Positions 1 to 64,000 of a stretch of 64,000 nt of DNA are shown here, one piece after another. The number at the start of each line of letters is the position of its first letter. The stretch's first letter is position 1. Position numbers and translations under genes: made by a program. This stretch comes from Phycicoccus sp. M110.8 (GTDB lineage: Bacteria; Actinomycetota; Actinomycetes; Actinomycetales; Dermatophilaceae): NCBI RefSeq assembly GCF_032464895.1, contig NZ_JAWDIC010000002.1, positions 310,001 through 374,000 on the forward strand. The letters run 5' to 3'. The notes below the pieces were generated by a model. That model did no database searches. It had not been told where the DNA came from and was given only the letters and a program-made list of their open reading frames with translations.

Positions 1-60
1 GGCATCGAGGACGTCGAGGACCTCTGGCGCGACCTCGACCAGGCCCTCCGCCACGCCTGA
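1..60 (+). CDS. C-terminal end of a Cys/Met-metabolism PLP-dependent enzyme (partial)
   Basis: The first 60 bases read in frame 1 as the last 19 residues and TGA stop of a protein whose start lies outside the window. The ending GIEDVEDLWRDLDQALRHA resembles the C-terminus of cystathionine gamma-synthase/gamma-lyase family enzymes, which finish with a GIED motif followed by a short helix that ends in DL..AL. The family makes or splits cystathionine in transsulfuration with a pyridoxal phosphate cofactor. With only 19 residues visible, synthase and lyase cannot be told apart, and the assignment rests on this tail alone. It is convergent with gpsA across a 226-base gap that holds a duplicated sequence. 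Confidence 0.55.
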   Translation, partial: GIEDVEDLWRDLDQALRHA

Positions 61-142
61 CCCCTGAGCCAGCATGACCCTGGGCCGCATCCGAGCCGGG
101 GTGGCGGGCAGCCCCGCGGAGCCGCCATCCCCACCACGTCAT

Positions 143-268
143 GCCACCTGACCGCGGTCAAGCGCTGCACATGCGCGGCCACGTGGCCCGAAGTGGGGTG
201 CATCTCCCACTTGAGGCCACCTGACCGCGGTCAGGCGCTCTGCCTGCGGGGCCCGGTGGCCCGAAGTG
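143..268. repeat. Pair of 53-bp direct repeats with a TGACCGCGGTCA palindrome
   Basis: Two imperfect copies (143-195 and 216-268) begin GCCACCTGACCGCGGTCA and end GTGGCCCGAAGTG, with a divergent middle. They are 73 bases apart start to start. Each carries the perfect 12-bp palindrome TGACCGCGGTCA (149-160 and 222-233). They fill the gap between two convergent genes, so a role in termination or a short dispersed repeat is possible. No T-rich tract follows. Confidence 0.7.
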
Positions 269-286
269 CGGGAGGAGGAGCTCGGG

Positions 287-1285
287 TCAGTCGGTCTCGT
301 TCTTGAGCTCGCGCTGCATGAGCGCGCCGACGACGTCCTTGGGCGAGCGCCCGTCGTGGACCACCGCCGCCACCTGCTCGATGATCGGCACCCGGACGTC
401 GTGCTGGTGCGCGAGCTGCAGGATCGACTCGCAGGACTTCACGCCCTCGGCCGTCTGCTTGGTCACCGCGACGACCTCGGCGACCGACATGCCCTTGCCG
501 AGGTTGACCCCGAACGTGTGGTTGCGCGACAGCGGTGACATGCAGGTGGCGATGAGGTCGCCCACCCCGGCGAGGCCCGCGAACGTCATGACGTCGGCCC
601 CCAGGGCCAGCCCTAGCCGGGTCGTCTCGGCCAGGCCGCGGGTGATGATCGAGGCCTTGGAGTTGTCCCCCATGCCGAGGCCCTCGGCCATGCCGACCGC
701 GAGCGCGATGACGTTCTTGACGGCGCCGCTGATCTCGGTGCCGACGACGTCGGTGTTCGTGTACGGGCGGAAGTAGGGCGGGTTGGAGGCCCGCGCCACC
801 ATGTCGGCGACCGACTCGTCGATGCAGGCGACGACGCTGGCGGCAGGCTGCTTCTTGGCGATCTCGGGAGCGAGGTTGGGGCCCGAGACGACGACGATGC
901 GGTCCTGCGGGACGCCGCCGGCCTCGTGGATCACCTCGCTCATCCGCTTGGTCGTGCCGAGCTCGACACCCTTCATCAGCGACACGACGGCCTTGGCGTC
1001 CCCGAGGAGGTGCCCCCAGGTCGCGAGGTTGGTCCGCAGCGTCTGGGACGGCACGGCCAGGACGACGATGTCGGCGCCCCGGACGGCCTCCTCGGGGTCC
1101 GTGGTCGCGGTCACCGTGGGCGGCAGGACGAGGTCCGGGAGGTAGTCGCGGTTGCAGCCGGCGTTGACCTGGTCGACGGCCTCCTGCCGGCGCCCCCACA
1201 TCCGCACGGGGGTGCCCCCGTCGGCGAGCACGGCGGCATACGCGGTCCCCCAGCTGCCCGTGCCGAAGACCGCGGCGGTGCTCAT
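287..1285 (-). CDS. gpsA: NAD(P)+-dependent glycerol-3-phosphate dehydrogenase GpsA
   Basis: This enzyme reduces dihydroxyacetone phosphate to sn-glycerol 3-phosphate, the backbone for phospholipids. The 332-residue length is usual for the family. The N-terminus AAVFGTGSWGTAYAAVLADG is the Rossmann GxGxxG dinucleotide site. Downstream, VVSGPNLAPEIAKKQPAA and the late block GAVKNVIALAVGMAEGLG carry the conserved substrate-binding lysines. The ATG at 1283-1285 is chosen because the GpsA fold starts there and the upstream acyltransferase ends in an ATGA overlap at the same place, which implies translational coupling. The pair gives the first two steps from glycolysis to phosphatidate. It is cytosolic or membrane-associated. 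Confidence 0.96.
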   Translation of the reverse strand: MSTAAVFGTGSWGTAYAAVLADGGTPVRMWGRRQEAVDQVNAGCNRDYLPDLVLPPTVTATTDPEEAVRGADIVVLAVPSQTLRTNLATWGHLLGDAKAVVSLMKGVELGTTKRMSEVIHEAGGVPQDRIVVVSGPNLAPEIAKKQPAASVVACIDESVADMVARASNPPYFRPYTNTDVVGTEISGAVKNVIALAVGMAEGLGMGDNSKASIITRGLAETTRLGLALGADVMTFAGLAGVGDLIATCMSPLSRNHTFGVNLGKGMSVAEVVAVTKQTAEGVKSCESILQLAHQHDVRVPIIEQVAAVVHDGRSPKDVVGALMQRELKNETD

Positions 1286-2043
1286 CGACCACCCCGCTGG
1301 GAACGACGGAAGTTGCCGGTCTCGGGGAGCCCGTGGCTGCGGGAGTCGAAGCGCTCGGTGGGCGCCTGCTCGCCGCGGATCTGCTCGAGCTGGACGGTGA
1401 GCGCGGCCATGATCCGCGAGGTCGCCTCGCGCAGCAGGGTCGAGGTCACGGGCTGGTCGTACAGGTCGGACAGGTCGACCGGCGGCCCGGCGGTGACGTG
1501 CATGGTCTTGCGCGGCAGCAGCCGCAGCTTCTTGCCGTACGGCGCGAGGAGCTCCTGCGGACCCCACTGGGCGACGGGGATCACGGGGCAGCGGGTGGCG
1601 AGGGCGATGCGCGCGGCACCCGTCTTGCCGACCATGGGCCACAGGTCGGGGTCCCGCGTGAGGGTCCCCTCGGGGTACACGCCCACGGCCTTGCCCTCCT
1701 GCACCGCGGCCACCGCCGCGCGGAACGCGTCGGCCGCCTTGCCGGTGTTGCGGTAGACCGGGATCTGCTGCGCGGCGCGCAGGATCGCCCCCACGACGGG
1801 CACCCGGAAGACGCCCTCCTTGCCGAGGAAGAACGCCGGCCGCCCGTTGTCGAGCATGAAGTGGGCGAAGACCAGTGGGTCGGTGTACGAGAGGTGGTTC
1901 GGCGTGGCGACGAAACCGCCCTCCCGCGGGAGGTTCTCGGCACCGTGCCAGTCGCGCCGGGTCAGGACCATGAGCAGCGGCCGCAGGATCGCGACGACGG
2001 CTCGGTAGGCGAACGGCAGCGGGTCACGGCTGCGGGGGGCCAC
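1282..2043 (-). CDS. 1-acyl-sn-glycerol-3-phosphate acyltransferase family protein (PlsC-like)
   Basis: A 253-residue lysophospholipid acyltransferase-family protein, expected to acylate lysophosphatidate at the inner membrane. The catalytic HX4D box is present as NHLSYTD near residue 50, and the substrate box YPEGTLTRDPD lies near residue 125. An N-terminal hydrophobic stretch (FAYRAVVAILRPLLMVL) would anchor it. The GTG at 2041-2043 is preferred because GGAGAG lies about nine bases upstream and homology begins soon after. Its TGA overlaps the gpsA ATG by four bases, so acyltransferase and G3P synthesis are co-expressed. In many Actinobacteria this gpsA-linked acyltransferase has not been assigned a specific acyl acceptor. 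Confidence 0.88.
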   Translation of the reverse strand: MAPRSRDPLPFAYRAVVAILRPLLMVLTRRDWHGAENLPREGGFVATPNHLSYTDPLVFAHFMLDNGRPAFFLGKEGVFRVPVVGAILRAAQQIPVYRNTGKAADAFRAAVAAVQEGKAVGVYPEGTLTRDPDLWPMVGKTGAARIALATRCPVIPVAQWGPQELLAPYGKKLRLLPRKTMHVTAGPPVDLSDLYDQPVTSTLLREATSRIMAALTVQLEQIRGEQAPTERFDSRSHGLPETGNFRRSQRGGR

Positions 2044-2139
2044 GTGCTCTCCATCTCCGGTGGGGGTTGTGCCTGAGCATCCTCGCCGGTCGAGGGGTCG
2101 GTGTCGAGCGGCCTCGCCAGCACTGGGACGATCGCCGTG

Positions 2140-2997
2140 ATGACCGCATTCCCGTCCTGGCAGCTCGTCGTCCCCGTCAAGGGTGGCCCCGCGGCCAAGT
2201 CCCGCCTGCACCCGCCCGGTGGCGTCGACCGCGTCGAGCTCGCGCTCGCCCTCGCGACCGACTGCCTCACCGCGTGCGTCGCCGGTATGCCGCGTGGCTG
2301 CGTCCACGTCGTCACCTCGGACGCGACGGTGGCCGGGGTCGCTTCGGCGCTCGGCGCGCACGTGGTCGCCGACCCGGGCGCAGGCCTCGACGCGGCGGTG
2401 CTGGCCGGCCGTGACGCCGCCCTGGCCGACCATCCGGGGGCGGCGGTCGCGGTGCTGCTGGGCGACCTGCCGTCCCTGCGTGCCGAGGACCTGCGGGCCG
2501 CACTGCGCACGGCGTCGGCGCACGAGCGTGCGGTGGTGCCCGATGCGGACGGGACCGGCACGGTGTTGCTGACCGCCGTACCGGGCGCGGGCCTGGCCCC
2601 GGCCTTCGGGCAGGGCTCGGCGGCGCGGCACGAGGCCGCGGGGCACACGCGCCTCGAGCTGGACCTGCCGCGGCTGCGCCGGGACGTCGACGACGACGCC
2701 GCGCTGCGTGCCGCCCTCGCGCTCGGCGTGGGTGCCGCCACGGGAGCCGTGCTCTCCGGGGGTGGCTACGCTGCAGCCATGCAGGCCAGCGTGCACACCT
2801 TCGACGAGCAGGACGGGTCGGGCTCGGCCCTGCTCGACGACGGGCGCGAGGTGACCTTCACCGGTGAGGTGTTCGCGGCCAGCGCGCTGCGGCACCTGCG
2901 GCCCGGGCAGCGGGTCAGCATCGACCTCGCCGGCGCCGGTGGCCCCGTCAGCCGGCTGTGGATCGTCGGCATCGGCGACGACCAGACCATCGGCTGA
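2140..2997 (+). CDS. cofC: 2-phospho-L-lactate/phosphoenolpyruvate guanylyltransferase CofC fused to a cold-shock-like domain
   Basis: CofC activates phospholactate or phosphoenolpyruvate with GTP for coenzyme F420 synthesis. Residues 1-210 show the nucleotidyltransferase signature (VVPVKGGPAAKSRL, VLLGDLPSL, VVPDADGTGTVLLTA). The usual protein ends after the LALGVGAATGAVL helix, but here the frame runs on through a short linker into about 72 residues that look like an OB/cold-shock fold (DEQDGSGSALLDDGREVTF, LRPGQRVSIDL). An internal ATG at 2779 is in frame and could start a separate product, but no stop separates the parts. The ATG at 2140 is used; GTG codons at 2137 and 2101 are alternatives, and the local Shine-Dalgarno is weak. 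It lies divergent from the gpsA unit. Confidence 0.85.
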   Translation: MTAFPSWQLVVPVKGGPAAKSRLHPPGGVDRVELALALATDCLTACVAGMPRGCVHVVTSDATVAGVASALGAHVVADPGAGLDAAVLAGRDAALADHPGAAVAVLLGDLPSLRAEDLRAALRTASAHERAVVPDADGTGTVLLTAVPGAGLAPAFGQGSAARHEAAGHTRLELDLPRLRRDVDDDAALRAALALGVGAATGAVLSGGGYAAAMQASVHTFDEQDGSGSALLDDGREVTFTGEVFAASALRHLRPGQRVSIDLAGAGGPVSRLWIVGIGDDQTIG

Positions 2998-3001
2998 CCG
3001 G

Positions 3002-4333
3002 TCAGGCGACCTTGGGGCCGCCGACCTCGTAGTGGGCGCCGAGGGCGTCGAGCTTGTCCGAGAACCGCTCGTAGCCGCGGTAGATGAGGTCGATGCCGTG
3101 CACGGTCGACTGCCCCTCCGCCGCGAGCGCCGCGATGAGGTAGCTGAAGCCGCCGCGCAGGTCCGGGACCGTGATCTCGGCACCGCGCAAGGGCGTCGGG
3201 CCCGAGATGACGGCACTGTGGCGGAAGTTGGCCCGCCCGAACCGGCACGGTGACCCGCCCAGGCACTCGCGGTAGAGCTGGATGACGGCCCCCATCTCCG
3301 CGAGCGCCTCGGTGAAGCCGAGCCGGTTCTCGTAGACCGTCTCGTGCACGATCGACAGCCCGGTGGTCTGGGTGAGCGCGACGACGAGGGGCTGCTGCCA
3401 GTCGGTCATGAAGCCCGGGTGGACGTCGGTCTCGAGCACGAGCGACTGCAGCGTGTCCCCGGCGTGCCAGAACCGGATGCCCTCGTCGTCGATGTCGAAC
3501 GCGCCGCCGATCTTCCGGAAGACGTTGAGGAACGGCATCATCGCCTGCTGCTGCGCACCCCGGACGTAGATGTCGCCCTTGGTGGCCAGCGCGGCACAGG
3601 CCCACGACCCGGCCTCGATGCGGTCCGGGATGGCCAGGTGGTCGTAGCCACCGAGCCGGTCGACGCCCTCGACCCGGATGACCCGGTCGGTCTCGACGCT
3701 GATGATCGCGCCCATCTTCTGCAGCACGGCGATGAGGTCGAGGATCTCCGGCTCCACGGCGGCGTTGCGCAGCTCGGTCACGCCGTTGGCGCGCACGGCC
3801 GTGAGCAGCACCTGCTCGGTCGCCCCGACGCTGGGGTACGGCAGCGAGATGCGGGTGCCGTTCAGCCCGTTGGGAGCGGTGAGCCGCAGGCCCTCGGGCC
3901 GCTTCTGGACGTCCGCCCCGAACTGCCGGAGCACGTCGAGGTGGTAGTTGATCGGGCGGTCGCCGATGCGGCACCCGCCCAGGTCGGGGATGAAGGCCTC
4001 GCCGAGGCGGTGCAGCAGCGGCCCGCACAGCAGCACCGGCACCCGGGAGGTGCCGGCGTGGGCGTCGATGTCCGCGACGTGGGCCTGCTCGACGTTGGTG
4101 GGGTCCAGCAGCAGCTCACCGTCGCGGTCGGTCGAGTCGATCTTGACGCCGTGGAGCTCGAGCAGCCCGGAGACGATCTTGACGTCGGAGATCTCCGGGA
4201 CGCCTCGCAGACGGCACCGGTCCTCCGCCAGCAGGGCGGCGACCATCGCCTTCGAGACCAGGTTCTTGGCACCGCGCACCTCGATGTCACCCACGAGGGG
4301 GGCACCGCCGTCGACCCGAAGGAAGTTCGCCAT
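3002..4333 (-). CDS. murA: UDP-N-acetylglucosamine 1-carboxyvinyltransferase MurA
   Basis: MurA catalyses the first committed step of peptidoglycan synthesis, the transfer of enolpyruvate from PEP to UDP-GlcNAc. The 443-residue protein has the catalytic loop cysteine at about residue 121 (DLGGCRIGDRPI), so it should be sensitive to fosfomycin, unlike the Asp variants of mycobacteria. The UDP-sugar site Lys-Asn pair is seen in GAKN (residues 21-24). Two EPSP-synthase-like halves follow the family layout. The ATG at 4331-4333 (MANFLRVDGG) is chosen over an upstream in-frame ATG because homology begins there. It is convergent with cofC, with four bases between the stops. Confidence 0.96.
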   Translation of the reverse strand: MANFLRVDGGAPLVGDIEVRGAKNLVSKAMVAALLAEDRCRLRGVPEISDVKIVSGLLELHGVKIDSTDRDGELLLDPTNVEQAHVADIDAHAGTSRVPVLLCGPLLHRLGEAFIPDLGGCRIGDRPINYHLDVLRQFGADVQKRPEGLRLTAPNGLNGTRISLPYPSVGATEQVLLTAVRANGVTELRNAAVEPEILDLIAVLQKMGAIISVETDRVIRVEGVDRLGGYDHLAIPDRIEAGSWACAALATKGDIYVRGAQQQAMMPFLNVFRKIGGAFDIDDEGIRFWHAGDTLQSLVLETDVHPGFMTDWQQPLVVALTQTTGLSIVHETVYENRLGFTEALAEMGAVIQLYRECLGGSPCRFGRANFRHSAVISGPTPLRGAEITVPDLRGGFSYLIAALAAEGQSTVHGIDLIYRGYERFSDKLDALGAHYEVGGPKVA

Positions 4334-4408
4334 GGCGCAAGCATCCCAAACGACGACGGCGGCCGGCACCCCGAGGGGTGCCGGCCGCCGTTCCGTGCGG
4401 AAAGGGGG

Positions 4409-5164
4409 TCAGGCCTTCTTGGCCGTCCGCTTCGCCGTGGACTTCTTCGCCGCCGCCGACTTCGTGGCGGTGGTCTTCTTCGCCGGCGTCGTCTTCTTGG
4501 CCGAGGCGGCCTTGGTGGCGGTCGTCTTCTTGGCCGTCGTTGTCCTGGCCGCCGTCGTCTTCTTCGCCGGGGTCGCCTTCCTGGCCGGGGCGGCCTTGGT
4601 GGCGGTCGTCTTCTTGGCGGTGGTGGTCTTGGCCGCCGTGGTCTTCTTCGCCGGGGTCGCCTTCTTCGTCGACGCCGCCTTGGTGGCCGTGGTCTTCCTG
4701 GCAGCCGTCGACTTCGTCGCGGTGGTCTTCTTCGCGGCGGTCGACTTCGCGGCCGTCGACTTGGCGGCGGTGGACTTCGTCGCCGTGGCCTTCTTGGCCG
4801 GGGTCGCCTTCTTGGCCCCTGCAGCCGCGGCCTTGGTGGCGGTCCCGGCAGCGGCGCGGGCACCGGCGGCGGCCGCCTTCGGCAGCGAGCGCGGGTTCTT
4901 GACGACGTCCTTGAACGCCGAGCCGGCGCGGAACTTGGGGACGACCGTCTTCTTGATCTTGACGGTGGCGCCGGTGCGCGGGTTGCGGCCGGTACGCGCC
5001 GCGCGCGCCGCCTGCTCGAACGTGCCGAAGCCGGTGATCGCGACACTGCCGCCCTTGGCGACCTCACGGATGATCACGTCGACCACAGCGGTCAGCGCCT
5101 CGCTGGCGGCCTTCCGGCTGCCCAGGCGCGACTCGAGCTCCTTGATCAGTTCTGCCTTGTTCAC
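4409..5164 (-). CDS. hup: HU-family nucleoid protein with long Lys/Ala/Thr-rich C-terminal tail
   Basis: Residues 1-90 are a canonical HU domain ([11 protein letters not shown], the AITGFGTFE turn, and the DNA-clamping arm [14 protein letters not shown]). Residues 95-251 form a low-complexity basic tail of repeated KKTTATKAA- and TPAKK-like units, like histone H1 or mycobacterial HupB. The protein binds DNA without strong sequence preference, compacts the nucleoid, and the tail should add non-specific and bridging contacts. The GTG start at 5162-5164 follows an excellent GGAGGGG six to twelve bases upstream. The tail-coding DNA is internally repetitive, so its length may vary between strains. 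About 395 bases of non-coding DNA precede the gene. Confidence 0.95.
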
Positions 5165-5559
5165 GTCTTCCCCTCCACAGGGTTGGTGACGCCGGACCCC
5201 CTTGGCCCGACAGGTTGGGCGGTCGAGCCGCTGCCCGACGTGGGTCTGACGTTAGGGCCGTTGAGGGTCCGAGTCCACCATGTCAAGAGCCTGATCCATT
5301 GTGTCGCAACGGATTTCCGGGCCCTCGGAGGTGGGTCCGGGCACTGTGGACGCCCTCGCACCCGGGACGCACGCTGAGGACCGCGTACGCGTACAGCGAC
5401 CCGAAACCGTTGTGCTGCAACAGTTTCGGCAGGAGGTAGACGCACCTCTGGGCCCGTGGAAGGGCCTTCGGGGCCAGGGAACGGGTACGCCGGAGCAGGC
5501 AGGGAGGGACAGCCCGGATTGGCTGCCGCAACACGCCGTGTCGCGGCGCGCCGGACCCC
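5165..5559 (-). promoter_or_regulatory. Upstream region of hup with two related dyads
   Basis: No gene was found in this 395-base gap. Two dyads share the core TTGTGNNGCAAC. The first (5294-5314) is ATCCATTGTGTCGCAACGGAT-like, with eight of ten half-site pairs matching. The second (5401-5429) is a longer hairpin with arms CCGAAAC and GTTTCGG around GTTGTGCTGCAAC. A perfect TTGACA on the minus strand at 5281-5286 could be a -35 box for hup. The spacing suggests a repressor or looping site, but the binder is unknown. Confidence 0.45.
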
Positions 5560-6153
5560 TCAGGCGGAGGTGGTGACCGGCTTGTACGCCGGGCGGCTGG
5601 CCTCGAAGTCCGTGATGGACTGCTCGTGGCGCAGGGTGAGGCTGATGTCGTCCAGGCCCTCGAGCAGCCGCCAACGGGTGTAGTCGTCCACCTCGAAGGA
5701 GGCGACGATGTCGCCGGCGGTGACGGTGCGCGAGACCAGGTCGACCGTGACGGAGGCGCCCGGCTCGTTCTCGAGGTACTTCCAGATGAGCTCGATGTCG
5801 TCCTGGGCCAGCTGGGCGGTGAGCAGGCCCTGCTTGCCGCTGTTGCCGCGGAAGATGTCGGCGAACCTCGAGGACAGCACGACCCGGAAGCCGTAGTTCA
5901 TCAACGCCCAGACGGCGTGCTCGCGGGAGGAGCCCGTGCCGAAGTCCGGGCCCGCCACGAGCACCGACCCCGCGGCATACGAGTCGTGGTTGAGGACGAA
6001 CGTCTCGTCCTTGCGCCAGGCGGCGAACAGGCCGTCCTCGAAGCCGGTGCGCGTCACGCGCTTGAGGTAGACGGCAGGGATGATCTGGTCGGTGTCGACG
6101 TTGCTGCGGCGCAGCGGGACACCGATGCCGGTGTGGGTGGTGAAGGCCTGCAT
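5560..6153 (-). CDS. leuD: 3-isopropylmalate dehydratase small subunit LeuD
   Basis: LeuD and LeuC together isomerise 2-isopropylmalate to 3-isopropylmalate in leucine synthesis. The 197-residue protein has the swivel-domain motifs of the small aconitase-family subunit: [25 protein letters not shown] near the N-terminus and [15 protein letters not shown] in the middle. Its ATG (6151-6153) shares one base with the leuC stop (TGATG), so the two subunits are translationally coupled. Expression should follow leuC and be governed by NdgR at the leuC-ndgR intergenic operator. It acts in the cytosol. About 400 bases of non-coding DNA separate it from hup downstream. Confidence 0.97.
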
Positions 6154-7577
6154 CAGAGGGTCCCCTCGTTCGCGCCGACGAGCTGGTCGAGGTCGGCCGG
6201 GCTGGACAGGGTGCCGCGCAGCGCGGTGGCCGCGGCGACGAGCGGGCTGACCAGGTGGGTGCGACCACCCTTGCCCTGCCGGCCCTCGAAGTTGCGGTTG
6301 GAGGTGGAGGCGCTGCGCTCCCCCGGCGCGAGCTGGTCGGGGTTCATGCCCAGGCACATCGAGCACCCGGGCAGGCGCCACTCGGCCCCCGCCTCGGTGA
6401 ACACCTTGTCCAGGCCCTCCGCCTCGGCCTGGAGGCGCACGCGGGCCGAGCCCGGCACCACGAGCATGCGGACGCCGTCGGCGACCTTGCGGCCCTTGAC
6501 GACCTCGGCCGCGGCGCGCAGGTCCTCGATGCGGCCGTTGGTGCAGGAGCCCACGAAGACGGTGTCGACCTTGATCTCGCGCAGCGGGGTGCCGGGCGTC
6601 AGGCCCATGTACTCCAGCGCGTGCCGGGCCGCTGCCTTGGCGGTGTCGTCACCGAGCGTCTCGGGGTCGGGGACGGCCTCGCCGAGCGGCAGGCCCTGGC
6701 CCGGGTTGGTGCCCCACGTGACGAACGGCGTGAGGGTGGAGGCGTCGAGGAAGACCTCGGCGTCGAAGACGGCGTCGTCGTCGGTGCGCAGCTGGTCCCA
6801 GTCGGCGACGGCGGCGTCCCAGTCGGCGCCGGTCGGCGCGTGCTCGCGGCCCTTGAGGTAGTCGTAGGTCGTCTCGTCGGGGGCGATCATGCCGGCGCGC
6901 GCACCGGCCTCGATCGACATGTTGCAGACCGTCATCCGCGCCTCCATGGACAGCGAGCGGATGGCGCTGCCGCGGTACTCCAGGACGTAGCCCTGGCCAC
7001 CGCCGGTGCCGATCTTGGCGATCACGGCGAGCACGATGTCCTTGGCGGTGACGCCCGGCTGCAGCTCGCCCTCGACGGTCACGGCCATGGTGCGGAACGG
7101 CTTGAGCGGCAGGGTCTGGGTGGCGAGCACGTGCTCGACCTCGGAGGTACCGATGCCGAACGCCAGGGCGCCGAACGCGCCGTGGGTCGAGGTGTGCGAG
7201 TCGCCGCAGACGATCGTCATGCCGGGCTGGGTCAGGCCGAGCTGCGGGCCGACGACGTGGACGATGCCCTGCTCGGCGTCACCCATCGGGTGGAGCCGGA
7301 CCCCGAACTCCTCGCAGTTGCGGCGCAGGGTCTCGACCTGCGTGCGGCTCACCGGGTCGGTGATCGGCCCCGGCGTGGTGGGGACGTTGTGGTCCTCGGT
7401 GGCGAGGGTGAGGTCCGGACGGCGCACCGGCCGCCCGGCCAGGCGAAGGCCGTCGAAGGCCTGGGGCGAGGTCACCTCGTGGACGAGGTGGAGGTCGATG
7501 TAGAGGAGGTCCGGCTCGCCCTCGGCTCGACGGACGACGTGGGCGTCCCACACCTTCTCGGCCAGCGTTCCCGACAC
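6153..7577 (-). CDS. leuC: 3-isopropylmalate dehydratase large subunit LeuC
   Basis: This is the Fe-S catalytic subunit of isopropylmalate isomerase (474 residues). The cluster cysteines are visible in [15 protein letters not shown] and [29 protein letters not shown] is the substrate-binding block. The GTG at 7575-7577 is chosen because GGAG lies eight bases upstream and the family N-terminus [19 protein letters not shown] begins there; an earlier in-frame ATG at 7598 lacks such support. It is divergent from ndgR, with about 120 bases between the starts, which contain the NdgR operator. LeuA is not in this window; leuB lies about 20 kb away. Confidence 0.97.
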
Positions 7578-7661
7578 GTTCCCCACTCCTTCGACCATGG
7601 CTCCGGCGAGCGCGACGCTGCGCCGTCCACCGAGCGTCGCACCTCCGACACGCAGGTGGAT

Positions 7662-7691
7662 TTGCGTCTCAGGCAATGAGACGTCAATATC
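7662..7691. promoter_or_regulatory. ndgR promoter and leuC/ndgR operator
   Basis: On the plus strand TTGCGT (7662-7667), 17 bases, then CAATAT (7685-7690) form a promoter six bases before the ndgR ATG, implying a leaderless mRNA. Inside it lies a perfect dyad GTCTCA-N5-TGAGAC (7666-7682), followed by ATATC. In related bacteria NdgR/LtbR controls leuCD, so this is the likely operator for both directions. The same TGAGAC-N4-ATATC arrangement occurs before leuB. Confidence 0.7.
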
Positions 7692-7696
7692 AGTGC

Positions 7697-8440
7697 ATGG
7701 ACAACACCAGTGGAGTCGGCGTTCTCGACAAGGCGGCCATCGTCCTGGGCGCCCTCGAGGCCGGGCCGTCGACCCTCGCCCAGCTGGTCACCGCGACCGG
7801 ACTGGCCCGCCCCACGGCCCACCGGCTGGCCGTCGCCCTCGAGCACCACCGCCTCGTCACGCGCGACATCCAGGGCCGGTTCGTGCTCGGTCCGCGCCTG
7901 GCCGAGCTCGCCGCGGCCGCCGGTGAGGACCGGCTGCTCGCCGCCGCGGGCCCGGTCCTCGGCGCCCTGCGCGACCACACCAACGAGAGCGCGCAGCTGT
8001 TCCGCCGCCAGGGCGACCACCGCATCTGCGTCTCGGCGGCCGAGCGCCCCGTGGGCCTGCGCGACTCGATCCCGGTCGGGGCGACCCTGTCGATGCTCGC
8101 GGGCTCGGCAGCCCAGGTGCTGCTCGCCTGGGAGGAGCCGGACCGCCTGCACCGCGGCCTGCACGGCGCCAAGTTCACCGCCACGACCCTCTCCGGCGTC
8201 CGCCGCCGGGGCTGGGCGCAGAGCGTCGGCGAGCGCGAGGCGGGCGTCGCGTCGGTGTCGGCACCGGTGCGGGGCCCGAGCGGTCGTGTGGTCGCGGCGG
8301 TCTCGATCTCCGGCCCGATCGAGCGCCTCTCGCGCCAGCCCGGACGGCTGCACGCGGCGACCGTGATGGCCGGGGCCAACAAGCTCACCGAGGTGCTGGC
8401 CCGTCACCACGCCCAGCAGCAGCAGCAGAACAACGCCTGA
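7697..8440 (+). CDS. ndgR: IclR-family regulator of leucine genes, NdgR
   Basis: NdgR (LtbR in corynebacteria) controls leuCD and other branched-chain amino acid genes. The 247-residue protein has an N-terminal winged helix ([20 protein letters not shown], roughly residues 24-43) and a C-terminal IclR effector domain with [36 protein letters not shown] and [13 protein letters not shown] recognise close similarity to Streptomyces NdgR (starting [14 protein letters not shown]). That N-terminus sets the start at 7697 rather than at the in-frame ATG at 7676, which would fall inside the promoter. The protein ends in a run of Gln and Asn. It is divergent from leuC and probably autoregulated. Confidence 0.93.
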
Positions 8441-8521
8441 GGGCCGGCCACGGCCGGCAGCCTGCGACGGCGGGACGTTCGACTCGGGCCGACGACGACG
8501 GCGCCGGCCGACGCTGGGAGC

Positions 8522-9319
8522 ATGAGCCAGACCCGCACCTCCAGCCGACCAGACCCCTCCACCCGGGCAGCCGTCTCCAGCCGAGCAGGCACCGCCCGCC
8601 GCGCAAGGACTCCCCTCCCCGCGAGGACGTCCCGCGGCCGTGGAGCGCACGGCGGGCAGCCGCCGAGGCGCGAGGGGACGCAGACCACCCGGTACCTCGA
8701 CGCGTGGCCGACGCGCCGGCTGATGGGGCTGCCGCTGTACCTGTGGCGCCTCGGTCTCGGACCGGTGACCGGCCGCGTGTGGATGGTCGTCACGACCACC
8801 GGCCGCAGGACCGGGCGGCCCCGACGCGTGCTGGTCTACCCGCACCGGGTCGGTGACCGCACCTACCTGTGGTGCCCGTACGGCGGCCGGTCGCAGTGGT
8901 TCCGCAACCTCACGGCCGACCCCGTCACCACCGTGCAGTACCGCGGTGAGACCCGGGTCGTGCGCGCCGAGCCGCTCACGGACGCCGACGAGGCCATGCA
9001 GGTCGTCAGCGCGCTGAGGACCTTCGGCCGCTCCTGGTTCGGCAGCTACCTCGCCTCCCAGGGCCTGCGCGACGACGACGAGGACCTGCGCGCCCACTGG
9101 CGCCGGCTGCACCTGCGCCGGCTCGACCCCACCACCGGCCCGGGTCCAGAGCCCCTGCGGGCCGACCGCGCGTGGCGGTGGGCCGTCCCGGCCGCCGCCC
9201 TGCTGTCGGGACGCCCCCTGCTGCGCCGGCGCCGCGCGGGCGGGCGACCCGCCGCGGCCGAGGAACCCACCACCGTCGCGCGACCCACCACCGCCGAGGA
9301 ACCCGCCGCGGCCGAGTGA
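8522..9319 (+). CDS. Nitroreductase-family deazaflavin (F420)-dependent oxidoreductase, DDN-like
   Basis: The central part (about residues 60-190) matches the DDN/split-barrel F420-binding family: GRVWMVVTTTGRRTGRPRRV, YPHRVGDRTYLWCPYGG, WFRNLTADPVTTVQYRG. Members use reduced coenzyme F420 to reduce quinones, nitroimidazoles or other electrophiles; the substrate here is unknown. Residues 1-55 are a basic, disordered extension rich in Arg/Ser/Pro, and the C-terminus has Pro-Thr-Ala-Glu repeats (EEPTT-like). An alternative start further in would remove the extension, but no better signal is seen. A GACGCT box six bases before the ATG could act as a -10 for leaderless expression. CofC in the same window makes the cofactor. 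Confidence 0.82.
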   Translation: MSQTRTSSRPDPSTRAAVSSRAGTARRARTPLPARTSRGRGAHGGQPPRREGTQTTRYLDAWPTRRLMGLPLYLWRLGLGPVTGRVWMVVTTTGRRTGRPRRVLVYPHRVGDRTYLWCPYGGRSQWFRNLTADPVTTVQYRGETRVVRAEPLTDADEAMQVVSALRTFGRSWFGSYLASQGLRDDDEDLRAHWRRLHLRRLDPTTGPGPEPLRADRAWRWAVPAAALLSGRPLLRRRRAGGRPAAAEEPTTVARPTTAEEPAAAE

Positions 9320-9341
9320 CCGGCAGCCCGGCCGTGGGGAC

Positions 9342-9830
9342 CTAGCCGCGGACGATCCGCTCGCGGGCCGTCTCCCCGCGCCGGCCGACCGGCACGGTCC
9401 CGGAGATCGAGGCGAGCCCGAAGGGCGCCGGCCCGGCATACACGCTCTCCGCCGCCGACACGGCATACGTCTCGTGCCAGATGGTGACGGCGGAGGGGTC
9501 GACGCGCACCGCGCGGTAGAAGTCCAGCCAGGCCGGCCGGTGCTCGAGCGGCTCGGCGTTGGCGTACGCGTAGATGTCCTCCACGCTGCGCCACCACTGG
9601 ATCATCGTCGTACCCAGGCCGTGGACGGTCGAGCGGCTGCCGAGGTAGCCGAGCGACTCCGCCTCCCCACGAGCCGCGGCGGCCTTGTTGCGCTCGAGCT
9701 CGACGATCATGCGCGGCATCGCACGGACGGCGGTGCCGACGACGCCGACGCGCCACGGCTTGTGCACGCGCAGGCCGATGAGGAAGACCGCGAGCGGCCC
9801 TTCGTAGGCGTGGGTGACGCGTTCGACCAT
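9342..9830 (-). CDS. DUF4188 domain-containing protein
   Basis: A 162-residue member of the DUF4188 family, which is similar in fold to small alpha-beta barrel monooxygenases; no reaction is established here. Features include a membrane-proximal N-terminus (YEGPLAVFLIGLRVHKPWRVG), the block GSRSTVHGLGTTMIQWWRSVEDIYAYA and a C-terminal IWHETYAV motif. AAGGAG ten bases upstream supports the ATG at 9828-9830. It is divergent from a MerR-family regulator, with two dyads between them, which suggests that regulator controls it. Its stop lies close to the end of the convergent F420 oxidoreductase gene. Confidence 0.75.
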   Translation of the reverse strand: MVERVTHAYEGPLAVFLIGLRVHKPWRVGVVGTAVRAMPRMIVELERNKAAAARGEAESLGYLGSRSTVHGLGTTMIQWWRSVEDIYAYANAEPLEHRPAWLDFYRAVRVDPSAVTIWHETYAVSAAESVYAGPAPFGLASISGTVPVGRRGETARERIVRG

Positions 9831-9842
9831 GCCGGGCTCCTT

Positions 9843-9895
9843 GGATAGTGGCGCTGTCCATCAGCGCTCTGCCATATTGGACAGCAGCACTATCC
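9843..9895. promoter_or_regulatory. Two inverted dyads between the DUF4188 gene and the MerR gene
   Basis: The sites GGATAGTGGCGCTGTCC (9843-9859) and GGACAGCAGCACTATCC (9879-9895) are each a GGAYAG-N5-CTRTCC dyad and are also inverted copies of one another. They cover the divergent promoters, as expected for autoregulatory MerR operators. One site lies immediately before the AAGGAG of the minus-strand gene. Confidence 0.65.
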
Positions 9896-9918
9896 GATGT
9901 CAAGACCCCGAGGTGCCC

Positions 9919-10521
9919 ATGCGGATCTCCGAGCTCGCCGAGACGACCGGCGTGCCCGTCCACACGCTGAAGTACTACCTGCGCGAGGGGCTGCTCATGC
10001 CCGGCGAGGCCACCAGCCGCACCCGCGCCGAGTACGGCCCCGAGCACGTGGAGCGGGTCCGGCTCGTGCGCGCCCTCGTCGAGCACGGCGGCGTCGGGAT
10101 CGCCGGCATCTCCGCGATCCTGGCGGCCCTGGCCTCACCCCCGGCCTCGCGCAACGAGCTGCTCGGCATCGCGCACTACGCCCTGCCGACCGCGGGCGAG
10201 GACGGACCCGTGAGCGACGACGTCTCGGACCTCGTGGCCGACCTCGGCTGGAGCGTCTCGGCCCAGGCGCCCGCCTCCCGCGCCCTCGGCGTCGCCCTCG
10301 CGGCCGCGCGCGACGCCGGGGTCGGCGTGACGGCGGATGCCCTGCGCCGCTACGCGCAGGCCATGGAACAGGTCGCCGCCGTCGACCTGGACGTGGCGCT
10401 GGCGACGGACGACCCGGCGACCGCGATGCACACCGTGGTCGTCGGGACGGTCATGCTCGACCCCGTGCTGGTCGCGCTGCGACGCATGGCCCAGGAGTCG
10501 GTGAGCACACGCCGCGCATAG
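9919..10521 (+). CDS. MerR-family transcriptional regulator
   Basis: The first 70 residues are a MerR winged-helix domain (MRISELAETTGVPVHTLKYY, GLLMPGEATSRTRAEY, HVERVRLVRALVEHGGVGI). The remaining 130 residues form a helical effector-binding domain I do not recognise. It has no cysteine pattern for metals, so a small organic ligand is more likely. GAGGTG precedes the ATG at 9919; an in-frame start at 9814 would lie in the divergent gene and is rejected. It probably regulates itself and the DUF4188 gene through the dyads at 9843-9895. Confidence 0.88.
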   Translation: MRISELAETTGVPVHTLKYYLREGLLMPGEATSRTRAEYGPEHVERVRLVRALVEHGGVGIAGISAILAALASPPASRNELLGIAHYALPTAGEDGPVSDDVSDLVADLGWSVSAQAPASRALGVALAAARDAGVGVTADALRRYAQAMEQVAAVDLDVALATDDPATAMHTVVVGTVMLDPVLVALRRMAQESVSTRRA

Positions 10522-10564
10522 GCGGCCGACCGCGGGCAGCGGCCCCGGACCCCGGGAACGCGAA

Positions 10565-10593
10565 GAGCCCCCGTCCGGAGTGGACGGGGGCTC
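10565..10593. terminator. Strong hairpin, probable bidirectional terminator
   Basis: Arms GAGCCCCCGTCC (10565-10576) and GGACGGGGGCTC (10582-10593) form a perfect 12-bp stem with a five-base loop. It sits 43 bases after the MerR stop on the plus strand and ten bases after tRNA-Glu on the minus strand, so it can serve both. There is no long T-run, which is usual in GC-rich Actinobacteria. Confidence 0.75.
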
Positions 10594-10602
10594 CTGCTCG
10601 CG

Positions 10603-10675
10603 TAGCCCCGACGGGATTCGAACCCGCGCTACCGCCTTGAGAGGGCGGCGTGCTAGGCCGCTACACAACGGGGCC
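10603..10675 (-). tRNA. tRNA-Glu (CTC anticodon)
   Basis: The minus strand folds as a cloverleaf: acceptor GGCCCCG pairs with CGGGGCT (G1-U72 wobble), discriminator A. The anticodon arm is CCGCC-CTCTCAA-GGCGG with anticodon CTC, and the T-arm is GCGGGTTCGAATCCCGT. CCA is not encoded. It follows tRNA-Gln in the same direction and lies just downstream of gltX, its cognate synthetase gene, in the chromosome order. Confidence 0.95.
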
Positions 10676-10785
10676 CTAGCTGGTCTGCCGGTGACACCTC
10701 GCGGTGTCGGGCAGCGGAGAGAACCATACCGGCAGGTCGTGGATTTCTCCGAATCGGCGGGGTCTCACGCGGAGCTCCGCCGGAG

Positions 10786-10857
10786 CTGGGGTACCAGGAC
10801 TCGAACCTAGACTAACTGAACCAGAATCAGTCGTGCTGCCAATTACACCATACCCCA
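10786..10857 (-). tRNA. tRNA-Gln (CTG anticodon)
   Basis: The 72-base minus-strand cloverleaf has acceptor TGGGGTA pairing with TACCCCA, discriminator G, anticodon arm ACTGA-TTCTGGT-TCAGT with anticodon CTG, and a T-arm GTTCGAGTC. In Actinobacteria this tRNA is first charged with Glu by GltX and then amidated by GatCAB; both gltX and gatCAB are present in this window. Confidence 0.95.
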
Positions 10858-10911
10858 AGGGGTATCACTCCCAGCGCGCCCGAAGGCCTTCAGGGGGTGA
10901 ACCGAGGAGCG

Positions 10912-10941
10912 ATACTACCGGGCCGTTCCTCGGCTTCCCAA
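10912..10941 (-). promoter_or_regulatory. Promoter of the tRNA-Gln/tRNA-Glu unit
   Basis: On the minus strand TTGGGA (10936-10941), an 18-base spacer and TAGTAT (10912-10917) form a good sigma-A-type promoter about 55 bases before tRNA-Gln. No other gene lies between it and the tRNAs. Confidence 0.65.
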
Positions 10942-10997
10942 ATCGGCCCCGGTTGCGGACCGATGCGGCCGGGATCGCGCGCGGATCCCCGCACGCC

Positions 10998-11210
10998 TCA
11001 GGCGCGTTCGACCTCGCTCTTCGACTTCAGCACGCGGCTGCCGTCGTCCTGCTCGATGTCGTATGCCGGCTCGTCCTGGCTGGCGTCACGGGTCACCGTC
11101 GAGCCCTTGATCGTCCGTGACACGCGCTCGTGGTGGACCTCGGTGACGGTCCCCTCAGCCGTGGAGCTGCCCCACGTCCACCGGACCCTCGACCCCTTGC
11201 GGATGGACAT
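10998..11210 (-). CDS. Small DUF2945 (hypervirulence-associated TUDOR) domain protein
   Basis: A 70-residue protein whose pattern (KGSRVRWTWGSSTAEGTVTEV, then DEPAYDIEQDDGSRVLKSKSEVE) matches the DUF2945/TUDOR-like family: a small SH3-type barrel with a conserved K..V.W..G...G.V start and a YxIE...G..VLHK.SE-like end. Function is unknown. The ATG at 11208-11210 overlaps the stop of the SRPBCC gene by one base (TGATG), so both are made from one mRNA. Homology supports the short form rather than the longer in-frame reading, which would be a shadow of the upstream gene. Confidence 0.8.
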   Translation of the reverse strand: MSIRKGSRVRWTWGSSTAEGTVTEVHHERVSRTIKGSTVTRDASQDEPAYDIEQDDGSRVLKSKSEVERA

Positions 11211-11698
11211 CAGGCCCCCTCCCCCGTCGCGGCGTCGACGGTCGTCCCGCTGGCCGCGTCGGCCTCGGCGGCGTCGCGGAGCCGGACCAGCGTGGCCCGG
11301 ATCCCGTTGCGGTTGCGGGTCGGGAAGCGCAGCAGCTCGACGAACAGGCGCGGCCCCGGCCCGTACATCGAGTAGTCGAAGGACTCGGTGACACGGGTGC
11401 GGTCGGCGCCCAGCGGCTCCAGCTCGTAGCGCCACCGGTGGCCGCCGAAGTGCCGCCAGGCGATCCGGCGCCCCTCCTCGAACTCGACGACCCGGTTGGA
11501 GATCCGGTAGGGCAGGCCGAACAGGCGCATGCGCGCGCCGAACTCCGACCCGCGCTCGAGCCGCGCCGGCCCCTCGACGACCTCCTGCACCGAGCCCGAG
11601 CCGTCGATGCGTGCGTGCTGGCGGGGGTCGGTGAGGATGGCGAAGACGGTCGCGGCGGGGGCTGCCACGTCGATGCTCTCGGTCACGATGCGGGTCAT
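11210..11698 (-). CDS. SRPBCC-family (START/Bet v1-like) protein
   Basis: A 162-residue polyketide cyclase/dehydrase-type SRPBCC protein. The opening MTRIVTESIDVAAPAATVFA..LTDP and the later GARMRLFGLPYRISNRVVEF..RRIAWRHFGGHRWRYELEP are typical of the ligand-binding helix-grip fold. The ligand is unknown. TAGCGT lies six bases before the ATG, indicating a leaderless transcript. It is translationally coupled to the small TUDOR-like protein downstream; the two may be a stress-related pair, but this is only inferred from proximity. Confidence 0.82.
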   Translation of the reverse strand: MTRIVTESIDVAAPAATVFAILTDPRQHARIDGSGSVQEVVEGPARLERGSEFGARMRLFGLPYRISNRVVEFEEGRRIAWRHFGGHRWRYELEPLGADRTRVTESFDYSMYGPGPRLFVELLRFPTRNRNGIRATLVRLRDAAEADAASGTTVDAATGEGA

Positions 11699-11825
11699 GA
11701 CCCGACGCTAACCGCAGCACCGCCACCCCGCACCGCGCCGGCGGCGTGAGTCCCACCACGCGGCGGGCCCACGCCGCGGCACGCTCGCACCACCGGGCGT
11801 CCCGGTCAGGCGACGTCGGGCGAGG

Positions 11826-13349
<1,524 letters not shown>

Positions 13350-13433
13350 GGTGCCCCGATTCTAGGGACCGCCGGGACCCGGCTCGTATGCCGTCGAGCC
13401 CGGCCGGGTGCGCCCCGGCCGTGCCGACCCGGG

Positions 13434-14210
13434 TCAGCGGCGGACGAAGGTGTTGGTGAGGGTCCCGATGCCCTCGACCTCGACGTCGACCCGCTGGCCG
13501 GGGTCGACGAGGCCCACGCCCGCCGGCGTGCCCGTGAGCATGACGTCACCGGGGAGCAGGGTGAAGGCCGAGCTCGCGTGGGACACCAGGGTCTCCACGT
13601 CGAAGATCATGTCTGCCGTGGTGCCGTCCTGGCGGGTCTCGCCGTCGACGCGGCTGACGACGCGCAGGTCGGACACGTCGAGGTCGGTGTTGATCCACGG
13701 CCCCAGTGGCTTGGAGGTGTCGAAGCCCTTGGCGCGGCCCCACTGCCCGTCACCACGCTGCCAGTCGCGGGCCGTGACGTCGTTGGCGCAGGTGTAGCCG
13801 AAGACGACCTCCTTGACGCGCTCGCGCGGCACGTCCTTGGCGATCCGCCCGATCACGACGGCGAGCTCCGCCTCGTAGGAGATCTCCTTGGCCCCGGCGG
13901 GCATCACGACCGGGTCGCCGGGCCCGACGACCGCGGTGTTCGGGACGAGGAACATGAGCGGCTCCTCGGGCACCTCGCCACCCATCTCCCTGGCGTGGTC
14001 GGCGTAGTTCTTGCCGATGCCGATGATCTTGCTGCGGGGGATGACCGGCGACAGCAGCCGCACCTCCCCGACCGGGTACCGCTCGCCCGTGGGGACGATC
14101 GGCGTGTAGAGGGGGTCGCCCTGGACCTGGACGACGAACTCGCGTCCCGGCTCGCCCTCGACCACGCCGAATGCCGGGTCCTCACCTGTCGTGTACCTCG
14201 CGATGCGCAC
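13434..14210 (-). CDS. Fumarylacetoacetate hydrolase-family protein
   Basis: A 258-residue FAH-superfamily protein, likely a metal-dependent hydrolase or decarboxylase acting on a 2,4-diketo or acylpyruvate substrate. The metal site E-x-E...D pattern is visible in ISYEAELAVVIG and GYTCANDVTARDWQ; PKIIGIGKNYADHAREMG-like and LLPGDVMLTGTPAGVG are the other conserved blocks. The start is a GTG six bases after a TAGGGT box, so it is probably leaderless. It lies upstream of gltX on the same strand, an order common in Actinobacteria, with 84 bases between them. The substrate cannot be predicted. Confidence 0.88.
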   Translation of the reverse strand: MRIARYTTGEDPAFGVVEGEPGREFVVQVQGDPLYTPIVPTGERYPVGEVRLLSPVIPRSKIIGIGKNYADHAREMGGEVPEEPLMFLVPNTAVVGPGDPVVMPAGAKEISYEAELAVVIGRIAKDVPRERVKEVVFGYTCANDVTARDWQRGDGQWGRAKGFDTSKPLGPWINTDLDVSDLRVVSRVDGETRQDGTTADMIFDVETLVSHASSAFTLLPGDVMLTGTPAGVGLVDPGQRVDVEVEGIGTLTNTFVRR

Positions 14211-14276
14211 GAGCCGACCCTACCCACGAGGCCGCCGGCACGCCTCGGGTGCCCGAGCGTGCGGCGGGAACGCCCG

Positions 14277-15230
14277 TCAGCGGGCGCAGAACTCGCGCCG
14301 GTAGCGCTGCGGGCTCGTGCCGACGACGGACTGGAAGTGGGTCCGCAGCAGCGAGGCCGACCCGAAGCCACTGTGCGAGGCGACCGCCTCCACCGGCAGG
14401 TCGGTCTCCTCGAGCAGCTCGCGGGCGCGCAGCACCCGCTGCTGCACGATCCACTTGTGCGGCGTGGTGCCGGTCTCCGCCACGAACCGCCGCGCGAAGG
14501 TCCGCTCGGACATCATCGCCAGCCGGGCGAGGTCCGGGACCGTGTGCGGCTCGTCGAGGTGGTCGCTGATGTGGTCGAGCACCGGCTGGATGCTCGCGGC
14601 GTCGACCTGCGGCAGCGGGCTCTCGACGTACTGCCGCTGGCCGCCGTCGCGCTGCGGCGGCACCACCATCCGGCGCGCGATCCGCGTGGCGACGGCCGAC
14701 CCCAGCTCGCGCCGCACGAGGTGCAGCACGGCGTCGATGCCGGCGGCGGTCCCGGCGCCCGTGACGATCTGGCCGTGGTCGACGTAGAGGACGTCCATCG
14801 AGACCTGGGTGCGCGGGAAGCGGCGGGCGAACTCTTCGGCATACCGCCAGTGCGTCACGGCGGTGAGCCCGTCGAGCAGGCCGGTCTCGCCCAGGATGAA
14901 GGCGCCCGTGCAGATCGACAGGACCGTGGCGCCGCGGGCGTGGGCGGCCCGGATGACGTCGAGCAGCTCCTGCGGGTAGGAGTCGCGGACCCCGCCGGCC
15001 GGCATCACGACGAGGTCGGCCCCGACCGCGTCCTGCCACTGGTGGGTGGGCACGAGCGCCCCACCGCTGGTGGTGGGGACGGGGACTCCCGGGGTCTCCC
15101 CGCAGGTCATGAACGTGAAGGGCGGCACGCCGTCGTCAGTGCGGTCGAGGCCGAACACCTCGCAGGCGATGGCGGTCTCGAACATGGCGACGGGGTCGGT
15201 GACGAGCGCGGCGATCGTGGACAGGGCCAT
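14277..15230 (-). CDS. GlxA-family transcriptional regulator (DJ-1/PfpI domain plus AraC HTH)
   Basis: The 317-residue protein joins an N-terminal class I glutamine amidotransferase-like domain (residues 1-190; nucleophile elbow VLSICTGAFILGETGLLDG) to a C-terminal AraC double helix-turn-helix (SERTFARRFVAETGTTPHKW, VAVASHSGFGSASLLRTHF, GTSPQRYRREF). Such proteins sense small amine or betaine-type metabolites or act in stress responses. CATACT six bases before the ATG suggests a leaderless start. Divergent from it is a 58-codon membrane-protein gene, with a perfect dyad in the gap that is a plausible operator. Confidence 0.88.
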   Translation of the reverse strand: MALSTIAALVTDPVAMFETAIACEVFGLDRTDDGVPPFTFMTCGETPGVPVPTTSGGALVPTHQWQDAVGADLVVMPAGGVRDSYPQELLDVIRAAHARGATVLSICTGAFILGETGLLDGLTAVTHWRYAEEFARRFPRTQVSMDVLYVDHGQIVTGAGTAAGIDAVLHLVRRELGSAVATRIARRMVVPPQRDGGQRQYVESPLPQVDAASIQPVLDHISDHLDEPHTVPDLARLAMMSERTFARRFVAETGTTPHKWIVQQRVLRARELLEETDLPVEAVASHSGFGSASLLRTHFQSVVGTSPQRYRREFCAR

Positions 15231-15269
15231 GACCGGAGTATGGCAGAGAATTGGTCGTTCGCGTCAGTT

Positions 15270-15285
15270 CTGCCACTCGTGGCAG
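15270..15285. promoter_or_regulatory. Perfect dyad CTGCCAC-TC-GTGGCAG
   Basis: A 7-bp inverted repeat with a two-base centre sits midway between the divergent GlxA-type regulator and the small membrane protein gene. A related TGGCAGA half-site occurs at 15241. It is a likely operator of the neighbouring regulator. Confidence 0.5.
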
Positions 15286-15312
15286 GATCGGCACGAGCGC
15301 ACTATTCCTGTC

Positions 15313-15489
15313 ATGACACTTCTCCTGCTCCTGGCCCTGACCACCGCGCTCGTCGCCGGCATCGAGCGGCACCACCGCCGCACCTGGGGCCTGCCCCGGG
15401 CACCGCACGGCGCCGACTCCTCGATCGCCTTCAGCGACCTCGACCACGACCTCGACCGCGTCCTGCACGACGCACAGGCCGCGGCCTGA
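15313..15489 (+). CDS. Small single-span membrane protein (58 aa), unknown function
   Basis: The predicted 58-residue product begins MTLLLLLALTTALVAGIERH, one hydrophobic segment of about 16 residues followed by basic residues, then an acidic soluble tail (SIAFSDLDHDLDRVLHDAQ). That layout suggests an N-in or anchored single-span protein. I do not recognise a family. TATTCC lies just upstream of the ATG and may serve as a -10. It shares its intergenic region with the divergent GlxA-type regulator, so it could be its target. Confidence 0.5.
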   Translation: MTLLLLLALTTALVAGIERHHRRTWGLPRAPHGADSSIAFSDLDHDLDRVLHDAQAAA

Positions 15490-15519
15490 GCACGGCCGGC
15501 CTGAGCACGGCCGGCCGGC

Positions 15520-16362
15520 TCAGAGCTCCGCGATCACCGCGCCGGCCATCACGGCATACCCCGTGTCGTTGGCGTGGAAGTCCAGCCGCGGCGGTGCCAT
15601 CCAGGTCCACATCAGGATCCGCGCCAGGTTGAGCGGCACCGACCCGATGCCCGGGACCGGCACGAGCGGCGTCCAGCTCGTCGTCGAGAACGCGCCGGCC
15701 ACGTCGGCCACGTCCGCCCCCTGCGCCGCGGCGGTCGCGGCGATGAGCCCGTCGAACGTCCCGAGGACGACCAGCGACTTCTGCGCCAGCGGCAGGCCGG
15801 ACGGCCCCTGCAGCGCGTAGATCAGGAACGGGTCGTAGTAGTTGAGGACGACGATGTGGGCCTGCGGCGCGGCGGCGTGCAGCCGCTCCATGATCGTCGG
15901 CAGGTTCTGCCGCAGGGTGGCCAGCGCCGGGTCGATGCAGCTGTCCTGCAGGCCGGAGAAGCCGCACTTGGCGATGTCGTTGCCGCCGATGTCGAGGGTG
16001 ACCAGCCGCGTCGTCAGCCGGTGGGCGTGGAGGAACTCGACCGCCTGGTCGAGCTGGCTGCCCTCCTCGTAGGTGCACCTGCCGCCGTCGATCATCGAGG
16101 TCGTCGTCTCGCCCGAGCACGCGAGGTTGACCAGCTTGGTCTTGGGCGCGGTCTGCTGCAGGGCCGCCAGCGTCGGCCCGGCATAGCCCTCGTTCGGGTG
16201 GTCGACCCCGAGCTGGTAGCCGGCGGCGAGCGAGTCGCCGAGCGACAGGTACCAGCCGGTGGCCTGCTGCTGCCCGCGGTCCGACGGCGCCGCGGAGGCG
16301 GCAGTCGGCGCGACGAGCAGCGCGACGGCTGCGAGGAACGTGACGAGGATGCGACGGCGCAT
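15520..16362 (-). CDS. Secreted SGNH/GDSL-family hydrolase
   Basis: A 280-residue secreted esterase/lipase-like protein. Residues 1-25 form a signal peptide (MRRRILVTFLAAVALLVAPT...ASA). Block I with the nucleophile is WYLSLGDSLAAGYQ, block III is LDIGGNDIAKC, and the C-terminal catalytic Asp-His pair appears as RLDFHANDTGYAVMA. Cysteine pairs suggest disulfides. GGGAGG precedes the ATG at 16360-16362; a longer in-frame start is less likely because it would bury the signal peptide. It should hydrolyse ester bonds of extracellular lipids or polymers. It is divergent from the following gene. Confidence 0.88.
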   Translation of the reverse strand: MRRRILVTFLAAVALLVAPTAASAAPSDRGQQQATGWYLSLGDSLAAGYQLGVDHPNEGYAGPTLAALQQTAPKTKLVNLACSGETTTSMIDGGRCTYEEGSQLDQAVEFLHAHRLTTRLVTLDIGGNDIAKCGFSGLQDSCIDPALATLRQNLPTIMERLHAAAPQAHIVVLNYYDPFLIYALQGPSGLPLAQKSLVVLGTFDGLIAATAAAQGADVADVAGAFSTTSWTPLVPVPGIGSVPLNLARILMWTWMAPPRLDFHANDTGYAVMAGAVIAEL

Positions 16363-16442
16363 GGGACCTCCCGGGACGTGGTGGCCCCACGCTGCCATCG
16401 CGCGGCCGGCAGCGCCATACGTCTCGTTAGGCTTGACAACCG

Positions 16443-17333
16443 ATGACCGGGACCGTGATCGAGCAGCAGGCGTGGCGCGCGCTCGAGGCCGCCCACGCCG
16501 AGCGTGCCGACGCCGCCACCGCCGCGCACCGCGCCCGGCGCACCGGCGGGCGCCGCCACCCCGTCGAGGACTTCCTCTTCACCTACTACCCGTTCTCCGC
16601 CGGGCGGCTGCGCCGGTGGCACCCGGGTGCGGGCGTGGCCCTCGAGGCCGCGGGCGGCACCGAGCGCGCCGGGTGGCGGCACCACCGGACCGTCGGGGAC
16701 GCCGTGGAGCTGGACACCGCGGCATACCTCGCGGACCGCGGGCGCACGGTCGACTTCGTCCGCCGGCTGGTGTCGGCGACGGCCGCCCGCCCGGCGCAGC
16801 TCGGCTGCTTCGGGCTGCACGAGTGGGCGATGGTCTACCGGCAGCGCGAGGAGGAGGTGCGGCACGCCGGCTGGCCGCTGAGGCTGGGCTCCTCGGGCAC
16901 CGACGACCTCGTGGAGTCGCTGCGGATCCGCTGCACGCACTTCGACGCGTTCCGCTTCTACACCCCGCCCGCCCGGCCGCTGAACGTGCTGCAGCCGACC
17001 CGCGAGTCCCAGGTGGCCCTGGAGCAGCCGGGCTGCCTGCACGCGGGGATGGACCTCTACAAGTGGTGCATGAAGCTGGGGCCCGCCCTCCCCGGCGACC
17101 TCACCCTCGACGCGTTCGACCTCGCGCGCGAGATCCGCGAGCTCGACATGCGCGCCTCGCCGTACGACCTGAGTTCGCTGGGGTACGAGCCGGTGCCGGT
17201 CGAGACCCCGGCGGGGCGCGCGGAGTATGCCGCGGCGCAGCGGGACTTCGCCGACCGCGGCCAGGTGATCCGTGAGCGGCTCCTCCAGGCGCTGGACCGG
17301 TTGGTGCCGGTCAGCCAGACGGGGACTCCGTGA
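16443..17333 (+). CDS. Conserved actinobacterial protein, often labelled 3-methyladenine DNA glycosylase
   Basis: A 296-residue protein with conserved-looking blocks HPVEDFLFTYYPFSAGRLRRWHPG, LGCFGLHEWAMVYRQREEEVRHAGWPLRLG, CTHFDAFRFYTPPARPLN and HAGMDLYKWCMKLGPALPG. I recall similar actinobacterial proteins annotated as 3-methyladenine DNA glycosylase, but no classical AlkA/Tag/MPG motif such as the HhH-GPD lysine/aspartate pair is evident, so that label is doubtful. The His, Cys and Trp-rich blocks look like a buried active site. TAGGCT lies nine bases before the ATG. Its 3' end overlaps the convergent gene by 23 bases. Confidence 0.7.
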   Translation: MTGTVIEQQAWRALEAAHAERADAATAAHRARRTGGRRHPVEDFLFTYYPFSAGRLRRWHPGAGVALEAAGGTERAGWRHHRTVGDAVELDTAAYLADRGRTVDFVRRLVSATAARPAQLGCFGLHEWAMVYRQREEEVRHAGWPLRLGSSGTDDLVESLRIRCTHFDAFRFYTPPARPLNVLQPTRESQVALEQPGCLHAGMDLYKWCMKLGPALPGDLTLDAFDLAREIRELDMRASPYDLSSLGYEPVPVETPAGRAEYAAAQRDFADRGQVIRERLLQALDRLVPVSQTGTP

Positions 17334-17874
17334 GGACTGCCCTCGAGGGGGCGAGGACGTCCTGGAGACGGCGCAGCAGCGCCTCGTCGACCCCGTCGGA
17401 GGCGCCCGCCTCCCGGAGCCCGTCGATCACCTCCAGGACCTGCGCGTCGAGCCAGGGCAGCGGCGGAGCTAGCCCGGCGTCGTCGGCGAAGTCCAGTGTG
17501 CTCTCCACGCGCGAGAACAGGCCGGTGAAGGAGCGCTCGTCGCCCCGGCCGGCCTCGAGGGCGTAGGCGAGCGCCGCCAGGAAGTCCACCCGGAAGGCCG
17601 CCGGGCCGTCCGGTTCCTCGTCGAGCTGGAGCTCCTCGCTGGCCAGGACCTCGCGGAGCAGGGCATCGCGGACCAGGCCATCGGACCGGCCGTCCCCGAC
17701 CTCGAGCACGGCCCGGCGCAGCCACTCCCGGCAGACCTCAGCGCGCCGTCGACCGTCCTCGGTGTCGTCGAACCGAAGGACCGGGGCGAGCAGCCACGTG
17801 AGCAGCAACCCCAGCACCATCCGCTCGCGGGGCGGCAGGTCCGCCGCCTGCCCCTCCAGACCACTTCCGTCCAT
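17311..17874 (-). CDS. Hypothetical helical protein
   Basis: A 187-residue acidic protein with no family I can name. It is predicted to be mostly helical (PPRERMVLGLLLTWLLAPVL, then several Leu/Ala/Glu-rich segments such as EVCREWLRRAVLEVG and DFLAALAYALEAGRGDE). The ATG at 17872-17874 is preceded by a GGGGGAGG stretch. A TTGACA with 17-base spacing to GATGGT further upstream supports transcription from there rather than from a longer frame. Its 3' end overlaps the convergent upstream gene by 23 bases. Confidence 0.55.
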   Translation of the reverse strand: MDGSGLEGQAADLPPRERMVLGLLLTWLLAPVLRFDDTEDGRRRAEVCREWLRRAVLEVGDGRSDGLVRDALLREVLASEELQLDEEPDGPAAFRVDFLAALAYALEAGRGDERSFTGLFSRVESTLDFADDAGLAPPLPWLDAQVLEVIDGLREAGASDGVDEALLRRLQDVLAPSRAVLTESPSG

Positions 17875-17999
17875 CGCCTCCCCCTCGCAGCAGAACTCGG
17901 AACGGCTCACCATCACCGGCCCACGCCACCTTGTCAACGGATGAGCGAGGCCACCACATGGGCAGCCGGGGACCGTCGACGAGCGGGGCCGTAGGCTGA

Positions 18000-19433
<1,434 letters not shown>

Positions 19434-19451
19434 CCCAACCCTCGCCTTTCG

Positions 19452-19522
19452 CGCAAAACGGCGGTTGCGCGGCATACCGCGGGTTGTTGTCCCGCGGGTT
19501 GCCGCGCAACCGCCGTTTTGCG
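19452..19522. repeat. Long intergenic inverted repeat, family copy 1
   Basis: Perfect 22-bp arms (19452-19473 and 19501-19522) enclose an inner 7-bp stem CCGCGGG/CCCGCGG. The arms contain AACGGCGGTTGC. Two relatives occur at 29823-29883 and 44621-44683. It lies between the convergent argG and the response regulator gene, so it may terminate both, but the sequence similarity between distant copies marks it as a dispersed element. Confidence 0.8.
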
Positions 19523-19557
19523 AATCCCACCGGGCGCGTCCGACGCCCGCTGATGGC

Positions 19558-20238
19558 TCAGCCGGGGGGTGAGAGCAGGCCTCGCTGGATCGCGATGGAC
19601 ATCGCCTCGAGCTTGCTGTGCGCGCCGAGCTTGGCCGACAGGTTCGAGACGTGGTTGCGGACGGTGTTGACGCTGACGACGAGCTCGGCGGCGATGGCGG
19701 CGTTCGACAGGCCGCGCGCCAGCATGGCCAGGACCTCCTCCTCGCGGCGGGTGAGGGTCGGTCCGGGCGCCGGGCTGCGGGTCAGCTTCGGCAGCAGCCG
19801 GGCCAGCATCTCCGGGGAGATGGTCGCCTCACCCTGCGCCGCGGCCCGCACGGCGCTGGTCACCTCACCGAGGCTGCGCGTCTTGGAGAGGAACCCGGCC
19901 GCGCCCGCCTCCAGCGCACGCACGAGCACGTCGTCCGAGCTCGAGCCGGTCAGGACCAGCACGTTCATGCTGGGCCGCAACGCCTTGAGGCCGGCGATCG
20001 CCTCGACCCCGTCCCCGTCCGGCAGCCTCCGGTCGAGGATGAGCACGTCGGGAGCGGCCGACTGCACCCGCGCGCGGGCCTGGGCGATGCTGTTCGCCAG
20101 CCCGACGGTCCTCACGTCCGGCTCGTCGTCGAGGACGCGCGCCAGGCTGGCAGCCACCACCTCGTGGTCGTCGACGATCACGACACGGATCGGCTGCCCC
20201 ACCCCGGCGTCCTGCGCCACCTCGGCCCCTTCGCTCAC
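19558..20238 (-). CDS. NarL/FixJ-type response regulator (REC plus LuxR HTH)
   Basis: A 226-residue regulator: a receiver domain with phospho-acceptor Asp in VLILDRRLPDGDG (DDH at the start, Lys in FLSKTRS) and a C-terminal LuxR-type helix-turn-helix (PTLTRREEEVLAMLARGLSN, VNTVRNHVSNLSAKLGAHS). The GTG at 20236-20238 has GGAGG seven bases upstream. It is divergent from a receiver-only protein and lies next to a PAS-PAS histidine kinase with a HisKA_3-type core, the usual partner class for NarL regulators. The signal and targets are unknown. Confidence 0.9.
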   Translation of the reverse strand: MSEGAEVAQDAGVGQPIRVVIVDDHEVVAASLARVLDDEPDVRTVGLANSIAQARARVQSAAPDVLILDRRLPDGDGVEAIAGLKALRPSMNVLVLTGSSSDDVLVRALEAGAAGFLSKTRSLGEVTSAVRAAAQGEATISPEMLARLLPKLTRSPAPGPTLTRREEEVLAMLARGLSNAAIAAELVVSVNTVRNHVSNLSAKLGAHSKLEAMSIAIQRGLLSPPG

Positions 20239-20356
20239 GACACCACCTCCGCGCCTAGTATCCATGCACTACCGGCCGGGAAGCGCGCGCACCGGCATCG
20301 AGCCCCCCATCCGGCGGCAGAATGAATTGCCAACGAAACCCCTCGCCGCGTCAGGA

Positions 20357-20788
20357 ATGTCCGTGTCCCCGCTCCGCGTGCTCGTCGCCGACGACCACCC
20401 GCAGATGCTCGCCGCGCTCGTGCACGTCATCGAGTCCGACGGCCGGTTCACCGTGGTCGCCCAGGCCTCCAGCGGGGACGACGCCCTGCGGCTGGCGTCC
20501 GAGATCGCCGTCGACGTGGCCCTCCTCGACATCCGTATGCCGGGCGGTGGGGCGGGAGCCGTCGCCGCCGTCGCCGCACTGCCCGGCGCCCCCGTCGTCG
20601 TCGCGGTCTCGGCCGACGTCACCGCCAGCACCGTGGCCTCGGTCGTCCGCGCTGGAGCGGTCGGCTACCTCACGAAGGGCCAGATCGGCGAGGCCCTGCC
20701 GGACCTGCTGGCCCGGTGCGCGGCCGGTGAGGTCGTCCTCGCGACGGAGACGGCGGCCGGCGCGCTGCGCACCCTGACGCGTCACTGA
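20357..20788 (+). CDS. Stand-alone receiver (REC) domain protein
   Basis: A 143-residue single-domain receiver: LRVLVADDHPQMLAALVHVI, phospho-acceptor Asp in DVALLDIRMPGGG and the conserved Lys in GYLTKGQIGEALP. The output HTH is missing because the frame stops at a natural TGA just after the REC fold. Such proteins can act as phosphate sinks, adaptors or competitors for a kinase. The ATG at 20357 is used; a GTG six bases further, with AGGA ahead of it, is an equally good start. It sits between a NarL-type regulator and a histidine kinase. Confidence 0.82.
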   Translation: MSVSPLRVLVADDHPQMLAALVHVIESDGRFTVVAQASSGDDALRLASEIAVDVALLDIRMPGGGAGAVAAVAALPGAPVVVAVSADVTASTVASVVRAGAVGYLTKGQIGEALPDLLARCAAGEVVLATETAAGALRTLTRH

Positions 20789-20894
20789 GCGCGAGCAGCC
20801 CGGTGCGCGTCGGCCGCCCGTACGGCGAGCCCTCCCCCTCGGTGCCTACGATGAGCCAGCGACCACCGCGGGTCGGGACCTGGAGGGGACGGGC

Positions 20895-22331
20895 ATGGCA
20901 GAGGGCGACTGGCTCGCGATCGACGACGGGGCCGATGTCGGACCCCAGGTCATCTTCGGCATGGACGCCGAGGGGCGGTGCACCCTGTCGGTGGGACCGG
21001 GGCTGATGGCGATCGGGCTGGGCCACAACGAGCTCCTCGGCCAGAGCTTCTTCGACGTCTACCGGGACGACCCGCTGGCCACCGAGGCCATCAGCAGGGC
21101 GCTGGCCGGCGAGCGCTTCCACGGAGAGCGGGAGTTCCAGGGCAGGCGGCTCGCGCTGCACTTCGAGCCGCTCGTCGACGAGACGGGTCGGCTCACGGGC
21201 GCGGTCGGCGTGGCCACGGACGTGACCGAGCAGCGGGCCCGCGAGACGGCGGCGGCGGCCGACCGGCGACGCGTGGAGGACCTGGCGTCCGACCTCAGCC
21301 GGTTCAAGGCCCTCGTCGACGCCTCCCCCGACTTCATCGCCATCGCCTCGCTCGACGGCACGGTCGAGTACCTCAACCCCGGTGGGCGGACGCTCATCGG
21401 CATGCCCGCCGACACCGACGTGCGCCGGACGACCATCGCCGACTACCTGACCCCGGAGGGCCTGGTCGCCTCCGTCGAGGTCGAGCAGCCCGCCGTCGTC
21501 CGCGACGGGCACTGGGAGGGGCAGACGACCCTCAAGAGGTGGCAGTCCGACGCGGCGATCCCCGTCGTCGTGGCCAGCTTCCTCATGCGCGACATCAGCA
21601 CGGGCGAGCCGTTCGCACTTGCCACCGTGCAGCGCGACATCACCGAGCGGGTCGCCGCGGAGGCCGCCCTGCGTGACCTCGTCGAGCAGCGCTCGGCTCT
21701 GCTCACCCGACTCGTGGACGCCCAGGACGCCGAGCGGGCCAGGATCGCCGCGGACGTCCACGACGACCCGGTCCAGGCCTGCGCCGCCGTGGACCTGCGG
21801 CTCGGCCTGCTGCGCCGCAGGTTGCGCGAGCACGCGCCGGACCTGCTGCCCGAGCTCGACGGGCTGCAGGAGAGCGTGCGGGGGGCCACGGACCGCCTCC
21901 GGGCCCTGCTGTTCGACCTCGAGCCGCCGGACCTGCACGAGGGCGTCACCCCCGCGCTGGCGCGGGCCGTCGAGGAGGTGTTCGAGGGCACCGACGTCAT
22001 CCGCTCCGTCGACGGCACCGGCGAGCCGGAGATGCCCGAGTCCACCCGGGCCGTCGCCTACCGGATCGCCAAGGAGGCCCTCGTCAACGCCTTCAAGCAC
22101 GCCCGCGCCCAGCACGTCTCGGTGCTGGTGTCGGGGGTCGACGACGGCCTCCAGGTCCTCGTCGACGACGACGGCGTGGGTCCCGGCGACGGCGTCGAGT
22201 CCTCGCTGCCCGGGCACCGGGGCGTGTCCGGCATGCGTGACCGGGCCACCCTGGCGGGCGGCCGGTGCTCGGTGGAGGAGCGCCCCGAGGGCGGCACGCG
22301 CGTCTCGCTGTGGCTGCCCGGTACGCACTGA
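20895..22331 (+). CDS. PAS-PAS sensor histidine kinase (HisKA_3/HATPase)
   Basis: A 478-residue soluble kinase. Two PAS regions (about residues 15-115 and 140-260, the second starting FKALVDASPDFIAIASLDGT) precede a dimerisation H-box, RARIAADVHDDPVQACAAVDL, in which His is followed by Asp-Asp. The HATPase block has N-box KEALVNAFKHARAQ and G-box DDDGVGPGDG, GHRGVSGMRDRATLAGG. No membrane segment is present, so it senses an internal signal. GGAGGGG precedes the ATG. It probably phosphorylates the adjacent NarL-type regulator and/or the receiver-only protein. Confidence 0.92.
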   Translation: MAEGDWLAIDDGADVGPQVIFGMDAEGRCTLSVGPGLMAIGLGHNELLGQSFFDVYRDDPLATEAISRALAGERFHGEREFQGRRLALHFEPLVDETGRLTGAVGVATDVTEQRARETAAAADRRRVEDLASDLSRFKALVDASPDFIAIASLDGTVEYLNPGGRTLIGMPADTDVRRTTIADYLTPEGLVASVEVEQPAVVRDGHWEGQTTLKRWQSDAAIPVVVASFLMRDISTGEPFALATVQRDITERVAAEAALRDLVEQRSALLTRLVDAQDAERARIAADVHDDPVQACAAVDLRLGLLRRRLREHAPDLLPELDGLQESVRGATDRLRALLFDLEPPDLHEGVTPALARAVEEVFEGTDVIRSVDGTGEPEMPESTRAVAYRIAKEALVNAFKHARAQHVSVLVSGVDDGLQVLVDDDGVGPGDGVESSLPGHRGVSGMRDRATLAGGRCSVEERPEGGTRVSLWLPGTH

Positions 22332-22403
22332 TCCCCATGCACTAGGCGAATTGCGACCGCGGCACCGGGCGGCGAGGGTCGCCCGTGCGCGAGGGTAAGG
22401 AGT

Positions 22404-22534
22404 ACGCCGACCGGTCCACGTCCCCTGAGGGCCGGTCGGCGCTCCACCGCCCGGCCTCCCCGCAGACGCCTGGGCGTTCCGAGCACCGGCCGGTCCCGGC
22501 ATACCCCCCCCTGCGCCGAGGACCGGTCGGTGCT
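22404..22534. repeat. Two tandem hairpins built from GCCGACCGGTCC-like arms
   Basis: Four copies of a roughly 12-base motif form two consecutive hairpins: ACGCCGACCGGTCC with GGCCGGTCGGCGCT (about 22403-22443), and GAGCACCGGCCGGTCC (22481-22496) with GGACCGGTCGGTGCTC (22519-22534). They lie in the 268-base gap between the convergent kinase gene and cimA, so bidirectional termination is likely. Nothing else is seen in this gap. Confidence 0.7.
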
Positions 22535-22599
22535 CGACTTCGTCCCGGCAGGCAGGCGGATGGCTCCCCACCCGCACGGGCCCCAGGCCCCGGCCCGCG

Positions 22600-24180
22600 C
22601 TACCGGACAGGGACGCCCGCGCGCACCAGGCCGTAGGTGACGCCGTCCACGAGCGCCTGCCACGACGCCTCGATGATGTTGCCGGCCACGCCGATGGTCT
22701 CCCAGGAGGTGGACCCGTCGGAGGTCTCGATGAGCACGCGGGTGACCGCGTCGGTGCCGTGCGCCGCGTCGAGGATGCGGACGCGGAAGTCGATCAGCTC
22801 GAGCTTGTCGAGCTCGGGGTATGCCGGGACGAGCGCCTGCCGCAGCGCGTGGTCGAGCGCGTTGACGGGGCCGTTGCCCTCGCCGGTCGCGACGACCCGC
22901 TGGCCACCGGCCACCACCTTCACCGTGGCCTCGGACAGCGCGTCCTCGCCACCACGGGCGTCGGTGATGACCCGCCAGGACTCGACCTCGAAGAAGTCGT
23001 GCGTGGCGCCCTCCACCTCGCGGCGCAGCAGCAGCTCGAACGACGCGTCGGCCGCGTCGAAGGTGTAGCCGCGCAGCTCGAGCTCCTTGACCGTCGCGAG
23101 GACGCGGGCCAGCAGCTCCGGGTCGCCCGACAGGTCGTAGCCCAGCTCGCGGCCCTTGAGCTCGATCGAGGCACGGCCGGCCATGTCCGACACGAGCATG
23201 CGCATGTCGTTGCCGACGTGCTGCGGGTCGGTGTGCTGGTAGAGGTCGGGGTCGACCTTGATCGCGCTGGCGTGCAGACCGGCCTTGTGCGCGAACGCGC
23301 TGGCGCCGACGTAGGGCTGGCGCGAGTAGGGCGGGACATTCGTGATCTCGCTGATCGAGTGCGCGATCCGCGTCGCCTCGCGCAGCCGCTCGGGCTGCAG
23401 CAGGGGCAGCCCACGCTTGATCTGCAGGTTGCTCACGACGGTGAGCAGGTCGGCGTTGCCGGTGCGCTCGCCGTACCCGTTGATGGTGCCCTGGACGTGG
23501 CTGGCGCCCGCCTCGACGGCCGCCATCGAGTTCGCCACGGCGCACCCGGTGTCGTTGTGGCAGTGGATGCCGACGCGACCCGCGGTGGCGGCGACGGTGT
23601 CCCCCACGACATCGGCCACCTGGCCGGGCAGCATGCCGCCGTTGGTGTCGCACAGGGCCACGACCTCGGCGCCCGCCTCGAGCGCGGTGCGCACGACCTC
23701 GAGCGCGTAGGCGCGGTCCGCGGCATACCCGTCGAAGAAGTGCTCGGCATCCAGGAACACCCGCCGGCCCTCGCCGGTGAGGAAGGAGACGGTGTCGCGC
23801 ACCATGGCGAGGTTCTCCTCCAGGGTGGTGCGCAGCGCTGACTCGACGTGGCGCACGTGCGACTTCGCCACGAGGGTGACGACCGGCGCCTGGGAGTCGA
23901 GCAGGGCGCAGACCAGCGGGTCGTCGGCAGCCACGCCGCCGGCCCGCCGGGTCGCGCCGAACGCCGCGAGCGTGGCGTTGCGCAGCTGCAGCTCGGTGCG
24001 GGCCCGGGCGAAGAACTCCGTGTCCTTGGGGTTCGCGCCCGGCCAGCCGCCCTCGATGAAGCCGACGCCCAGCTCGTCGAGGTGCGCCGCGATGGCGAGC
24101 TTGTCGGCGACGGAGAGGTTGAGCCCCTCCTGCTGCGCGCCGTCGCGCAGGGTCGTGTCGTAGACGTGCAGGTCGCTCAT
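22600..24180 (-). CDS. cimA: (R)-citramalate synthase CimA
   Basis: CimA condenses pyruvate and acetyl-CoA to citramalate, opening the threonine-independent route to 2-oxobutyrate and isoleucine. The 526-residue protein has the DRE-TIM barrel start YDTTLRDGAQQEGLNLS, the metal/substrate region GWPGANPKD, VALCDTNGG and IHCHNDTGCAVANS, and a C-terminal allosteric LeuA-type domain (residues about 390-520). Long length and the NGYGERTGNADL motif place it with CimA/LeuA2 rather than LeuA. GAGGA lies eleven bases before the ATG. A leader peptide and attenuator occupy the upstream 24346-24442, so transcription should fall when branched-chain aminoacyl-tRNAs are plentiful. Confidence 0.93.
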   Translation of the reverse strand: MSDLHVYDTTLRDGAQQEGLNLSVADKLAIAAHLDELGVGFIEGGWPGANPKDTEFFARARTELQLRNATLAAFGATRRAGGVAADDPLVCALLDSQAPVVTLVAKSHVRHVESALRTTLEENLAMVRDTVSFLTGEGRRVFLDAEHFFDGYAADRAYALEVVRTALEAGAEVVALCDTNGGMLPGQVADVVGDTVAATAGRVGIHCHNDTGCAVANSMAAVEAGASHVQGTINGYGERTGNADLLTVVSNLQIKRGLPLLQPERLREATRIAHSISEITNVPPYSRQPYVGASAFAHKAGLHASAIKVDPDLYQHTDPQHVGNDMRMLVSDMAGRASIELKGRELGYDLSGDPELLARVLATVKELELRGYTFDAADASFELLLRREVEGATHDFFEVESWRVITDARGGEDALSEATVKVVAGGQRVVATGEGNGPVNALDHALRQALVPAYPELDKLELIDFRVRILDAAHGTDAVTRVLIETSDGSTSWETIGVAGNIIEASWQALVDGVTYGLVRAGVPVR

Positions 24181-24345
24181 CGTGGGTCCTCGGGGCCGTT
24201 CTCGCGGGCGGGCCACCGCAGGGTGGCCCGTGACGTCTGTCGTCCTGGTGGTCATTGTCCTCCGCCGTGCCCGACGTCCGGCGGGGGTGGGCCGGGACGT
24301 CGCCACAAACGCTGTGCTGCACGAACGGACCGTGCTTCACAAACG

Positions 24346-24398
24346 AAAAGACCCCCCGGGTGCGGGAGGTCTGCGCGACGGGAGGAGTCTCGTCGCGC
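24346..24398 (-). terminator. Attenuator of cimA: antiterminator-like hairpin and intrinsic terminator
   Basis: Reading on the minus strand, the leader stop is followed by a hairpin with arms GCGCGACG and CGTCGCGC (24373-24398), which overlaps the stop codon. Then comes AGACCTCCCG-loop-CGGGGGGTCT (24349-24372) followed by TTTTCG. The loop of the first hairpin holds AGACTCCTCCC, a second possible partner for the GGGGGGTCT arm. This gives two mutually exclusive folds and fits ribosome-controlled attenuation. Confidence 0.7.
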
Positions 24399-24442
24399 TA
24401 GTCGATAATCACCGTGGCGGTGGCCACGTGCCAGGACGTCAT
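24398..24442 (-). CDS. cimA leader peptide MTSWHVATATVIID
   Basis: A 14-codon ORF on the minus strand (ATG at 24440-24442, TAG at 24398-24400) ends in Val-Ile-Ile-Asp, immediately before the attenuator hairpins. The regulatory Val and Ile codons sit where a stalled ribosome would cover the first hairpin arm. The Shine-Dalgarno is weak, and the leader may start from a nearby promoter; the start is therefore less certain than the stop. Confidence 0.65.
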   Translation of the reverse strand: MTSWHVATATVIID

Positions 24443-24529
24443 GCACCCATGGTGACACCCTCGTCCGGCCACTGGTATGCCGCGTCCGGATGGTGGGCGC
24501 CGACTCTCCGTCCGAGGGCGGGCCGGCGC

Positions 24530-24568
24530 TGCTGTGCGTTGCCCCGGGTGGTGGGGCAACGCACAGCA
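24530..24568. terminator. Perfect 16-bp hairpin downstream of ilvE
   Basis: Arms TGCTGTGCGTTGCCCC (24530-24545) and GGGGCAACGCACAGCA (24553-24568) enclose a seven-base loop. It lies after ilvE and before the cimA leader on the minus strand, so it probably ends the ilvE transcript. No T-run follows. Confidence 0.6.
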
Positions 24569-24619
24569 CGCGACAAGGGCAGGGGGCTGGGGAACGCCGG
24601 GGTGGGCGCCTGCAGGTGG

Positions 24620-24703
24620 GCGCACCGGGCTGAGCGCACCGGGCTGAGCGCACCGGGCTGAGCGCACCGGGGTGAGCGCACCGGGGCGAGCCCGCCGGGC
24701 CCA
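24620..24703. repeat. Tandem 14-bp repeat (GCGCACCGGGCTGA), six units
   Basis: Units start about every 14 bases from 24620: three near-identical copies, then two with one or two changes, and a degenerate sixth. The array begins 16 bases after the ilvE stop on the minus strand. It resembles a variable-number tandem repeat; no coding role is evident. Confidence 0.8.
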
Positions 24704-24718
24704 CCGGGCGACTCCCGC

Positions 24719-25831
24719 TCAGACCAGGCGGGTCATCCAGCCGTGGGTGTCCTCGGTGCGGCCGTACTGGATGTCGAGCAGGCGCGTCCGGATCGTCGAG
24801 GTGACCTCGCCGATGTCCTCGCCGCCCCGGCGGTGGTCGCACGAGCCGCCGTCCCAGCGCATCTCGCCCACGGGCGTGATGACCGCGGCCGTCCCACAGG
24901 CGAAGATCTCGGCGATCTCCCCCGACGCCGCTCCGTCCTTCCACTCCGAGATCGGCACCCGGCGCTCCTCGACCGTCAGCCCGAGCTCCTTGCCGAGCTC
25001 GAGCACCGATGACCGCGTGACGCCCTCGAGGATGGAGCCGGTCAGCTCGGGCGTGACCAGCCGGTTGTCCCGGGTGACGAAGAACAGGTTCATGCCGCCG
25101 AGCTCCTCGACGTAGGTGTGCGTCGAGGAGTCGAGGAACACCGCTTGGTCGCACCCGTGCTCGATGCCCTCGAGCTGGCCGGCGAGCGAGGAGGCGTAGT
25201 TGCCGCCGCACTTGGCCGCGCCGGTGCCACCCTCCCCCGCCCGGGCGTAGTGCTCCGAGAGCCACAGGGTGACCGGCTTGATGCCGCCGCTGAAGTAGGC
25301 GCCTGCCGGCGAGGCGATCACTGAGTAGGTCACCTCGGCGGCCGGGCGCACGCCGAGGAACGCCTCCGAGGCGTACATGAACGGCCGCAGGTACAGGCTC
25401 TTCTCGCCGCCGTCGTACGCCGGCACCCAGGCCTGGTCCACCTCGACCAGCGCGCGCAGCGAGGCGAGGAAGTCGTCCTCCGGCAGCTGCGGCAGCGCCA
25501 TCCGCGTGGAGCTGCGCAGCATCCGCTGGGCGTTGGCCTCCGGGCGGAAGGTCCAGATGGACCCGTCCTCGTGCCGGTAGGCCTTCATGCCCTCGAAGAT
25601 CTCCTGCGCGTAGTGCAGGACCGCCGCCGACGGCATGAGCGTGATGGGCCCGTATGCCGTGACCCTGCCGTCGTGCCAACCCTCGTCGCGCGTCCACGTG
25701 GCCGTGACCATGTGGTCGGTGAAGGTCGTCCCGAAGCCGGGGTTCGCCAGTACGGCCTCGCGCTCCGCGTCCGGCCGCGGGTCGGTGCGGCGGGTGACCT
25801 CGAAGGTCAACGGGGCGGCGGTCTGGCTCAT
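24719..25831 (-). CDS. ilvE: Branched-chain amino acid aminotransferase IlvE
   Basis: IlvE catalyses the last transamination in valine, leucine and isoleucine synthesis with PLP. The 370-residue fold-type IV enzyme shows the binding lysine region AAKCGGNYASSLAGQ, the EIFEGMKAY block, FMYASEAFLGVRP and the C-terminal EIFACGTAAVITPVGEM. The length and these motifs match the longer Streptomyces/mycobacterial class II IlvE. The ATG at 25829-25831 follows GCAGGAGGACTCC, a good Shine-Dalgarno. It lies downstream of leuB on the same strand with a 90-base gap, so partial co-transcription is likely. A tandem repeat and a hairpin follow it. Confidence 0.96.
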   Translation of the reverse strand: MSQTAAPLTFEVTRRTDPRPDAEREAVLANPGFGTTFTDHMVTATWTRDEGWHDGRVTAYGPITLMPSAAVLHYAQEIFEGMKAYRHEDGSIWTFRPEANAQRMLRSSTRMALPQLPEDDFLASLRALVEVDQAWVPAYDGGEKSLYLRPFMYASEAFLGVRPAAEVTYSVIASPAGAYFSGGIKPVTLWLSEHYARAGEGGTGAAKCGGNYASSLAGQLEGIEHGCDQAVFLDSSTHTYVEELGGMNLFFVTRDNRLVTPELTGSILEGVTRSSVLELGKELGLTVEERRVPISEWKDGAASGEIAEIFACGTAAVITPVGEMRWDGGSCDHRRGGEDIGEVTSTIRTRLLDIQYGRTEDTHGWMTRLV

Positions 25832-25921
25832 GGAGTCCTCCTGCGACGGTGCGGGTTCTCCTGCCGAGGTTACCTGCCCGGCCGGGCGCGTCGGGCAGGA
25901 GAGGCGGGCGCCGCCGGGGAC

Positions 25922-26998
25922 CTAGAGCCGGGCGGCGACCGCGTCGCCGACCTCGGTGGTGCTGCGTACCGAGCTGCCCCGCTCGGCGAGGTCCGCCGCC
26001 ACGGCCGCCTCGACGCGGGCGGCCTCCTCGGGGCGGCCGAGGTGCTCGAGCAGCATGGCGACGGAGAGGATCGTCGCGGTGGGGTCGGCCTTGCCCTGGC
26101 CGGCGATGTCGGGGGCCGACCCGTGGACCGGCTCGAACATGCTTGGCGCGGTCCGGTCGGGGTTGATGTTGCCGCTGGCGGCCAGGCCGATGCCGCCGGC
26201 GATCGCTGCGGCGATGTCGGTGATGATGTCGCCGAAGAGGTTGTCGGTGACGATGACGTCGAACCGCCCCGGGTCGGTGGCCAGGAAGATGGTGGCCGCG
26301 TCGACGTGCTGGTAGGCCGTCTCGACGTCGGGGAACTCCGCCCCGACCTCCTCGACCGTGCGGCGCCACAGGTGCCCCGCGTGGGTGAGCACGTTGTGCT
26401 TGTGCACGAGCGTCAGGTGCTTGCGCGGGCGCGCCTGGGCGCGGGCGAACGCGTCGCGGACGACCCGCTCGACGCCGAACCGCGTGTTGACGCTGACCTC
26501 GGTGGCGATCTCGTTCGGGGTGCCGGTGCGCAGCGAGCCGCCGTTGCCGGTGTACGGGCCCTCGGTGCCCTCGCGCACGACGACGAAGTCGATGCCGTCG
26601 GGGGCGACCCGCTCGACGGCGAGCGGGCTCTGGACGCCCGGGTACAGCTTGGCCGGGCGCAGGTTCACGTAGTGCTCGAGCGCGAACCGCAGCGGCAGCA
26701 GGACGCCCCGCTCGAGGACGCCGCTCGGGACCGTCGGGTCCCCGATCGCGCCGAGCAGGATCGCGTCGTGGCCGCGCAGCTCCTCGAGCACCGAGTCGGG
26801 CAGCGTCTCGCCGGTGGCGTGCCAGCGACGGGCGCCCAGGTCGTACTCGGTCGTGTGGAACTTGGTTCCGCTGCCGGCCGTGACCGCCTCGAGGACCTTC
26901 AGGCCCTCGGCGACGACCTCCGGGCCGATCCCGTCCCCGCCGATGACGGCGAGGGCGACGGTGTCGGACGACGGGGTCGTGGCGGGGTCGGAGCTCAT
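25922..26998 (-). CDS. leuB: 3-isopropylmalate dehydrogenase LeuB
   Basis: LeuB oxidises and decarboxylates 3-isopropylmalate in leucine synthesis. The 358-residue protein shows [37 protein letters not shown] and the metal-binding [41 protein letters not shown] is the NAD-binding loop. TAGGCT lies seven bases before the ATG (26996-26998), so the transcript is probably leaderless. A TGAGAC-N4-ATATC box, identical in layout to the leuC/ndgR operator, overlaps the -35 position, so repression by NdgR is likely. Confidence 0.96.
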
Positions 26999-27005
26999 GG
27001 GAACC

Positions 27006-27044
27006 AGCCTAGGGATCGTCTTGGCATGCGATATGTGTGTCTCA
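27006..27044 (-). promoter_or_regulatory. leuB promoter with NdgR-type box
   Basis: On the minus strand TAGGCT (27006-27011) is the -10 box, seven bases from the ATG. The expected -35 position (27029-27034) lies inside TGAGACACACATATC (27030-27044), which matches the leuC/ndgR site TGAGACGTCAATATC at 11 of 15 positions. Binding there would block RNA polymerase. Confidence 0.6.
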
Positions 27045-27047
27045 GAT

Positions 27048-27111
27048 GACGAACGGCCCCGGATCGCGGGGATCGGGGCCGTTCGTCGAGGGGTGGCTCT
27101 CAGGCCACCCC
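27048..27111. terminator. Two consecutive hairpins after the 32-codon ORF
   Basis: GGGGTGGC (27090-27097) pairs with GCCACCCC (27104-27111); GACGAACGGCCCC (27048-27060) pairs with GGGGCCGTTCGTC (27075-27087). Both are perfect. They follow the small ORF stop by ten bases on the minus strand and separate it from the leuB promoter. They lack a T-run. Confidence 0.7.
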
Positions 27112-27121
27112 GGGGAGGGTC

Positions 27122-27220
27122 TCAGTCGTCCGAGTGACCCTGCTCGCGCAGGTCCATCGACTCCTGCAGTGCCTGACGCGCCTTCTGGGCCTCTTCGCTC
27201 ATCACGATCGCTTCCTTCAC
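27122..27220 (-). CDS. 32-codon ORF of unknown function downstream of a BCAA-type leader
   Basis: The ORF starts with GTG (27218-27220) preceded by GGGAG, and ends TGA at 27122-27124. An internal ATG (27200-27202) would give 26 residues. The predicted product starts MKEAIVMSEEAQKARQALQE and ends in an acidic HSDD; it is one charged amphipathic helix with no hydrophobic segment. I do not recognise it. The Shine-Dalgarno lies in a hairpin (27227-27242), and upstream are a leader peptide and alternative hairpins, so its synthesis seems designed to respond to branched-chain aminoacyl-tRNA. Two hairpins end the unit. It may be a small regulator, but that is inference. Confidence 0.55.
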   Translation of the reverse strand: MKEAIVMSEEAQKARQALQESMDLREQGHSDD

Positions 27221-27226
27221 GGATCT

Positions 27227-27353
27227 CCCTGTGCGGACAGGGATTCGGGGTCTTGGGGTTTCGGGGGCCAGCCCTGGGTTCCAGGGGGCCGCTGTCAGCC
27301 ACGCACGGCGGGATCTCCGCGGCGAGCTGGCTGACTACCGGAACTCGCCGCGG
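27227..27353 (-). promoter_or_regulatory. Alternative-hairpin leader RNA ahead of the 32-codon ORF
   Basis: Minus-strand arms A CCGCGGCGAG (27344-27353) and A' CTCGCCGCGG (27317-27326) pair perfectly. B GTCAGCCA (27328-27335) and B' TGGCTGAC (27294-27301) also pair perfectly and exclude A-A' in a simple fold. Arm A lies in the leader peptide codons. Further on are CCCTGG/CCAGGG (27272-27286) and CCCTGT/ACAGGG (27227-27242), the last covering the GGGAG of the ORF. The order is that of an attenuator acting on termination or on translation. Confidence 0.6.
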
Positions 27354-27382
27354 CTGCTAAGAATCACCAGCTGCCGCGCCAT
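27335..27382 (-). CDS. Leader peptide MARQLVILSSRGEFR
   Basis: A 15-codon ORF (ATG 27380-27382, TAG 27335-27337) carries Leu-Val-Ile-Leu at codons 5-8, followed by the first hairpin arm. TAATCT (27389-27394) lies six bases before the ATG, so the peptide is probably translated from a leaderless mRNA. Two TGAGAC repeats (27434 and 27453) lie further upstream. It resembles leader peptides of BCAA operons, but no biosynthetic gene directly follows. Confidence 0.65.
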   Translation of the reverse strand: MARQLVILSSRGEFR

Positions 27383-27481
27383 GCTTCGAGATTACGTGGA
27401 CGTCCAACTATCTGGAACCCGTTTCCCAGTGTGTGAGACGCCCGCCGACCCTTGAGACGCCCGTGCCGCTCCCCCACGACG

Positions 27482-27524
27482 ACGTATGCCGTGCGACCCC
27501 GGAGAGGGGCCGCACGGCATACGT
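27482..27524. terminator. Hairpin terminator after serA
   Basis: ACGTATGCCGTGCG-A-CCCC (from 27482) pairs with GGGG-C-CGCACGGCATACGT (to 27524) around a five-base loop, with one mismatch. It lies 21 bases after the serA stop on the minus strand. Each arm contains the abundant octamer GTATGCCG. Confidence 0.75.
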
Positions 27525-27544
27525 GGGTGAGGCGTGGGGAGGCG

Positions 27545-29131
27545 TCAGTCGGCGAGGTCGACGACGGTGACCTCGGCGCCCACCTCGGACGCGATGGCGC
27601 CCAGGACGTCGGCGGGGACCTTGGTGTCGACCGTGAGGGTGACCAGGGCCGAGCCGCCCTGCTCCTTGCGCGCCACCTGCATGCCGGCGATGTTGACCTG
27701 CGCGTCGCCGAGCAGGCGGCCGACCGTGCCGATGACGCCCGGGCGGTCGACGTAGGTGAAGAACGCGAGGTGGTCGGCCAGCGCGACCTCGAGGTCGAAG
27801 CCGTTGACGCCCACGATCTTCTCGATGAGGCGCGGGCCCGTGAGGGTGCCGGACACCGAGACGGTCGAGCCGTCGGCGAGGGTGCCGCGCAGCGTCGTGA
27901 CGTTGCGGAAGTCGGTGCTCGACGGGTCGGTGAGCAGGCGCACCTCGCAGCCGCGCTGCTCGGCGAGCAGCGGGGCGTTGACGTAGGTCACCGGGTCCTC
28001 GGTGACATCGGCGAACAGGCCCTTGAGCGCGGCCAGCTTCCAGATCGACACGTCGTGCTCGGTGATCTCGCCCTGCACGTCGACGTCGAGCTGCACGGGG
28101 ACGGAGCCGGCGAGCGCGGTGAAGATGCGTCCGAGCTTCTCGACGAGGGCGATGCCGGGGCGGACCTCCTCGGGGACCGCGCCGCCGTCCACGTTGACCG
28201 CGTCGGGCACGAGGTCGCCGCCGAGTGCGAGCCGCACCGACTTCGCCACGGCGACGCCGGCCTTCTCCTGCGCCTCGTCGGTCGAGGCGCCGAGGTGCGG
28301 GGTCACGACGACCGACTCGAACTCGAACAGCGGGCTCTCGGTGGTCGGCTCGGTCGCGAAGACGTCGATGCCGGCACCGGCGACCCGCCCCTCGCGCAGG
28401 GCCTCGGCGAGCGCCTCCTCGTCGACGATGCCGCCACGGGCGGCATTGATGATGCGCACGCTGGGCTTGACCTTGGTGAGCGCCTCCTTGCCGATGAGGC
28501 CGAGGGTCTCCGGGCTCTTGGGCAGGTGCACGGTGATGAAGTCGGACTGCTCGAGCAGCTCGTCGAGGCTCACCAGCCGGGCGCCCAGCTGCCCGGCGCG
28601 CTGGGCCGAGACGTAGGGGTCGTAGGCGAGGATCTCCATGCCGAAGCCGCGCAGGCGCTCGGCCACGAGCTGGCCGATGCGACCGAAGCCGACCACGCCG
28701 ACCTTCTTGTCGAGCAGCTCGACGCCGGAGTACTTGCTGCGCTTCCACGCGCCACCCTTGAGGGCCTGGTTCGCGGGGGCGATGTTGCGCGCGGTGGCCA
28801 GCAGCAGGCCCACGGCGAGCTCGGCGGCAGACGTGATGTTGGAGGTCGGGGCGTTGACCACCATGACGCCCGCCTGGGTGGCGGCGGGGACGTCGACGTT
28901 GTCGAGACCCACACCGGCCCGCGCGATCACCTTGAGGTTCTTCGCCGCGGCGACCGCCTCGGCGTCCATCTTCGTGGCGGAGCGGATGAGGACCGCGTCG
29001 GCGTCGGCGAGCGCGGGCAGCAGGGCCTCGCGGGAGGCGCCGTCGACGTGGCGGATCTCGAAGTCGGGCCCGAGGGCGTCGATGGTGGCCGGGGACAGCT
29101 CCTCGGCGATGAGGACGATCGGCTTGCTCAC
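27545..29131 (-). CDS. serA: D-3-phosphoglycerate dehydrogenase SerA
   Basis: SerA oxidises 3-phosphoglycerate with NAD in the first step of serine synthesis. The 528-residue long form has a substrate/nucleotide core (IARAGVGLDNVDVPAAT, VGVVGFGRIGQLVAERLRGF), catalytic residues near INAARGGIVDEEAL, PHLGASTDEAQ, an intervening ASB domain, and a C-terminal ACT domain (FTYVDRPGVIGTVGRLLGDA) for serine feedback. The GTG at 29129-29131 (SKPIVLIAEEL) has AAGGA eight bases upstream and fits homology. It lies between ilvC and leuB, an order shared with Streptomyces. Confidence 0.96.
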   Translation of the reverse strand: MSKPIVLIAEELSPATIDALGPDFEIRHVDGASREALLPALADADAVLIRSATKMDAEAVAAAKNLKVIARAGVGLDNVDVPAATQAGVMVVNAPTSNITSAAELAVGLLLATARNIAPANQALKGGAWKRSKYSGVELLDKKVGVVGFGRIGQLVAERLRGFGMEILAYDPYVSAQRAGQLGARLVSLDELLEQSDFITVHLPKSPETLGLIGKEALTKVKPSVRIINAARGGIVDEEALAEALREGRVAGAGIDVFATEPTTESPLFEFESVVVTPHLGASTDEAQEKAGVAVAKSVRLALGGDLVPDAVNVDGGAVPEEVRPGIALVEKLGRIFTALAGSVPVQLDVDVQGEITEHDVSIWKLAALKGLFADVTEDPVTYVNAPLLAEQRGCEVRLLTDPSSTDFRNVTTLRGTLADGSTVSVSGTLTGPRLIEKIVGVNGFDLEVALADHLAFFTYVDRPGVIGTVGRLLGDAQVNIAGMQVARKEQGGSALVTLTVDTKVPADVLGAIASEVGAEVTVVDLAD

Positions 29132-29291
29132 GTGGGTTCCTTGAAGGGTTCCGGGGGTGGCTGACGGGGGTCTCGGCACCACGCTGTGCCCGCGGCCAGC
29201 ATAGGCGCCCTCTCACCATGTGGATGCGGTCGCTCGACATCTGGAACGCACGTCACACCCGAGGACGGACCCGCCCGCTACCGCGGCGCCG

Positions 29292-29771
29292 TCACACCCG
29301 GGGTGCCAGCCGCCGTCGCAGCCGGGTCCCCACCGTGAGGGACACCGCGACGAGGAGCGCCGCGGCGACCAGCCCCGCGGCAGCCCACGGCCACGCGAGG
29401 CCACCGACCCACGCACGGAGCACGGCGAACCCCACCGTCGTGTAGAGCGCGGCCCAGGCCAGGGAGCCCACGACCGTCGCCGGTAGGTAGTGGGACAGCG
29501 GCATCCGCAGGGACCCGGCCGCGGCGTTGACGGCGGTCTGCAGACCGACGGTCAGGAACGACAGGGCGACGACGGGAGCCCCGAGCCGGCGCACGACGTC
29601 CTCGGCGCGCCTCACGACCGGCCGGTCGAGGTGCCCCGCCAACCGGCTGCGTCCCCCGCCGTGACGGATGCCGCGGCCGGCCCAGTAGGTCAGGTGGGAC
29701 CGCGCCATGCCGCTGGCGAAGAACAGCGCGAACACCGCGGCATACGGCCAACCGTCGACGAGCTCCCTCAC
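29292..29771 (-). CDS. DedA/VTT-like small membrane protein
   Basis: A 159-residue integral membrane protein with about four hydrophobic segments (YAAVFALFFASGMARSHLTYW, VALSFLTVGLQTAVNAAAG, ATVVGSLAWAALYTTVGFAV, WPWAAAGLVAAALLVAVSL). The pattern resembles a short DedA/VTT-domain protein of the SNARE-associated family; the re-entrant helix region is around residues 75-100. Function may be lipid flipping or proton-dependent homeostasis, but this is only family knowledge. The GTG at 29769-29771 follows TAGGGT by seven bases, so it is likely leaderless. It lies between serA and ilvC. Confidence 0.65.
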   Translation of the reverse strand: MRELVDGWPYAAVFALFFASGMARSHLTYWAGRGIRHGGGRSRLAGHLDRPVVRRAEDVVRRLGAPVVALSFLTVGLQTAVNAAAGSLRMPLSHYLPATVVGSLAWAALYTTVGFAVLRAWVGGLAWPWAAAGLVAAALLVAVSLTVGTRLRRRLAPRV

Positions 29772-29822
29772 GGCGCCCACCCTAGGGGCCGCCCGTGACC
29801 GCCCCCGCTCCCCCGCACGCAG

Positions 29823-29883
29823 AACGGCGGTTGCTCGACGACCCGCGGGTTGGTGTCCCGCGGGAAGCCGAGCAACCGCCGTT
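29823..29883. repeat. Long intergenic inverted repeat, family copy 2
   Basis: Arms AACGGCGGTTGCTCG (29823-29837) and CGAGCAACCGCCGTT (29869-29883) enclose an inner CCCGCGGG-type stem with the sequence GGGTTGGTGTCCCGCGGG. The core AACGGCGGTTGC and inner stem match copy 1 at 19452. It lies between the small membrane protein and ilvC, and the rest of this 226-base gap holds no other recognisable element. Confidence 0.78.
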
Positions 29884-29997
29884 TAGCGGAAGGTGTCAGC
29901 GGGCGGCACCCTCGGGCCCGCTTCCGCGGCGGCCTCCGGGCCTCGCTCCTTCGTCGCTCGTGTCCGCCCACGCAGAGCGTGGGACCCTTGCCGCCCG

Positions 29998-31116
<1,119 letters not shown>

Positions 31117-31625
31117 TCAGGCGGAGCGCAGCGCCCGGTCGGTGATCGAGCGCGAGCCGCGCCCGATGGCCACCATCCCGGACTGCACGAGCTCCTTGAC
31201 CCCGAACGGCTCGAGCACCTCGAGGAAGGCGGTCAGCTTGTCCCGGTTGCCGGTGACCTCGATCGTGAGCGTGTCGCTCGCGACGTCGACGACCTTGGCG
31301 CGGAACAGCTGCACCGTCTCCAGGACGTGGCTGCGGCTGTTGAGGTCGGTGCGGACCTTCACGAGCAGGATCTCGCGCTGGACCGAGGCGTTCGGCTCGA
31401 GCTCGACGACCTTGAGCACCTCGACGAGCTTGTTGAGCTGCTTGGTCACCTGCTCCAGCGGGAGGTCCTCGACGTCGACGACGACCGTCATCCGCGAGAT
31501 CTCGGCGTGCTCGGTCGGGCCCACGGCGAGGGAGTCGATGTTGAAGCCCCGCCGCGAGAACAGCGCCGCGATGCGCGCCAGCACACCGGGCTTGTTCTCG
31601 ACCAGGACCGACAGCGTGTGCTTGC

Positions 31626-31629
<4 letters not shown>
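31117..31629 (-). CDS. ilvN: Acetolactate synthase small (regulatory) subunit IlvN
   Basis: The 170-residue regulatory subunit binds valine and stimulates IlvB. An N-terminal ACT domain ([44 protein letters not shown]) is followed by a C-terminal ALS-small domain ([42 protein letters not shown]). The ATG at 31627-31629 overlaps the ilvB stop by four bases (ATGA), giving tight coupling and near-equal subunit supply. The preceding frame extension is a shadow of ilvB. Regulation is through the ilvB leader. Confidence 0.97.
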
Positions 31630-33530
<1,901 letters not shown>

Positions 33531-33585
33531 GTCGATCTCACTGCTTTCGCTTCTCGCTGGGTCGGGCCACACCGTGTCGGTTCAC

Positions 33586-33627
33586 AAAAAATGCCCCCCA
33601 GTCCCGTGGCGGGGACGACGGAGGGCA
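33586..33627 (-). terminator. Attenuator terminator of ilvB
   Basis: On the minus strand TGCCCTCC (33620-33627) pairs with GGGGGGCA (33592-33599), one G-U or mismatch allowed, enclosing a further GTCCC/GGGAC stem, and is followed by six T (33586-33591). It is a textbook intrinsic terminator 55 bases before the ilvB start. Between it and the leader stop is an alternative stem AGCGCGC...GCGCGCT. Confidence 0.85.
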
Positions 33628-33660
33628 GCGCGCGGGCTCTCGGGGAAGAGTGCCTGCGCG

Positions 33661-33687
33661 CTAGGGAAGTACGAGAATCCGTGCCAC
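33661..33687 (-). CDS. ilvB leader peptide (M)ARILVLP
   Basis: Eight codons, GTG at 33685-33687 and TAG at 33661-33663, encode Met-Ala-Arg-Ile-Leu-Val-Leu-Pro, with four consecutive branched-chain codons. GGGAGAG lies five bases upstream. Streptomyces ilvB leaders have a similar RILVL core. An in-frame ATG at 33747 would extend it to 28 residues but begins next to a hairpin. A TTGACA (33717-33722) may be the -35 box. Confidence 0.8.
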   Translation of the reverse strand: MARILVLP

Positions 33688-33747
33688 ACGAGCACTCTCC
33701 CGCCGCGTCGGCGGGGTGTCAACGTGCGAGACGACGCGTACCACCAT

Positions 33748-33786
33748 GCGGACGTGTCGTCTCAGTCACAGGACCGACACGTCCGC
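33748..33786. terminator. Hairpin downstream of ilvD
   Basis: GCGGACGTGTCG (33748-33759) and CGACACGTCCGC (33775-33786) form a perfect 12-bp stem, 13 bases after the ilvD stop on the minus strand. It probably ends ilvD transcription before the ilvB leader. A TGAGAC site (33759-33764) lies in its loop region. Confidence 0.7.
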
Positions 33787-33798
33787 TCCCCCTCGGTG

Positions 33799-35520
33799 TC
33801 AGCCGCAGACCGCCCCGCCGCTGGCGGAGCCGACGAGCTTGCGGTACTTCGCGAGCACGCCGCGCGTGTACTTCGGCTCGGGGTGGGTCACGCCCTCGGC
33901 GCGCCGGCGGGCGAGCTCGTCCTCGTCGACCAGCAGGTCGAGCGTGGCGTTCGCGACGTCGAGCCGGATGCCGTCGCCGTCACGGACGAACGCGATCGGC
34001 CCCTCGTCGACCGCCTCGGGCGCGACGTGGCCCACGCACAGGCCGGTCGTCCCGCCGGAGAACCGGCCGTCGGTCAGCAGCAGCACGTCCTTGCCCAGCC
34101 CCGCGCCCTTGATCGCGCCGGTCACCGCGAGCATCTCGCGCATGCCGGGCCCGCCCTTGGGCCCCTCGTACCGGATCACGACGACGTCGTTGGGCTTGAG
34201 CGAGCCCGACTCCACGGCGTCCATGGCCGCCCGCTCGCCGTCGAAGACGCGCGCGGTGCCCTCGAAGACCTCGTCGTCGAAGCCGGCCGTCTTCACGACC
34301 GCGCCCTCCGGTGCGAGCGACCCGGTGAGGATGGTGAGGCCGCCGGTCTTGTGGATCGGCTGCGCCATGTCGCGGATGACGCGCCCGTCGATGTGCGGCG
34401 GGGCGAGCTCCTCGAGGTTCTCGGCCATGGTCTTCCCGGTGACGGTGAGGCAGTCGCCGTGGAGCAGGTCGGCGTCGAGCAGCGTCTTGAGCACCACCGG
34501 GATGCCGCCGATGTGGTCGATGTCCTTCATGACGAAGGAGCCGAACGGCTTCACGTCGGCCAGGTGCGGGACCTTGCGCCCGATGCGTTGGAAGTCGCCG
34601 ATCGTCAGGTCGACCTCGGCCTCGTGCGCGATCGCGAGCAGGTGCAGGACGGCGTTGGTCGAGCCACCGAAGGCCATGACGACCGCGATGGCGTTCTCGA
34701 ACGCCTCCTTCGTCATGATGTCGCGCGCGGTGATGCCACGGCGGAGCAGGTTGACGACCGCCTCGCCGGACTTGCGGGCGTAGGCGTCGCGGCGCCGGTC
34801 CGTGGCAGGCGGGGCGGCCGAGCCGGGGAGGGACATGCCCATCGCCTCACCGACGGTGGCCATGGTGTTGGCGGTGTACATGCCGCCGCAGGCGCCCTCG
34901 CCGGGGCAGATCGCGCGCTCGATGGCGTCGACGTCCTCGCGCGACATCTTGCCCGCGGCACAGGCCCCGACCGCCTCGAACGCGTCGATGATCGTGACCT
35001 CCTTCTCGGTGCCGTCCGAGAGCTTGGCCACGCCGGGGAGGATCGACCCGGCATACAGGAACACCGACGCCAGGTCGAGCCGCGCGGCGGCCATGAGCAT
35101 GCCCGGCAGCGACTTGTCGCAGCCGGCCAGCATGACCGAGCCGTCGAGCCGCTCGGCGTTCATGACGGTCTCGACCGAGTCGGCGATGATCTCGCGGCTG
35201 ACGAGCGAGAAGTGCATGCCCTCGTGGCCCATCGAGATGCCGTCGGAGACCGAGATCGTGCCGAACTCCAGCGGGAACCCGCCGCCGGCGTGCACCCCGT
35301 CCTTGACCGCCTTGGCGAGCCGGTCGAGGGAGAGGTTGCAGGGGGTGATCTCGTTCCACGACGACGCGACGCCGATCTGCGGCTTGGCGAAGTCGTCGTC
35401 GCCCATGCCGACCGCCCGGAGCATCCCGCGCGCGGCCGTCTTCTCGAGGCCGTCGGTGACGTCGCGGCTGCGCGGCTTGATGTCGACGCCGTCGGGGGTG
35501 CTGTGCTCGGGGGTCGTCAT
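33799..35520 (-). CDS. ilvD: Dihydroxy-acid dehydratase IlvD
   Basis: IlvD dehydrates the dihydroxy acids to the 2-keto acids of valine and isoleucine with an Fe-S cluster. The 573-residue protein has cluster cysteines in [26 protein letters not shown] and [27 protein letters not shown] and the C-terminal [20 protein letters not shown] are conserved. TAGACT lies seven bases before the ATG (35518-35520), so the transcript is leaderless. A TGAGAC site lies about 40 bases upstream of the start. It ends at a hairpin before the ilvB leader. Confidence 0.97.
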
Positions 35521-35589
35521 GGTCCGCAGTCTAGGACCGCAGTCCAGCACGTGGGACGCGGGTCTCACGCTGCAGACGAGCCGGCCTGG

Positions 35590-36114
35590 TCACCCGCGCG
35601 CCGTGTGGCACCGCTCGAGCCGCGCCGACCCCGTGTCCAGGTGCTCCCACGCCCCGGCGTAGCGCAGCACCGCGACCGACGAGGTCGGGAAGCCCTCGGC
35701 CAGGCACTCGTGCGCCAGCACCGACCCGTCCCCCTCCGCGAGCGAGCTCGCCAGCACCGCCATGGTCGGGTTGTGGCCGACGACGAGGACGACCGAGGCC
35801 TCCCCACCGAGCTCGCGGACCGTCTGCAGGACCCCCTGCGTCCCGCCGCCGTAGAGGGTCGAGTCGTACTGCACTGACTCGCCGCAGGCTCCGCCCCGGG
35901 CCGCCCACTCCCAGGTCTGGCGGGTGCGGGTCGCGGTGGAGCACAGCACCAGCTCGGCACCCAGACCCTGCTCGTGCAGCCACCGGCCGGCGGCGGTGGC
36001 GTCGCGCCGGCCCCGACCGGTCAGCTCGCGCTCGTGGTCGGGCTTGCCGAGGACCTGCTCTGCCTTGGCGTGCCGAAGGAGCAGGAGCACCTTGTCGTCG
36101 CCGGCACTGGTCAT
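35590..36114 (-). CDS. SixA-family phosphohistidine phosphatase
   Basis: A 174-residue histidine-phosphatase protein with the catalytic RHG-type motif LLLRHAKAEQ near the N-terminus, the second His in VLVVGHNPTMAVLA and the supporting LCSTATRTRQTWE. The short length and RHAK motif fit SixA, which removes phosphate from phosphohistidine or small substrates in the cytosol. The ATG at 36112-36114 is used, because homology begins at MTSAGDDKVLLLLRHAK. It lies upstream of ilvD, with 69 bases between, but the ilvD promoter makes the two independent. Confidence 0.85.
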   Translation of the reverse strand: MTSAGDDKVLLLLRHAKAEQVLGKPDHERELTGRGRRDATAAGRWLHEQGLGAELVLCSTATRTRQTWEWAARGGACGESVQYDSTLYGGGTQGVLQTVRELGGEASVVLVVGHNPTMAVLASSLAEGDGSVLAHECLAEGFPTSSVAVLRYAGAWEHLDTGSARLERCHTARG

Positions 36115-36199
36115 ACCCCGAGGATGGCCCTGTTCGCGCCTCAGTGCCACCGCGCACCGGGCACGTCGGCGTGCGCCGGGGGTGGGCCGGGCAGCCGGC

Positions 36200-38263
36200 T
36201 CAGATGGCCAGCTCGGGCTTGACCCGCAGGGCCGTCCAGGTGCCCGCGCGGCGCGCGGCGACGGTGGACACGAGGAACCCGCCGACGAGGTATGCCGCGA
36301 GGACGCCGAGGTCGACGGCCAGGTGGTCGAGCGAGCCGCCGTACATCAGGCGGCGGATGCCGTCGACCGCGTAGGACATGGGCAGCACGTGGTGCAGCGG
36401 GTGCAGCGGCCCCGGGAGGGTCTGCCACGGGAACGTGCCGCCGGCGCTCACGAGCTGGAGCACCATGAAGACCAGGCCGAGGAACTTGCCCGGTGCGCCC
36501 AGCCGGGCGGCGAGCGCGTGCAGCACCATGACGAAGGCCAGGGACACCACGGCCATGAAGGCGATGAGCAGCAGCGGGTGCTCGGCGCCGATGCCCACGC
36601 CCCGCACCACCACGGCATACACGAGGACCGACTGGACCACCCCGAGGACTGCCGGCGCGAGCCAGCCGCCCAGGGCCGTGCGCCAGCTCGGCTGGCCGGC
36701 GGCGAGCGCCCGGGCCGACAGCGGCTTGACGAGCAGGAAGAGCACGTAGCCGCCGATCCACAGCGCGAGGCTGAGGAAGAACGGGGCCAGTCCGGCTCCG
36801 TAGCTCGACGCCGACGCCAGCGAGCTGCCCTGCACGCCCACCGGGTTGCCGAGGGTCTGGGCGACGGCCTTGCGCGCCTCCGGGCTCGGGTCGGGGATCG
36901 ACCTGAGGCCCTGCTGCAGCCCGTCGCGGAGCTTCGTGGCGCCCTGCTGGAGCCGGTCGAGGCCGGTGGCGAGGTCGCCGGCGCCGGAGTCGAGCTTCGT
37001 CGCGCCGTCGAGGGCCGCACGCTGGCCGGTGGCCAGGTCCGACGCGCCCGAGGCCAGGGCCCGGTTGCCGGCGGCGAGGTCGTTGGCTCCCGACGCCAGG
37101 CGCGCGCTGCCGTTGTCCGCCCGGGCGATGCCGTCGTGGAGCGGACCGGCCGCCGCAGCGAGCCGGTCGGCGCCCGCGGCCACCTGCGCGGCCCCGGCGG
37201 AGAGCTGGTCCAGCTGCTGCGACGCCGTCTGCACCTGGCCGTTGGCACTCGTGACCGGGCCGCTCAGCTGCTGCGCCGCGTCGAGCACCTGCTGCACCTG
37301 GGTGTCGGTGAACCCCGCGGCACGGAGCCTGTCGGCGAGGTCCCCCTGGCTGGTCGTCACGTCGGCGACGAAGGCGTTCGAGGCAGCGGCGACCTGTGCG
37401 CCCGCAGCCGCGACCTTGGCGTTGCCGTCGGCCACCTGGTGCGCACCGTCCGCGAGGCGCCGTGTGTCGGCGGGCAGGGTCGCGGTGCGCTGGTCGAGCG
37501 TCTGCAGGCCCGCGTGCAGGTCGGTCGCGCCGGAGGCGAGCTGGTCGGCCCCGGACGCGACCTTCGACGCACCCTGCGCGAGCTGGTCGCTGCCGCTCAC
37601 GAGCTTCTTCTCCCCCGCGACGAGGCTGTCGGCGCCGTCGGCCAGCCGGTGGGCGCCGTCGTCGGCCTGCGAGAGCCCGTCGGCGAGCTGCCCCGCGCCG
37701 TCGGCAGCGTCCTTGACCTTGCCGTGGATCGTCGTGAAGCCGGTCAGGAGCTGGTTGGCGGCGGTGGAGCTCACCTCGGAGGCCACCGACTTCGTCACCT
37801 GGGCGACGACCTGGTTCGCGATGGTGCGGGCGAGGTAGCCGTTGGCGTCGTTGGTCTCCAGGCGCAGCTCGGCCTGGCGCGGCGTGAACTCCGCGCTCGA
37901 CGCCAGGGCTGCGGAGAAGTCCGCCGGGACCACGAGCGCGAAGTCGTAGCGGCCGTCGGAGACCCCGTCGTGGGCCTGCTGCCGCCCGACGCGGTGCCAG
38001 TCGAAGCTGTGCGACCGCACCAGCTCGTCGGCCACCCGGTCGCCGACGGCGAGGCGCTCCCCGTTGGCGAGGGTGGTGCCCGAGTCCTCGACGACGACGG
38101 CGGCGGGGACCTGCGCGAGGCCGCCGTAGGGGTCCTTGTTGGCGTAGAGGTACAGGCCGCCGTAGAGGGTGGGGACGAGCAGCATCGCGACGAGGGCGGC
38201 GCGCGGCAGGCGGCCCGCGGTGAGCCGGCGCAGCTCGGTCAGGGCGAGGCGGACGGCGGTCAC
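36200..38263 (-). CDS. YhgE/Pip domain-containing membrane protein
   Basis: A 687-residue membrane protein of the YhgE/Pip (ABC-2-like) family. One N-terminal membrane segment (ALVAMLLVPTLYGGLYLYA) precedes a long extracellular region with many Ala/Gly/Asp-rich repeats such as LADGA, LASGA and VAAGAD (about residues 180-440, helical repeats), and five or six C-terminal segments. Homologues function as phage-infection or ESX-linked components and as exporters; the role here is unknown. GTG at 38261-38263 has GGAGGTGG eight bases upstream. It overlaps the preceding ABC-like gene by four bases, so the two are coupled. Confidence 0.87.
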   Translation of the reverse strand: MTAVRLALTELRRLTAGRLPRAALVAMLLVPTLYGGLYLYANKDPYGGLAQVPAAVVVEDSGTTLANGERLAVGDRVADELVRSHSFDWHRVGRQQAHDGVSDGRYDFALVVPADFSAALASSAEFTPRQAELRLETNDANGYLARTIANQVVAQVTKSVASEVSSTAANQLLTGFTTIHGKVKDAADGAGQLADGLSQADDGAHRLADGADSLVAGEKKLVSGSDQLAQGASKVASGADQLASGATDLHAGLQTLDQRTATLPADTRRLADGAHQVADGNAKVAAAGAQVAAASNAFVADVTTSQGDLADRLRAAGFTDTQVQQVLDAAQQLSGPVTSANGQVQTASQQLDQLSAGAAQVAAGADRLAAAAGPLHDGIARADNGSARLASGANDLAAGNRALASGASDLATGQRAALDGATKLDSGAGDLATGLDRLQQGATKLRDGLQQGLRSIPDPSPEARKAVAQTLGNPVGVQGSSLASASSYGAGLAPFFLSLALWIGGYVLFLLVKPLSARALAAGQPSWRTALGGWLAPAVLGVVQSVLVYAVVVRGVGIGAEHPLLLIAFMAVVSLAFVMVLHALAARLGAPGKFLGLVFMVLQLVSAGGTFPWQTLPGPLHPLHHVLPMSYAVDGIRRLMYGGSLDHLAVDLGVLAAYLVGGFLVSTVAARRAGTWTALRVKPELAI

Positions 38264-38961
38264 GCGACCACCTCCGCGGCCTCGGCACCGTGCGCGGCAC
38301 CCCGCTCGTGCGCGGCTCCCGGACCCCCCTCGGCCCCCAGCTCCTGCGTCGCCCCCAGCTCGTGCCGGACCGGCTGGCCCAGGGCGCGGACGGTGGCGTG
38401 GCTGCACTGGACGACGACGGTGAGGCCCTCACCGGCATACCGGTGGGCGGCGCTCCACCACTCCTCGGGCCTGCCGCCCAGGCGGTCGGGGGCGGTGACG
38501 ACGAGCACGCGCGTGAGCGCACGGCGTGCCGCGACGTCCAGGAGCAGCCGGGTGCGGGCACCCGGGTCGAGCGCCTCGAAGCGCTCCCTTGCGAGGTCCT
38601 GCAGGCCGTGCGCGGTGAGGAGCGCCCGCGTGGCGGCGCGGCTCGACGGCAGCCCGGCCAGGGCCAGCTGCTCGGCCACGGCGGCACGCACCGTGACGGC
38701 GTCCTCCGGGGCGCTCACGTCGGGCACGTCGACCAGCGCGACGTGCCGGCGCAGCGCGGCGGTGTCGGGGTCGCCGTCGAGCGTGACCGAGCCGCCCGCG
38801 AGGCGGATGCGGCCCGCGAGGGCGAGGGCGAGTGCTACGTGACCGGGGCCGGGGTCGCCGGCGACCAGCTCGACGCGGCGGGGCGACGCGTGCAGCGTCG
38901 TCGGCAGCAGCAGCGGGCCGTGCAGCCCGGCGACCTCGACGCGGTCGGCGAGGAGCTCCAT
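38260..38961 (-). CDS. ABC-type ATPase-like protein with degenerate Walker A
   Basis: A 233-residue protein with the layout of an ABC nucleotide-binding domain (MELLADRVEVAGLHGPLLLP, GGSVTLDGDPDTAALRRHVALVD, then a RALTRVLVVTAPDRLGG Walker-B-like region), but the P-loop is GDPGPGHVALALALAG, in which the Lys-Ser/Thr of GxxGxGK(S/T) is lost (His-Val). The LSGGQ signature is also replaced (LDPGARTRLLLDVAAR). ATP hydrolysis is therefore unlikely; it may be a structural or regulatory partner of YhgE. The C-terminus has Ala/Glu/His-rich repeats. The ATG at 38961 is chosen by homology. The overlap with the YhgE gene shows an operon. Confidence 0.65.
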   Translation of the reverse strand: MELLADRVEVAGLHGPLLLPTTLHASPRRVELVAGDPGPGHVALALALAGRIRLAGGSVTLDGDPDTAALRRHVALVDVPDVSAPEDAVTVRAAVAEQLALAGLPSSRAATRALLTAHGLQDLARERFEALDPGARTRLLLDVAARRALTRVLVVTAPDRLGGRPEEWWSAAHRYAGEGLTVVVQCSHATVRALGQPVRHELGATQELGAEGGPGAAHERGAAHGAEAAEVVA

Positions 38962-39040
38962 GTCTGTCCTTCTCCGGCCGCCGGGGACCCCGGCACCCCG
39001 AGGGGGAAGGGCCCGCACCGGCGGTCTCGAGTGCGGTCGT

Positions 39041-39080
39041 ACTTTGGATACACATCCGTATCCGATACAGCAGTGTATCC
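39041..39080. promoter_or_regulatory. TetR operator/promoter region
   Basis: GGATACAC (39047-39054) and GTGTATCC (39073-39080) form outer arms, and GTATCCGATAC (39058-39068) is an inner palindrome. The set lies immediately before the TetR start and upstream of the divergent ABC-like/YhgE operon. Nested, symmetric sites of this type are usual for TetR autoregulation. Confidence 0.75.
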
Positions 39081-39087
39081 TCAAGGC

Positions 39088-39750
39088 ATGGCCACCGCCA
39101 ACGCAGACCAGGGCAAGCCGCGCTCACACCGCCGGCAGGCCACCCGCGACCGGCTCCTCGCCGCGGCCGGAGAGGTCTTCGCCGAGCGCGGCTTCCACGG
39201 CGCGAGCGTCGAGGACATCTGCGAGCGTGCCGGTTTCACCCGGGGCGCGTTCTACTCGAACTTCACCGACAAGGACGAGCTCGTCACCGAGCTCTACGCC
39301 CAGCACTCGCGGCGGCTGCGGACGGCCGTCACCGAGGTCGCGTCGCGACCCGGGCTGACCCTGCCCGACCTGCTCGACGCCGTCGTCGACGTGTGGGCGG
39401 GCGACCCGGAGGAGCGCCGCCGCTGGCACCTGCTGACGACCGAGTTCGGGTTGCACGCGCTGCGCGACGAGCAGGCCCGGCGCGCATGGGCCGCGATCCA
39501 GGCCGACGTGCGCTCGGGGCTCGCGGAGGTCGTCGACGGCATCGTCCGCAGCCACGACCTGCACCCGACGGTGTCGACCGACCGCTTCGTCCGCTTGGTG
39601 ACGATGGTGCTGCAGGGCGGCCTGGCGCAGCACCTGCTCGAGCCCGACCAGGTCGGCCCGGGCGAGCTCGAGCGGGAGTTCCTGCCCCTGGTGACCGCCG
39701 CGGCCACCGAGGGCGCCGGGGCGGCAAGAGGGGGTCGCGCGGGCCGCTAG
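39088..39750 (+). CDS. TetR-family transcriptional regulator
   Basis: A 220-residue regulator with an N-terminal TetR helix-turn-helix ([41 protein letters not shown]) and a C-terminal ligand-binding domain I cannot assign. The ATG at 39088 is the only one consistent with the HTH start and lies directly after the operator. It is divergent from the degenerate ABC/YhgE operon, so it probably represses that operon and itself until a toxic or membrane-active ligand binds. The last residues are Gly/Arg-rich. Confidence 0.92.
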   Translation: MATANADQGKPRSHRRQATRDRLLAAAGEVFAERGFHGASVEDICERAGFTRGAFYSNFTDKDELVTELYAQHSRRLRTAVTEVASRPGLTLPDLLDAVVDVWAGDPEERRRWHLLTTEFGLHALRDEQARRAWAAIQADVRSGLAEVVDGIVRSHDLHPTVSTDRFVRLVTMVLQGGLAQHLLEPDQVGPGELEREFLPLVTAAATEGAGAARGGRAGR

Positions 39751-39759
39751 CCTTCGGCC

Positions 39760-40872
39760 ATGGCGAAGGCACCCGCACTGCTCGACGTCGTCCCCCGGCA
39801 GCCGGCCGACCGCGCTTGGCTCGACGAGGCCGTCCGGCGGATCCAGGCGGACGCCAACCGCAGCGCCGACACCCACCTCATCTCGGTCCCGGTCCCCGGC
39901 CTGCCCGGCATCGACCTGTACCTCAAGGACGAGTCGACCCACCCCACCGGCAGCCTCAAGCACCGGCTGGCCCGGTCGCTGTTCCTCTACGCCCTCTGCA
40001 ACGGCGAGCTGCACCGGGGCACGACCGTCATCGAGGCGTCGAGCGGGTCGACGGCCGTGTCGGAGGCCTACTTCGCGCGCATGCTCGACCTGCCCTTCGT
40101 GGCGGTCATGGCCCGCAGCACCAGCCCGGAGAAGATCGCCCTCATCGAGCGCGAGGGTGGCCGCTGCCACCTGGTCGACGACGCCGGCGAGGTGTACGAC
40201 GTCGCCCGGCGCCTCGCCGACGAGCTCGGCGGGCACTACCTCGACCAGTTCACCTACGCCGAGCGCGCCACCGATTGGCGCGGCAACAACAACATCGCCG
40301 AGTCGGTCTTCGAGCAGATGACCCGCGAGCGCCACCCCGTGCCGACCTGGGTGGTCGTGGGTGCGGGCACCGGCGGCACCTGCGCGACGATCGGACGGTT
40401 CGTGCGCTACCGCAGCCTGGCCACGCAGGTGTGCGTCGTCGACCCGGAGAACTCCGCCTTCCTCCCGGCCTTCGCAGGTGACGACGAGGGCGTGGCGCGG
40501 GCGTGCGGCTCGCGCATCGAGGGCATCGGGCGGCCACGCGTGGAACCGAGCTTCGTCCCCGCCGTCGTCGACCGGATGATGCTGGTCCCCGACGTCGCCT
40601 CGGTGGCGGCGATGCGGTTCCTGGCCGAGCGCACCGGGCTGCGCGCGGGCTGCTCGACGGGCACCAACCTCTACGGCGCGCTGCGGCTCGCGTGCGAGAT
40701 GGCCGAGCGCGGCGAGGAGGGCAGCATCGTGTCGCTGCTGTGCGACGGCGCCGACCGGTATGCCGGGACGTACCTGTGCGACGACTGGGTCGCCGAGCGC
40801 GGGTGGGACCTCCAGGGCCCGACCGCCACCCTGCGCCGCGCCTGGGACGAGGGCGTCTGGGACGAGGCCTGA
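39760..40872 (+). CDS. cds1: PLP-dependent cysteine desulfhydrase-like protein (Cds1 type)
   Basis: A 370-residue fold-type II PLP enzyme. The internal-aldimine lysine is in [17 protein letters not shown] near residue 65, the phosphate-binding loop is [16 protein letters not shown], and the pocket [16 protein letters not shown]. Length and sequence resemble the actinobacterial cysteine-synthase-like family that includes mycobacterial Cds1 (Rv3684), which degrades L-cysteine to H2S, pyruvate and ammonia. TAGCCT lies six bases before the ATG, so the start is probably leaderless. It is convergent with a MoaD-like gene. A biosynthetic cysteine synthase activity cannot be excluded from sequence alone. 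Confidence 0.75.
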
Positions 40873-40882
40873 CGCCCCTCCC

Positions 40883-41167
40883 CTAGCCGCCGGAGACGGC
40901 GTTGACGACGTGCACGGTCGCGGTCCCGGCGACCGGCGTCGCGACACCCTCGAGCCGCTTGGCGTCCTCCCCGTCGACGAACACGTTCACGTGCCGGCGG
41001 ATCTCGCCGCGCTCGTCCCGGACCCGGCGCGCCAGCACCGGCCACGGCTCGAACGCGCGGTCGAGCACCTCCGACAGCACCGCGCCGTCGGCGACCTCGA
41101 CCGGCAGCTCGGCCGCTCCGTCGGCCAGGTCGCGCAGCAGGCCCGGCAGCACCACACGGACCGTCAC
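40883..41167 (-). CDS. MoaD/ThiS-family ubiquitin-like protein
   Basis: A 94-residue beta-grasp protein ending in Gly-Gly (HVVNAVSGG), the tail that is adenylated and thiocarboxylated in sulfur carriers. The body MTVRVVLPGLLRDLADGAAELPVEV...HVNVFVDGEDAKRLEGVATPVA is typical of MoaD-like proteins. No MoaE, ThiG or CysM lies nearby, so the sulfur acceptor is unknown. Its ATG overlaps the stop of the BNR-repeat gene by four bases, so the two are translationally coupled. A Cds1-like cysteine enzyme lies convergent with it, which may supply sulfur; this is inference. Confidence 0.85.
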   Translation of the reverse strand: MTVRVVLPGLLRDLADGAAELPVEVADGAVLSEVLDRAFEPWPVLARRVRDERGEIRRHVNVFVDGEDAKRLEGVATPVAGTATVHVVNAVSGG

Positions 41168-42246
41168 GGCAGCGTGACCGCCCGGACAACGAGCACGTCG
41201 GGCAGCTGCGTCGCGATCCGCTCGAACGTCTCACCCTCGTCCGTCGAGGCGTAGACCTCGCCGTTGCGGGTGCCGACGTACAGCCCGGGCTGCTCGGAGG
41301 TGTCGGTGCCCGCGGCGTCGCGCAGCACGTTGGTCCAGCTGTGCGGGAGCCCGGTCGTCAGCTCGCGCCAGGTGGCGCCGGCGTCGTCGGACCGCGCGAC
41401 CTGCAGCTGCGCGTTCGGCGGGATCCGTTCGCCGTCGGAGGCGATCGGCACGAGCCAGACCGAGTCGCCGCGCGCAGGGTTGGCCACCGCCGTCATCCCG
41501 AAGTTGGTCGGCAGGCCCTCCTCGATCGAGGTCCACGTGACGCCGTTGTCGTCGGAGCGGTAGACGCCCTTGTGGTTCTGCGCGTAGAGCCGGGTCGGGG
41601 TCGCCGAGTCGCGGGCGACCTTGTGCACGCACTGGCCGAACTCGGGCCACTCGTCGTGCGGCATGAAGTAGGCGTGGATGCCGGTGTTGCCCGGGTTCCA
41701 GGACGCGCCGCCGTCGGTGGTGTTGTAGACGCCGCCGGTGCTCATGGCCACGAGCATCGAGTCGGGGTCGGCCGGGCTCGGCAGCACCGTGTGGATCGCT
41801 CCGCCGCCGAAGCCCTCGCCCCACTGCGGCCGGTGCGGGTGCTCCCACAGCCCGCGGTTGAGCTCGAACGTCTCACCCCGGTCCGCGCTGCGCCACAGGC
41901 CCTGAGGCTCGGTGCCGGCCCAGACGACCGTGGGGTCGTGGGGGTCGGCGACCAGCTGCCAAGTGGCCTTGAGCGCGGTGTCGGTGTCAGCCGGGAACTG
42001 GATCGAGCCGTCGGGGTGCTCGACCCACGTCTGCCCCAGGTCGTCGGAGTGCTGCAGCGACGGGCCCCAGTGGGACGAGCGGAAGCCCACGAGCAGCCGG
42101 GTGGGCTCCTGTCGGGTGTCGAACAGGAGCGATAGCACCTCGCTCATCAGGAAGTGCGGGCCCTCGAGCCGCCACTCCCGCCGGTCCTCGCTGCGTGCCA
42201 GCCACAGCCCCTTGCGCGTCCCGATCCCGACGATGGTCTCGCTCAT
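41164..42246 (-). CDS. BNR/WD40-like beta-propeller (sortilin/sialidase-fold) protein
   Basis: A 360-residue protein with at least five BNR (Asp-box) motifs, S-x-D-x-G-x-T-W, such as HSDDLGQTWVEH, RSADRGETFELN, NTTDGGASWNPG, RSDDNGVTWTSI, RSDDAGATWREL and ASTDEGETFERI. The fold is a six-bladed beta-propeller without the arginine triad needed for sialidase, so enzymatic activity is unlikely. No signal peptide is present, so it is cytosolic. It is coupled to a MoaD-like protein by a four-base overlap, a pairing I recall as recurrent in Actinobacteria. It may bind or load that carrier; this is unproven. Confidence 0.82.
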   Translation of the reverse strand: MSETIVGIGTRKGLWLARSEDRREWRLEGPHFLMSEVLSLLFDTRQEPTRLLVGFRSSHWGPSLQHSDDLGQTWVEHPDGSIQFPADTDTALKATWQLVADPHDPTVVWAGTEPQGLWRSADRGETFELNRGLWEHPHRPQWGEGFGGGAIHTVLPSPADPDSMLVAMSTGGVYNTTDGGASWNPGNTGIHAYFMPHDEWPEFGQCVHKVARDSATPTRLYAQNHKGVYRSDDNGVTWTSIEEGLPTNFGMTAVANPARGDSVWLVPIASDGERIPPNAQLQVARSDDAGATWRELTTGLPHSWTNVLRDAAGTDTSEQPGLYVGTRNGEVYASTDEGETFERIATQLPDVLVVRAVTLP

Positions 42247-42333
42247 GGAACCTCAGGATGCCACCGCCCACCGACGGCGTCACCGGCTTTTGGGCGCAGG
42301 CCCCGTTCCTCGGGGATGCAGGCCAGGGACGCG

Positions 42334-43257
42334 CTAGGGGTGCACGAGGTTGCGCAGCGGCAGGCCCGCGGCATACGCCCCCAGCTGCTCCCGCAGGAGT
42401 CGGGTGGCGCGCGGCGTGAAGGCGCTCGACGCACCCCCGACGTGCGGTGTGATGAGCACGCCCGGGAGGTCCCACAGCGGGTGGTCCTCGGGCAGCGGCT
42501 CGGGGTCGGTGACGTCGAGGGCCGCCCGGATCCGGCCCGCGCGGGCGTGCCGCACGAGGGCGTCGGTGTCGACCACGCCGCCTCGCGCGACGTTCACGAG
42601 CAGTGACCCATCGGGCATCGCCGCGAGGAAGGCGTCGTCGACCAGGCCCGCCGTGACCTCGCTCAGCGGCACGATGAGGATCACGACGTCGTGCTGGGGC
42701 AGCAGGTCGGGCAGCTCGTCGACGCCGTGCACCGAGCGGACCAGCTCGTCGCCGGCGCGGGCGCGGGAGGCCACCGCCGTGACCGTGACCTCGAACGGGG
42801 TCAGGCGGGCCGCGATGGCCCTGCCGATCGAGCCGTACCCGACGACGAGCACGCGCTTGTCGGCGAGCGCCGGGTGCATCGTCGTGGGCAGCCAGCGGTG
42901 CTCTCGCTGGGCGACGACGAAGTCCGGGACGTCGCGCAGCGACGCCAGCGTCAGGGCCACCGCCAGCTCCGCCGTCGAGGCGTCGTGGACGCCCGCGGCG
43001 TTCGCCAGCCGCGCACCGGGGGGCAGCAGGTCCGGGACGCCGTCGTAGCCGGCGGTGAGCAGCTGCACCAGGTCGAGGTCCGGGAGCGTCGACAGCACGG
43101 GCAGCCGGGGCCCGGCCCCGAGGTACGGCGGCACCACGACACGCACCTCCTTCGCCCGCGGGTGCGGCTCGGACAGGTCCCACACGCCCAGCTCCAGCCC
43201 GGGCACGGGACCCACCGCGTCGACCCACTCCTGCCCCGGCAGCGTCACGAGCACCAT
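42334..43257 (-). CDS. D-isomer-specific 2-hydroxyacid dehydrogenase family protein
   Basis: A 307-residue NAD(P)-dependent dehydrogenase. The nucleotide-binding motif is VLVVGYGSIGRAIAARL, and the catalytic Arg, Glu and His lie in NVARGGVVDTDALV, LDVTDPEPLPEDHPLW and ITPHVGGASSAF. It reduces a 2-keto acid to a D-2-hydroxy acid; glyoxylate, hydroxypyruvate or phenylpyruvate are possible. The ATG at 43255-43257 follows TAGCGT by seven bases, so it is probably leaderless. It is divergent from the lipoprotein gene, sharing an 80-base control region. The specific substrate cannot be stated. Confidence 0.88.
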   Translation of the reverse strand: MVLVTLPGQEWVDAVGPVPGLELGVWDLSEPHPRAKEVRVVVPPYLGAGPRLPVLSTLPDLDLVQLLTAGYDGVPDLLPPGARLANAAGVHDASTAELAVALTLASLRDVPDFVVAQREHRWLPTTMHPALADKRVLVVGYGSIGRAIAARLTPFEVTVTAVASRARAGDELVRSVHGVDELPDLLPQHDVVILIVPLSEVTAGLVDDAFLAAMPDGSLLVNVARGGVVDTDALVRHARAGRIRAALDVTDPEPLPEDHPLWDLPGVLITPHVGGASSAFTPRATRLLREQLGAYAAGLPLRNLVHP

Positions 43258-43337
43258 GGCCGCCACGCTAGCCGGGGGCGCGCGCGCCCGGTCCGGCGCG
43301 TCCACGTCGCGTCCTGTCACCTACCGCACAATGGGGT

Positions 43338-44567
43338 ATGCCGCCGCGCCCCACCACCCGCGCCGTGCGGGCCCTCGCAGCGGGGTCCGCCGTGGTCGTG
43401 ACCCTGCTGGCCGCGACCGGCTGCAGCGGGTCCCCCGCGTCCGACGGGACGGTCACCGCACCCTCCCTCACGACGACCCGGGCCGGGGAGGGCGGCACGT
43501 CCGGCACCACCCCGCCATCGAGCACCGCGCCGTCGAGCGGCACCCCGTCGTCGGGCACGGGCTCGTCGACCGGGACGCCCTCGACCGGCGCCACCGCGGC
43601 CCGCCCGGCCGTCGTCACCGTGGCTCGCGACCTCGACGTCCCGTGGGCGGTCGCGTTCCTGCCGGACGGCTCCGCACTGGTCACCCTGCGCGACCGGGCG
43701 CAGCTGCTGCACGTCCGCGAGGGATCGGCGCCCGTGGTCCTCGGCACCGTCCCCGGGGTCGCGCCCGCCGGTGAGGGCGGCCTGCTGGGCGTCGCGGTGT
43801 CGCCGACCTTCGCGCGCGACCACCGCGTCTTCGTCTACTACACCGGGGAGCAGGACAACCGGGTCGTGCGGCTGACGTTCGCCGACGGGAGGGCGACGTC
43901 GTTCACACCGGTGCTCACCGGCATACCGAAGGCCGGGTTCCACAACGGCGGGCGCCTCGCGTTCGGGCCGGACGGGTACCTCTACGTCACCACGGGCGAC
44001 GCGGGCAACCGGCCCGCGGCGCAGGACAAGGGCGCGCTCGGCGGCAAGATCCTGCGGGTCACGCAGGACGGTGCGGCGGCCCCCGGCAACCCGTTCGGCA
44101 CGCGCGTGTGGAGCTACGGGCACCGCAATGTCCAGGGCATCGCGTGGGCCCCCGACGGGCGCATGTATGCCAGCGAGTTCGGCCAGGACACGTGGGACGA
44201 GCTCAACCTCATCCAGCCCGGGCGCAACTACGGCTGGCCGGTGGTCGAGGGCCGGGCGGGTCGGGCCGGGTACACCGACCCGCTCGTGCAGTGGCCGACG
44301 TCGCAGGCCTCACCGAGCGGCATCGCGATCGCGGACGGGTCGGTCTGGATGGCGGCCCTGCGAGGTCGTTCGCTGTGGCGGATCCCGTTGCAGGGCAACG
44401 GCGTCGGGACGCCGCAGCGGCTGCTGGAAGGGCGCTACGGGCGGCTGCGCGACGTCGTGTCGGCGGGCAGCGGCCGGCTCTGGGTGGTCACGAGCAACAC
44501 GTTCCGCGGCAACCCCGGCCCGCAGGACGACCGGATCCTCGACGTGGCCATCTCCTCCCTGCGCTGA
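43338..44567 (+). CDS. Lipoprotein of the PQQ-dependent sugar (sorbosone/glucose) dehydrogenase family
   Basis: A 409-residue exported beta-propeller protein. Residues 1-30 are a lipoprotein signal peptide with lipobox LLAATGC, followed by a Ser/Thr/Pro/Gly-rich linker (about residues 30-85). The propeller carries LDVPWAVAFLPDGSALVT, EGGLLGVAVSPTF, HNGGRLAFGPDGYLYVTTGDAG and RVWSYGHRNVQGIAWAPDGR, typical of the GSDH/sorbosone dehydrogenase family. It should sit on the outer face of the membrane and oxidise sugars if PQQ is available; some members act without known cofactor. The ATG at 43338 is preceded by CACAAT, possibly a -10 box. Confidence 0.88.
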   Translation: MPPRPTTRAVRALAAGSAVVVTLLAATGCSGSPASDGTVTAPSLTTTRAGEGGTSGTTPPSSTAPSSGTPSSGTGSSTGTPSTGATAARPAVVTVARDLDVPWAVAFLPDGSALVTLRDRAQLLHVREGSAPVVLGTVPGVAPAGEGGLLGVAVSPTFARDHRVFVYYTGEQDNRVVRLTFADGRATSFTPVLTGIPKAGFHNGGRLAFGPDGYLYVTTGDAGNRPAAQDKGALGGKILRVTQDGAAAPGNPFGTRVWSYGHRNVQGIAWAPDGRMYASEFGQDTWDELNLIQPGRNYGWPVVEGRAGRAGYTDPLVQWPTSQASPSGIAIADGSVWMAALRGRSLWRIPLQGNGVGTPQRLLEGRYGRLRDVVSAGSGRLWVVTSNTFRGNPGPQDDRILDVAISSLR

Positions 44568-44620
44568 GCCCGCCCGCTCCCCCACCCCTCGCCGCCCGCC
44601 GCCCCGCCCCCGACGCGCAG

Positions 44621-44683
44621 AACGGCAGTTGCGGACGTGAAACGGGGCTCCAGAACTGCCGTTTCATGCCAGCAACTGCCGTT
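44621..44683. repeat. Intergenic inverted repeat, divergent family copy 3
   Basis: AACGGCAGTTGC (44621-44632) and GCAACTGCCGTT (44672-44683) form a perfect 12-bp stem. An inner AAACGG/CCGTTT pair is also present. The arms differ from copies 1 and 2 by an A in place of G (AACGGCAGTTGC). It lies between the convergent lipoprotein and gatB genes. Confidence 0.7.
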
Positions 44684-44735
44684 GTGCCGAGCCGCCGTGG
44701 AGCCGAGGTGCCGGCCGGGGCGGGCCGAGTACGCG

Positions 44736-46286
44736 TCAGGTGAGCTTGGCGAGGATGAGCTCGCGGGCCCTGCCGGCGTCGGCCTGGCCCTTCATCTCCT
44801 TCATGACCTGGCCGATGAGCGCGCCGGCGGCCTGCACCTTGCCGTCGCGGATCTTCTGGGCGACGTCGGGGTTGCCCTCGATGACCTTGTCGACCGCCGC
44901 CTCGAGCGCACCGTCGTCCTGCACGAGCTCGAGCCCGCGCGCGTCGGCGACCTGCGTCGGCGTTCCCTCGCCGGCGACGACGCCGTCGAGGACCTGCCGG
45001 GCCATCGAGTCGTTGAGGCGGCCGTCGCGGACCAGCCCGTCGAGCTCGGCGATGTGCTCGGCCGTGACGCCGAGGTCCGCGACCGCGACACCGTCGGCGT
45101 TCGCGCGCCGGGCCAGGTCGCCGAGCCACCACTTGCGGGCAGCCGCCGGGCTCGCGCCGGCCGCCACGGTCTCCTCGATGAGCTCGACCGCGCCGGCGTT
45201 GACGACGTCGCGCATCTCGAGGTCGCTGTAGCCCCAGTCGGACTGGAGCCGCTTGCGGCGCTGCGCCGGGGGCTCGGGCAGGGTGGCCCGCAGCTCCTCG
45301 ACCGTCTCGCGGGTCGGGGCCACCGGGACGAGGTCGGGCTCCGGGAAGTACCGGTAGTCGTCGGCGTCGGACTTGGGACGCCCCGACGTGGTCACGCCGG
45401 TGTCCTCGTGCCAGTGCCGGGTCTCCTGCAGGATCGAGCCGCCCGCGTCGAGGATCGCCGCGTGCCGCGAGATCTCGTAGCGGACCGCGCGCTCGACCGA
45501 CCGCAGCGAGTTGACGTTCTTGGTCTCGGTGCGGGTACCGAGCGGCACCGCCGCCTGCTCCTCGCTCGTCGGCTCGCCGGCCCGCGCGCGGAGCGAGACG
45601 TTGGCGTCGCAGCGCAGCGAGCCCTGCTCCATCTTCACGTCGGAGACGCCGAGCGCGCGCAGCAGGTCGCGCAGCGCGCCGACGTACGCGCGGGCCACCT
45701 CCGGCGCCCGCGAGCCGGCGCCGGTGATCGGCTTGGTGACGATCTCGATGAGCGGGATGCCGGCCCGGTTGTAGTCGACGAGCGAGTAGTCCGCGCCGTG
45801 GATGCGGCCGGTCGAGCCGCCGATGTGCAGCGACTTGCCGGTGTCCTCCTCCATGTGGGCGCGCTCGATCTCGACCCGGAAGACCTCGGTGCCGCTGCCG
45901 TGCTCGGCCGGAACCTCGACGTCGAGGTAGCCGTTGAAGGCGATCGGCTCGTCGTACTGGCTGGTCTGGAAGTTCTTCGGCATGTCCGGGTAGAAGTAGT
46001 TCTTCCGGGCGAAGCGGCACCACTGCGCGATCTCGCAGTTGAGCGCCAGGCCGATCCGGATCGCCGACTCGACGGCCTTCTCGTTGACGACCGGCAGGGC
46101 GCCGGGCAGGCCGAGGCACACCGGGCACACCTGGCTGTTCGGCTCGGCGCCGAAGCCGGTGGCGCAGCCGCAGAACATCTTGGTCGCGGTGTTGAGCTCG
46201 ACGTGGACCTCGAGGCCCATGACCGGGTCGTACCGGTCGATCGCCTCGTCGTAGTCGACGACCTCGTCGGTGACGGTGGTGGTCAT
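44736..46286 (-). CDS. gatB: Asp-tRNA(Asn)/Glu-tRNA(Gln) amidotransferase subunit GatB
   Basis: GatB binds tRNA and activates the misacylated amino acid for amidation. The 516-residue protein has the N-terminal cradle domain ([37 protein letters not shown]-like zinc cysteines, [19 protein letters not shown]) and a C-terminal YqeY-like tail domain (residues about 370-510). The ATG at 46284-46286 is used because the GGGAG is ten bases upstream; the GTG at 46295 overlaps the gatA stop. It is the last gene of gatC-gatA-gatB. With GltX in the window it explains how Gln-tRNA is made without GlnRS. Confidence 0.97.
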
Positions 46287-46291
46287 CGCGG

Positions 46292-47815
46292 TCACGCTCC
46301 CTTCAGGGCGGTCAGGTCGGGGGCCTGCGTCAGCAGCGGGCGGCCCCAGCTCTGGACGAGCATCCGCTCCAGCGCCGCACCGACGCCGTAGAGCCGCTCG
46401 TCCTGGGTGGCGGGCGCGAGGATCTGGATGCCGGTCGGCAGCCCGTCCTCGTCGGCCAGGCCGCTCGGCAGAGACATGCCGGGGACGCCCGCGAGGTTGG
46501 CCGGGATCGTCGCGACGTCCTGCAGGTACATCGACATCGGGTCGGCGAGCTTGTCCCCCAGCTTGAACGCCGTCGTGGGCGACGTCGGGCTGACGAGGAC
46601 GTCGACCTTCTCGAAGGCCGCGGCGAAGTCGTTCGAGATCAGCCGTCGGACCTTCTGCGCCTGGCCGTAGTAGGCGTCGTAGTAGCCGCTGGACAGCGCG
46701 TACGTGCCCAGGATGATGCGCCGCTTCACCTCGTCGCCGAAGCCGGCGTCACGCGTCGCTGCCATGACCTGCTCGGCGCTCGGGGCGTCGACGCCCTCGG
46801 GCAGCACCCTCAGGCCGTAGCGCATGGCGTCGAACTTGGCGAGGTTCGAGGACGCCTCGCTGGGCAGGATCAGGTAGTACGCCGCGAGCGCGTAGTCGAA
46901 GCTCGGGCAGGACACCTCGACGACCTCGGCACCGGCGCCCTCGAGCAGGGCCACCGCCTCGTCGAACCGGGCGCGCACGCCGGCCTGGTAGCCCTCGCCG
47001 CCGAGCTCCTTGATGACACCGACCCTGAGCCCGGCGACATCGGCCCGGCGGGCCGCCTCGACGACCGGCGGCGCGGGCGCGTCGATCGACGTGGAGTCCA
47101 TCGGGTCGTGGCCGCCGATGACCGAGTGCAGCAGCGCCGCGTCGAGCACGGTGCGGGTGCACGGACCGGCCTGGTCCAGGCTCGAGGCGAGCGCGACGAG
47201 GCCGTAGCGGGAGACGCCGCCGTAGGTGGGCTTGACGCCGACCGTGCCGGTGACCGCGGCGGGCTGGCGGATCGAGCCGCCCGTGTCGGTGCCGATGGCC
47301 AGCGGTGCCTCGTATGCCGCGACGACGGCCGAGGAGCCACCGCCCGAGCCGCCGGGGATGCGGTCGAGGTCCCACGGGTTGTGGGTCGGGCCGTAGGCCG
47401 AGTGCTCCGTGGAAGAGCCCATCGCGAACTCGTCCATGTTGGTCTTGCCGAGGATCGGCAGCCCGGCGGCGCGCAGCCTGGCTACCACGGTGGCGTCGTA
47501 CGGCGGCACCCAGCCCTCGAGGATGCGCGAGCCGCACGTGGTCGGCATACCGCGCGTGGCCATCACGTCCTTGACGGCGATGGGCACGCCGGCGAGGACG
47601 TGGAGGTCCTCGTCGCCGGCGGCGCGGCGGTCGTCGACCTCGCGCGCGCTCGCGAGCGCGCCCTCGGCGTCGACGTGGAGGAAGGCGTGCACGGCGCCGT
47701 CGACGGCGGCGATGCGGTCGAGGTGGGCCTGGACGAGCTCGACGGAGCTGATCTCCTTGCGGGCGAGGCCGTCGGCGAGCTCCGCGGCGGAGGCGCGGGT
47801 GAGGTCGGTGGTCAC
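46292..47815 (-). CDS. gatA: Asp-tRNA(Asn)/Glu-tRNA(Gln) amidotransferase subunit GatA
   Basis: GatA is the glutaminase of the complex, releasing ammonia for transamidation. The 507-residue amidase-signature protein has the catalytic triad Lys in [10 protein letters not shown], and cis-Ser and Ser nucleophile in [14 protein letters not shown] and [14 protein letters not shown]. The C-terminus is complete. The start is a GTG (47813-47815) with AAGGAC four bases upstream. It lies between gatC (22 bases away) and gatB, and is co-transcribed with them. Confidence 0.97.
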
Positions 47816-47837
47816 AGGTGTCCTTGGGTCCGTCGGG

Positions 47838-48134
47838 TCAGTCTTCGTCGAGGATGCGCGGCACCGCGAAGCGCTGCTGCTCCTGGGCGGGCGCGCCCGA
47901 GAGGGCGGCCTCGGCGCCGAGGGAGGGGCGCACCTCGTCCGGGCGGGTCACGTTCGTGATGGGCATGGGGTGCGACATCGGCTCGATGTCCTGCGCCGCC
48001 ACCTCCTGGACCTTGGCCACGGACTCGAGGATGACGCCGAGCTCCCCGACCATGCGGTCGAGCTCGGCATCGGACAGGTCGATGCGGGCGAGGCCGGCGA
48101 GGTGCGCGACGTCGTCCCGGGACAGTGCGGACAT
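47838..48134 (-). CDS. gatC: Asp-tRNA(Asn)/Glu-tRNA(Gln) amidotransferase subunit GatC
   Basis: The 98-residue GatC is the stabilising belt of Gat[41 protein letters not shown] is the conserved helical start, followed by the belt segment [23 protein letters not shown]. The ATG at 48132-48134 follows TAGACT by seven bases, so the operon is probably transcribed leaderless from here. Longer in-frame starts would cross that promoter. It heads the gatC-gatA-gatB operon. Confidence 0.95.
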
Positions 48135-48280
48135 GCCCGCCAGTCTAGGGGCGGTGCCGTGCGGGCCGGCACCGTGGCCGAGGCGCCCGGTCGACGGGCA
48201 CCGGACCCCCTCCGGCACGGCTCCGGGAGTGACGCATCGCTCATGTCGCGGCGCCCGTCCCCGGCCTAGGGTTGGGCCCC

Positions 48281-48721
48281 ATGAGCGACCTGCCCACCGA
48301 GCTGTTCACCGCCATCGACCACGTCGGCGTCGCGGTCCGCGACCTGGACGAGGCCATCGCCTTCTACCGGGACACCTTCGGGATGGAGCTCGCGCACGAG
48401 GAGGAGAACGAGGAACAGGGTGTCCGCGAGGCGATGATGGCCGTCGGCGGCAGCGGGTCGCACGTGCAGCTGCTCGCGCCGCTCACGCCCGAGTCGACCA
48501 TCGCGAAGTTCCTGGAGAAGTCCGGCCCCGGCGTGCAGCAGGTGGCCTACCGCGTCGAGGACGTCGAGGCCGTAAGCCAGGTGCTGCGCGACCGCGGGCT
48601 GCGCCTGCTCTACGACGAGCCCCGCCGGGGCACCTCGAACTCCCGGGTCAACTTCATCCACCCCAAGGACGCCGGCGGGGTGCTGGTCGAGCTGGTGCAG
48701 CCGGCCCACGAGACCCACTGA
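48281..48721 (+). CDS. mce: Methylmalonyl-CoA epimerase
   Basis: A 146-residue vicinal oxygen chelate-fold epimerase that interconverts (2S)- and (2R)-methylmalonyl-CoA. The metal-binding His and Glu positions appear in AIDHVGVAVRDLDEAIAFYRDTFGM, SGSHVQLLAPL and GVQQVAYRVEDVEAV, with GGVLVELVQP at the end. TAGGGT lies eight bases before the ATG (48281), so the transcript is likely leaderless; an upstream GTG at 48272 falls in the promoter. No mutase lies nearby, but crotonyl-CoA carboxylase/reductase three kilobases away makes the same class of CoA esters. Confidence 0.9.
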   Translation: MSDLPTELFTAIDHVGVAVRDLDEAIAFYRDTFGMELAHEEENEEQGVREAMMAVGGSGSHVQLLAPLTPESTIAKFLEKSGPGVQQVAYRVEDVEAVSQVLRDRGLRLLYDEPRRGTSNSRVNFIHPKDAGGVLVELVQPAHETH

Positions 48722-48829
48722 CGCGCGGCCCTGCATCACGGCGCGGTCGGTCGGGACCTCCGACCCTGACGACATCGCTCCGGCGCCCGGCAGGCTGGTC
48801 GTCCCTGCACGAGCGTCCCGGGAGGCACC

Positions 48830-49420
48830 ATGACCAGCGAGCAGGTCGCGCCCTCCGTCGGGCCGGGCGAGGTCCTCGCGGCCGTGGCGGCCAGCGCGGC
48901 CCGGACCGCCCGCCTCCTAGCCACCGGCCGGCTCCGGCAGCCGGACGACCTCGTCGGCACCCGGCTGCCCTTCCGGGACGGGACGCGGTCGATGATCTTC
49001 CGCACGACGGAGCGTGACCCGTCCGCCGGGACGGAGCCGTCGGTGCTGCAGGTGCGCTTCCGGCTGCGCTGGATCGGCGAGCGCCCCACGCTGCACCGGG
49101 TCTTCGTCACCACCTGCATCGTGAACACGCCGCTCTTCGCCGGGTTCCCCGGCTTCGTGCGCAAGCAGTGGATGGTCGACCCCAGGACGTTCGTCTACCG
49201 CGGCCTGTACGACTGGGACGGCGCGGACCGGGCGCGCTGGTATGCCGAGCGGCTGCGGCACGTCCTGGCGCTGGTCTGCGTGCCGGGCTCCGTCGAGTAC
49301 GTCGTCGTCCCCGGACTCGGCGTCGACGACGTCCTCCGGGACGGCAGCAGGCTGCAGCGGCAGGAGCCCGGTGCGCAGGACGCCGACGCCGACGCCCTGT
49401 GGTGGGAGCTGGCCGGGTAG
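48830..49420 (+). CDS. Conserved hypothetical protein, unknown fold
   Basis: A 196-residue protein I do not recognise. It has a basic N-terminal helix (AAVAASAARTARLLATGRLRQPD) and a core with aromatic blocks RFRLRWIGERPTLHRVFVTT, FPGFVRKQWMVDPRTFVYRG and YDWDGADRARWYAERLRHVL. There is no signal peptide or membrane segment. GGAGG lies seven bases before the ATG. It ends 11 bases before a flavin monooxygenase gene, so the two probably form a two-gene operon, and it may act with that enzyme as a partner or in the same pathway. Confidence 0.65.
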   Translation: MTSEQVAPSVGPGEVLAAVAASAARTARLLATGRLRQPDDLVGTRLPFRDGTRSMIFRTTERDPSAGTEPSVLQVRFRLRWIGERPTLHRVFVTTCIVNTPLFAGFPGFVRKQWMVDPRTFVYRGLYDWDGADRARWYAERLRHVLALVCVPGSVEYVVVPGLGVDDVLRDGSRLQRQEPGAQDADADALWWELAG

Positions 49421-49430
49421 GGCGGGGGCG

Positions 49431-51134
49431 GTGACGCGGCCTCGGCCGGACGGGCCGGACGTGCTCGTGGTGGGTGCGGGACCGACCGGGCTGGCGCTCG
49501 CGCTGCAGGCGGCGGCGCACGGGGCCCGGGTGGAGGTCGTGGACAGCCGTGACGGGACGCCGAGGCCGTCGCGTGCGCTGGTCCTGCACCCGAGGACCCT
49601 CGAGCTGCTCGCGCCCCTCGGGGCCACCGAGCGCCTGCTCGCGGCGGGGACGACCCGCGTGGACGCGGTGCTGCACGCACGGGGGCGGGACGTCCGGGTC
49701 GACCTCGGCGACCTGCCGCTGCCCGACACCGCGCACCCGTGGCTGCTCCTGCTCTCCCAGGCGGCCGTGGAGGCGACGCTGCTCGGGCTGCTCGACGAGC
49801 GCGGTGTCACCGTCCAGTGGGACACGGAGGTCGGGGACGTCGGGGCTGGGGACGTCGTGGGGGGCGACGTGCGGGCGGGCGACGTGGGGGCGGGCGACGA
49901 TGGGCTGCAGGGCAGGACGGTCGTGCGCGGCCGCGACGGCGCCGTCCTCGGCGCGGCACGGTTCGTGGTGGGCTGCGACGGCGCGGCGAGCAGGGTCCGC
50001 GCGAGCGCCGGGATCGGCTTCCCCGGCCGCGACTACCGCCACCCCGTCGTCATCGCCGACGTCGACGTCGCGCAGCCGTCCGGCCTGTCCGGCGCCCACG
50101 TCTTCGCCGCCCGTGACGGCATCGCGTTCCTGTTCCCGCTCGGAGAGCAGGCTCCCTGGCGGCTGGTCGTCGCCGGGCCCGCTGCCGGGCGACCGGCCGG
50201 CCCCAGAGCCGGCCGCGCCACCGCTCGGACGGGTCCGCGCGCTCCCCACCCGCCATGGCCGGAGCCGCCGTCGGCCCGGGAGCTCGCCGACCTCGTGCGG
50301 TCGATGACCGACGGAGCCGTCACCCTGGGCGACGTCGCGTGGGCCGAGCTGGTGCCGCTGCGCCACCACCTGGCCCGGGCCTACCGCCGCGGGTCGGTGC
50401 TGCTCGCCGGCGATGCCGTCCACGTGCACAGCCCGGCCGGCGCGCAGGGCATGAACACGGGCCTGCAGGACGCGTGCGCCCTCGGCTGGCGGCTCGCCCT
50501 CGCGAGCACGTCGCCGCCGGGGGTGAGCCGCCTGCTCGACGGCTACGAGCAGGAGCGGCGTCCGGTCGCCCGGCTCGGGATCGCCTGGACCTCGCTCGCC
50601 TGGTGGGGCGAGTCGTCCGCCGACCCGGTGGCCCGGGTCCTGCGGCGGGTGGTGGTCCCCGCCGCGGCGCCCACCGTCGCCCAGCACCTCGACGCCGTCG
50701 CGCCCGGGGTGCGCGTCGTCACCGGGCTGGCCCTCAGCCACCGCCGACCCGGCTTCCCCCTCGCGCTGAGGGGACCGGGTCCCCGCGCCGGCAGCGTCCA
50801 CGTGGGCGACCGCCTGCCCGACCTCGTCCTGCCTCCTGTCCCGGCCGAGCCGCCCGGCACGGCCGAGCCGCTCGACGGCGAGCGAGCCAGCGCGCCGCAC
50901 CGGCTGTACCAGCTGCTGGACCGGACGGGCCACCACCTGCTGCTGCTGGGCGAGCGGGCGGCCGCACCACCCCTGCCGGACGCGGCGCCCGGCCTGCCGG
51001 AGCACTGGGTCCACCGGGTCCGGCTGCCCGCCGCGCACGGCGGCGACGACCTGGCCCGCCGGCTCGGGACGACCTGCCCCGCCTGGTGCCTCGTCCGGCC
51101 CGACCAGTACGTCGCAGCGGTCGGTGGCGGGTGA
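49431..51134 (+). CDS. FAD-dependent monooxygenase (PHBH family)
   Basis: A 567-residue flavoprotein hydroxylase. The FAD site is VLVVGAGPTGLALALQAAAHGARVEVVDS, the second conserved motif FVVGCDGAASRVRASAG, and the GD motif RGSVLLAGDAVHVHSPAGAQGMNTGLQDA. A C-terminal thioredoxin-like domain (about residues 440-560) resembles phenol-hydroxylase-type members. It should hydroxylate an aromatic or polyketide ring with NAD(P)H and O2. A low-complexity Gly/Asp/Val insert (about residues 138-160) and an Arg/Pro-rich insert (about 250-280) interrupt the core. The start is a GTG; the Shine-Dalgarno GGCGGGGG is fair. Confidence 0.85.
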   Translation: MTRPRPDGPDVLVVGAGPTGLALALQAAAHGARVEVVDSRDGTPRPSRALVLHPRTLELLAPLGATERLLAAGTTRVDAVLHARGRDVRVDLGDLPLPDTAHPWLLLLSQAAVEATLLGLLDERGVTVQWDTEVGDVGAGDVVGGDVRAGDVGAGDDGLQGRTVVRGRDGAVLGAARFVVGCDGAASRVRASAGIGFPGRDYRHPVVIADVDVAQPSGLSGAHVFAARDGIAFLFPLGEQAPWRLVVAGPAAGRPAGPRAGRATARTGPRAPHPPWPEPPSARELADLVRSMTDGAVTLGDVAWAELVPLRHHLARAYRRGSVLLAGDAVHVHSPAGAQGMNTGLQDACALGWRLALASTSPPGVSRLLDGYEQERRPVARLGIAWTSLAWWGESSADPVARVLRRVVVPAAAPTVAQHLDAVAPGVRVVTGLALSHRRPGFPLALRGPGPRAGSVHVGDRLPDLVLPPVPAEPPGTAEPLDGERASAPHRLYQLLDRTGHHLLLLGERAAAPPLPDAAPGLPEHWVHRVRLPAAHGGDDLARRLGTTCPAWCLVRPDQYVAAVGGG

Positions 51135-51234
51135 GCCACGTCACCGCGTGACCGGAGTCTCACTCCGTGCCGGATCGGCATACGCACCAGTAGTTTCGCT
51201 GCAACCGTGCAGCCTGACGCCGAGGAGAAGTTCC

Positions 51235-52575
51235 ATGCAGGAGATCCGCGACGCCATCCTCTCCGGGGACCGCGCCGAGTCCACGTACGCCGGCCTGGCC
51301 ATCCCCGAGTCCTACCGCGCCGTGACGGTGCACAAGGACGAGGTGGGCATGTTCGAGGGCATGGCCACCAAGGAGAAGGACCCCCGCAAGTCGTTGCACC
51401 TCGACGACGTGCCAGTGCCCGAGCTCGCCCCCGGCGAGGCCCTCGTCGCCGTCATGGCGAGCGCGATCAACTACAACACCGTGTGGACCTCGATCTTCGA
51501 GCCGGTGTCGACGTTCGGCTTCCTCGAGCGCTACGGCCGGACGTCGGAGTACGCCAAGCGGCACGACCTGCCGTACCACGTCGTCGGCTCCGACCTCGCC
51601 GGCGTCGTGCTCCGCGTGGCCCCCGGCGTCACCAAGTGGAAGCCCGGCCAGGAGGTCGTCGCCCACTGCCTGTCGGTCGAGCTCGAGGACGCCGACGGCC
51701 ACAACGACACGATGCTCGACCCGCAGCAGCGGATCTGGGGCTTCGAGACCAACTTCGGCGGCCTCGCCGAGCTCGCGATCGTGAAGTCCAACCAGCTCAT
51801 GCCCAAGCCCGCCCACCTGTCGTGGGAGGAGGCGGCGTCCCCCGGCCTGGTGAACTCCACGGCATACCGCCAGCTGGTCTCCAAGAACGGCGCCCAGATG
51901 AAGCTCGGCGACCGCGTCCTCATCTGGGGCGCCTCCGGCGGCCTCGGCTCCTACGCCACCCAGATGGCGCTGGCCGGCGGCGCGACCCCCGTCTGCGTCG
52001 TCTCCTCCCCCGAGAAGGCGCAGATCTGCCGCGACATGGGCGCCGAGCTCATCATCGACCGCAGCGCCGAGGGCTACCGGTTCTGGAACGACGACAACAC
52101 CGCGCAGAACCCCAAGGAGTGGCAGCGGCTCGGCAAGAAGATCCGCGAGCTGACCGGCGGCTACGACGTCGACATCGTCTTCGAGCACCCGGGGCGCGAG
52201 ACCTTCGGCGCCAGCGTCTACGTCGCACGCAAGGGCGGCACGATCGTGACCTGCGCGTCGACGTCGGGCTACCTGCACGAGTACGACAACCGCTACCTGT
52301 GGATGAACCTCAAGCGGATCGTCAGCAGCCACTTCGCCAACTACCGCGAGGCGTGGGAGGCCAACGAGCTCATCAACCGGGGGCTCATCCAGCCGACCCT
52401 CTCCAAGACGTACTCGATGGACGAGGTCGGCCAGGCCGCGCTCGACGTCCACCGCAACGCCCACCAGGGCAAGGTCGGCGTGCTGACGCTCTCGCCCGAG
52501 GAGGGGCTCGGCGTCACCGACCCCGAGAAGCGCGAGGCGCTGCTGCCGCAGATCAACCGGTTCCGCAACGCCTGA
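51235..52575 (+). CDS. ccrA: Crotonyl-CoA carboxylase/reductase
   Basis: CCR carboxylates crotonyl-CoA reductively to (2S)-ethylmalonyl-CoA with NADPH and CO2, for the ethylmalonyl-CoA pathway or as a polyketide extender supply. The 446-residue MDR-family protein keeps the residues known to hold CO2 in Kitasatospora CCR: Asn81 (SAINYNTVW), Phe170-Glu171 (RIWGFETNFGG) and a His at about 366 (SSHFANYREAWE). The NADPH motif is LIWGASGGLGSYATQMA. GAGGAG lies ten bases before the ATG (51235), and TAGTTT further upstream may be the -10. No other pathway gene is directly adjacent; an epimerase and 3-hydroxyacyl-CoA dehydrogenase lie within six kilobases. Confidence 0.93.
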   Translation: MQEIRDAILSGDRAESTYAGLAIPESYRAVTVHKDEVGMFEGMATKEKDPRKSLHLDDVPVPELAPGEALVAVMASAINYNTVWTSIFEPVSTFGFLERYGRTSEYAKRHDLPYHVVGSDLAGVVLRVAPGVTKWKPGQEVVAHCLSVELEDADGHNDTMLDPQQRIWGFETNFGGLAELAIVKSNQLMPKPAHLSWEEAASPGLVNSTAYRQLVSKNGAQMKLGDRVLIWGASGGLGSYATQMALAGGATPVCVVSSPEKAQICRDMGAELIIDRSAEGYRFWNDDNTAQNPKEWQRLGKKIRELTGGYDVDIVFEHPGRETFGASVYVARKGGTIVTCASTSGYLHEYDNRYLWMNLKRIVSSHFANYREAWEANELINRGLIQPTLSKTYSMDEVGQAALDVHRNAHQGKVGVLTLSPEEGLGVTDPEKREALLPQINRFRNA

Positions 52576-52657
52576 CCCCGCACTGACCCCGCGCCCGGCG
52601 CGCTGCCACCTCGTGGCGCGCCGGGCTGCGGGCCCACCGGTGCCATAGGCTCGCGCC

Positions 52658-53968
52658 ATGTCAGTGCTGGACCGGTGGAGGGAGTTCCGGCGCAGCCAGC
52701 GTGCGGCGCTGGAGGCGAGCTACCACTCGCACGTCGAGGAGAGCACCCCTGTCCCGACGGACCTGCTGACCGACGTGCTGCCCGGCCTCCGCCAGCAGCG
52801 CGAGGCCGAGGAGGCGGGCACCCCGGACGGCGGCGTGCCGGGCAACGGCGCGGTCCTCGCCGACGGCGTCGGCGCGACGGGGGACGACGCCCCCTCCACG
52901 AACCAGCGCTACGGCCGCGCCGGGCGACCCCTCAACCGCCAGTCGCCGTTCTACATGGGGTTCGTCGGCGCCATCGGCGTGCTGGCGGCGCTCCTGCTGT
53001 GGCACACGCTCGGACGCCTGGGCACGGTGCTCACCATCCTCGTCATCTCGTTCTTCCTCACCCTCACCCTGAACCCGGTGGTCGAGACGCTCACGCGGCG
53101 CGGGGTGAAGCGCGGCGGCGCCGTCGCCATCGTCTTCGCCGGGCTGGTGGTCGTGTTCGCGCTCCTCGGCGTGGTCGTCGTGCCGCCGGTGATCACCCAG
53201 GGCGGCCAGCTCATCCAGCAGGCGCCGGACTGGCTCGACCAGATCCTCAAGAGCCGCTGGGTGCAGGACCTCGACAAGCACTACGACCTCGTCGACAAGA
53301 TCCGCGCCGAGTTCAACAAGAAGATCACCGACAGCGGCTTCCTCAGCTCGGTCTTCGGCGGCGTCCTCGGGGTGGGGGCCGCGGTCGTCAGCGGCATCTT
53401 CCAGGCCTTCACGGTCCTGGTGCTGACGCTCTTCCTGCTGGCCTCGCTCCCCCGGGTCAAGCACGCGGCATACGCCGTCGTGCCGGCCTCGCGCCGCGCC
53501 CGCGTGATGTCGCTGTCGGAGGAGATCATGCGGCGCACCGGCTCCTACGCCATCGGGCAGATCGCCGTGGCGACCGTGAACGCCGCGTGCTCCTGGATCA
53601 TGATGACCATCGTCGGGATCCCGTATGCCGCGGTGCTGGCCGTGTCCGTCGGCTTCCTCGGCCTGATCCCCATGGTGGGCGCCACCCTCGGCGCCTCCGT
53701 CGTCTGCCTCGTGGCCGTCTTCGACGAGCCGCGCAAGATGTTCATCGCGCTGGCGTACTACGTCATCTACCAGCAGATCGAGAACTACGTCGTCGCACCG
53801 CGCATCATGCAGCGCACGGTGTCGGTACCGGGCGCCGTGACGGTCGTGGCGGCCCTGGCGGGCGGCACGCTGCTCGGCGTGCTCGGCGCCCTGCTCGCGA
53901 TCCCGGTGGCCGCCGGCCTCCTGCTGCTCTACGAAGAGGTGCTCCTCCCCCGCCAACGCCGCCACTGA
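52658..53968 (+). CDS. AI-2E family transporter
   Basis: A 436-residue membrane protein of the AI-2 exporter/UPF0118 (PerM) family, with about eight membrane segments (GFVGAIGVLAALLLWHTLG, ILVISFFLTLTLNPVVETLT, VAIVFAGLVVVFALLGVVV, FTVLVLTLFLLASLPRVKHA, and the C-terminal group with GLIPMVGATLGASVVCLVA). The first 100 residues are a hydrophilic cytosolic extension. Substrates in this family range from autoinducer-2 to ions; no quorum-sensing gene lies nearby, so the name only denotes the family. TAGGCT six bases before the ATG suggests a leaderless mRNA. Convergent with the ABC exporter. Confidence 0.9.
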   Translation: MSVLDRWREFRRSQRAALEASYHSHVEESTPVPTDLLTDVLPGLRQQREAEEAGTPDGGVPGNGAVLADGVGATGDDAPSTNQRYGRAGRPLNRQSPFYMGFVGAIGVLAALLLWHTLGRLGTVLTILVISFFLTLTLNPVVETLTRRGVKRGGAVAIVFAGLVVVFALLGVVVVPPVITQGGQLIQQAPDWLDQILKSRWVQDLDKHYDLVDKIRAEFNKKITDSGFLSSVFGGVLGVGAAVVSGIFQAFTVLVLTLFLLASLPRVKHAAYAVVPASRRARVMSLSEEIMRRTGSYAIGQIAVATVNAACSWIMMTIVGIPYAAVLAVSVGFLGLIPMVGATLGASVVCLVAVFDEPRKMFIALAYYVIYQQIENYVVAPRIMQRTVSVPGAVTVVAALAGGTLLGVLGALLAIPVAAGLLLLYEEVLLPRQRRH

Positions 53969-53995
53969 GGCGTTACCCGCCGGGGCTGCACGCTC

Positions 53996-54070
53996 GTCTG
54001 CGCACAGACGTCGGTACCACTGCGCAGGGAGCGGATCAGCGCGCAGTGGTACGCGGGTCTGTGCGCAGAC
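53996..54070. repeat. Two-stem inverted repeat between convergent genes
   Basis: Outer arms GTCTGCGCACAGAC (53996-54009) and GTCTGTGCGCAGAC (54057-54070) and inner arms GTACCACTGCGC (54014-54025) and GCGCAGTGGTAC (54041-54052) are all perfect. It lies between the stop codons of two convergent genes and could be a bidirectional terminator; no T-run is present. Confidence 0.75.
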
Positions 54071-54089
54071 CTCCGGGGCAGGCCGGCAC

Positions 54090-55283
54090 TCAGGCGGGGT
54101 GGACCGGGGGTCGGTGGGCACGACGGCCGGTGAGCTCGTGCCAGCGGACGCGGTGGCCGGTGATGACCAGGGCCCGCCGGTAGACGGCCGCGCCGACCCC
54201 GACGAGCAGCACCGCCGTCGCCGCGGTCAGCGCCATCGCCGCGACGAGCTCCCAGCCGGGCACCTCACCGCTGGACCAGCGCACCGGCATCGCCAGCGGG
54301 GCGCTCAGCGGGAACAGCGAGATCGCCACGCTCCACCCGCTCGACGGCTGGCCGGTGACGACGATGATGCTGAGCAGGTAGACGATGACCAGCACCGTCG
54401 TCACGGGCGCGACGGCCGCGCTCGCCTCGGTCACCTTGTCGACGAGGGCGGCCGCCGCGGCGAACAGGAAGGCGTACACGGCGAACCCGAGCGCGAACCA
54501 CACCAGCGCCAGGGCGAGGTCGCCACTGGCCACGGGTGGCAGCCCCACGTAGCCCAGGCGGACCGCGACCGCGAGCGGGACGGCGAGCACGAGCACCTGG
54601 GCGAGCGTCGCCGCGCCCACCGCCGACACCGTGCCGACCAGCACCTGGCTGGGGCGCAGGACCGCGAGCAGCACCTCGGAGACGCGCGTCGACTTCTCGA
54701 CCGCGACGGCCGAGGCGATGGCACCGCCCGCGAAGGTGATCGCGAGGTACAGCGCGATGCCCACCCCGTACCCGACCGCCGCCCGCTCGCCGCTGTCGGT
54801 GCGACCCACCGTCACCTGCAGGGGCGGGCGCACCGCGGCGACCGACGCGATCTGCGCCGGGGTCAGCCCGGCGGCCCGCAGGCGCGCGGTCGTCTCGACC
54901 GACACCACCGCCTGCGCGACGACGGCGGAGAACGTCTGGTCCACCCCCGTCCCGGTGAAGAGGGTGCCGTCCGCGAGGCCCGCCGTCGCGGCACCGTCGC
55001 GCACCGCGGTGCGGACGTCGGCGGCGCTGCCCCGCGCGACGTACTCCACCGAGAAGCCCTGGCGGGTGGCGGCCGCCGAGAGCGCGACCCGCAGCGGCGC
55101 CGGGGCGGCACCCACGGTCGCGAGGGTGTAGCTCGTGGGCCGGTCGAGGACGAGGTGCGGGACGAGCACCGCGGCGGCCGAGGCCAGGAGCAGCACGGCC
55201 GTGATGAGCCGGTATGCCCGCGAGCGCACCGTCTCCAGCAGGCTGCGCTCGGCCACGAGGGCCGTCCCCCGCCACCAGGTCAC
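54090..55283 (-). CDS. ABC-2 type transporter permease (NatB-like)
   Basis: A 397-residue exporter permease of the ABC-2/NatB type. One N-terminal segment ([23 protein letters not shown]) precedes an extracytoplasmic loop of about 130 residues, then five segments ([77 protein letters not shown], and two more). The [22 protein letters not shown] motif after the second segment is typical of NatB/CcmB-like permeases. The GTG at 55281-55283 overlaps the ATPase stop by four bases, so the pair forms one exporter; substrate unknown (sodium or a drug are family options). Confidence 0.88.
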
Positions 55284-56209
55284 CGGCCCACCCCCTGCAT
55301 CGCGCGCTCGCCGCCCACGGCCGCGAGGAAGAGCTCGGACAGGGTCGGCAGCTCGAGCCCGAAGTCGAGGACCGGCCCCCGGGACCGCGCCGCGTCGAGC
55401 AGGCGCAACGGGTCGACGCCCGGCGGCACCGTGAGGCGCAGGTCGTCGGCCTCGTCGCTGACCACCCGCACGCCGTCGAAGGCGCGCAGCCAGTCCCGGT
55501 CCGGCGACTCGAGCCGCAGCCGCAGCCGGCGCTGTCCCGAGGCGGCGCGCAGGTGCGACACCGACCCGGCGAGGACGGTGCGGCCGTGGTCGACCATGAC
55601 GATGTCCTCGCAGAGGTCCTGCACGAGGTCGAGCTGGTGGCTGGAGAACAGCACCAGGCAGCCGGCCGCCGCGCGTCGCCGCAGCAGCGCGGACAGCTGC
55701 TCGACGGCGACCGGGTCCAGGCCCGCGAACGGCTCGTCGAGCACGATGACCTCGGGGACGTGCGCGAGCGCGGTCGCGAGCTGGAGCCGCTGCTGCATGC
55801 CGCCGGACAGGCGGTCCGTGCGCTCGTCCCACCGGTCCCCCAGCTCGAGCTCCCCCAGCAGGTCGCGGGCCCGCTGCGTGGCCTCGCCGCGGGACAGGCC
55901 GTGCAGCCGGGCGAAGTGCACCACCTGCGGGCCGGCCGCCATCGCCGGGTAGAGCCCTCGCTCCTGCGGCATGTACCCCCAGCCGCGCCGGTCGTGCACG
56001 TCCTCCAGCCGCCGTCCGTCGAGCCACACCCGCCCGCTGTCCGGGACGAGCACCCCGAGCAGGATCCGCATCAGGGTCGTCTTGCCGGCGCCGTTGGGAC
56101 CCAGCAGCCCGGTCAGGCGTCCCGCGGGCACCTCGCAGCTGACGCCGTCGAGCGCCAACCGCTCCCCGAAGGCGTGCATCACCCCGTCGACCCGCAACCC
56201 GTCCGGCAC
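55280..56209 (-). CDS. ABC transporter ATP-binding protein
   Basis: A 309-residue ATPase with an intact Walker A ([19 protein letters not shown]), Q-loop, signature [15 protein letters not shown], Walker [14 protein letters not shown] and switch His (SSHQLDLVQ). The C-terminal 90 residues form the DUF4162-like extension of NatA-type ATPases ([21 protein letters not shown]). The GTG start at 56209 follows GAGGGTGG. It is coupled to the permease gene through a four-base overlap. It drives export across the cytoplasmic membrane. Confidence 0.92.
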
Positions 56210-56287
56210 CCGACCACCCTCACGCGGGCTCGCCGCCCCACCACAGGGGCGAACGTCCTACCCGGTGCGACGCCCCGGCGCAGGACG

Positions 56288-56587
56288 TCAGCGGTAGGAG
56301 CCGGTGGCGTGCCGCCGGCCGCGGGCCTCCCAGCACGTGGTGTGCCAGTGGCGCAGGTCGTCCAGAGCGCCCAGGCCGTCGGCGGGCCAGGCGACGACGT
56401 GCGGTGTGCCGGTCGGGATCGTCTGCTGGCAACCCGGGCACAGGTACGCGCGGGTCGACCCCTCCCCCGAGACTCGGCGCACGAACCACTCGCCCCCGGC
56501 ATACGACTCGCGACGCGGGGCACCCCCGACGGCCCGCTGCAGGTTCAGCGGGACGTCGTCGCGGCGACGGCGGTTGGCTCGGGGCAC
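56288..56587 (-). CDS. Small zinc-ribbon-like protein (annotated elsewhere as ATP/GTP-binding)
   Basis: A 99-residue protein with one clear metal-like site: [18 protein letters not shown], then [12 protein letters not shown], which places CxxC and a later HxxxC/HC in zinc-finger order. The N-terminus is basic ([15 protein letters not shown]). Similar actinobacterial proteins carry an uninformative ATP/GTP-binding label, but no P-loop is present. GAGAAT lies seven bases before the GTG, so the start may be leaderless. The role could be RNA or DNA binding. It lies upstream of the ABC exporter on the same strand. Confidence 0.68.
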
Positions 56588-56671
56588 GGTGGCGATTCTC
56601 CCAGAGCCGGTCCCCGCGGGTGGCGCCGGCGTCGCCCACGCACCCGCGGGCTGACAGGGTATGCCGTGGGG

Positions 56672-58450
56672 TCAGGCGTAGGTGCGGAAGCCGCGGCCGG
56701 TCTTGCGGCCGAGGTAGCCGGCGGTGACGAGGTGCTCGAGCAGCGGGGCCGGGGCGAAGCCGGGCTCGCGGAACTCGAGGTACAGCTCGCGCTGGATCGC
56801 GAGCGACACGTCGAGCCCGACGACGTCGAGCAGCTCGAACGGGCCCATCGGCAGGCCACAGCCAGTCTTCATCGCGGTGTCGATGTCGTCGGCGCTGGCG
56901 TAGTTGGCCGACAGCATCTTCACGGCGTCGTTGAGGTACGGGAAGAGCAGCGCGTTGACGATGAAGCCCGAGCGGTCACCGCACGACACCGCGTGCTTTC
57001 CGATCTTGGCGCAGAGGTCCTGCACCGTGGCGACGACGTCGGCGTCGGTCGAGACGGTGTGCACGACCTCGACCAGCTTCATCACCTGGGCCGGGTTGAA
57101 GAAGTGCATGCCGATGACGTCCTGCGGCCGCTTCGTCGCCGCGGCGAGCTCGACGACCGGGAGGCTCGAGGTGGTCGTCGCGAGGATGGCGCCCGGGCGG
57201 GCGATCTCGTCGAGGTTCTCGAACAGCGCCTGCTTGACGGCGAGGTCCTCGACGACGGCCTCGACCACGAGGTCGGCACCGGCGAGCGCGTCGAGGGAGG
57301 TCGAGCCGGTGAGCCGGCCGAGTGCCTCGTCGCGGGCCCCCTCCTCGAGCTTGCCGCGCTGCACGGCCTTCTCGAGCGAGCGCGTCACGCCTGCGGTGAC
57401 GGCGTCGACCTTGGCCTGGCTGCGCGTCACGTAGGTGACGTCGTAACCGGCCTTGGCGAACACCTCGACGATGCCGGTCGCCATGGTGCCGGAGCCGACG
57501 ACGCCGACGGTGCGCACCGGGCGCAGGGTCGCGCCGGACTCCCCCACCGGACGCGGCGTCAGCGCGTCGTCCACGACCGCGGACGAGCCGGGCTCGGCAT
57601 ACGTGTAGAAGCCACGGCCGCTCTTGCGGCCCTTGAGGCCGGCGCTCACCATCTGCTTGATGATCGGGCTGGGGGCGTGCAGGCGGTCGCGGCCCTGCTT
57701 GTACATCGTGTCGAGGATCTCGTAGGCCGTGTCGAGGCCGATGAGGTCCATGAGGGCGAGCGGGCCCATCGGGTAGCCACAGCCGAGCCGCATGGCCGCG
57801 TCGATGTCCTCGCGGCTGGCGTAGCGCGACTCGTACATCGAGACGGCGTGGTTGAGGTAGCCGAAGAGCAGCGCGTTGGCGATGAAGCCGGCCTTGTCGC
57901 CCACGACGACCGGCTGCTTGCCGAGCCGCTGGGCGAGCGCCTTGACGTCCTCGAAGACCTCGTCCTCGGTGACGACGGTGCGGATGACCTCGACGAACTG
58001 CAGCACCGGCGCGGGGTTGAAGAAGTGCATGCCGACGACCCGCTTGGGGTTGCTCGTGGCGACGGCGATCTCGGTGACCGACAGGCTCGAGGTGTTGGTG
58101 GCGAGGACGGCGTCCGGGCCGACGACCGCGTCGAGCTTGCCGAACACCTCCTTCTTGAGGTCGAGGTGCTCGGGCACGGCCTCCACGACGAGCTCGCAGT
58201 CGGCGAGGTCGTCCATGCTCGAGGTGAAGTGCACGCGCGAGTGCAGCGCGGCCTGGTCCTCGGTCGAGAGCTTGCCGCGGCTGACCGCCCGGCCGGTGGA
58301 GTGCTCGAGGACCCCACGGCCCTTCTCCACGGCCGCGTCGTCGACCTCGACCGCGACGACGTCGATGCCGTTGCGCGCGAACACCTCGACGATGCCGGCA
58401 CCCATGGTGCCGAGACCGATCACTCCGACCTTCGTGAACTTCCGAGCCAT
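56672..58450 (-). CDS. Duplicated 3-hydroxyacyl-CoA dehydrogenase (two tandem modules)
   Basis: The 592-residue protein contains two complete 3HCDH modules in one chain. Module 1 begins [22 protein letters not shown] (residue 7) and module 2 [24 protein letters not shown] (about residue 315). Both have the catalytic motif GMHFFNPA and the C-terminal [10 protein letters not shown] or [10 protein letters not shown]. It oxidises 3-hydroxyacyl- or 3-hydroxybutyryl-CoA to 3-oxoacyl-CoA with NAD(P). The first module carries a shorter N-terminal signature than usual, but no key residue is missing. GAGACT lies seven bases before the ATG and may be the -10. It may work with CCR in C4 metabolism. Confidence 0.88.
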
Positions 58451-58573
58451 GCGGGCGAGTCTCCCAGACGGTGGAGGTGCCCGGGACCCCCGGGCGGCGT
58501 GACGGTCGACACCCGCCCGGGCAGCGGCGCCGGAGAGCCGGGTATGCCGCGGGGGCGCCTCAGCGCGGCCGCG

Positions 58574-58978
58574 TCACCACTCGTGGCCGGCGCCGATGAG
58601 GGCCGACTCCATGTGGAAGCGCTGCTCCCGGGACAGGCCGCGGATGGCCGGCGGGACGGGGATGTCGACCGCCCGGCAGTAGTCGCGCAGCGCGTGGTCG
58701 TAGGCGAGCCGGGCGGCCATGAGGCGCTCGGCCTTGTTCGGCATGTCCGAGGCCTCGACCCAGCGGATGTGGTTGGCGAGCCGGCCCAGCTCGAGGGCCA
58801 GCAGGACCGGCGGGATGGGTTCGCGGCGGGGTCGGCGCGCGGCGACGAACGCCTCGGCCCGGTCCACGACCGGGCGGAGGACGCGGGGTGGCCGCCCGGT
58901 CGACAGCCACCGCATCCCAGCTGCGAGCGAGGCGAAGACCAGGGCGAGCCCGGCGACGTTGCCGACGACACTGCGCAT
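58574..58978 (-). CDS. Hypothetical single-span membrane protein
   Basis: A 134-residue protein with one N-terminal hydrophobic segment ([22 protein letters not shown]), followed by a basic linker and a helical soluble part ([40 protein letters not shown]). No family is recognised. GAGGTGAGCAGG upstream supports the ATG at 58976-58978. It lies between the dehydrogenase gene and the divergent nucS, with 107 bases to nucS, so the two share a control region. Confidence 0.6.
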
Positions 58979-59086
58979 CCTGCTCACCTCTGTGGTTCGA
59001 GTGTGCGATACCTGTGGCCCGGCACGCAACGGCCTTCACGCACCTGTACCCGGGACGCAGGCCGGGCACCCGTAGAGTGCCTCCTC

Positions 59087-59782
59087 GTGCGGCTCGTCAT
59101 TGCGAAGTGCTCGGTGGACTACGAGGGCCGGCTCTCGGCCCACCTGCCCCTGGCCACCCGGCTCCTGCTCGTCAAGGTCGACGGCTCGGTGCTCGTCCAC
59201 AGCGACGGCGGCTCGTACAAGCCGCTCAACTGGATGTCGCCGCCGTGCGCCATGGCCGAGGTGGGCCCCGAGGAGCACGAGGCCGCCGACGGCGTCAGTG
59301 CCGTGTGGGTCGTGCAGCACGCCAAGTCCGAGGACCGGCTCCGCGTGCTGATCCACGAGGTGCTGCACGACTCCTCGCACGACCTCGGCGTCGACCCCGG
59401 CCTCATCAAGGACGGCGTCGAGGCGCACCTGCAGAAGCTGCTCGCCGAGCACATCTCGACGCTCGGGGACGGCTGGACCCTGGTGCGCCGCGAGTACATG
59501 ACGGCCATCGGCCCGGTCGACATCCTGTGCAAGGACGCCCAGGGCCGCTCGGTCGCGGTCGAGATCAAGCGCCGCGGCGACATCGACGGCGTGGAGCAGC
59601 TGACCCGCTACCTCGAGCTGATGAACCGCGACCCGCACCTGGCGCCGGTCACCGGCATCTTCGCCGCGCAGGAGATCAAGCCGCAGGCGCGCACGCTGGC
59701 CACCGACCGCGGCATCCGCTGCGTGACGCTCGACTACGACGCGCTCAAGGGCATCGACACCAGCGAGCACCGCCTCTTCTAG
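59087..59782 (+). CDS. nucS: Mismatch-specific endonuclease NucS/EndoMS
   Basis: NucS cuts both strands at mismatches and replaces MutSL in Actinobacteria, which lack MutS and MutL. The 231-residue protein has the N-terminal dimer/DNA-binding domain ([38 protein letters not shown]) and a C-terminal nuclease with the E/D-x-K core [26 protein letters not shown]. The usual C-terminal clamp-interaction tail is likely the ending SEHRLF. The GTG at 59087 follows TAGAGT by eight bases, so it is probably leaderless. It is cytosolic and contributes to mutation avoidance. Confidence 0.96.
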
Positions 59783-59802
59783 GCCACACCCACGACCCCG
59801 CG

Positions 59803-60426
59803 TCAGACGACCGAGCGGTCCACCGAGCCCGGCCAGCAGCGGACGGCGAACCCGTCGCCGTCGACGGCGACCTCGGCGATCCCGCAGTTGGGCAGGAACG
59901 CCGCCGCCGCGAGGTCGGCGCGCACCGGCCCGTCGATCCGCGGCAGCACGAACGACATCACTCCCCCGTGGCTGAACACGAGCACGGTCTCGCCACGGTG
60001 CTGGTCGGCGATCGAGAGCAACGCCTCGCGGTAGCGCGCCACGACCTCGGCGCCGGTCTCACCGCCGGGGATGAACCGCCCGAGGTCGCCGTGCATCCAG
60101 GCCCTGAACACGGACATGAGCTCGGGGTCGTCGTGCGGGCGCCCGGCCAACGCTCCCACGGAGAACTCCTCGAGGCCCTCGACGACGACGCTGTCCACGC
60201 CGAGCACCTGCGCGGCCAGGGCGCCGGACTCCACGGCGCGCTGGAGGGGGCTGGTGTGCACCCGGGCGACGTTGCGTCCGCGCAGCGACTCCGCGAGCGC
60301 GTGGACCTGCTCGCGGCCCCGCTCGCTGAGCCAGCCGCCCTCGTCCGACAGCACCGACGGGTGGCCGTACTCCGCGTCGCCGTGGCGCGCGACGAGCAGC
60401 GTCGCCGGGCAGTGCAGGTCGCTCAT
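59803..60426 (-). CDS. Histidine phosphatase (phosphoglycerate mutase-like) family protein
   Basis: A 207-residue protein with the RHG motif LLVARHGDAEYGHPSVLSDEG near residue 10, the second catalytic His in VLVFSHGGVMSFVLP and the SPLQRAVESGALAAQVLG region. The family acts on phosphosugars, phosphoglycerate or acid-labile phosphates. TACGCT lies six bases before the ATG, so it is probably leaderless. It lies 40 bases downstream of the aldolase gene on the same strand and may be a late gene of the sugar operon. The substrate is not predictable. Confidence 0.82.
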   Translation of the reverse strand: MSDLHCPATLLVARHGDAEYGHPSVLSDEGGWLSERGREQVHALAESLRGRNVARVHTSPLQRAVESGALAAQVLGVDSVVVEGLEEFSVGALAGRPHDDPELMSVFRAWMHGDLGRFIPGGETGAEVVARYREALLSIADQHRGETVLVFSHGGVMSFVLPRIDGPVRADLAAAAFLPNCGIAEVAVDGDGFAVRCWPGSVDRSVV

Positions 60427-60471
60427 GCCCCGAGCGTATGCCGCGCGGCTCCCCGCTCGCGCGGCCCTTCC

Positions 60472-61305
60472 TCAGCGCAGGGCGAGGAGGGTGAGCAGCC
60501 GCGCGGCCTCGGCGCGCACGGCCTCGCGCGCGGGCGCCAGGTACTTCCGGGTGTCGACGACGCGCGGGTCGGCGTCGAGCACGCCCCGGACGGCGGCGGT
60601 GAAGACGCCCTGCAGGTGCGTGGCGATGTTGACCTTCGTCATCCCGGCGCGCACGGCGTCGACGAGGCCGTCGTCGGCGACGCCGGACGACCCGTGCAGG
60701 ACCAGCGGCACGGGCACCCGCCCACGGATCGCGCCGATGAGCTCGAGGTCGAGGGCGGCCGTGCGCTCGGTCATCGCGTGCGACGTGCCGACGGCGACCG
60801 CGAGCGCGTCCACGCCGGTGTCCTCGACGAACCGTGCGGCGTCGTGCGGGTCCGTGCGGGCACCGGGCGCGTGCACGCCGTCCTTGCCGCCGATCTCGCC
60901 GAGCTCGGCCTCGACCGCGACCCCGGCGTCGTGGCACTCGCGCACGACCTGCCGGGTCTCGGCGCGGTTGCGCTCGTCCGGCAGCGTCGAGCCGTCGAAC
61001 ATGACCGACGTGAAGCCCAGCGCCAGGGCCTGCGTGACGAGCTCGCGGGAGGTGGCGTGGTCGAGGTGCAGCACCACCTGGGCCGGCGACTGCTCGGCCA
61101 GCGCCCGGGTCGCTGCGGCGAGCGGCGCCAGCGAGCCGTGCCAGCGCACGGTGTTCTCACTGACCTGCAGGACCACCGGCAGGCCGGAGTCCTCGGCGGC
61201 ACCGACCAGGGCCTCCGCGTGCTCGAGGTGGATGACGTTGAACGCCCCCACGCCGCGCCCGTCCGCCCTGGCCCGCGCCAGCACCTCATCCAGTCCCACC
61301 AGCAC
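60472..61305 (-). CDS. Class II aldolase (tagatose/fructose-bisphosphate type)
   Basis: A 277-residue class II, zinc-dependent aldolase. Metal ligands and the active site appear in LHLDHATSRELVTQAL, EAELGEIGGKDG and VLHGSSGVADDGL; KVNIATHLQGVF is the phosphate-binding end. It cleaves a bisphosphate ketose into triose phosphates. Position after a PfkB-type kinase fits tagatose- or fructose-1,6-bisphosphate as substrate. The GTG start at 61303-61305 follows GGAGGTG at a moderate distance. It is one base away from the upstream kinase gene, so the two are coupled. Confidence 0.88.
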   Translation of the reverse strand: MLVGLDEVLARARADGRGVGAFNVIHLEHAEALVGAAEDSGLPVVLQVSENTVRWHGSLAPLAAATRALAEQSPAQVVLHLDHATSRELVTQALALGFTSVMFDGSTLPDERNRAETRQVVRECHDAGVAVEAELGEIGGKDGVHAPGARTDPHDAARFVEDTGVDALAVAVGTSHAMTERTAALDLELIGAIRGRVPVPLVLHGSSGVADDGLVDAVRAGMTKVNIATHLQGVFTAAVRGVLDADPRVVDTRKYLAPAREAVRAEAARLLTLLALR

Positions 61306-61306
61306 C

Positions 61307-62239
61307 TCAGCGCACCTCCGTGCCCTCGACCGTGACCACCGCGCGCAGCCGCGCGACGTCCTGCACCGACACCTCGCCGGCCACCGGGCTCAGGACGGCG
61401 GCGGCGGACCACGCGACCGCGTCGGCCAGTACGTCCGGCCAGGCCGACCCGCCGGCCAGCCCCCTCGCGACCGCGGCGACGCAGGCGTCGCCCGCGCCGG
61501 TGGGGTTGCCCCGCAGGGGCTCGGGCAGCCGGGCGCGCCGGACCGTGCCCTCGGGCTCGACGAGGACCATGCCGTCGGCGCCGAGCGAGACCAGCACGTG
61601 CCGAGCGCCCTGGTCCTGCAGGGCGTTGGCGCCCTCGACCGGGTCCGTGGTGCCGGTCACGGCATACAGCTCGTCGCGGTTGGGCTTGACGACGTCCGGA
61701 CCGCTGGGCAGGGCGCCGACGAGGGCGTCCTGTGACGTGTCGAGGACGACGCGGGCGCCGGCCGCACGGCCCGCGGAGACGAGCGCCGCGCACCCCTCGC
61801 CACCGAAGCCGGGCGGCACGCTGCCGGAGACCACGAGGACAGCGGGGCGGTGCACCCGCAGCAGGCGCTCCACGTGGACGACGAGCGCATCGCGCAGCCC
61901 GCTCGGCCAGGGCGAGCCCGGCTCGTTGAAGGCGGTGGCGTCACCGTCCTGCGCCGAGACGACGGTGACGGTCCGGCGCGTCGGCAGCTCGCCCGCCAGC
62001 AGGTCGTGGCGGATCCCCCGGCGGTCGAGGTCGCCGCGCAGCTCGTCACCGGACGCACCGCCGACGACTCCCGTGACGAGGACGGGCTCACCCAGCAGGG
62101 CCAGGACGGAGGCGACGTTGACCCCCTTGCCGCCGGCGCGCTCGCGGACCTGCCGCACGCGGTGGCTCGCGTGCGGCACGAGCCGGTCGACGTCGTACGT
62201 CACGTCCAGGGCCGGGTTGGGGGTGACGGTGAGGATCAC
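61307..62239 (-). CDS. PfkB-type 1-phosphofructokinase/tagatose-6-phosphate kinase family protein
   Basis: A 310-residue ribokinase-family enzyme. The N-terminal VILTVTPNPALDVTYDVDRL and the substrate motif AGGKGVNVASVLALLG mark the FruK/LacC group; the anion hole and catalytic Asp are in GNPTGAGDACVAAVARG. It phosphorylates fructose-1-phosphate or tagatose-6-phosphate. The GTG at 62237-62239 overlaps the ROK-gene stop by four bases. GGGA lies about eight bases upstream. Its neighbour is the class II aldolase, its direct next step. Confidence 0.88.
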   Translation of the reverse strand: MILTVTPNPALDVTYDVDRLVPHASHRVRQVRERAGGKGVNVASVLALLGEPVLVTGVVGGASGDELRGDLDRRGIRHDLLAGELPTRRTVTVVSAQDGDATAFNEPGSPWPSGLRDALVVHVERLLRVHRPAVLVVSGSVPPGFGGEGCAALVSAGRAAGARVVLDTSQDALVGALPSGPDVVKPNRDELYAVTGTTDPVEGANALQDQGARHVLVSLGADGMVLVEPEGTVRRARLPEPLRGNPTGAGDACVAAVARGLAGGSAWPDVLADAVAWSAAAVLSPVAGEVSVQDVARLRAVVTVEGTEVR

Positions 62240-63222
62240 GTGAGGTCCCAGGCCAGGCAGGCCGCGCCCAGGCACCCGGCGCGCTCGCCCAGCCGCGCCC
62301 GCTCGATGTGCGGCTCGCGCTGGAAGGTGAGCGACGCCCGGACCGCCTCGCGCAGGGGGGCCAGCAGCGTCTCCCCGCTCTGCGCCAGCCCTCCCCCGAC
62401 GAGGATGTGGTCGATGCCGGTGGCGGTCGTCATCATCACCAGGATGCGGGCCAGGGCGGCCACCGCGTGGTCCCAGACCGCGACGGCGTCGGCGTCACCG
62501 GCGCGCACCAGGGCAGCGACCGCCTCGGCGTCGTGCGGCACCCCGCCCCGCCCGGCGGTGCGCGCGGCATACGCCCGCGCGATGGCGGACGCGGACGCCA
62601 CGGTCTCCAGGCAGCCGCGCTGGCCGCAGGGGCAGGGCAGGCCCTCGGGCTCCACGACGACGTGGCCGATCTCGCCGGCCCAGCCGTCGGCGGCCACGAC
62701 GTGGCCGTCGAGCATGAGGGCTCCCGCGATCCCGGTGCCGAGGGGGATGAAGAGCACGTTGCGCGAGCCGGCCGCGGCACCCCAGGCGACCTCGGCCCGC
62801 AGGCCGGCGCGCACGTCGTGGCCGAGCGCCACGGGCACGCCCAGGAGCTCGGACAGGGGCCCGGTGACGGGCAGGTCGCGCCAGCCGAGGTTCGACGCCC
62901 AGACCGCGACGCCCCGCCCGTCGTCGACGATGCCGGGGACGACGACGCCGGCCGCGACGACCTCGGGCGCGTCGACCTCGGGCGCGTCGACGGTGGGGGC
63001 GTCGACGGTGGAGGACTCGGGTCCGGCCCCCTCTGTCAGGTCACGGGCGGCATCCCGGAGCTCGGCCACGGTGTCGGCGACGGCCCGCACGAGCGCGCCG
63101 GGCACGTCGAGCGCCGAGGGTGTCGGCCGGGTGAGGGTCACCACCTCGCGGCCGTCCCGGTCCACGAGGGCGGCCTTCATCCGGGTGCCGCCGACGTCGA
63201 CGGCGGCCACGACGGCGGTCAC
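62236..63222 (-). CDS. ROK-family sugar kinase
   Basis: A 328-residue ROK kinase. The ATP phosphate motif is AAVDVGGTRMKAALVDRDGR, the zinc motif CPCGQRGCLETVASASA, and the substrate site GTGIAGALMLDG and EIGHVVVEPEG. It phosphorylates a hexose or N-acetylated hexose. Residues about 70-90 hold an imperfect repeat of TVDAP/EVDAP units, reflecting a 15-base tandem repeat in the DNA. The GTG at 63220-63222 is close to the DeoR stop. The kinase probably makes the 6-phosphate used by the following PfkB enzyme. Confidence 0.87.
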   Translation of the reverse strand: MTAVVAAVDVGGTRMKAALVDRDGREVVTLTRPTPSALDVPGALVRAVADTVAELRDAARDLTEGAGPESSTVDAPTVDAPEVDAPEVVAAGVVVPGIVDDGRGVAVWASNLGWRDLPVTGPLSELLGVPVALGHDVRAGLRAEVAWGAAAGSRNVLFIPLGTGIAGALMLDGHVVAADGWAGEIGHVVVEPEGLPCPCGQRGCLETVASASAIARAYAARTAGRGGVPHDAEAVAALVRAGDADAVAVWDHAVAALARILVMMTTATGIDHILVGGGLAQSGETLLAPLREAVRASLTFQREPHIERARLGERAGCLGAACLAWDLT

Positions 63223-63225
63223 CGC

Positions 63226-64000
63226 TCAGACCACCTCCACCGTCACGCCCGCCGCGCGCAGGTCGGCGACGGCAGCGGGGTCGGCGGTGTCGTCGGTGAC
63301 GACCGTCTCGATCCGCGAGGGCAGGCAGATGCGGGCGAAGGCCCGGGCCCCGATCTTGGCCCCGGTCGCCACGACGACGACGCGGTCGGCGCGCTCGACC
63401 ATGAGCGCGTTGATCCCCGCCTCGCCCTCGTGGTGGCACATCGCCCCGGCACCACCGGAGACCGCGTCGACACCGAGCACGACGGTGTCGAGCCACAGCT
63501 CGTTGAGCACCATGGTGGCGAGCGGTCCGGACAGCTCGTAGGACTCGGGCCGGGCCACCCCGCCGAGGGACACGCAGCGCACGAAGGGCCGCAGGACCAT
63601 CTCGGTGGCGATGTTGAGGGCGTTGGTCACGACGGTGATGGCCGGACGGGTGGAGGACATCGCCAGGTCGGACCGGGCAGCGAGGCGGCGGGCGACGGCG
63701 CTGGTCGTCGTGCCGCCGTTGAAGCCGACCACGGTGCCGTCCCGGACCAGGTCCGCCGCGTGGGCGGCGATCCGCTCCTTGGCGTCGTCGGCGCCGGCCT
63801 GCTTGTAGCGCGCCGGCAGGTCGTAGGCGACGGCCGTGGCCACGATGCCGCCGTGCGTGCGGGTCACGAGCTGCTGGGCGGCGAGGTCGCTGAAGTCGCG
63901 GCGCACGGTGGCCTCAGAGACGCCCAGGACGTCGACGACCTCGCCGACGCTGAGCCGACCGCGCTCGGCGAGCAGGCCGAGCAGCGCGCTCCACCGGGCA
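63226..64000 (-). CDS. DeoR-family transcriptional regulator (partial, 5' end outside window)
   Basis: The C-terminal part of a DeoR/AgaR-type repressor. The visible start ARWSALLGLLAERGRLSVGE followed by VLGVSEATVRRDF is the helix-turn-helix, and DTVVLGVDAVSGGAGAMCHHEGE is within the effector-binding DeoRC domain, with VVGFNGGTTTSAVARRL. The first residues and promoter are missing. It lies directly upstream of the ROK-PfkB-aldolase genes, three bases before the ROK start, so it likely controls that operon, responding to a phosphosugar. Confidence 0.9.
   Translation of the reverse strand, partial: ARWSALLGLLAERGRLSVGEVVDVLGVSEATVRRDFSDLAAQQLVTRTHGGIVATAVAYDLPARYKQAGADDAKERIAAHAADLVRDGTVVGFNGGTTTSAVARRLAARSDLAMSSTRPAITVVTNALNIATEMVLRPFVRCVSLGGVARPESYELSGPLATMVLNELWLDTVVLGVDAVSGGAGAMCHHEGEAGINALMVERADRVVVVATGAKIGARAFARICLPSRIETVVTDDTADPAAVADLRAAGVTVEVV

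Follow-up and report, generated by a model that had tools for sequence, protein, structure and literature searches.

A leader element that appears to sense valine, isoleucine and leucine (V/I/L) and is related to the actinobacterial LEU element probably controls the production of a conserved 26-residue microprotein in Phycicoccus sp. M110.8. The element lies in a 64,000-nt stretch of high-GC actinobacterial DNA (hereafter, the window), whose minus strand carries, in this order, ilvB-ilvN-ilvC, serA, the leader with its microORF, leuB and ilvE. The original prediction, made from the DNA alone, had located the leader and a small ORF between serA and leuB; both genes are confirmed at these places, upstream and downstream, respectively, on the same strand, and the observation made at this interval is real, with the corrections given below (Table 1).

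Amino-acid leaders are normally associated with the control of enzymes of biosynthesis or of tRNA synthetases, and our findings suggest that the target of such a nutrient switch can also be a very small protein. One RNA scaffold occurs twice in the genome, with leucine codons before leuA and with V/I/L codons before the 26-residue protein. The LEU scaffold itself is known; the V/I/L version before leuB, together with its microprotein, appears to be new with respect to the open-licence literature searched.

Table 1. Features of the serA-leuB region, in window coordinates.
Feature	Coordinates	Strand	Evidence
serA	27545..29182	-	Pfam 2-Hacid_dh_C, PGDH_inter, ACT
TTGGACGTCCAC, immediately preceding the -10 box and including the palindrome GGACGTCC	27396..27407	-	majority consensus ggac..cc among 48 relatives
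Putative -10 box TAATCT	27389..27394	-	ends 6 nt before ATG; TANNNT in relatives
Leader ORF MARQLVILSSRGEFR, 15 codons, ATG..TAG	27335..27382	-	sequence; genus dN/dS 1.59, 9 distinct sequences
Regulatory codons CTG GTG ATT CTT (L-V-I-L)	27359..27370	-	rare-codon bias; mixed V/I/L in 50/50 distinct leuB-side leaders
Stem A, 5' arm, within leader codons	27342..27353	-	12 bp with A'; comparative pairing
Stem B, 5' arm, starting in the stop codon, inside the loop of A	27329..27335	-	B-B' co-variation
Stem A, 3' arm (A')	27317..27328	-	comparative pairing
Stem B, 3' arm (B')	27294..27300	-	co-variation; 7 bp with B, 8 if B borrows one A' base
Hairpin C, 2-nt 3' bulge, no U-tract	27266..27290	-	fold -15.9 kcal/mol
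Hairpin D, CCCTGT..ACAGGG	27227..27242	-	fold -7.5 kcal/mol; close relatives only, by inspection
Probable Shine-Dalgarno GAAGGA	27213..27218	-	purine run before ATG in relatives
Microprotein gene MSEEAQKARQALQESMDLREQGHSDD, 26 aa, ATG start	27122..27202	-	dN/dS 0.094, 11 genus genomes; relatives
Hairpin T1, 3' of microORF	27090..27111	-	fold -16.5 kcal/mol; no U-tract
Hairpin T2, 3' of microORF	27050..27085	-	fold -26.8 kcal/mol; no U-tract; similar hairpin in genus relatives by inspection
leuB	25922..26998	-	Pfam Iso_dh 6.8e-96

The microprotein gene

The small ORF was initially proposed to run for 32 codons from a GTG start. A small coding gene is indeed present, but its start and length had to be revised: among 42 distinct ORFs from the window and named relatives, 41 begin with ATG and one with GTG, and a DNA-similarity search recovered the 26-residue frame from ATG in all 11 genus genomes, the six preceding residues not being conserved. 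Since the relatives start at the ATG at 27202, the GGGAG thought to be hidden in a hairpin is probably not the Shine-Dalgarno sequence, for which we take GAAGGA instead; the hairpin concerned (D) occurs in close relatives only, and its proposed role as a switch was abandoned.

Across 25 codons in the 11 genus genomes, pS was 0.169 and pN 0.018 (dN/dS 0.094). The ratio was 0.23 over the 42 distinct ORFs, or 0.28 when the codons demanded by the scan pattern were excluded. These values indicate that the microORF is under purifying selection and encodes a product, in agreement with the earlier view of the controlled product as a separate small coding gene at this locus.

An identical 26-residue protein is encoded in Phycicoccus sp. 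Root101, Phycicoccus sp. Soil748 and Pedococcus sp. 5OH_020, and the other named matches belong mostly to Dermatophilaceae/Intrasporangiaceae. The family core reads A-(L/V)-Q-x-x-(M/L/I)-D-x-R-D. The window microprotein had no match in Pfam or NCBIfam; four variants likewise had no Pfam match and a single NCBIfam row (E 0.13) far below its cut-off, and a comparison with PDB chains gave no match (best E 0.15). One contig labelled Candidatus Saccharibacteria (L121) encodes a microprotein like those of Dermatophilaceae, and this bin label is probably wrong.

Within the family of the window, the microprotein was matched at E <=1 in 113 of 149 genomes, the weakest of which may be chance, and had no match in the other 36. 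At the level of the class, 49 of 394 genomes were recovered with a narrow profile (E 0.1) and 121 of 394 with a broader profile (E 0.02), the weakest rows again being possible chance matches, a distribution that points to diverged microproteins across the class.

Leader codons and RNA structure

The 15-codon leader with its Leu-Val-Ile-Leu run is present as first described. The sequence TANNNT directly precedes the leader start codon in 46 of the 48 upstream regions taken from named relatives, and because this -10-like sequence lies so close to the leader ATG, the transcript is likely leaderless, starting at the ATG itself (27382). A scan for sigma-70 consensus promoters found none in the region or the window. 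The palindrome GGACGTCC, situated just upstream of the -10 box and retained in many relatives, is a possible operator. The NdgR motif, as given in the available part of PMC4340878, was compared with the leader promoter by eye only and showed no convincing match.

Leaders conforming to strict rules (a stem, at least three L/I/V residues and an R-containing tail) were found in 48 of 66 named loci, representing 46 distinct elements, and in all 48 the last branched-chain amino acid (BCAA) codon lies 2-5 nt before stem A. The V/I/L codons of the leaders are of kinds hardly used otherwise, that is, rare. In 41 distinct leaders, which come from many related genomes and hence do not give independent counts, ATT accounts for 37 of 50 Ile codons, GTA for 33 of 66 Val codons and CTT for 20 of 83 Leu codons, compared with 0 of 125, 2 of 317 and 1 of 262, respectively, in seven BCAA and serA-cluster genes of the window.

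The leader peptide itself appears free of purifying selection in the genus (dN/dS 1.59 over 14 codons, nine distinct sequences), as expected if the RNA rather than the peptide is kept. Set against the ratio of 0.094 for the microORF, and with the samples being small, this value argues that the microORF is kept as a protein and that the leader acts in cis. The codons, the stems and the reading frame (the last, for instance, in 11 of 11 genus genomes) are all kept in relatives; their loss had been named as grounds for rejecting the original prediction, which therefore stands on these points.

The 161-nt region folds better than its dinucleotide shuffles (z -2.91), and the first arm of stem A does lie within the leader codons. 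Considered in an 11-pair version over 28 sequences, A-A' is paired in 96.1% of 308 cells, versus 31-66% in slid controls, and shows 20 double-change cells versus 7.2 in shuffled alignments (none of 500 shuffles was as high). Seven of the 11 pairs are invariant; double changes occur at 3 pairs (2.7 in shuffles) and pair types number 6 (6.0 in shuffles), neither count exceeding the shuffles. For B-B', the mean co-variation score over 46 distinct elements was 18.57, versus 16.37 when permuted (0 of 2000 permutations), odds that are too favourable because relatedness was ignored. The co-variation check suggested at the outset came out in favour of the stems.

The two perfect stems had been described as mutually exclusive. 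Both exist, but at most a single base is common to A and B, so that base use does not make them exclusive; since B lies within the A loop and B' is placed 3' of A', they have the topology of a pseudoknot. Folding of the 89-nt leader with A or B forced gave -43.1 and -44.2 kcal/mol, and when the 5' 38 nt were hidden, mimicking a stalled ribosome, B-B' formed in the predicted fold. A bulged hairpin like C was seen by inspection in most of the 48 relatives, in which the region had a mean z of -1.04 (27 of 48 below -1). At gathering score, Rfam identified two tRNAs elsewhere in the window and no relevant match; the microRNA and PreQ1-III rows obtained with an E-value threshold lay below their gathering scores and were treated as chance.

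Relationship to the LEU element and other leaders

The LEU element described before leuA combines a Leu-codon leader and a pseudoknot with a base stem formed between these codons and the leuA Shine-Dalgarno sequence; the only other site reported for it is within a single transposase gene (PMC1262725). We built a model, R1, from 28 leuB-side elements only, and it matched 366 of 394 class genomes at E <=0.01. It found a second, weaker copy in every one of the 11 genus genomes, directly before the same downstream gene, which in the genome of the window is leuA (Pfam HMGL-like, IPMS_D2; element G000:C1:139065-139132). Forty R1 matches hand-picked among the best 150 listed were fetched: 32 lie before leuA, six before leuB (tblastn) and two before an aconitase-family gene. 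In these last two (L182, ~463; L183, ~443), from a family of the same order, the LEU-type element directly precedes the aconitase-family gene, which is taken for leuC.

Within the family of the window, R1 matched 77 of 149 genomes at E <=1e-10, and in 72 of these 77 the match lies 58-126 nt before a microprotein match; the remaining five, all from genus g38, are located elsewhere than beside the microprotein. Of the 66 named loci, 53 have an R1 match 5' of the microORF and 13 have none, counts that are not independent since some of the elements used to build R1 come from this family. An extra match in L107, on the opposite strand (E 0.0086), was taken as chance. Outside the family, leaders are visible by eye in five of 20 fetched microprotein loci (L172, which is the same as L191, L177, L179, L180 and L181), and the four fetched loci of genus g85 carry the microprotein with no V/I/L leader seen by eye. 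In one genus of another family (L185, L186 and L188), a V/I/L leader precedes leuB and an ORF lacking the core motif; instead, these ORFs have EWGPAHLRD and RPDDN in common.

The codons of the two kinds of element differ according to the downstream gene. Among 50 distinct leuB-side leaders, a set that includes 14 class-wide leaders and leaves out L177 and L179-L181, Ile occurs in 50, Val in 46 and LLL in none, whereas among 34 distinct leuA-side leaders LLL occurs in 33, Ile in four and Val in two. The pairing between leucine codons and leuA Shine-Dalgarno sequence, put forward in 2005 as the output of the LEU element, shows co-variation in the 38 leuA/leuC elements analysed (0 of 2000 permutations, relatedness ignored), a set from which six of 44 elements without a strict stem A had been dropped and L213 excluded beforehand. 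In leuB-side elements, the equivalent stem between the codon run and the Shine-Dalgarno sequence of the microORF is unsupported (660 of 2000 permutations).

Both kinds of element have a short leader ORF, a two-stem pseudoknot at the same places and no intrinsic terminator. Both are matched by R1 and occur side by side, one copy of each kind, in all 11 genus genomes. The leuB-side element differs in having V/I/L instead of Leu codons, an extra bulged hairpin, no supported codon-to-Shine-Dalgarno base stem, and a microprotein instead of leuA as its target. The spacing also differs, A' being separated from the microORF match by 85-138 nt in 48 named relatives versus 44-70 nt in 33 of 38 leuA/leuC elements, for which leuA starts were chosen by script, in some cases probably incorrectly (gaps of 94-139 nt in five elements). 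The LEU pseudoknot of two helices is thus shared, by comparison only, and the place of leuA is taken by the microORF and then leuB. Since the leader and pseudoknot are kept and the other defining LEU features tested do not hold for it, we do not file the leuB-side element as a LEU element. The leuA- and leuB-side pair represents a natural experiment on how a leader chooses its amino acid.

A tiny protein gene in a BCAA setting also exists in E. coli, where IlvX belongs to a BCAA operon; it comes from another phylum, and we liken it to the microprotein by gene setting alone. Among the leaders described for S. lividans in the available part of PMC8079986, ilvL (MRTRILVLGKRVG) is likewise leaderless with mixed V/I/L codons, and differs in its sequence, in its hairpins with a uridine-rich stretch and in its target, ilvBHC. 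The leuL1 leader of leuA (MRFGLLLLSCRGEGL; same source) resembles ours in ending with S-x-R-G-E, in being leaderless and in lacking an intrinsic terminator, and differs in having a Leu run only and in controlling leuA. That part of the article lists eight leaders, none of them at leuB. As far as the accessible text of each goes, PMC4046766 assigns leaders to ilvB, leuA, trp and aroF in C. glutamicum, PMC13236596 deals with the Mtb ilvB1 leader, and PMC4833913, considered as a possible account of this locus, concerns another matter. A search of article texts in the open-licence literature found no description of the microprotein or of a leuB-side V/I/L leader.

Proposed mechanism and alternative explanations

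We propose that translation of the probably leaderless transcript would begin at its first AUG. Under a shortage of charged Val, Ile or Leu tRNA, the ribosome would stall on the rare codons (27370-27359) and cover stem A, so that only B-B' could form; when V/I/L are plentiful, it would end at the UAG, and A-A' would form and, with B-B', close the pseudoknot. The choice of fold would set the expression of the downstream microORF, which would most likely be higher under starvation. The sensor parts are well supported by position, conservation, co-variation and rare codons, and from these we infer the stalling, the direction of control and its level (translation or Rho-type termination). From the position of its gene in the ilv-leu setting, we further infer a role for the microprotein in BCAA metabolism.

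More tentatively, and with less than even confidence, the microprotein may be the trans-acting output of a BCAA-starvation switch, made when Val, Ile or Leu is short and tuning an ilv-leu enzyme or regulator. If true, an attenuator would gain a protein messenger reaching beyond its own operon. The function of this small protein, encoded next to leuB across several families within a major bacterial class, is accessible to simple genetics.

The microORF might instead be a coupling or spacer cistron through which the leader controls leuB, the hairpins and the leuB promoter having come later in the family. In its favour, leuB lies downstream in 60 of the 66 named loci (serA upstream in 49 and both in 47; some stretches end at contig ends, and six loci have no leuB within the available stretch) and, on the same strand, in all 20 fetched microprotein matches outside the family, which were hand-picked from the match lists and come from five other families. 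In some families the microORF even abuts or overlaps leuB, with a gap, measured to residue 1 of the window LeuB, of at most ~20 nt in nine loci (L174, L175, L176, L178, L179, L052, L064, L221 and L046). The leader with its microORF thus directly adjoins a biosynthetic gene in other families. However, the microORF-leuB gap in the window is 123 nt and contains strong hairpins, and whereas leuB lies within ~210 nt in 17 of the 20 outside loci, the ORF is retained despite gaps of 1693, 888 and 503 nt in L162, L168 and L173. Together with the selection on the protein implied by the dN/dS of 0.094, this makes a coupling cistron fairly unlikely.

A second possibility, put forward for the LEU element (PMC1262725), is that a protein binds the pseudoknot and that sensing does not depend on the leader codons. 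This would be consistent with the unexpected behaviour of mutated leader codons in S. coelicolor, where, as cited in PMC1262725, altered ilvB leader codons were without effect and changes in the leuA leader did not fit classical attenuation, and also with the stretch GATCCCGCG, which is retained 3' of A' across much of the family. A protein-binding site, however, would need neither rare codons nor a split between V/I/L and Leu codons that follows the downstream gene, and we consider this explanation quite unlikely when compared with sensing of V/I/L by the leader codons.

Ordinary transcription attenuation with an intrinsic terminator would account for the leader, the alternative stems and the GC-rich hairpins, and regulatory codons for the end product are present as in a classical attenuator. 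Two terminator-like hairpins had indeed been described at the end of the transcript, and both are there (T1 and T2), but they do not qualify as intrinsic terminators: no U-tract follows hairpin C, T1 or T2, the terminator scan returned none, and a U-tract terminator exclusive with an antiterminator was not found. GC-rich actinobacteria may use U-tract-free terminators, which a U-tract scan would miss. Taken together, we judge ordinary attenuation improbable. Finally, that the transcript is a small RNA with an incidental ORF, as its short, structured form ending in hairpins might suggest, is very improbable in view of the mostly synonymous substitutions of the ORF in the genus.

Two further features were observed around the locus. 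A long inverted repeat (27469-27541) follows serA, of which it is probably the terminator; it gave microRNA matches in Rfam far below gathering score. Moreover, GTCTCA/TGAGAC motifs are located before leuB (27004-27044) and before the leader promoter (27418-27470), occur also in relatives, and are possibly sites of an IclR-type leucine regulator.
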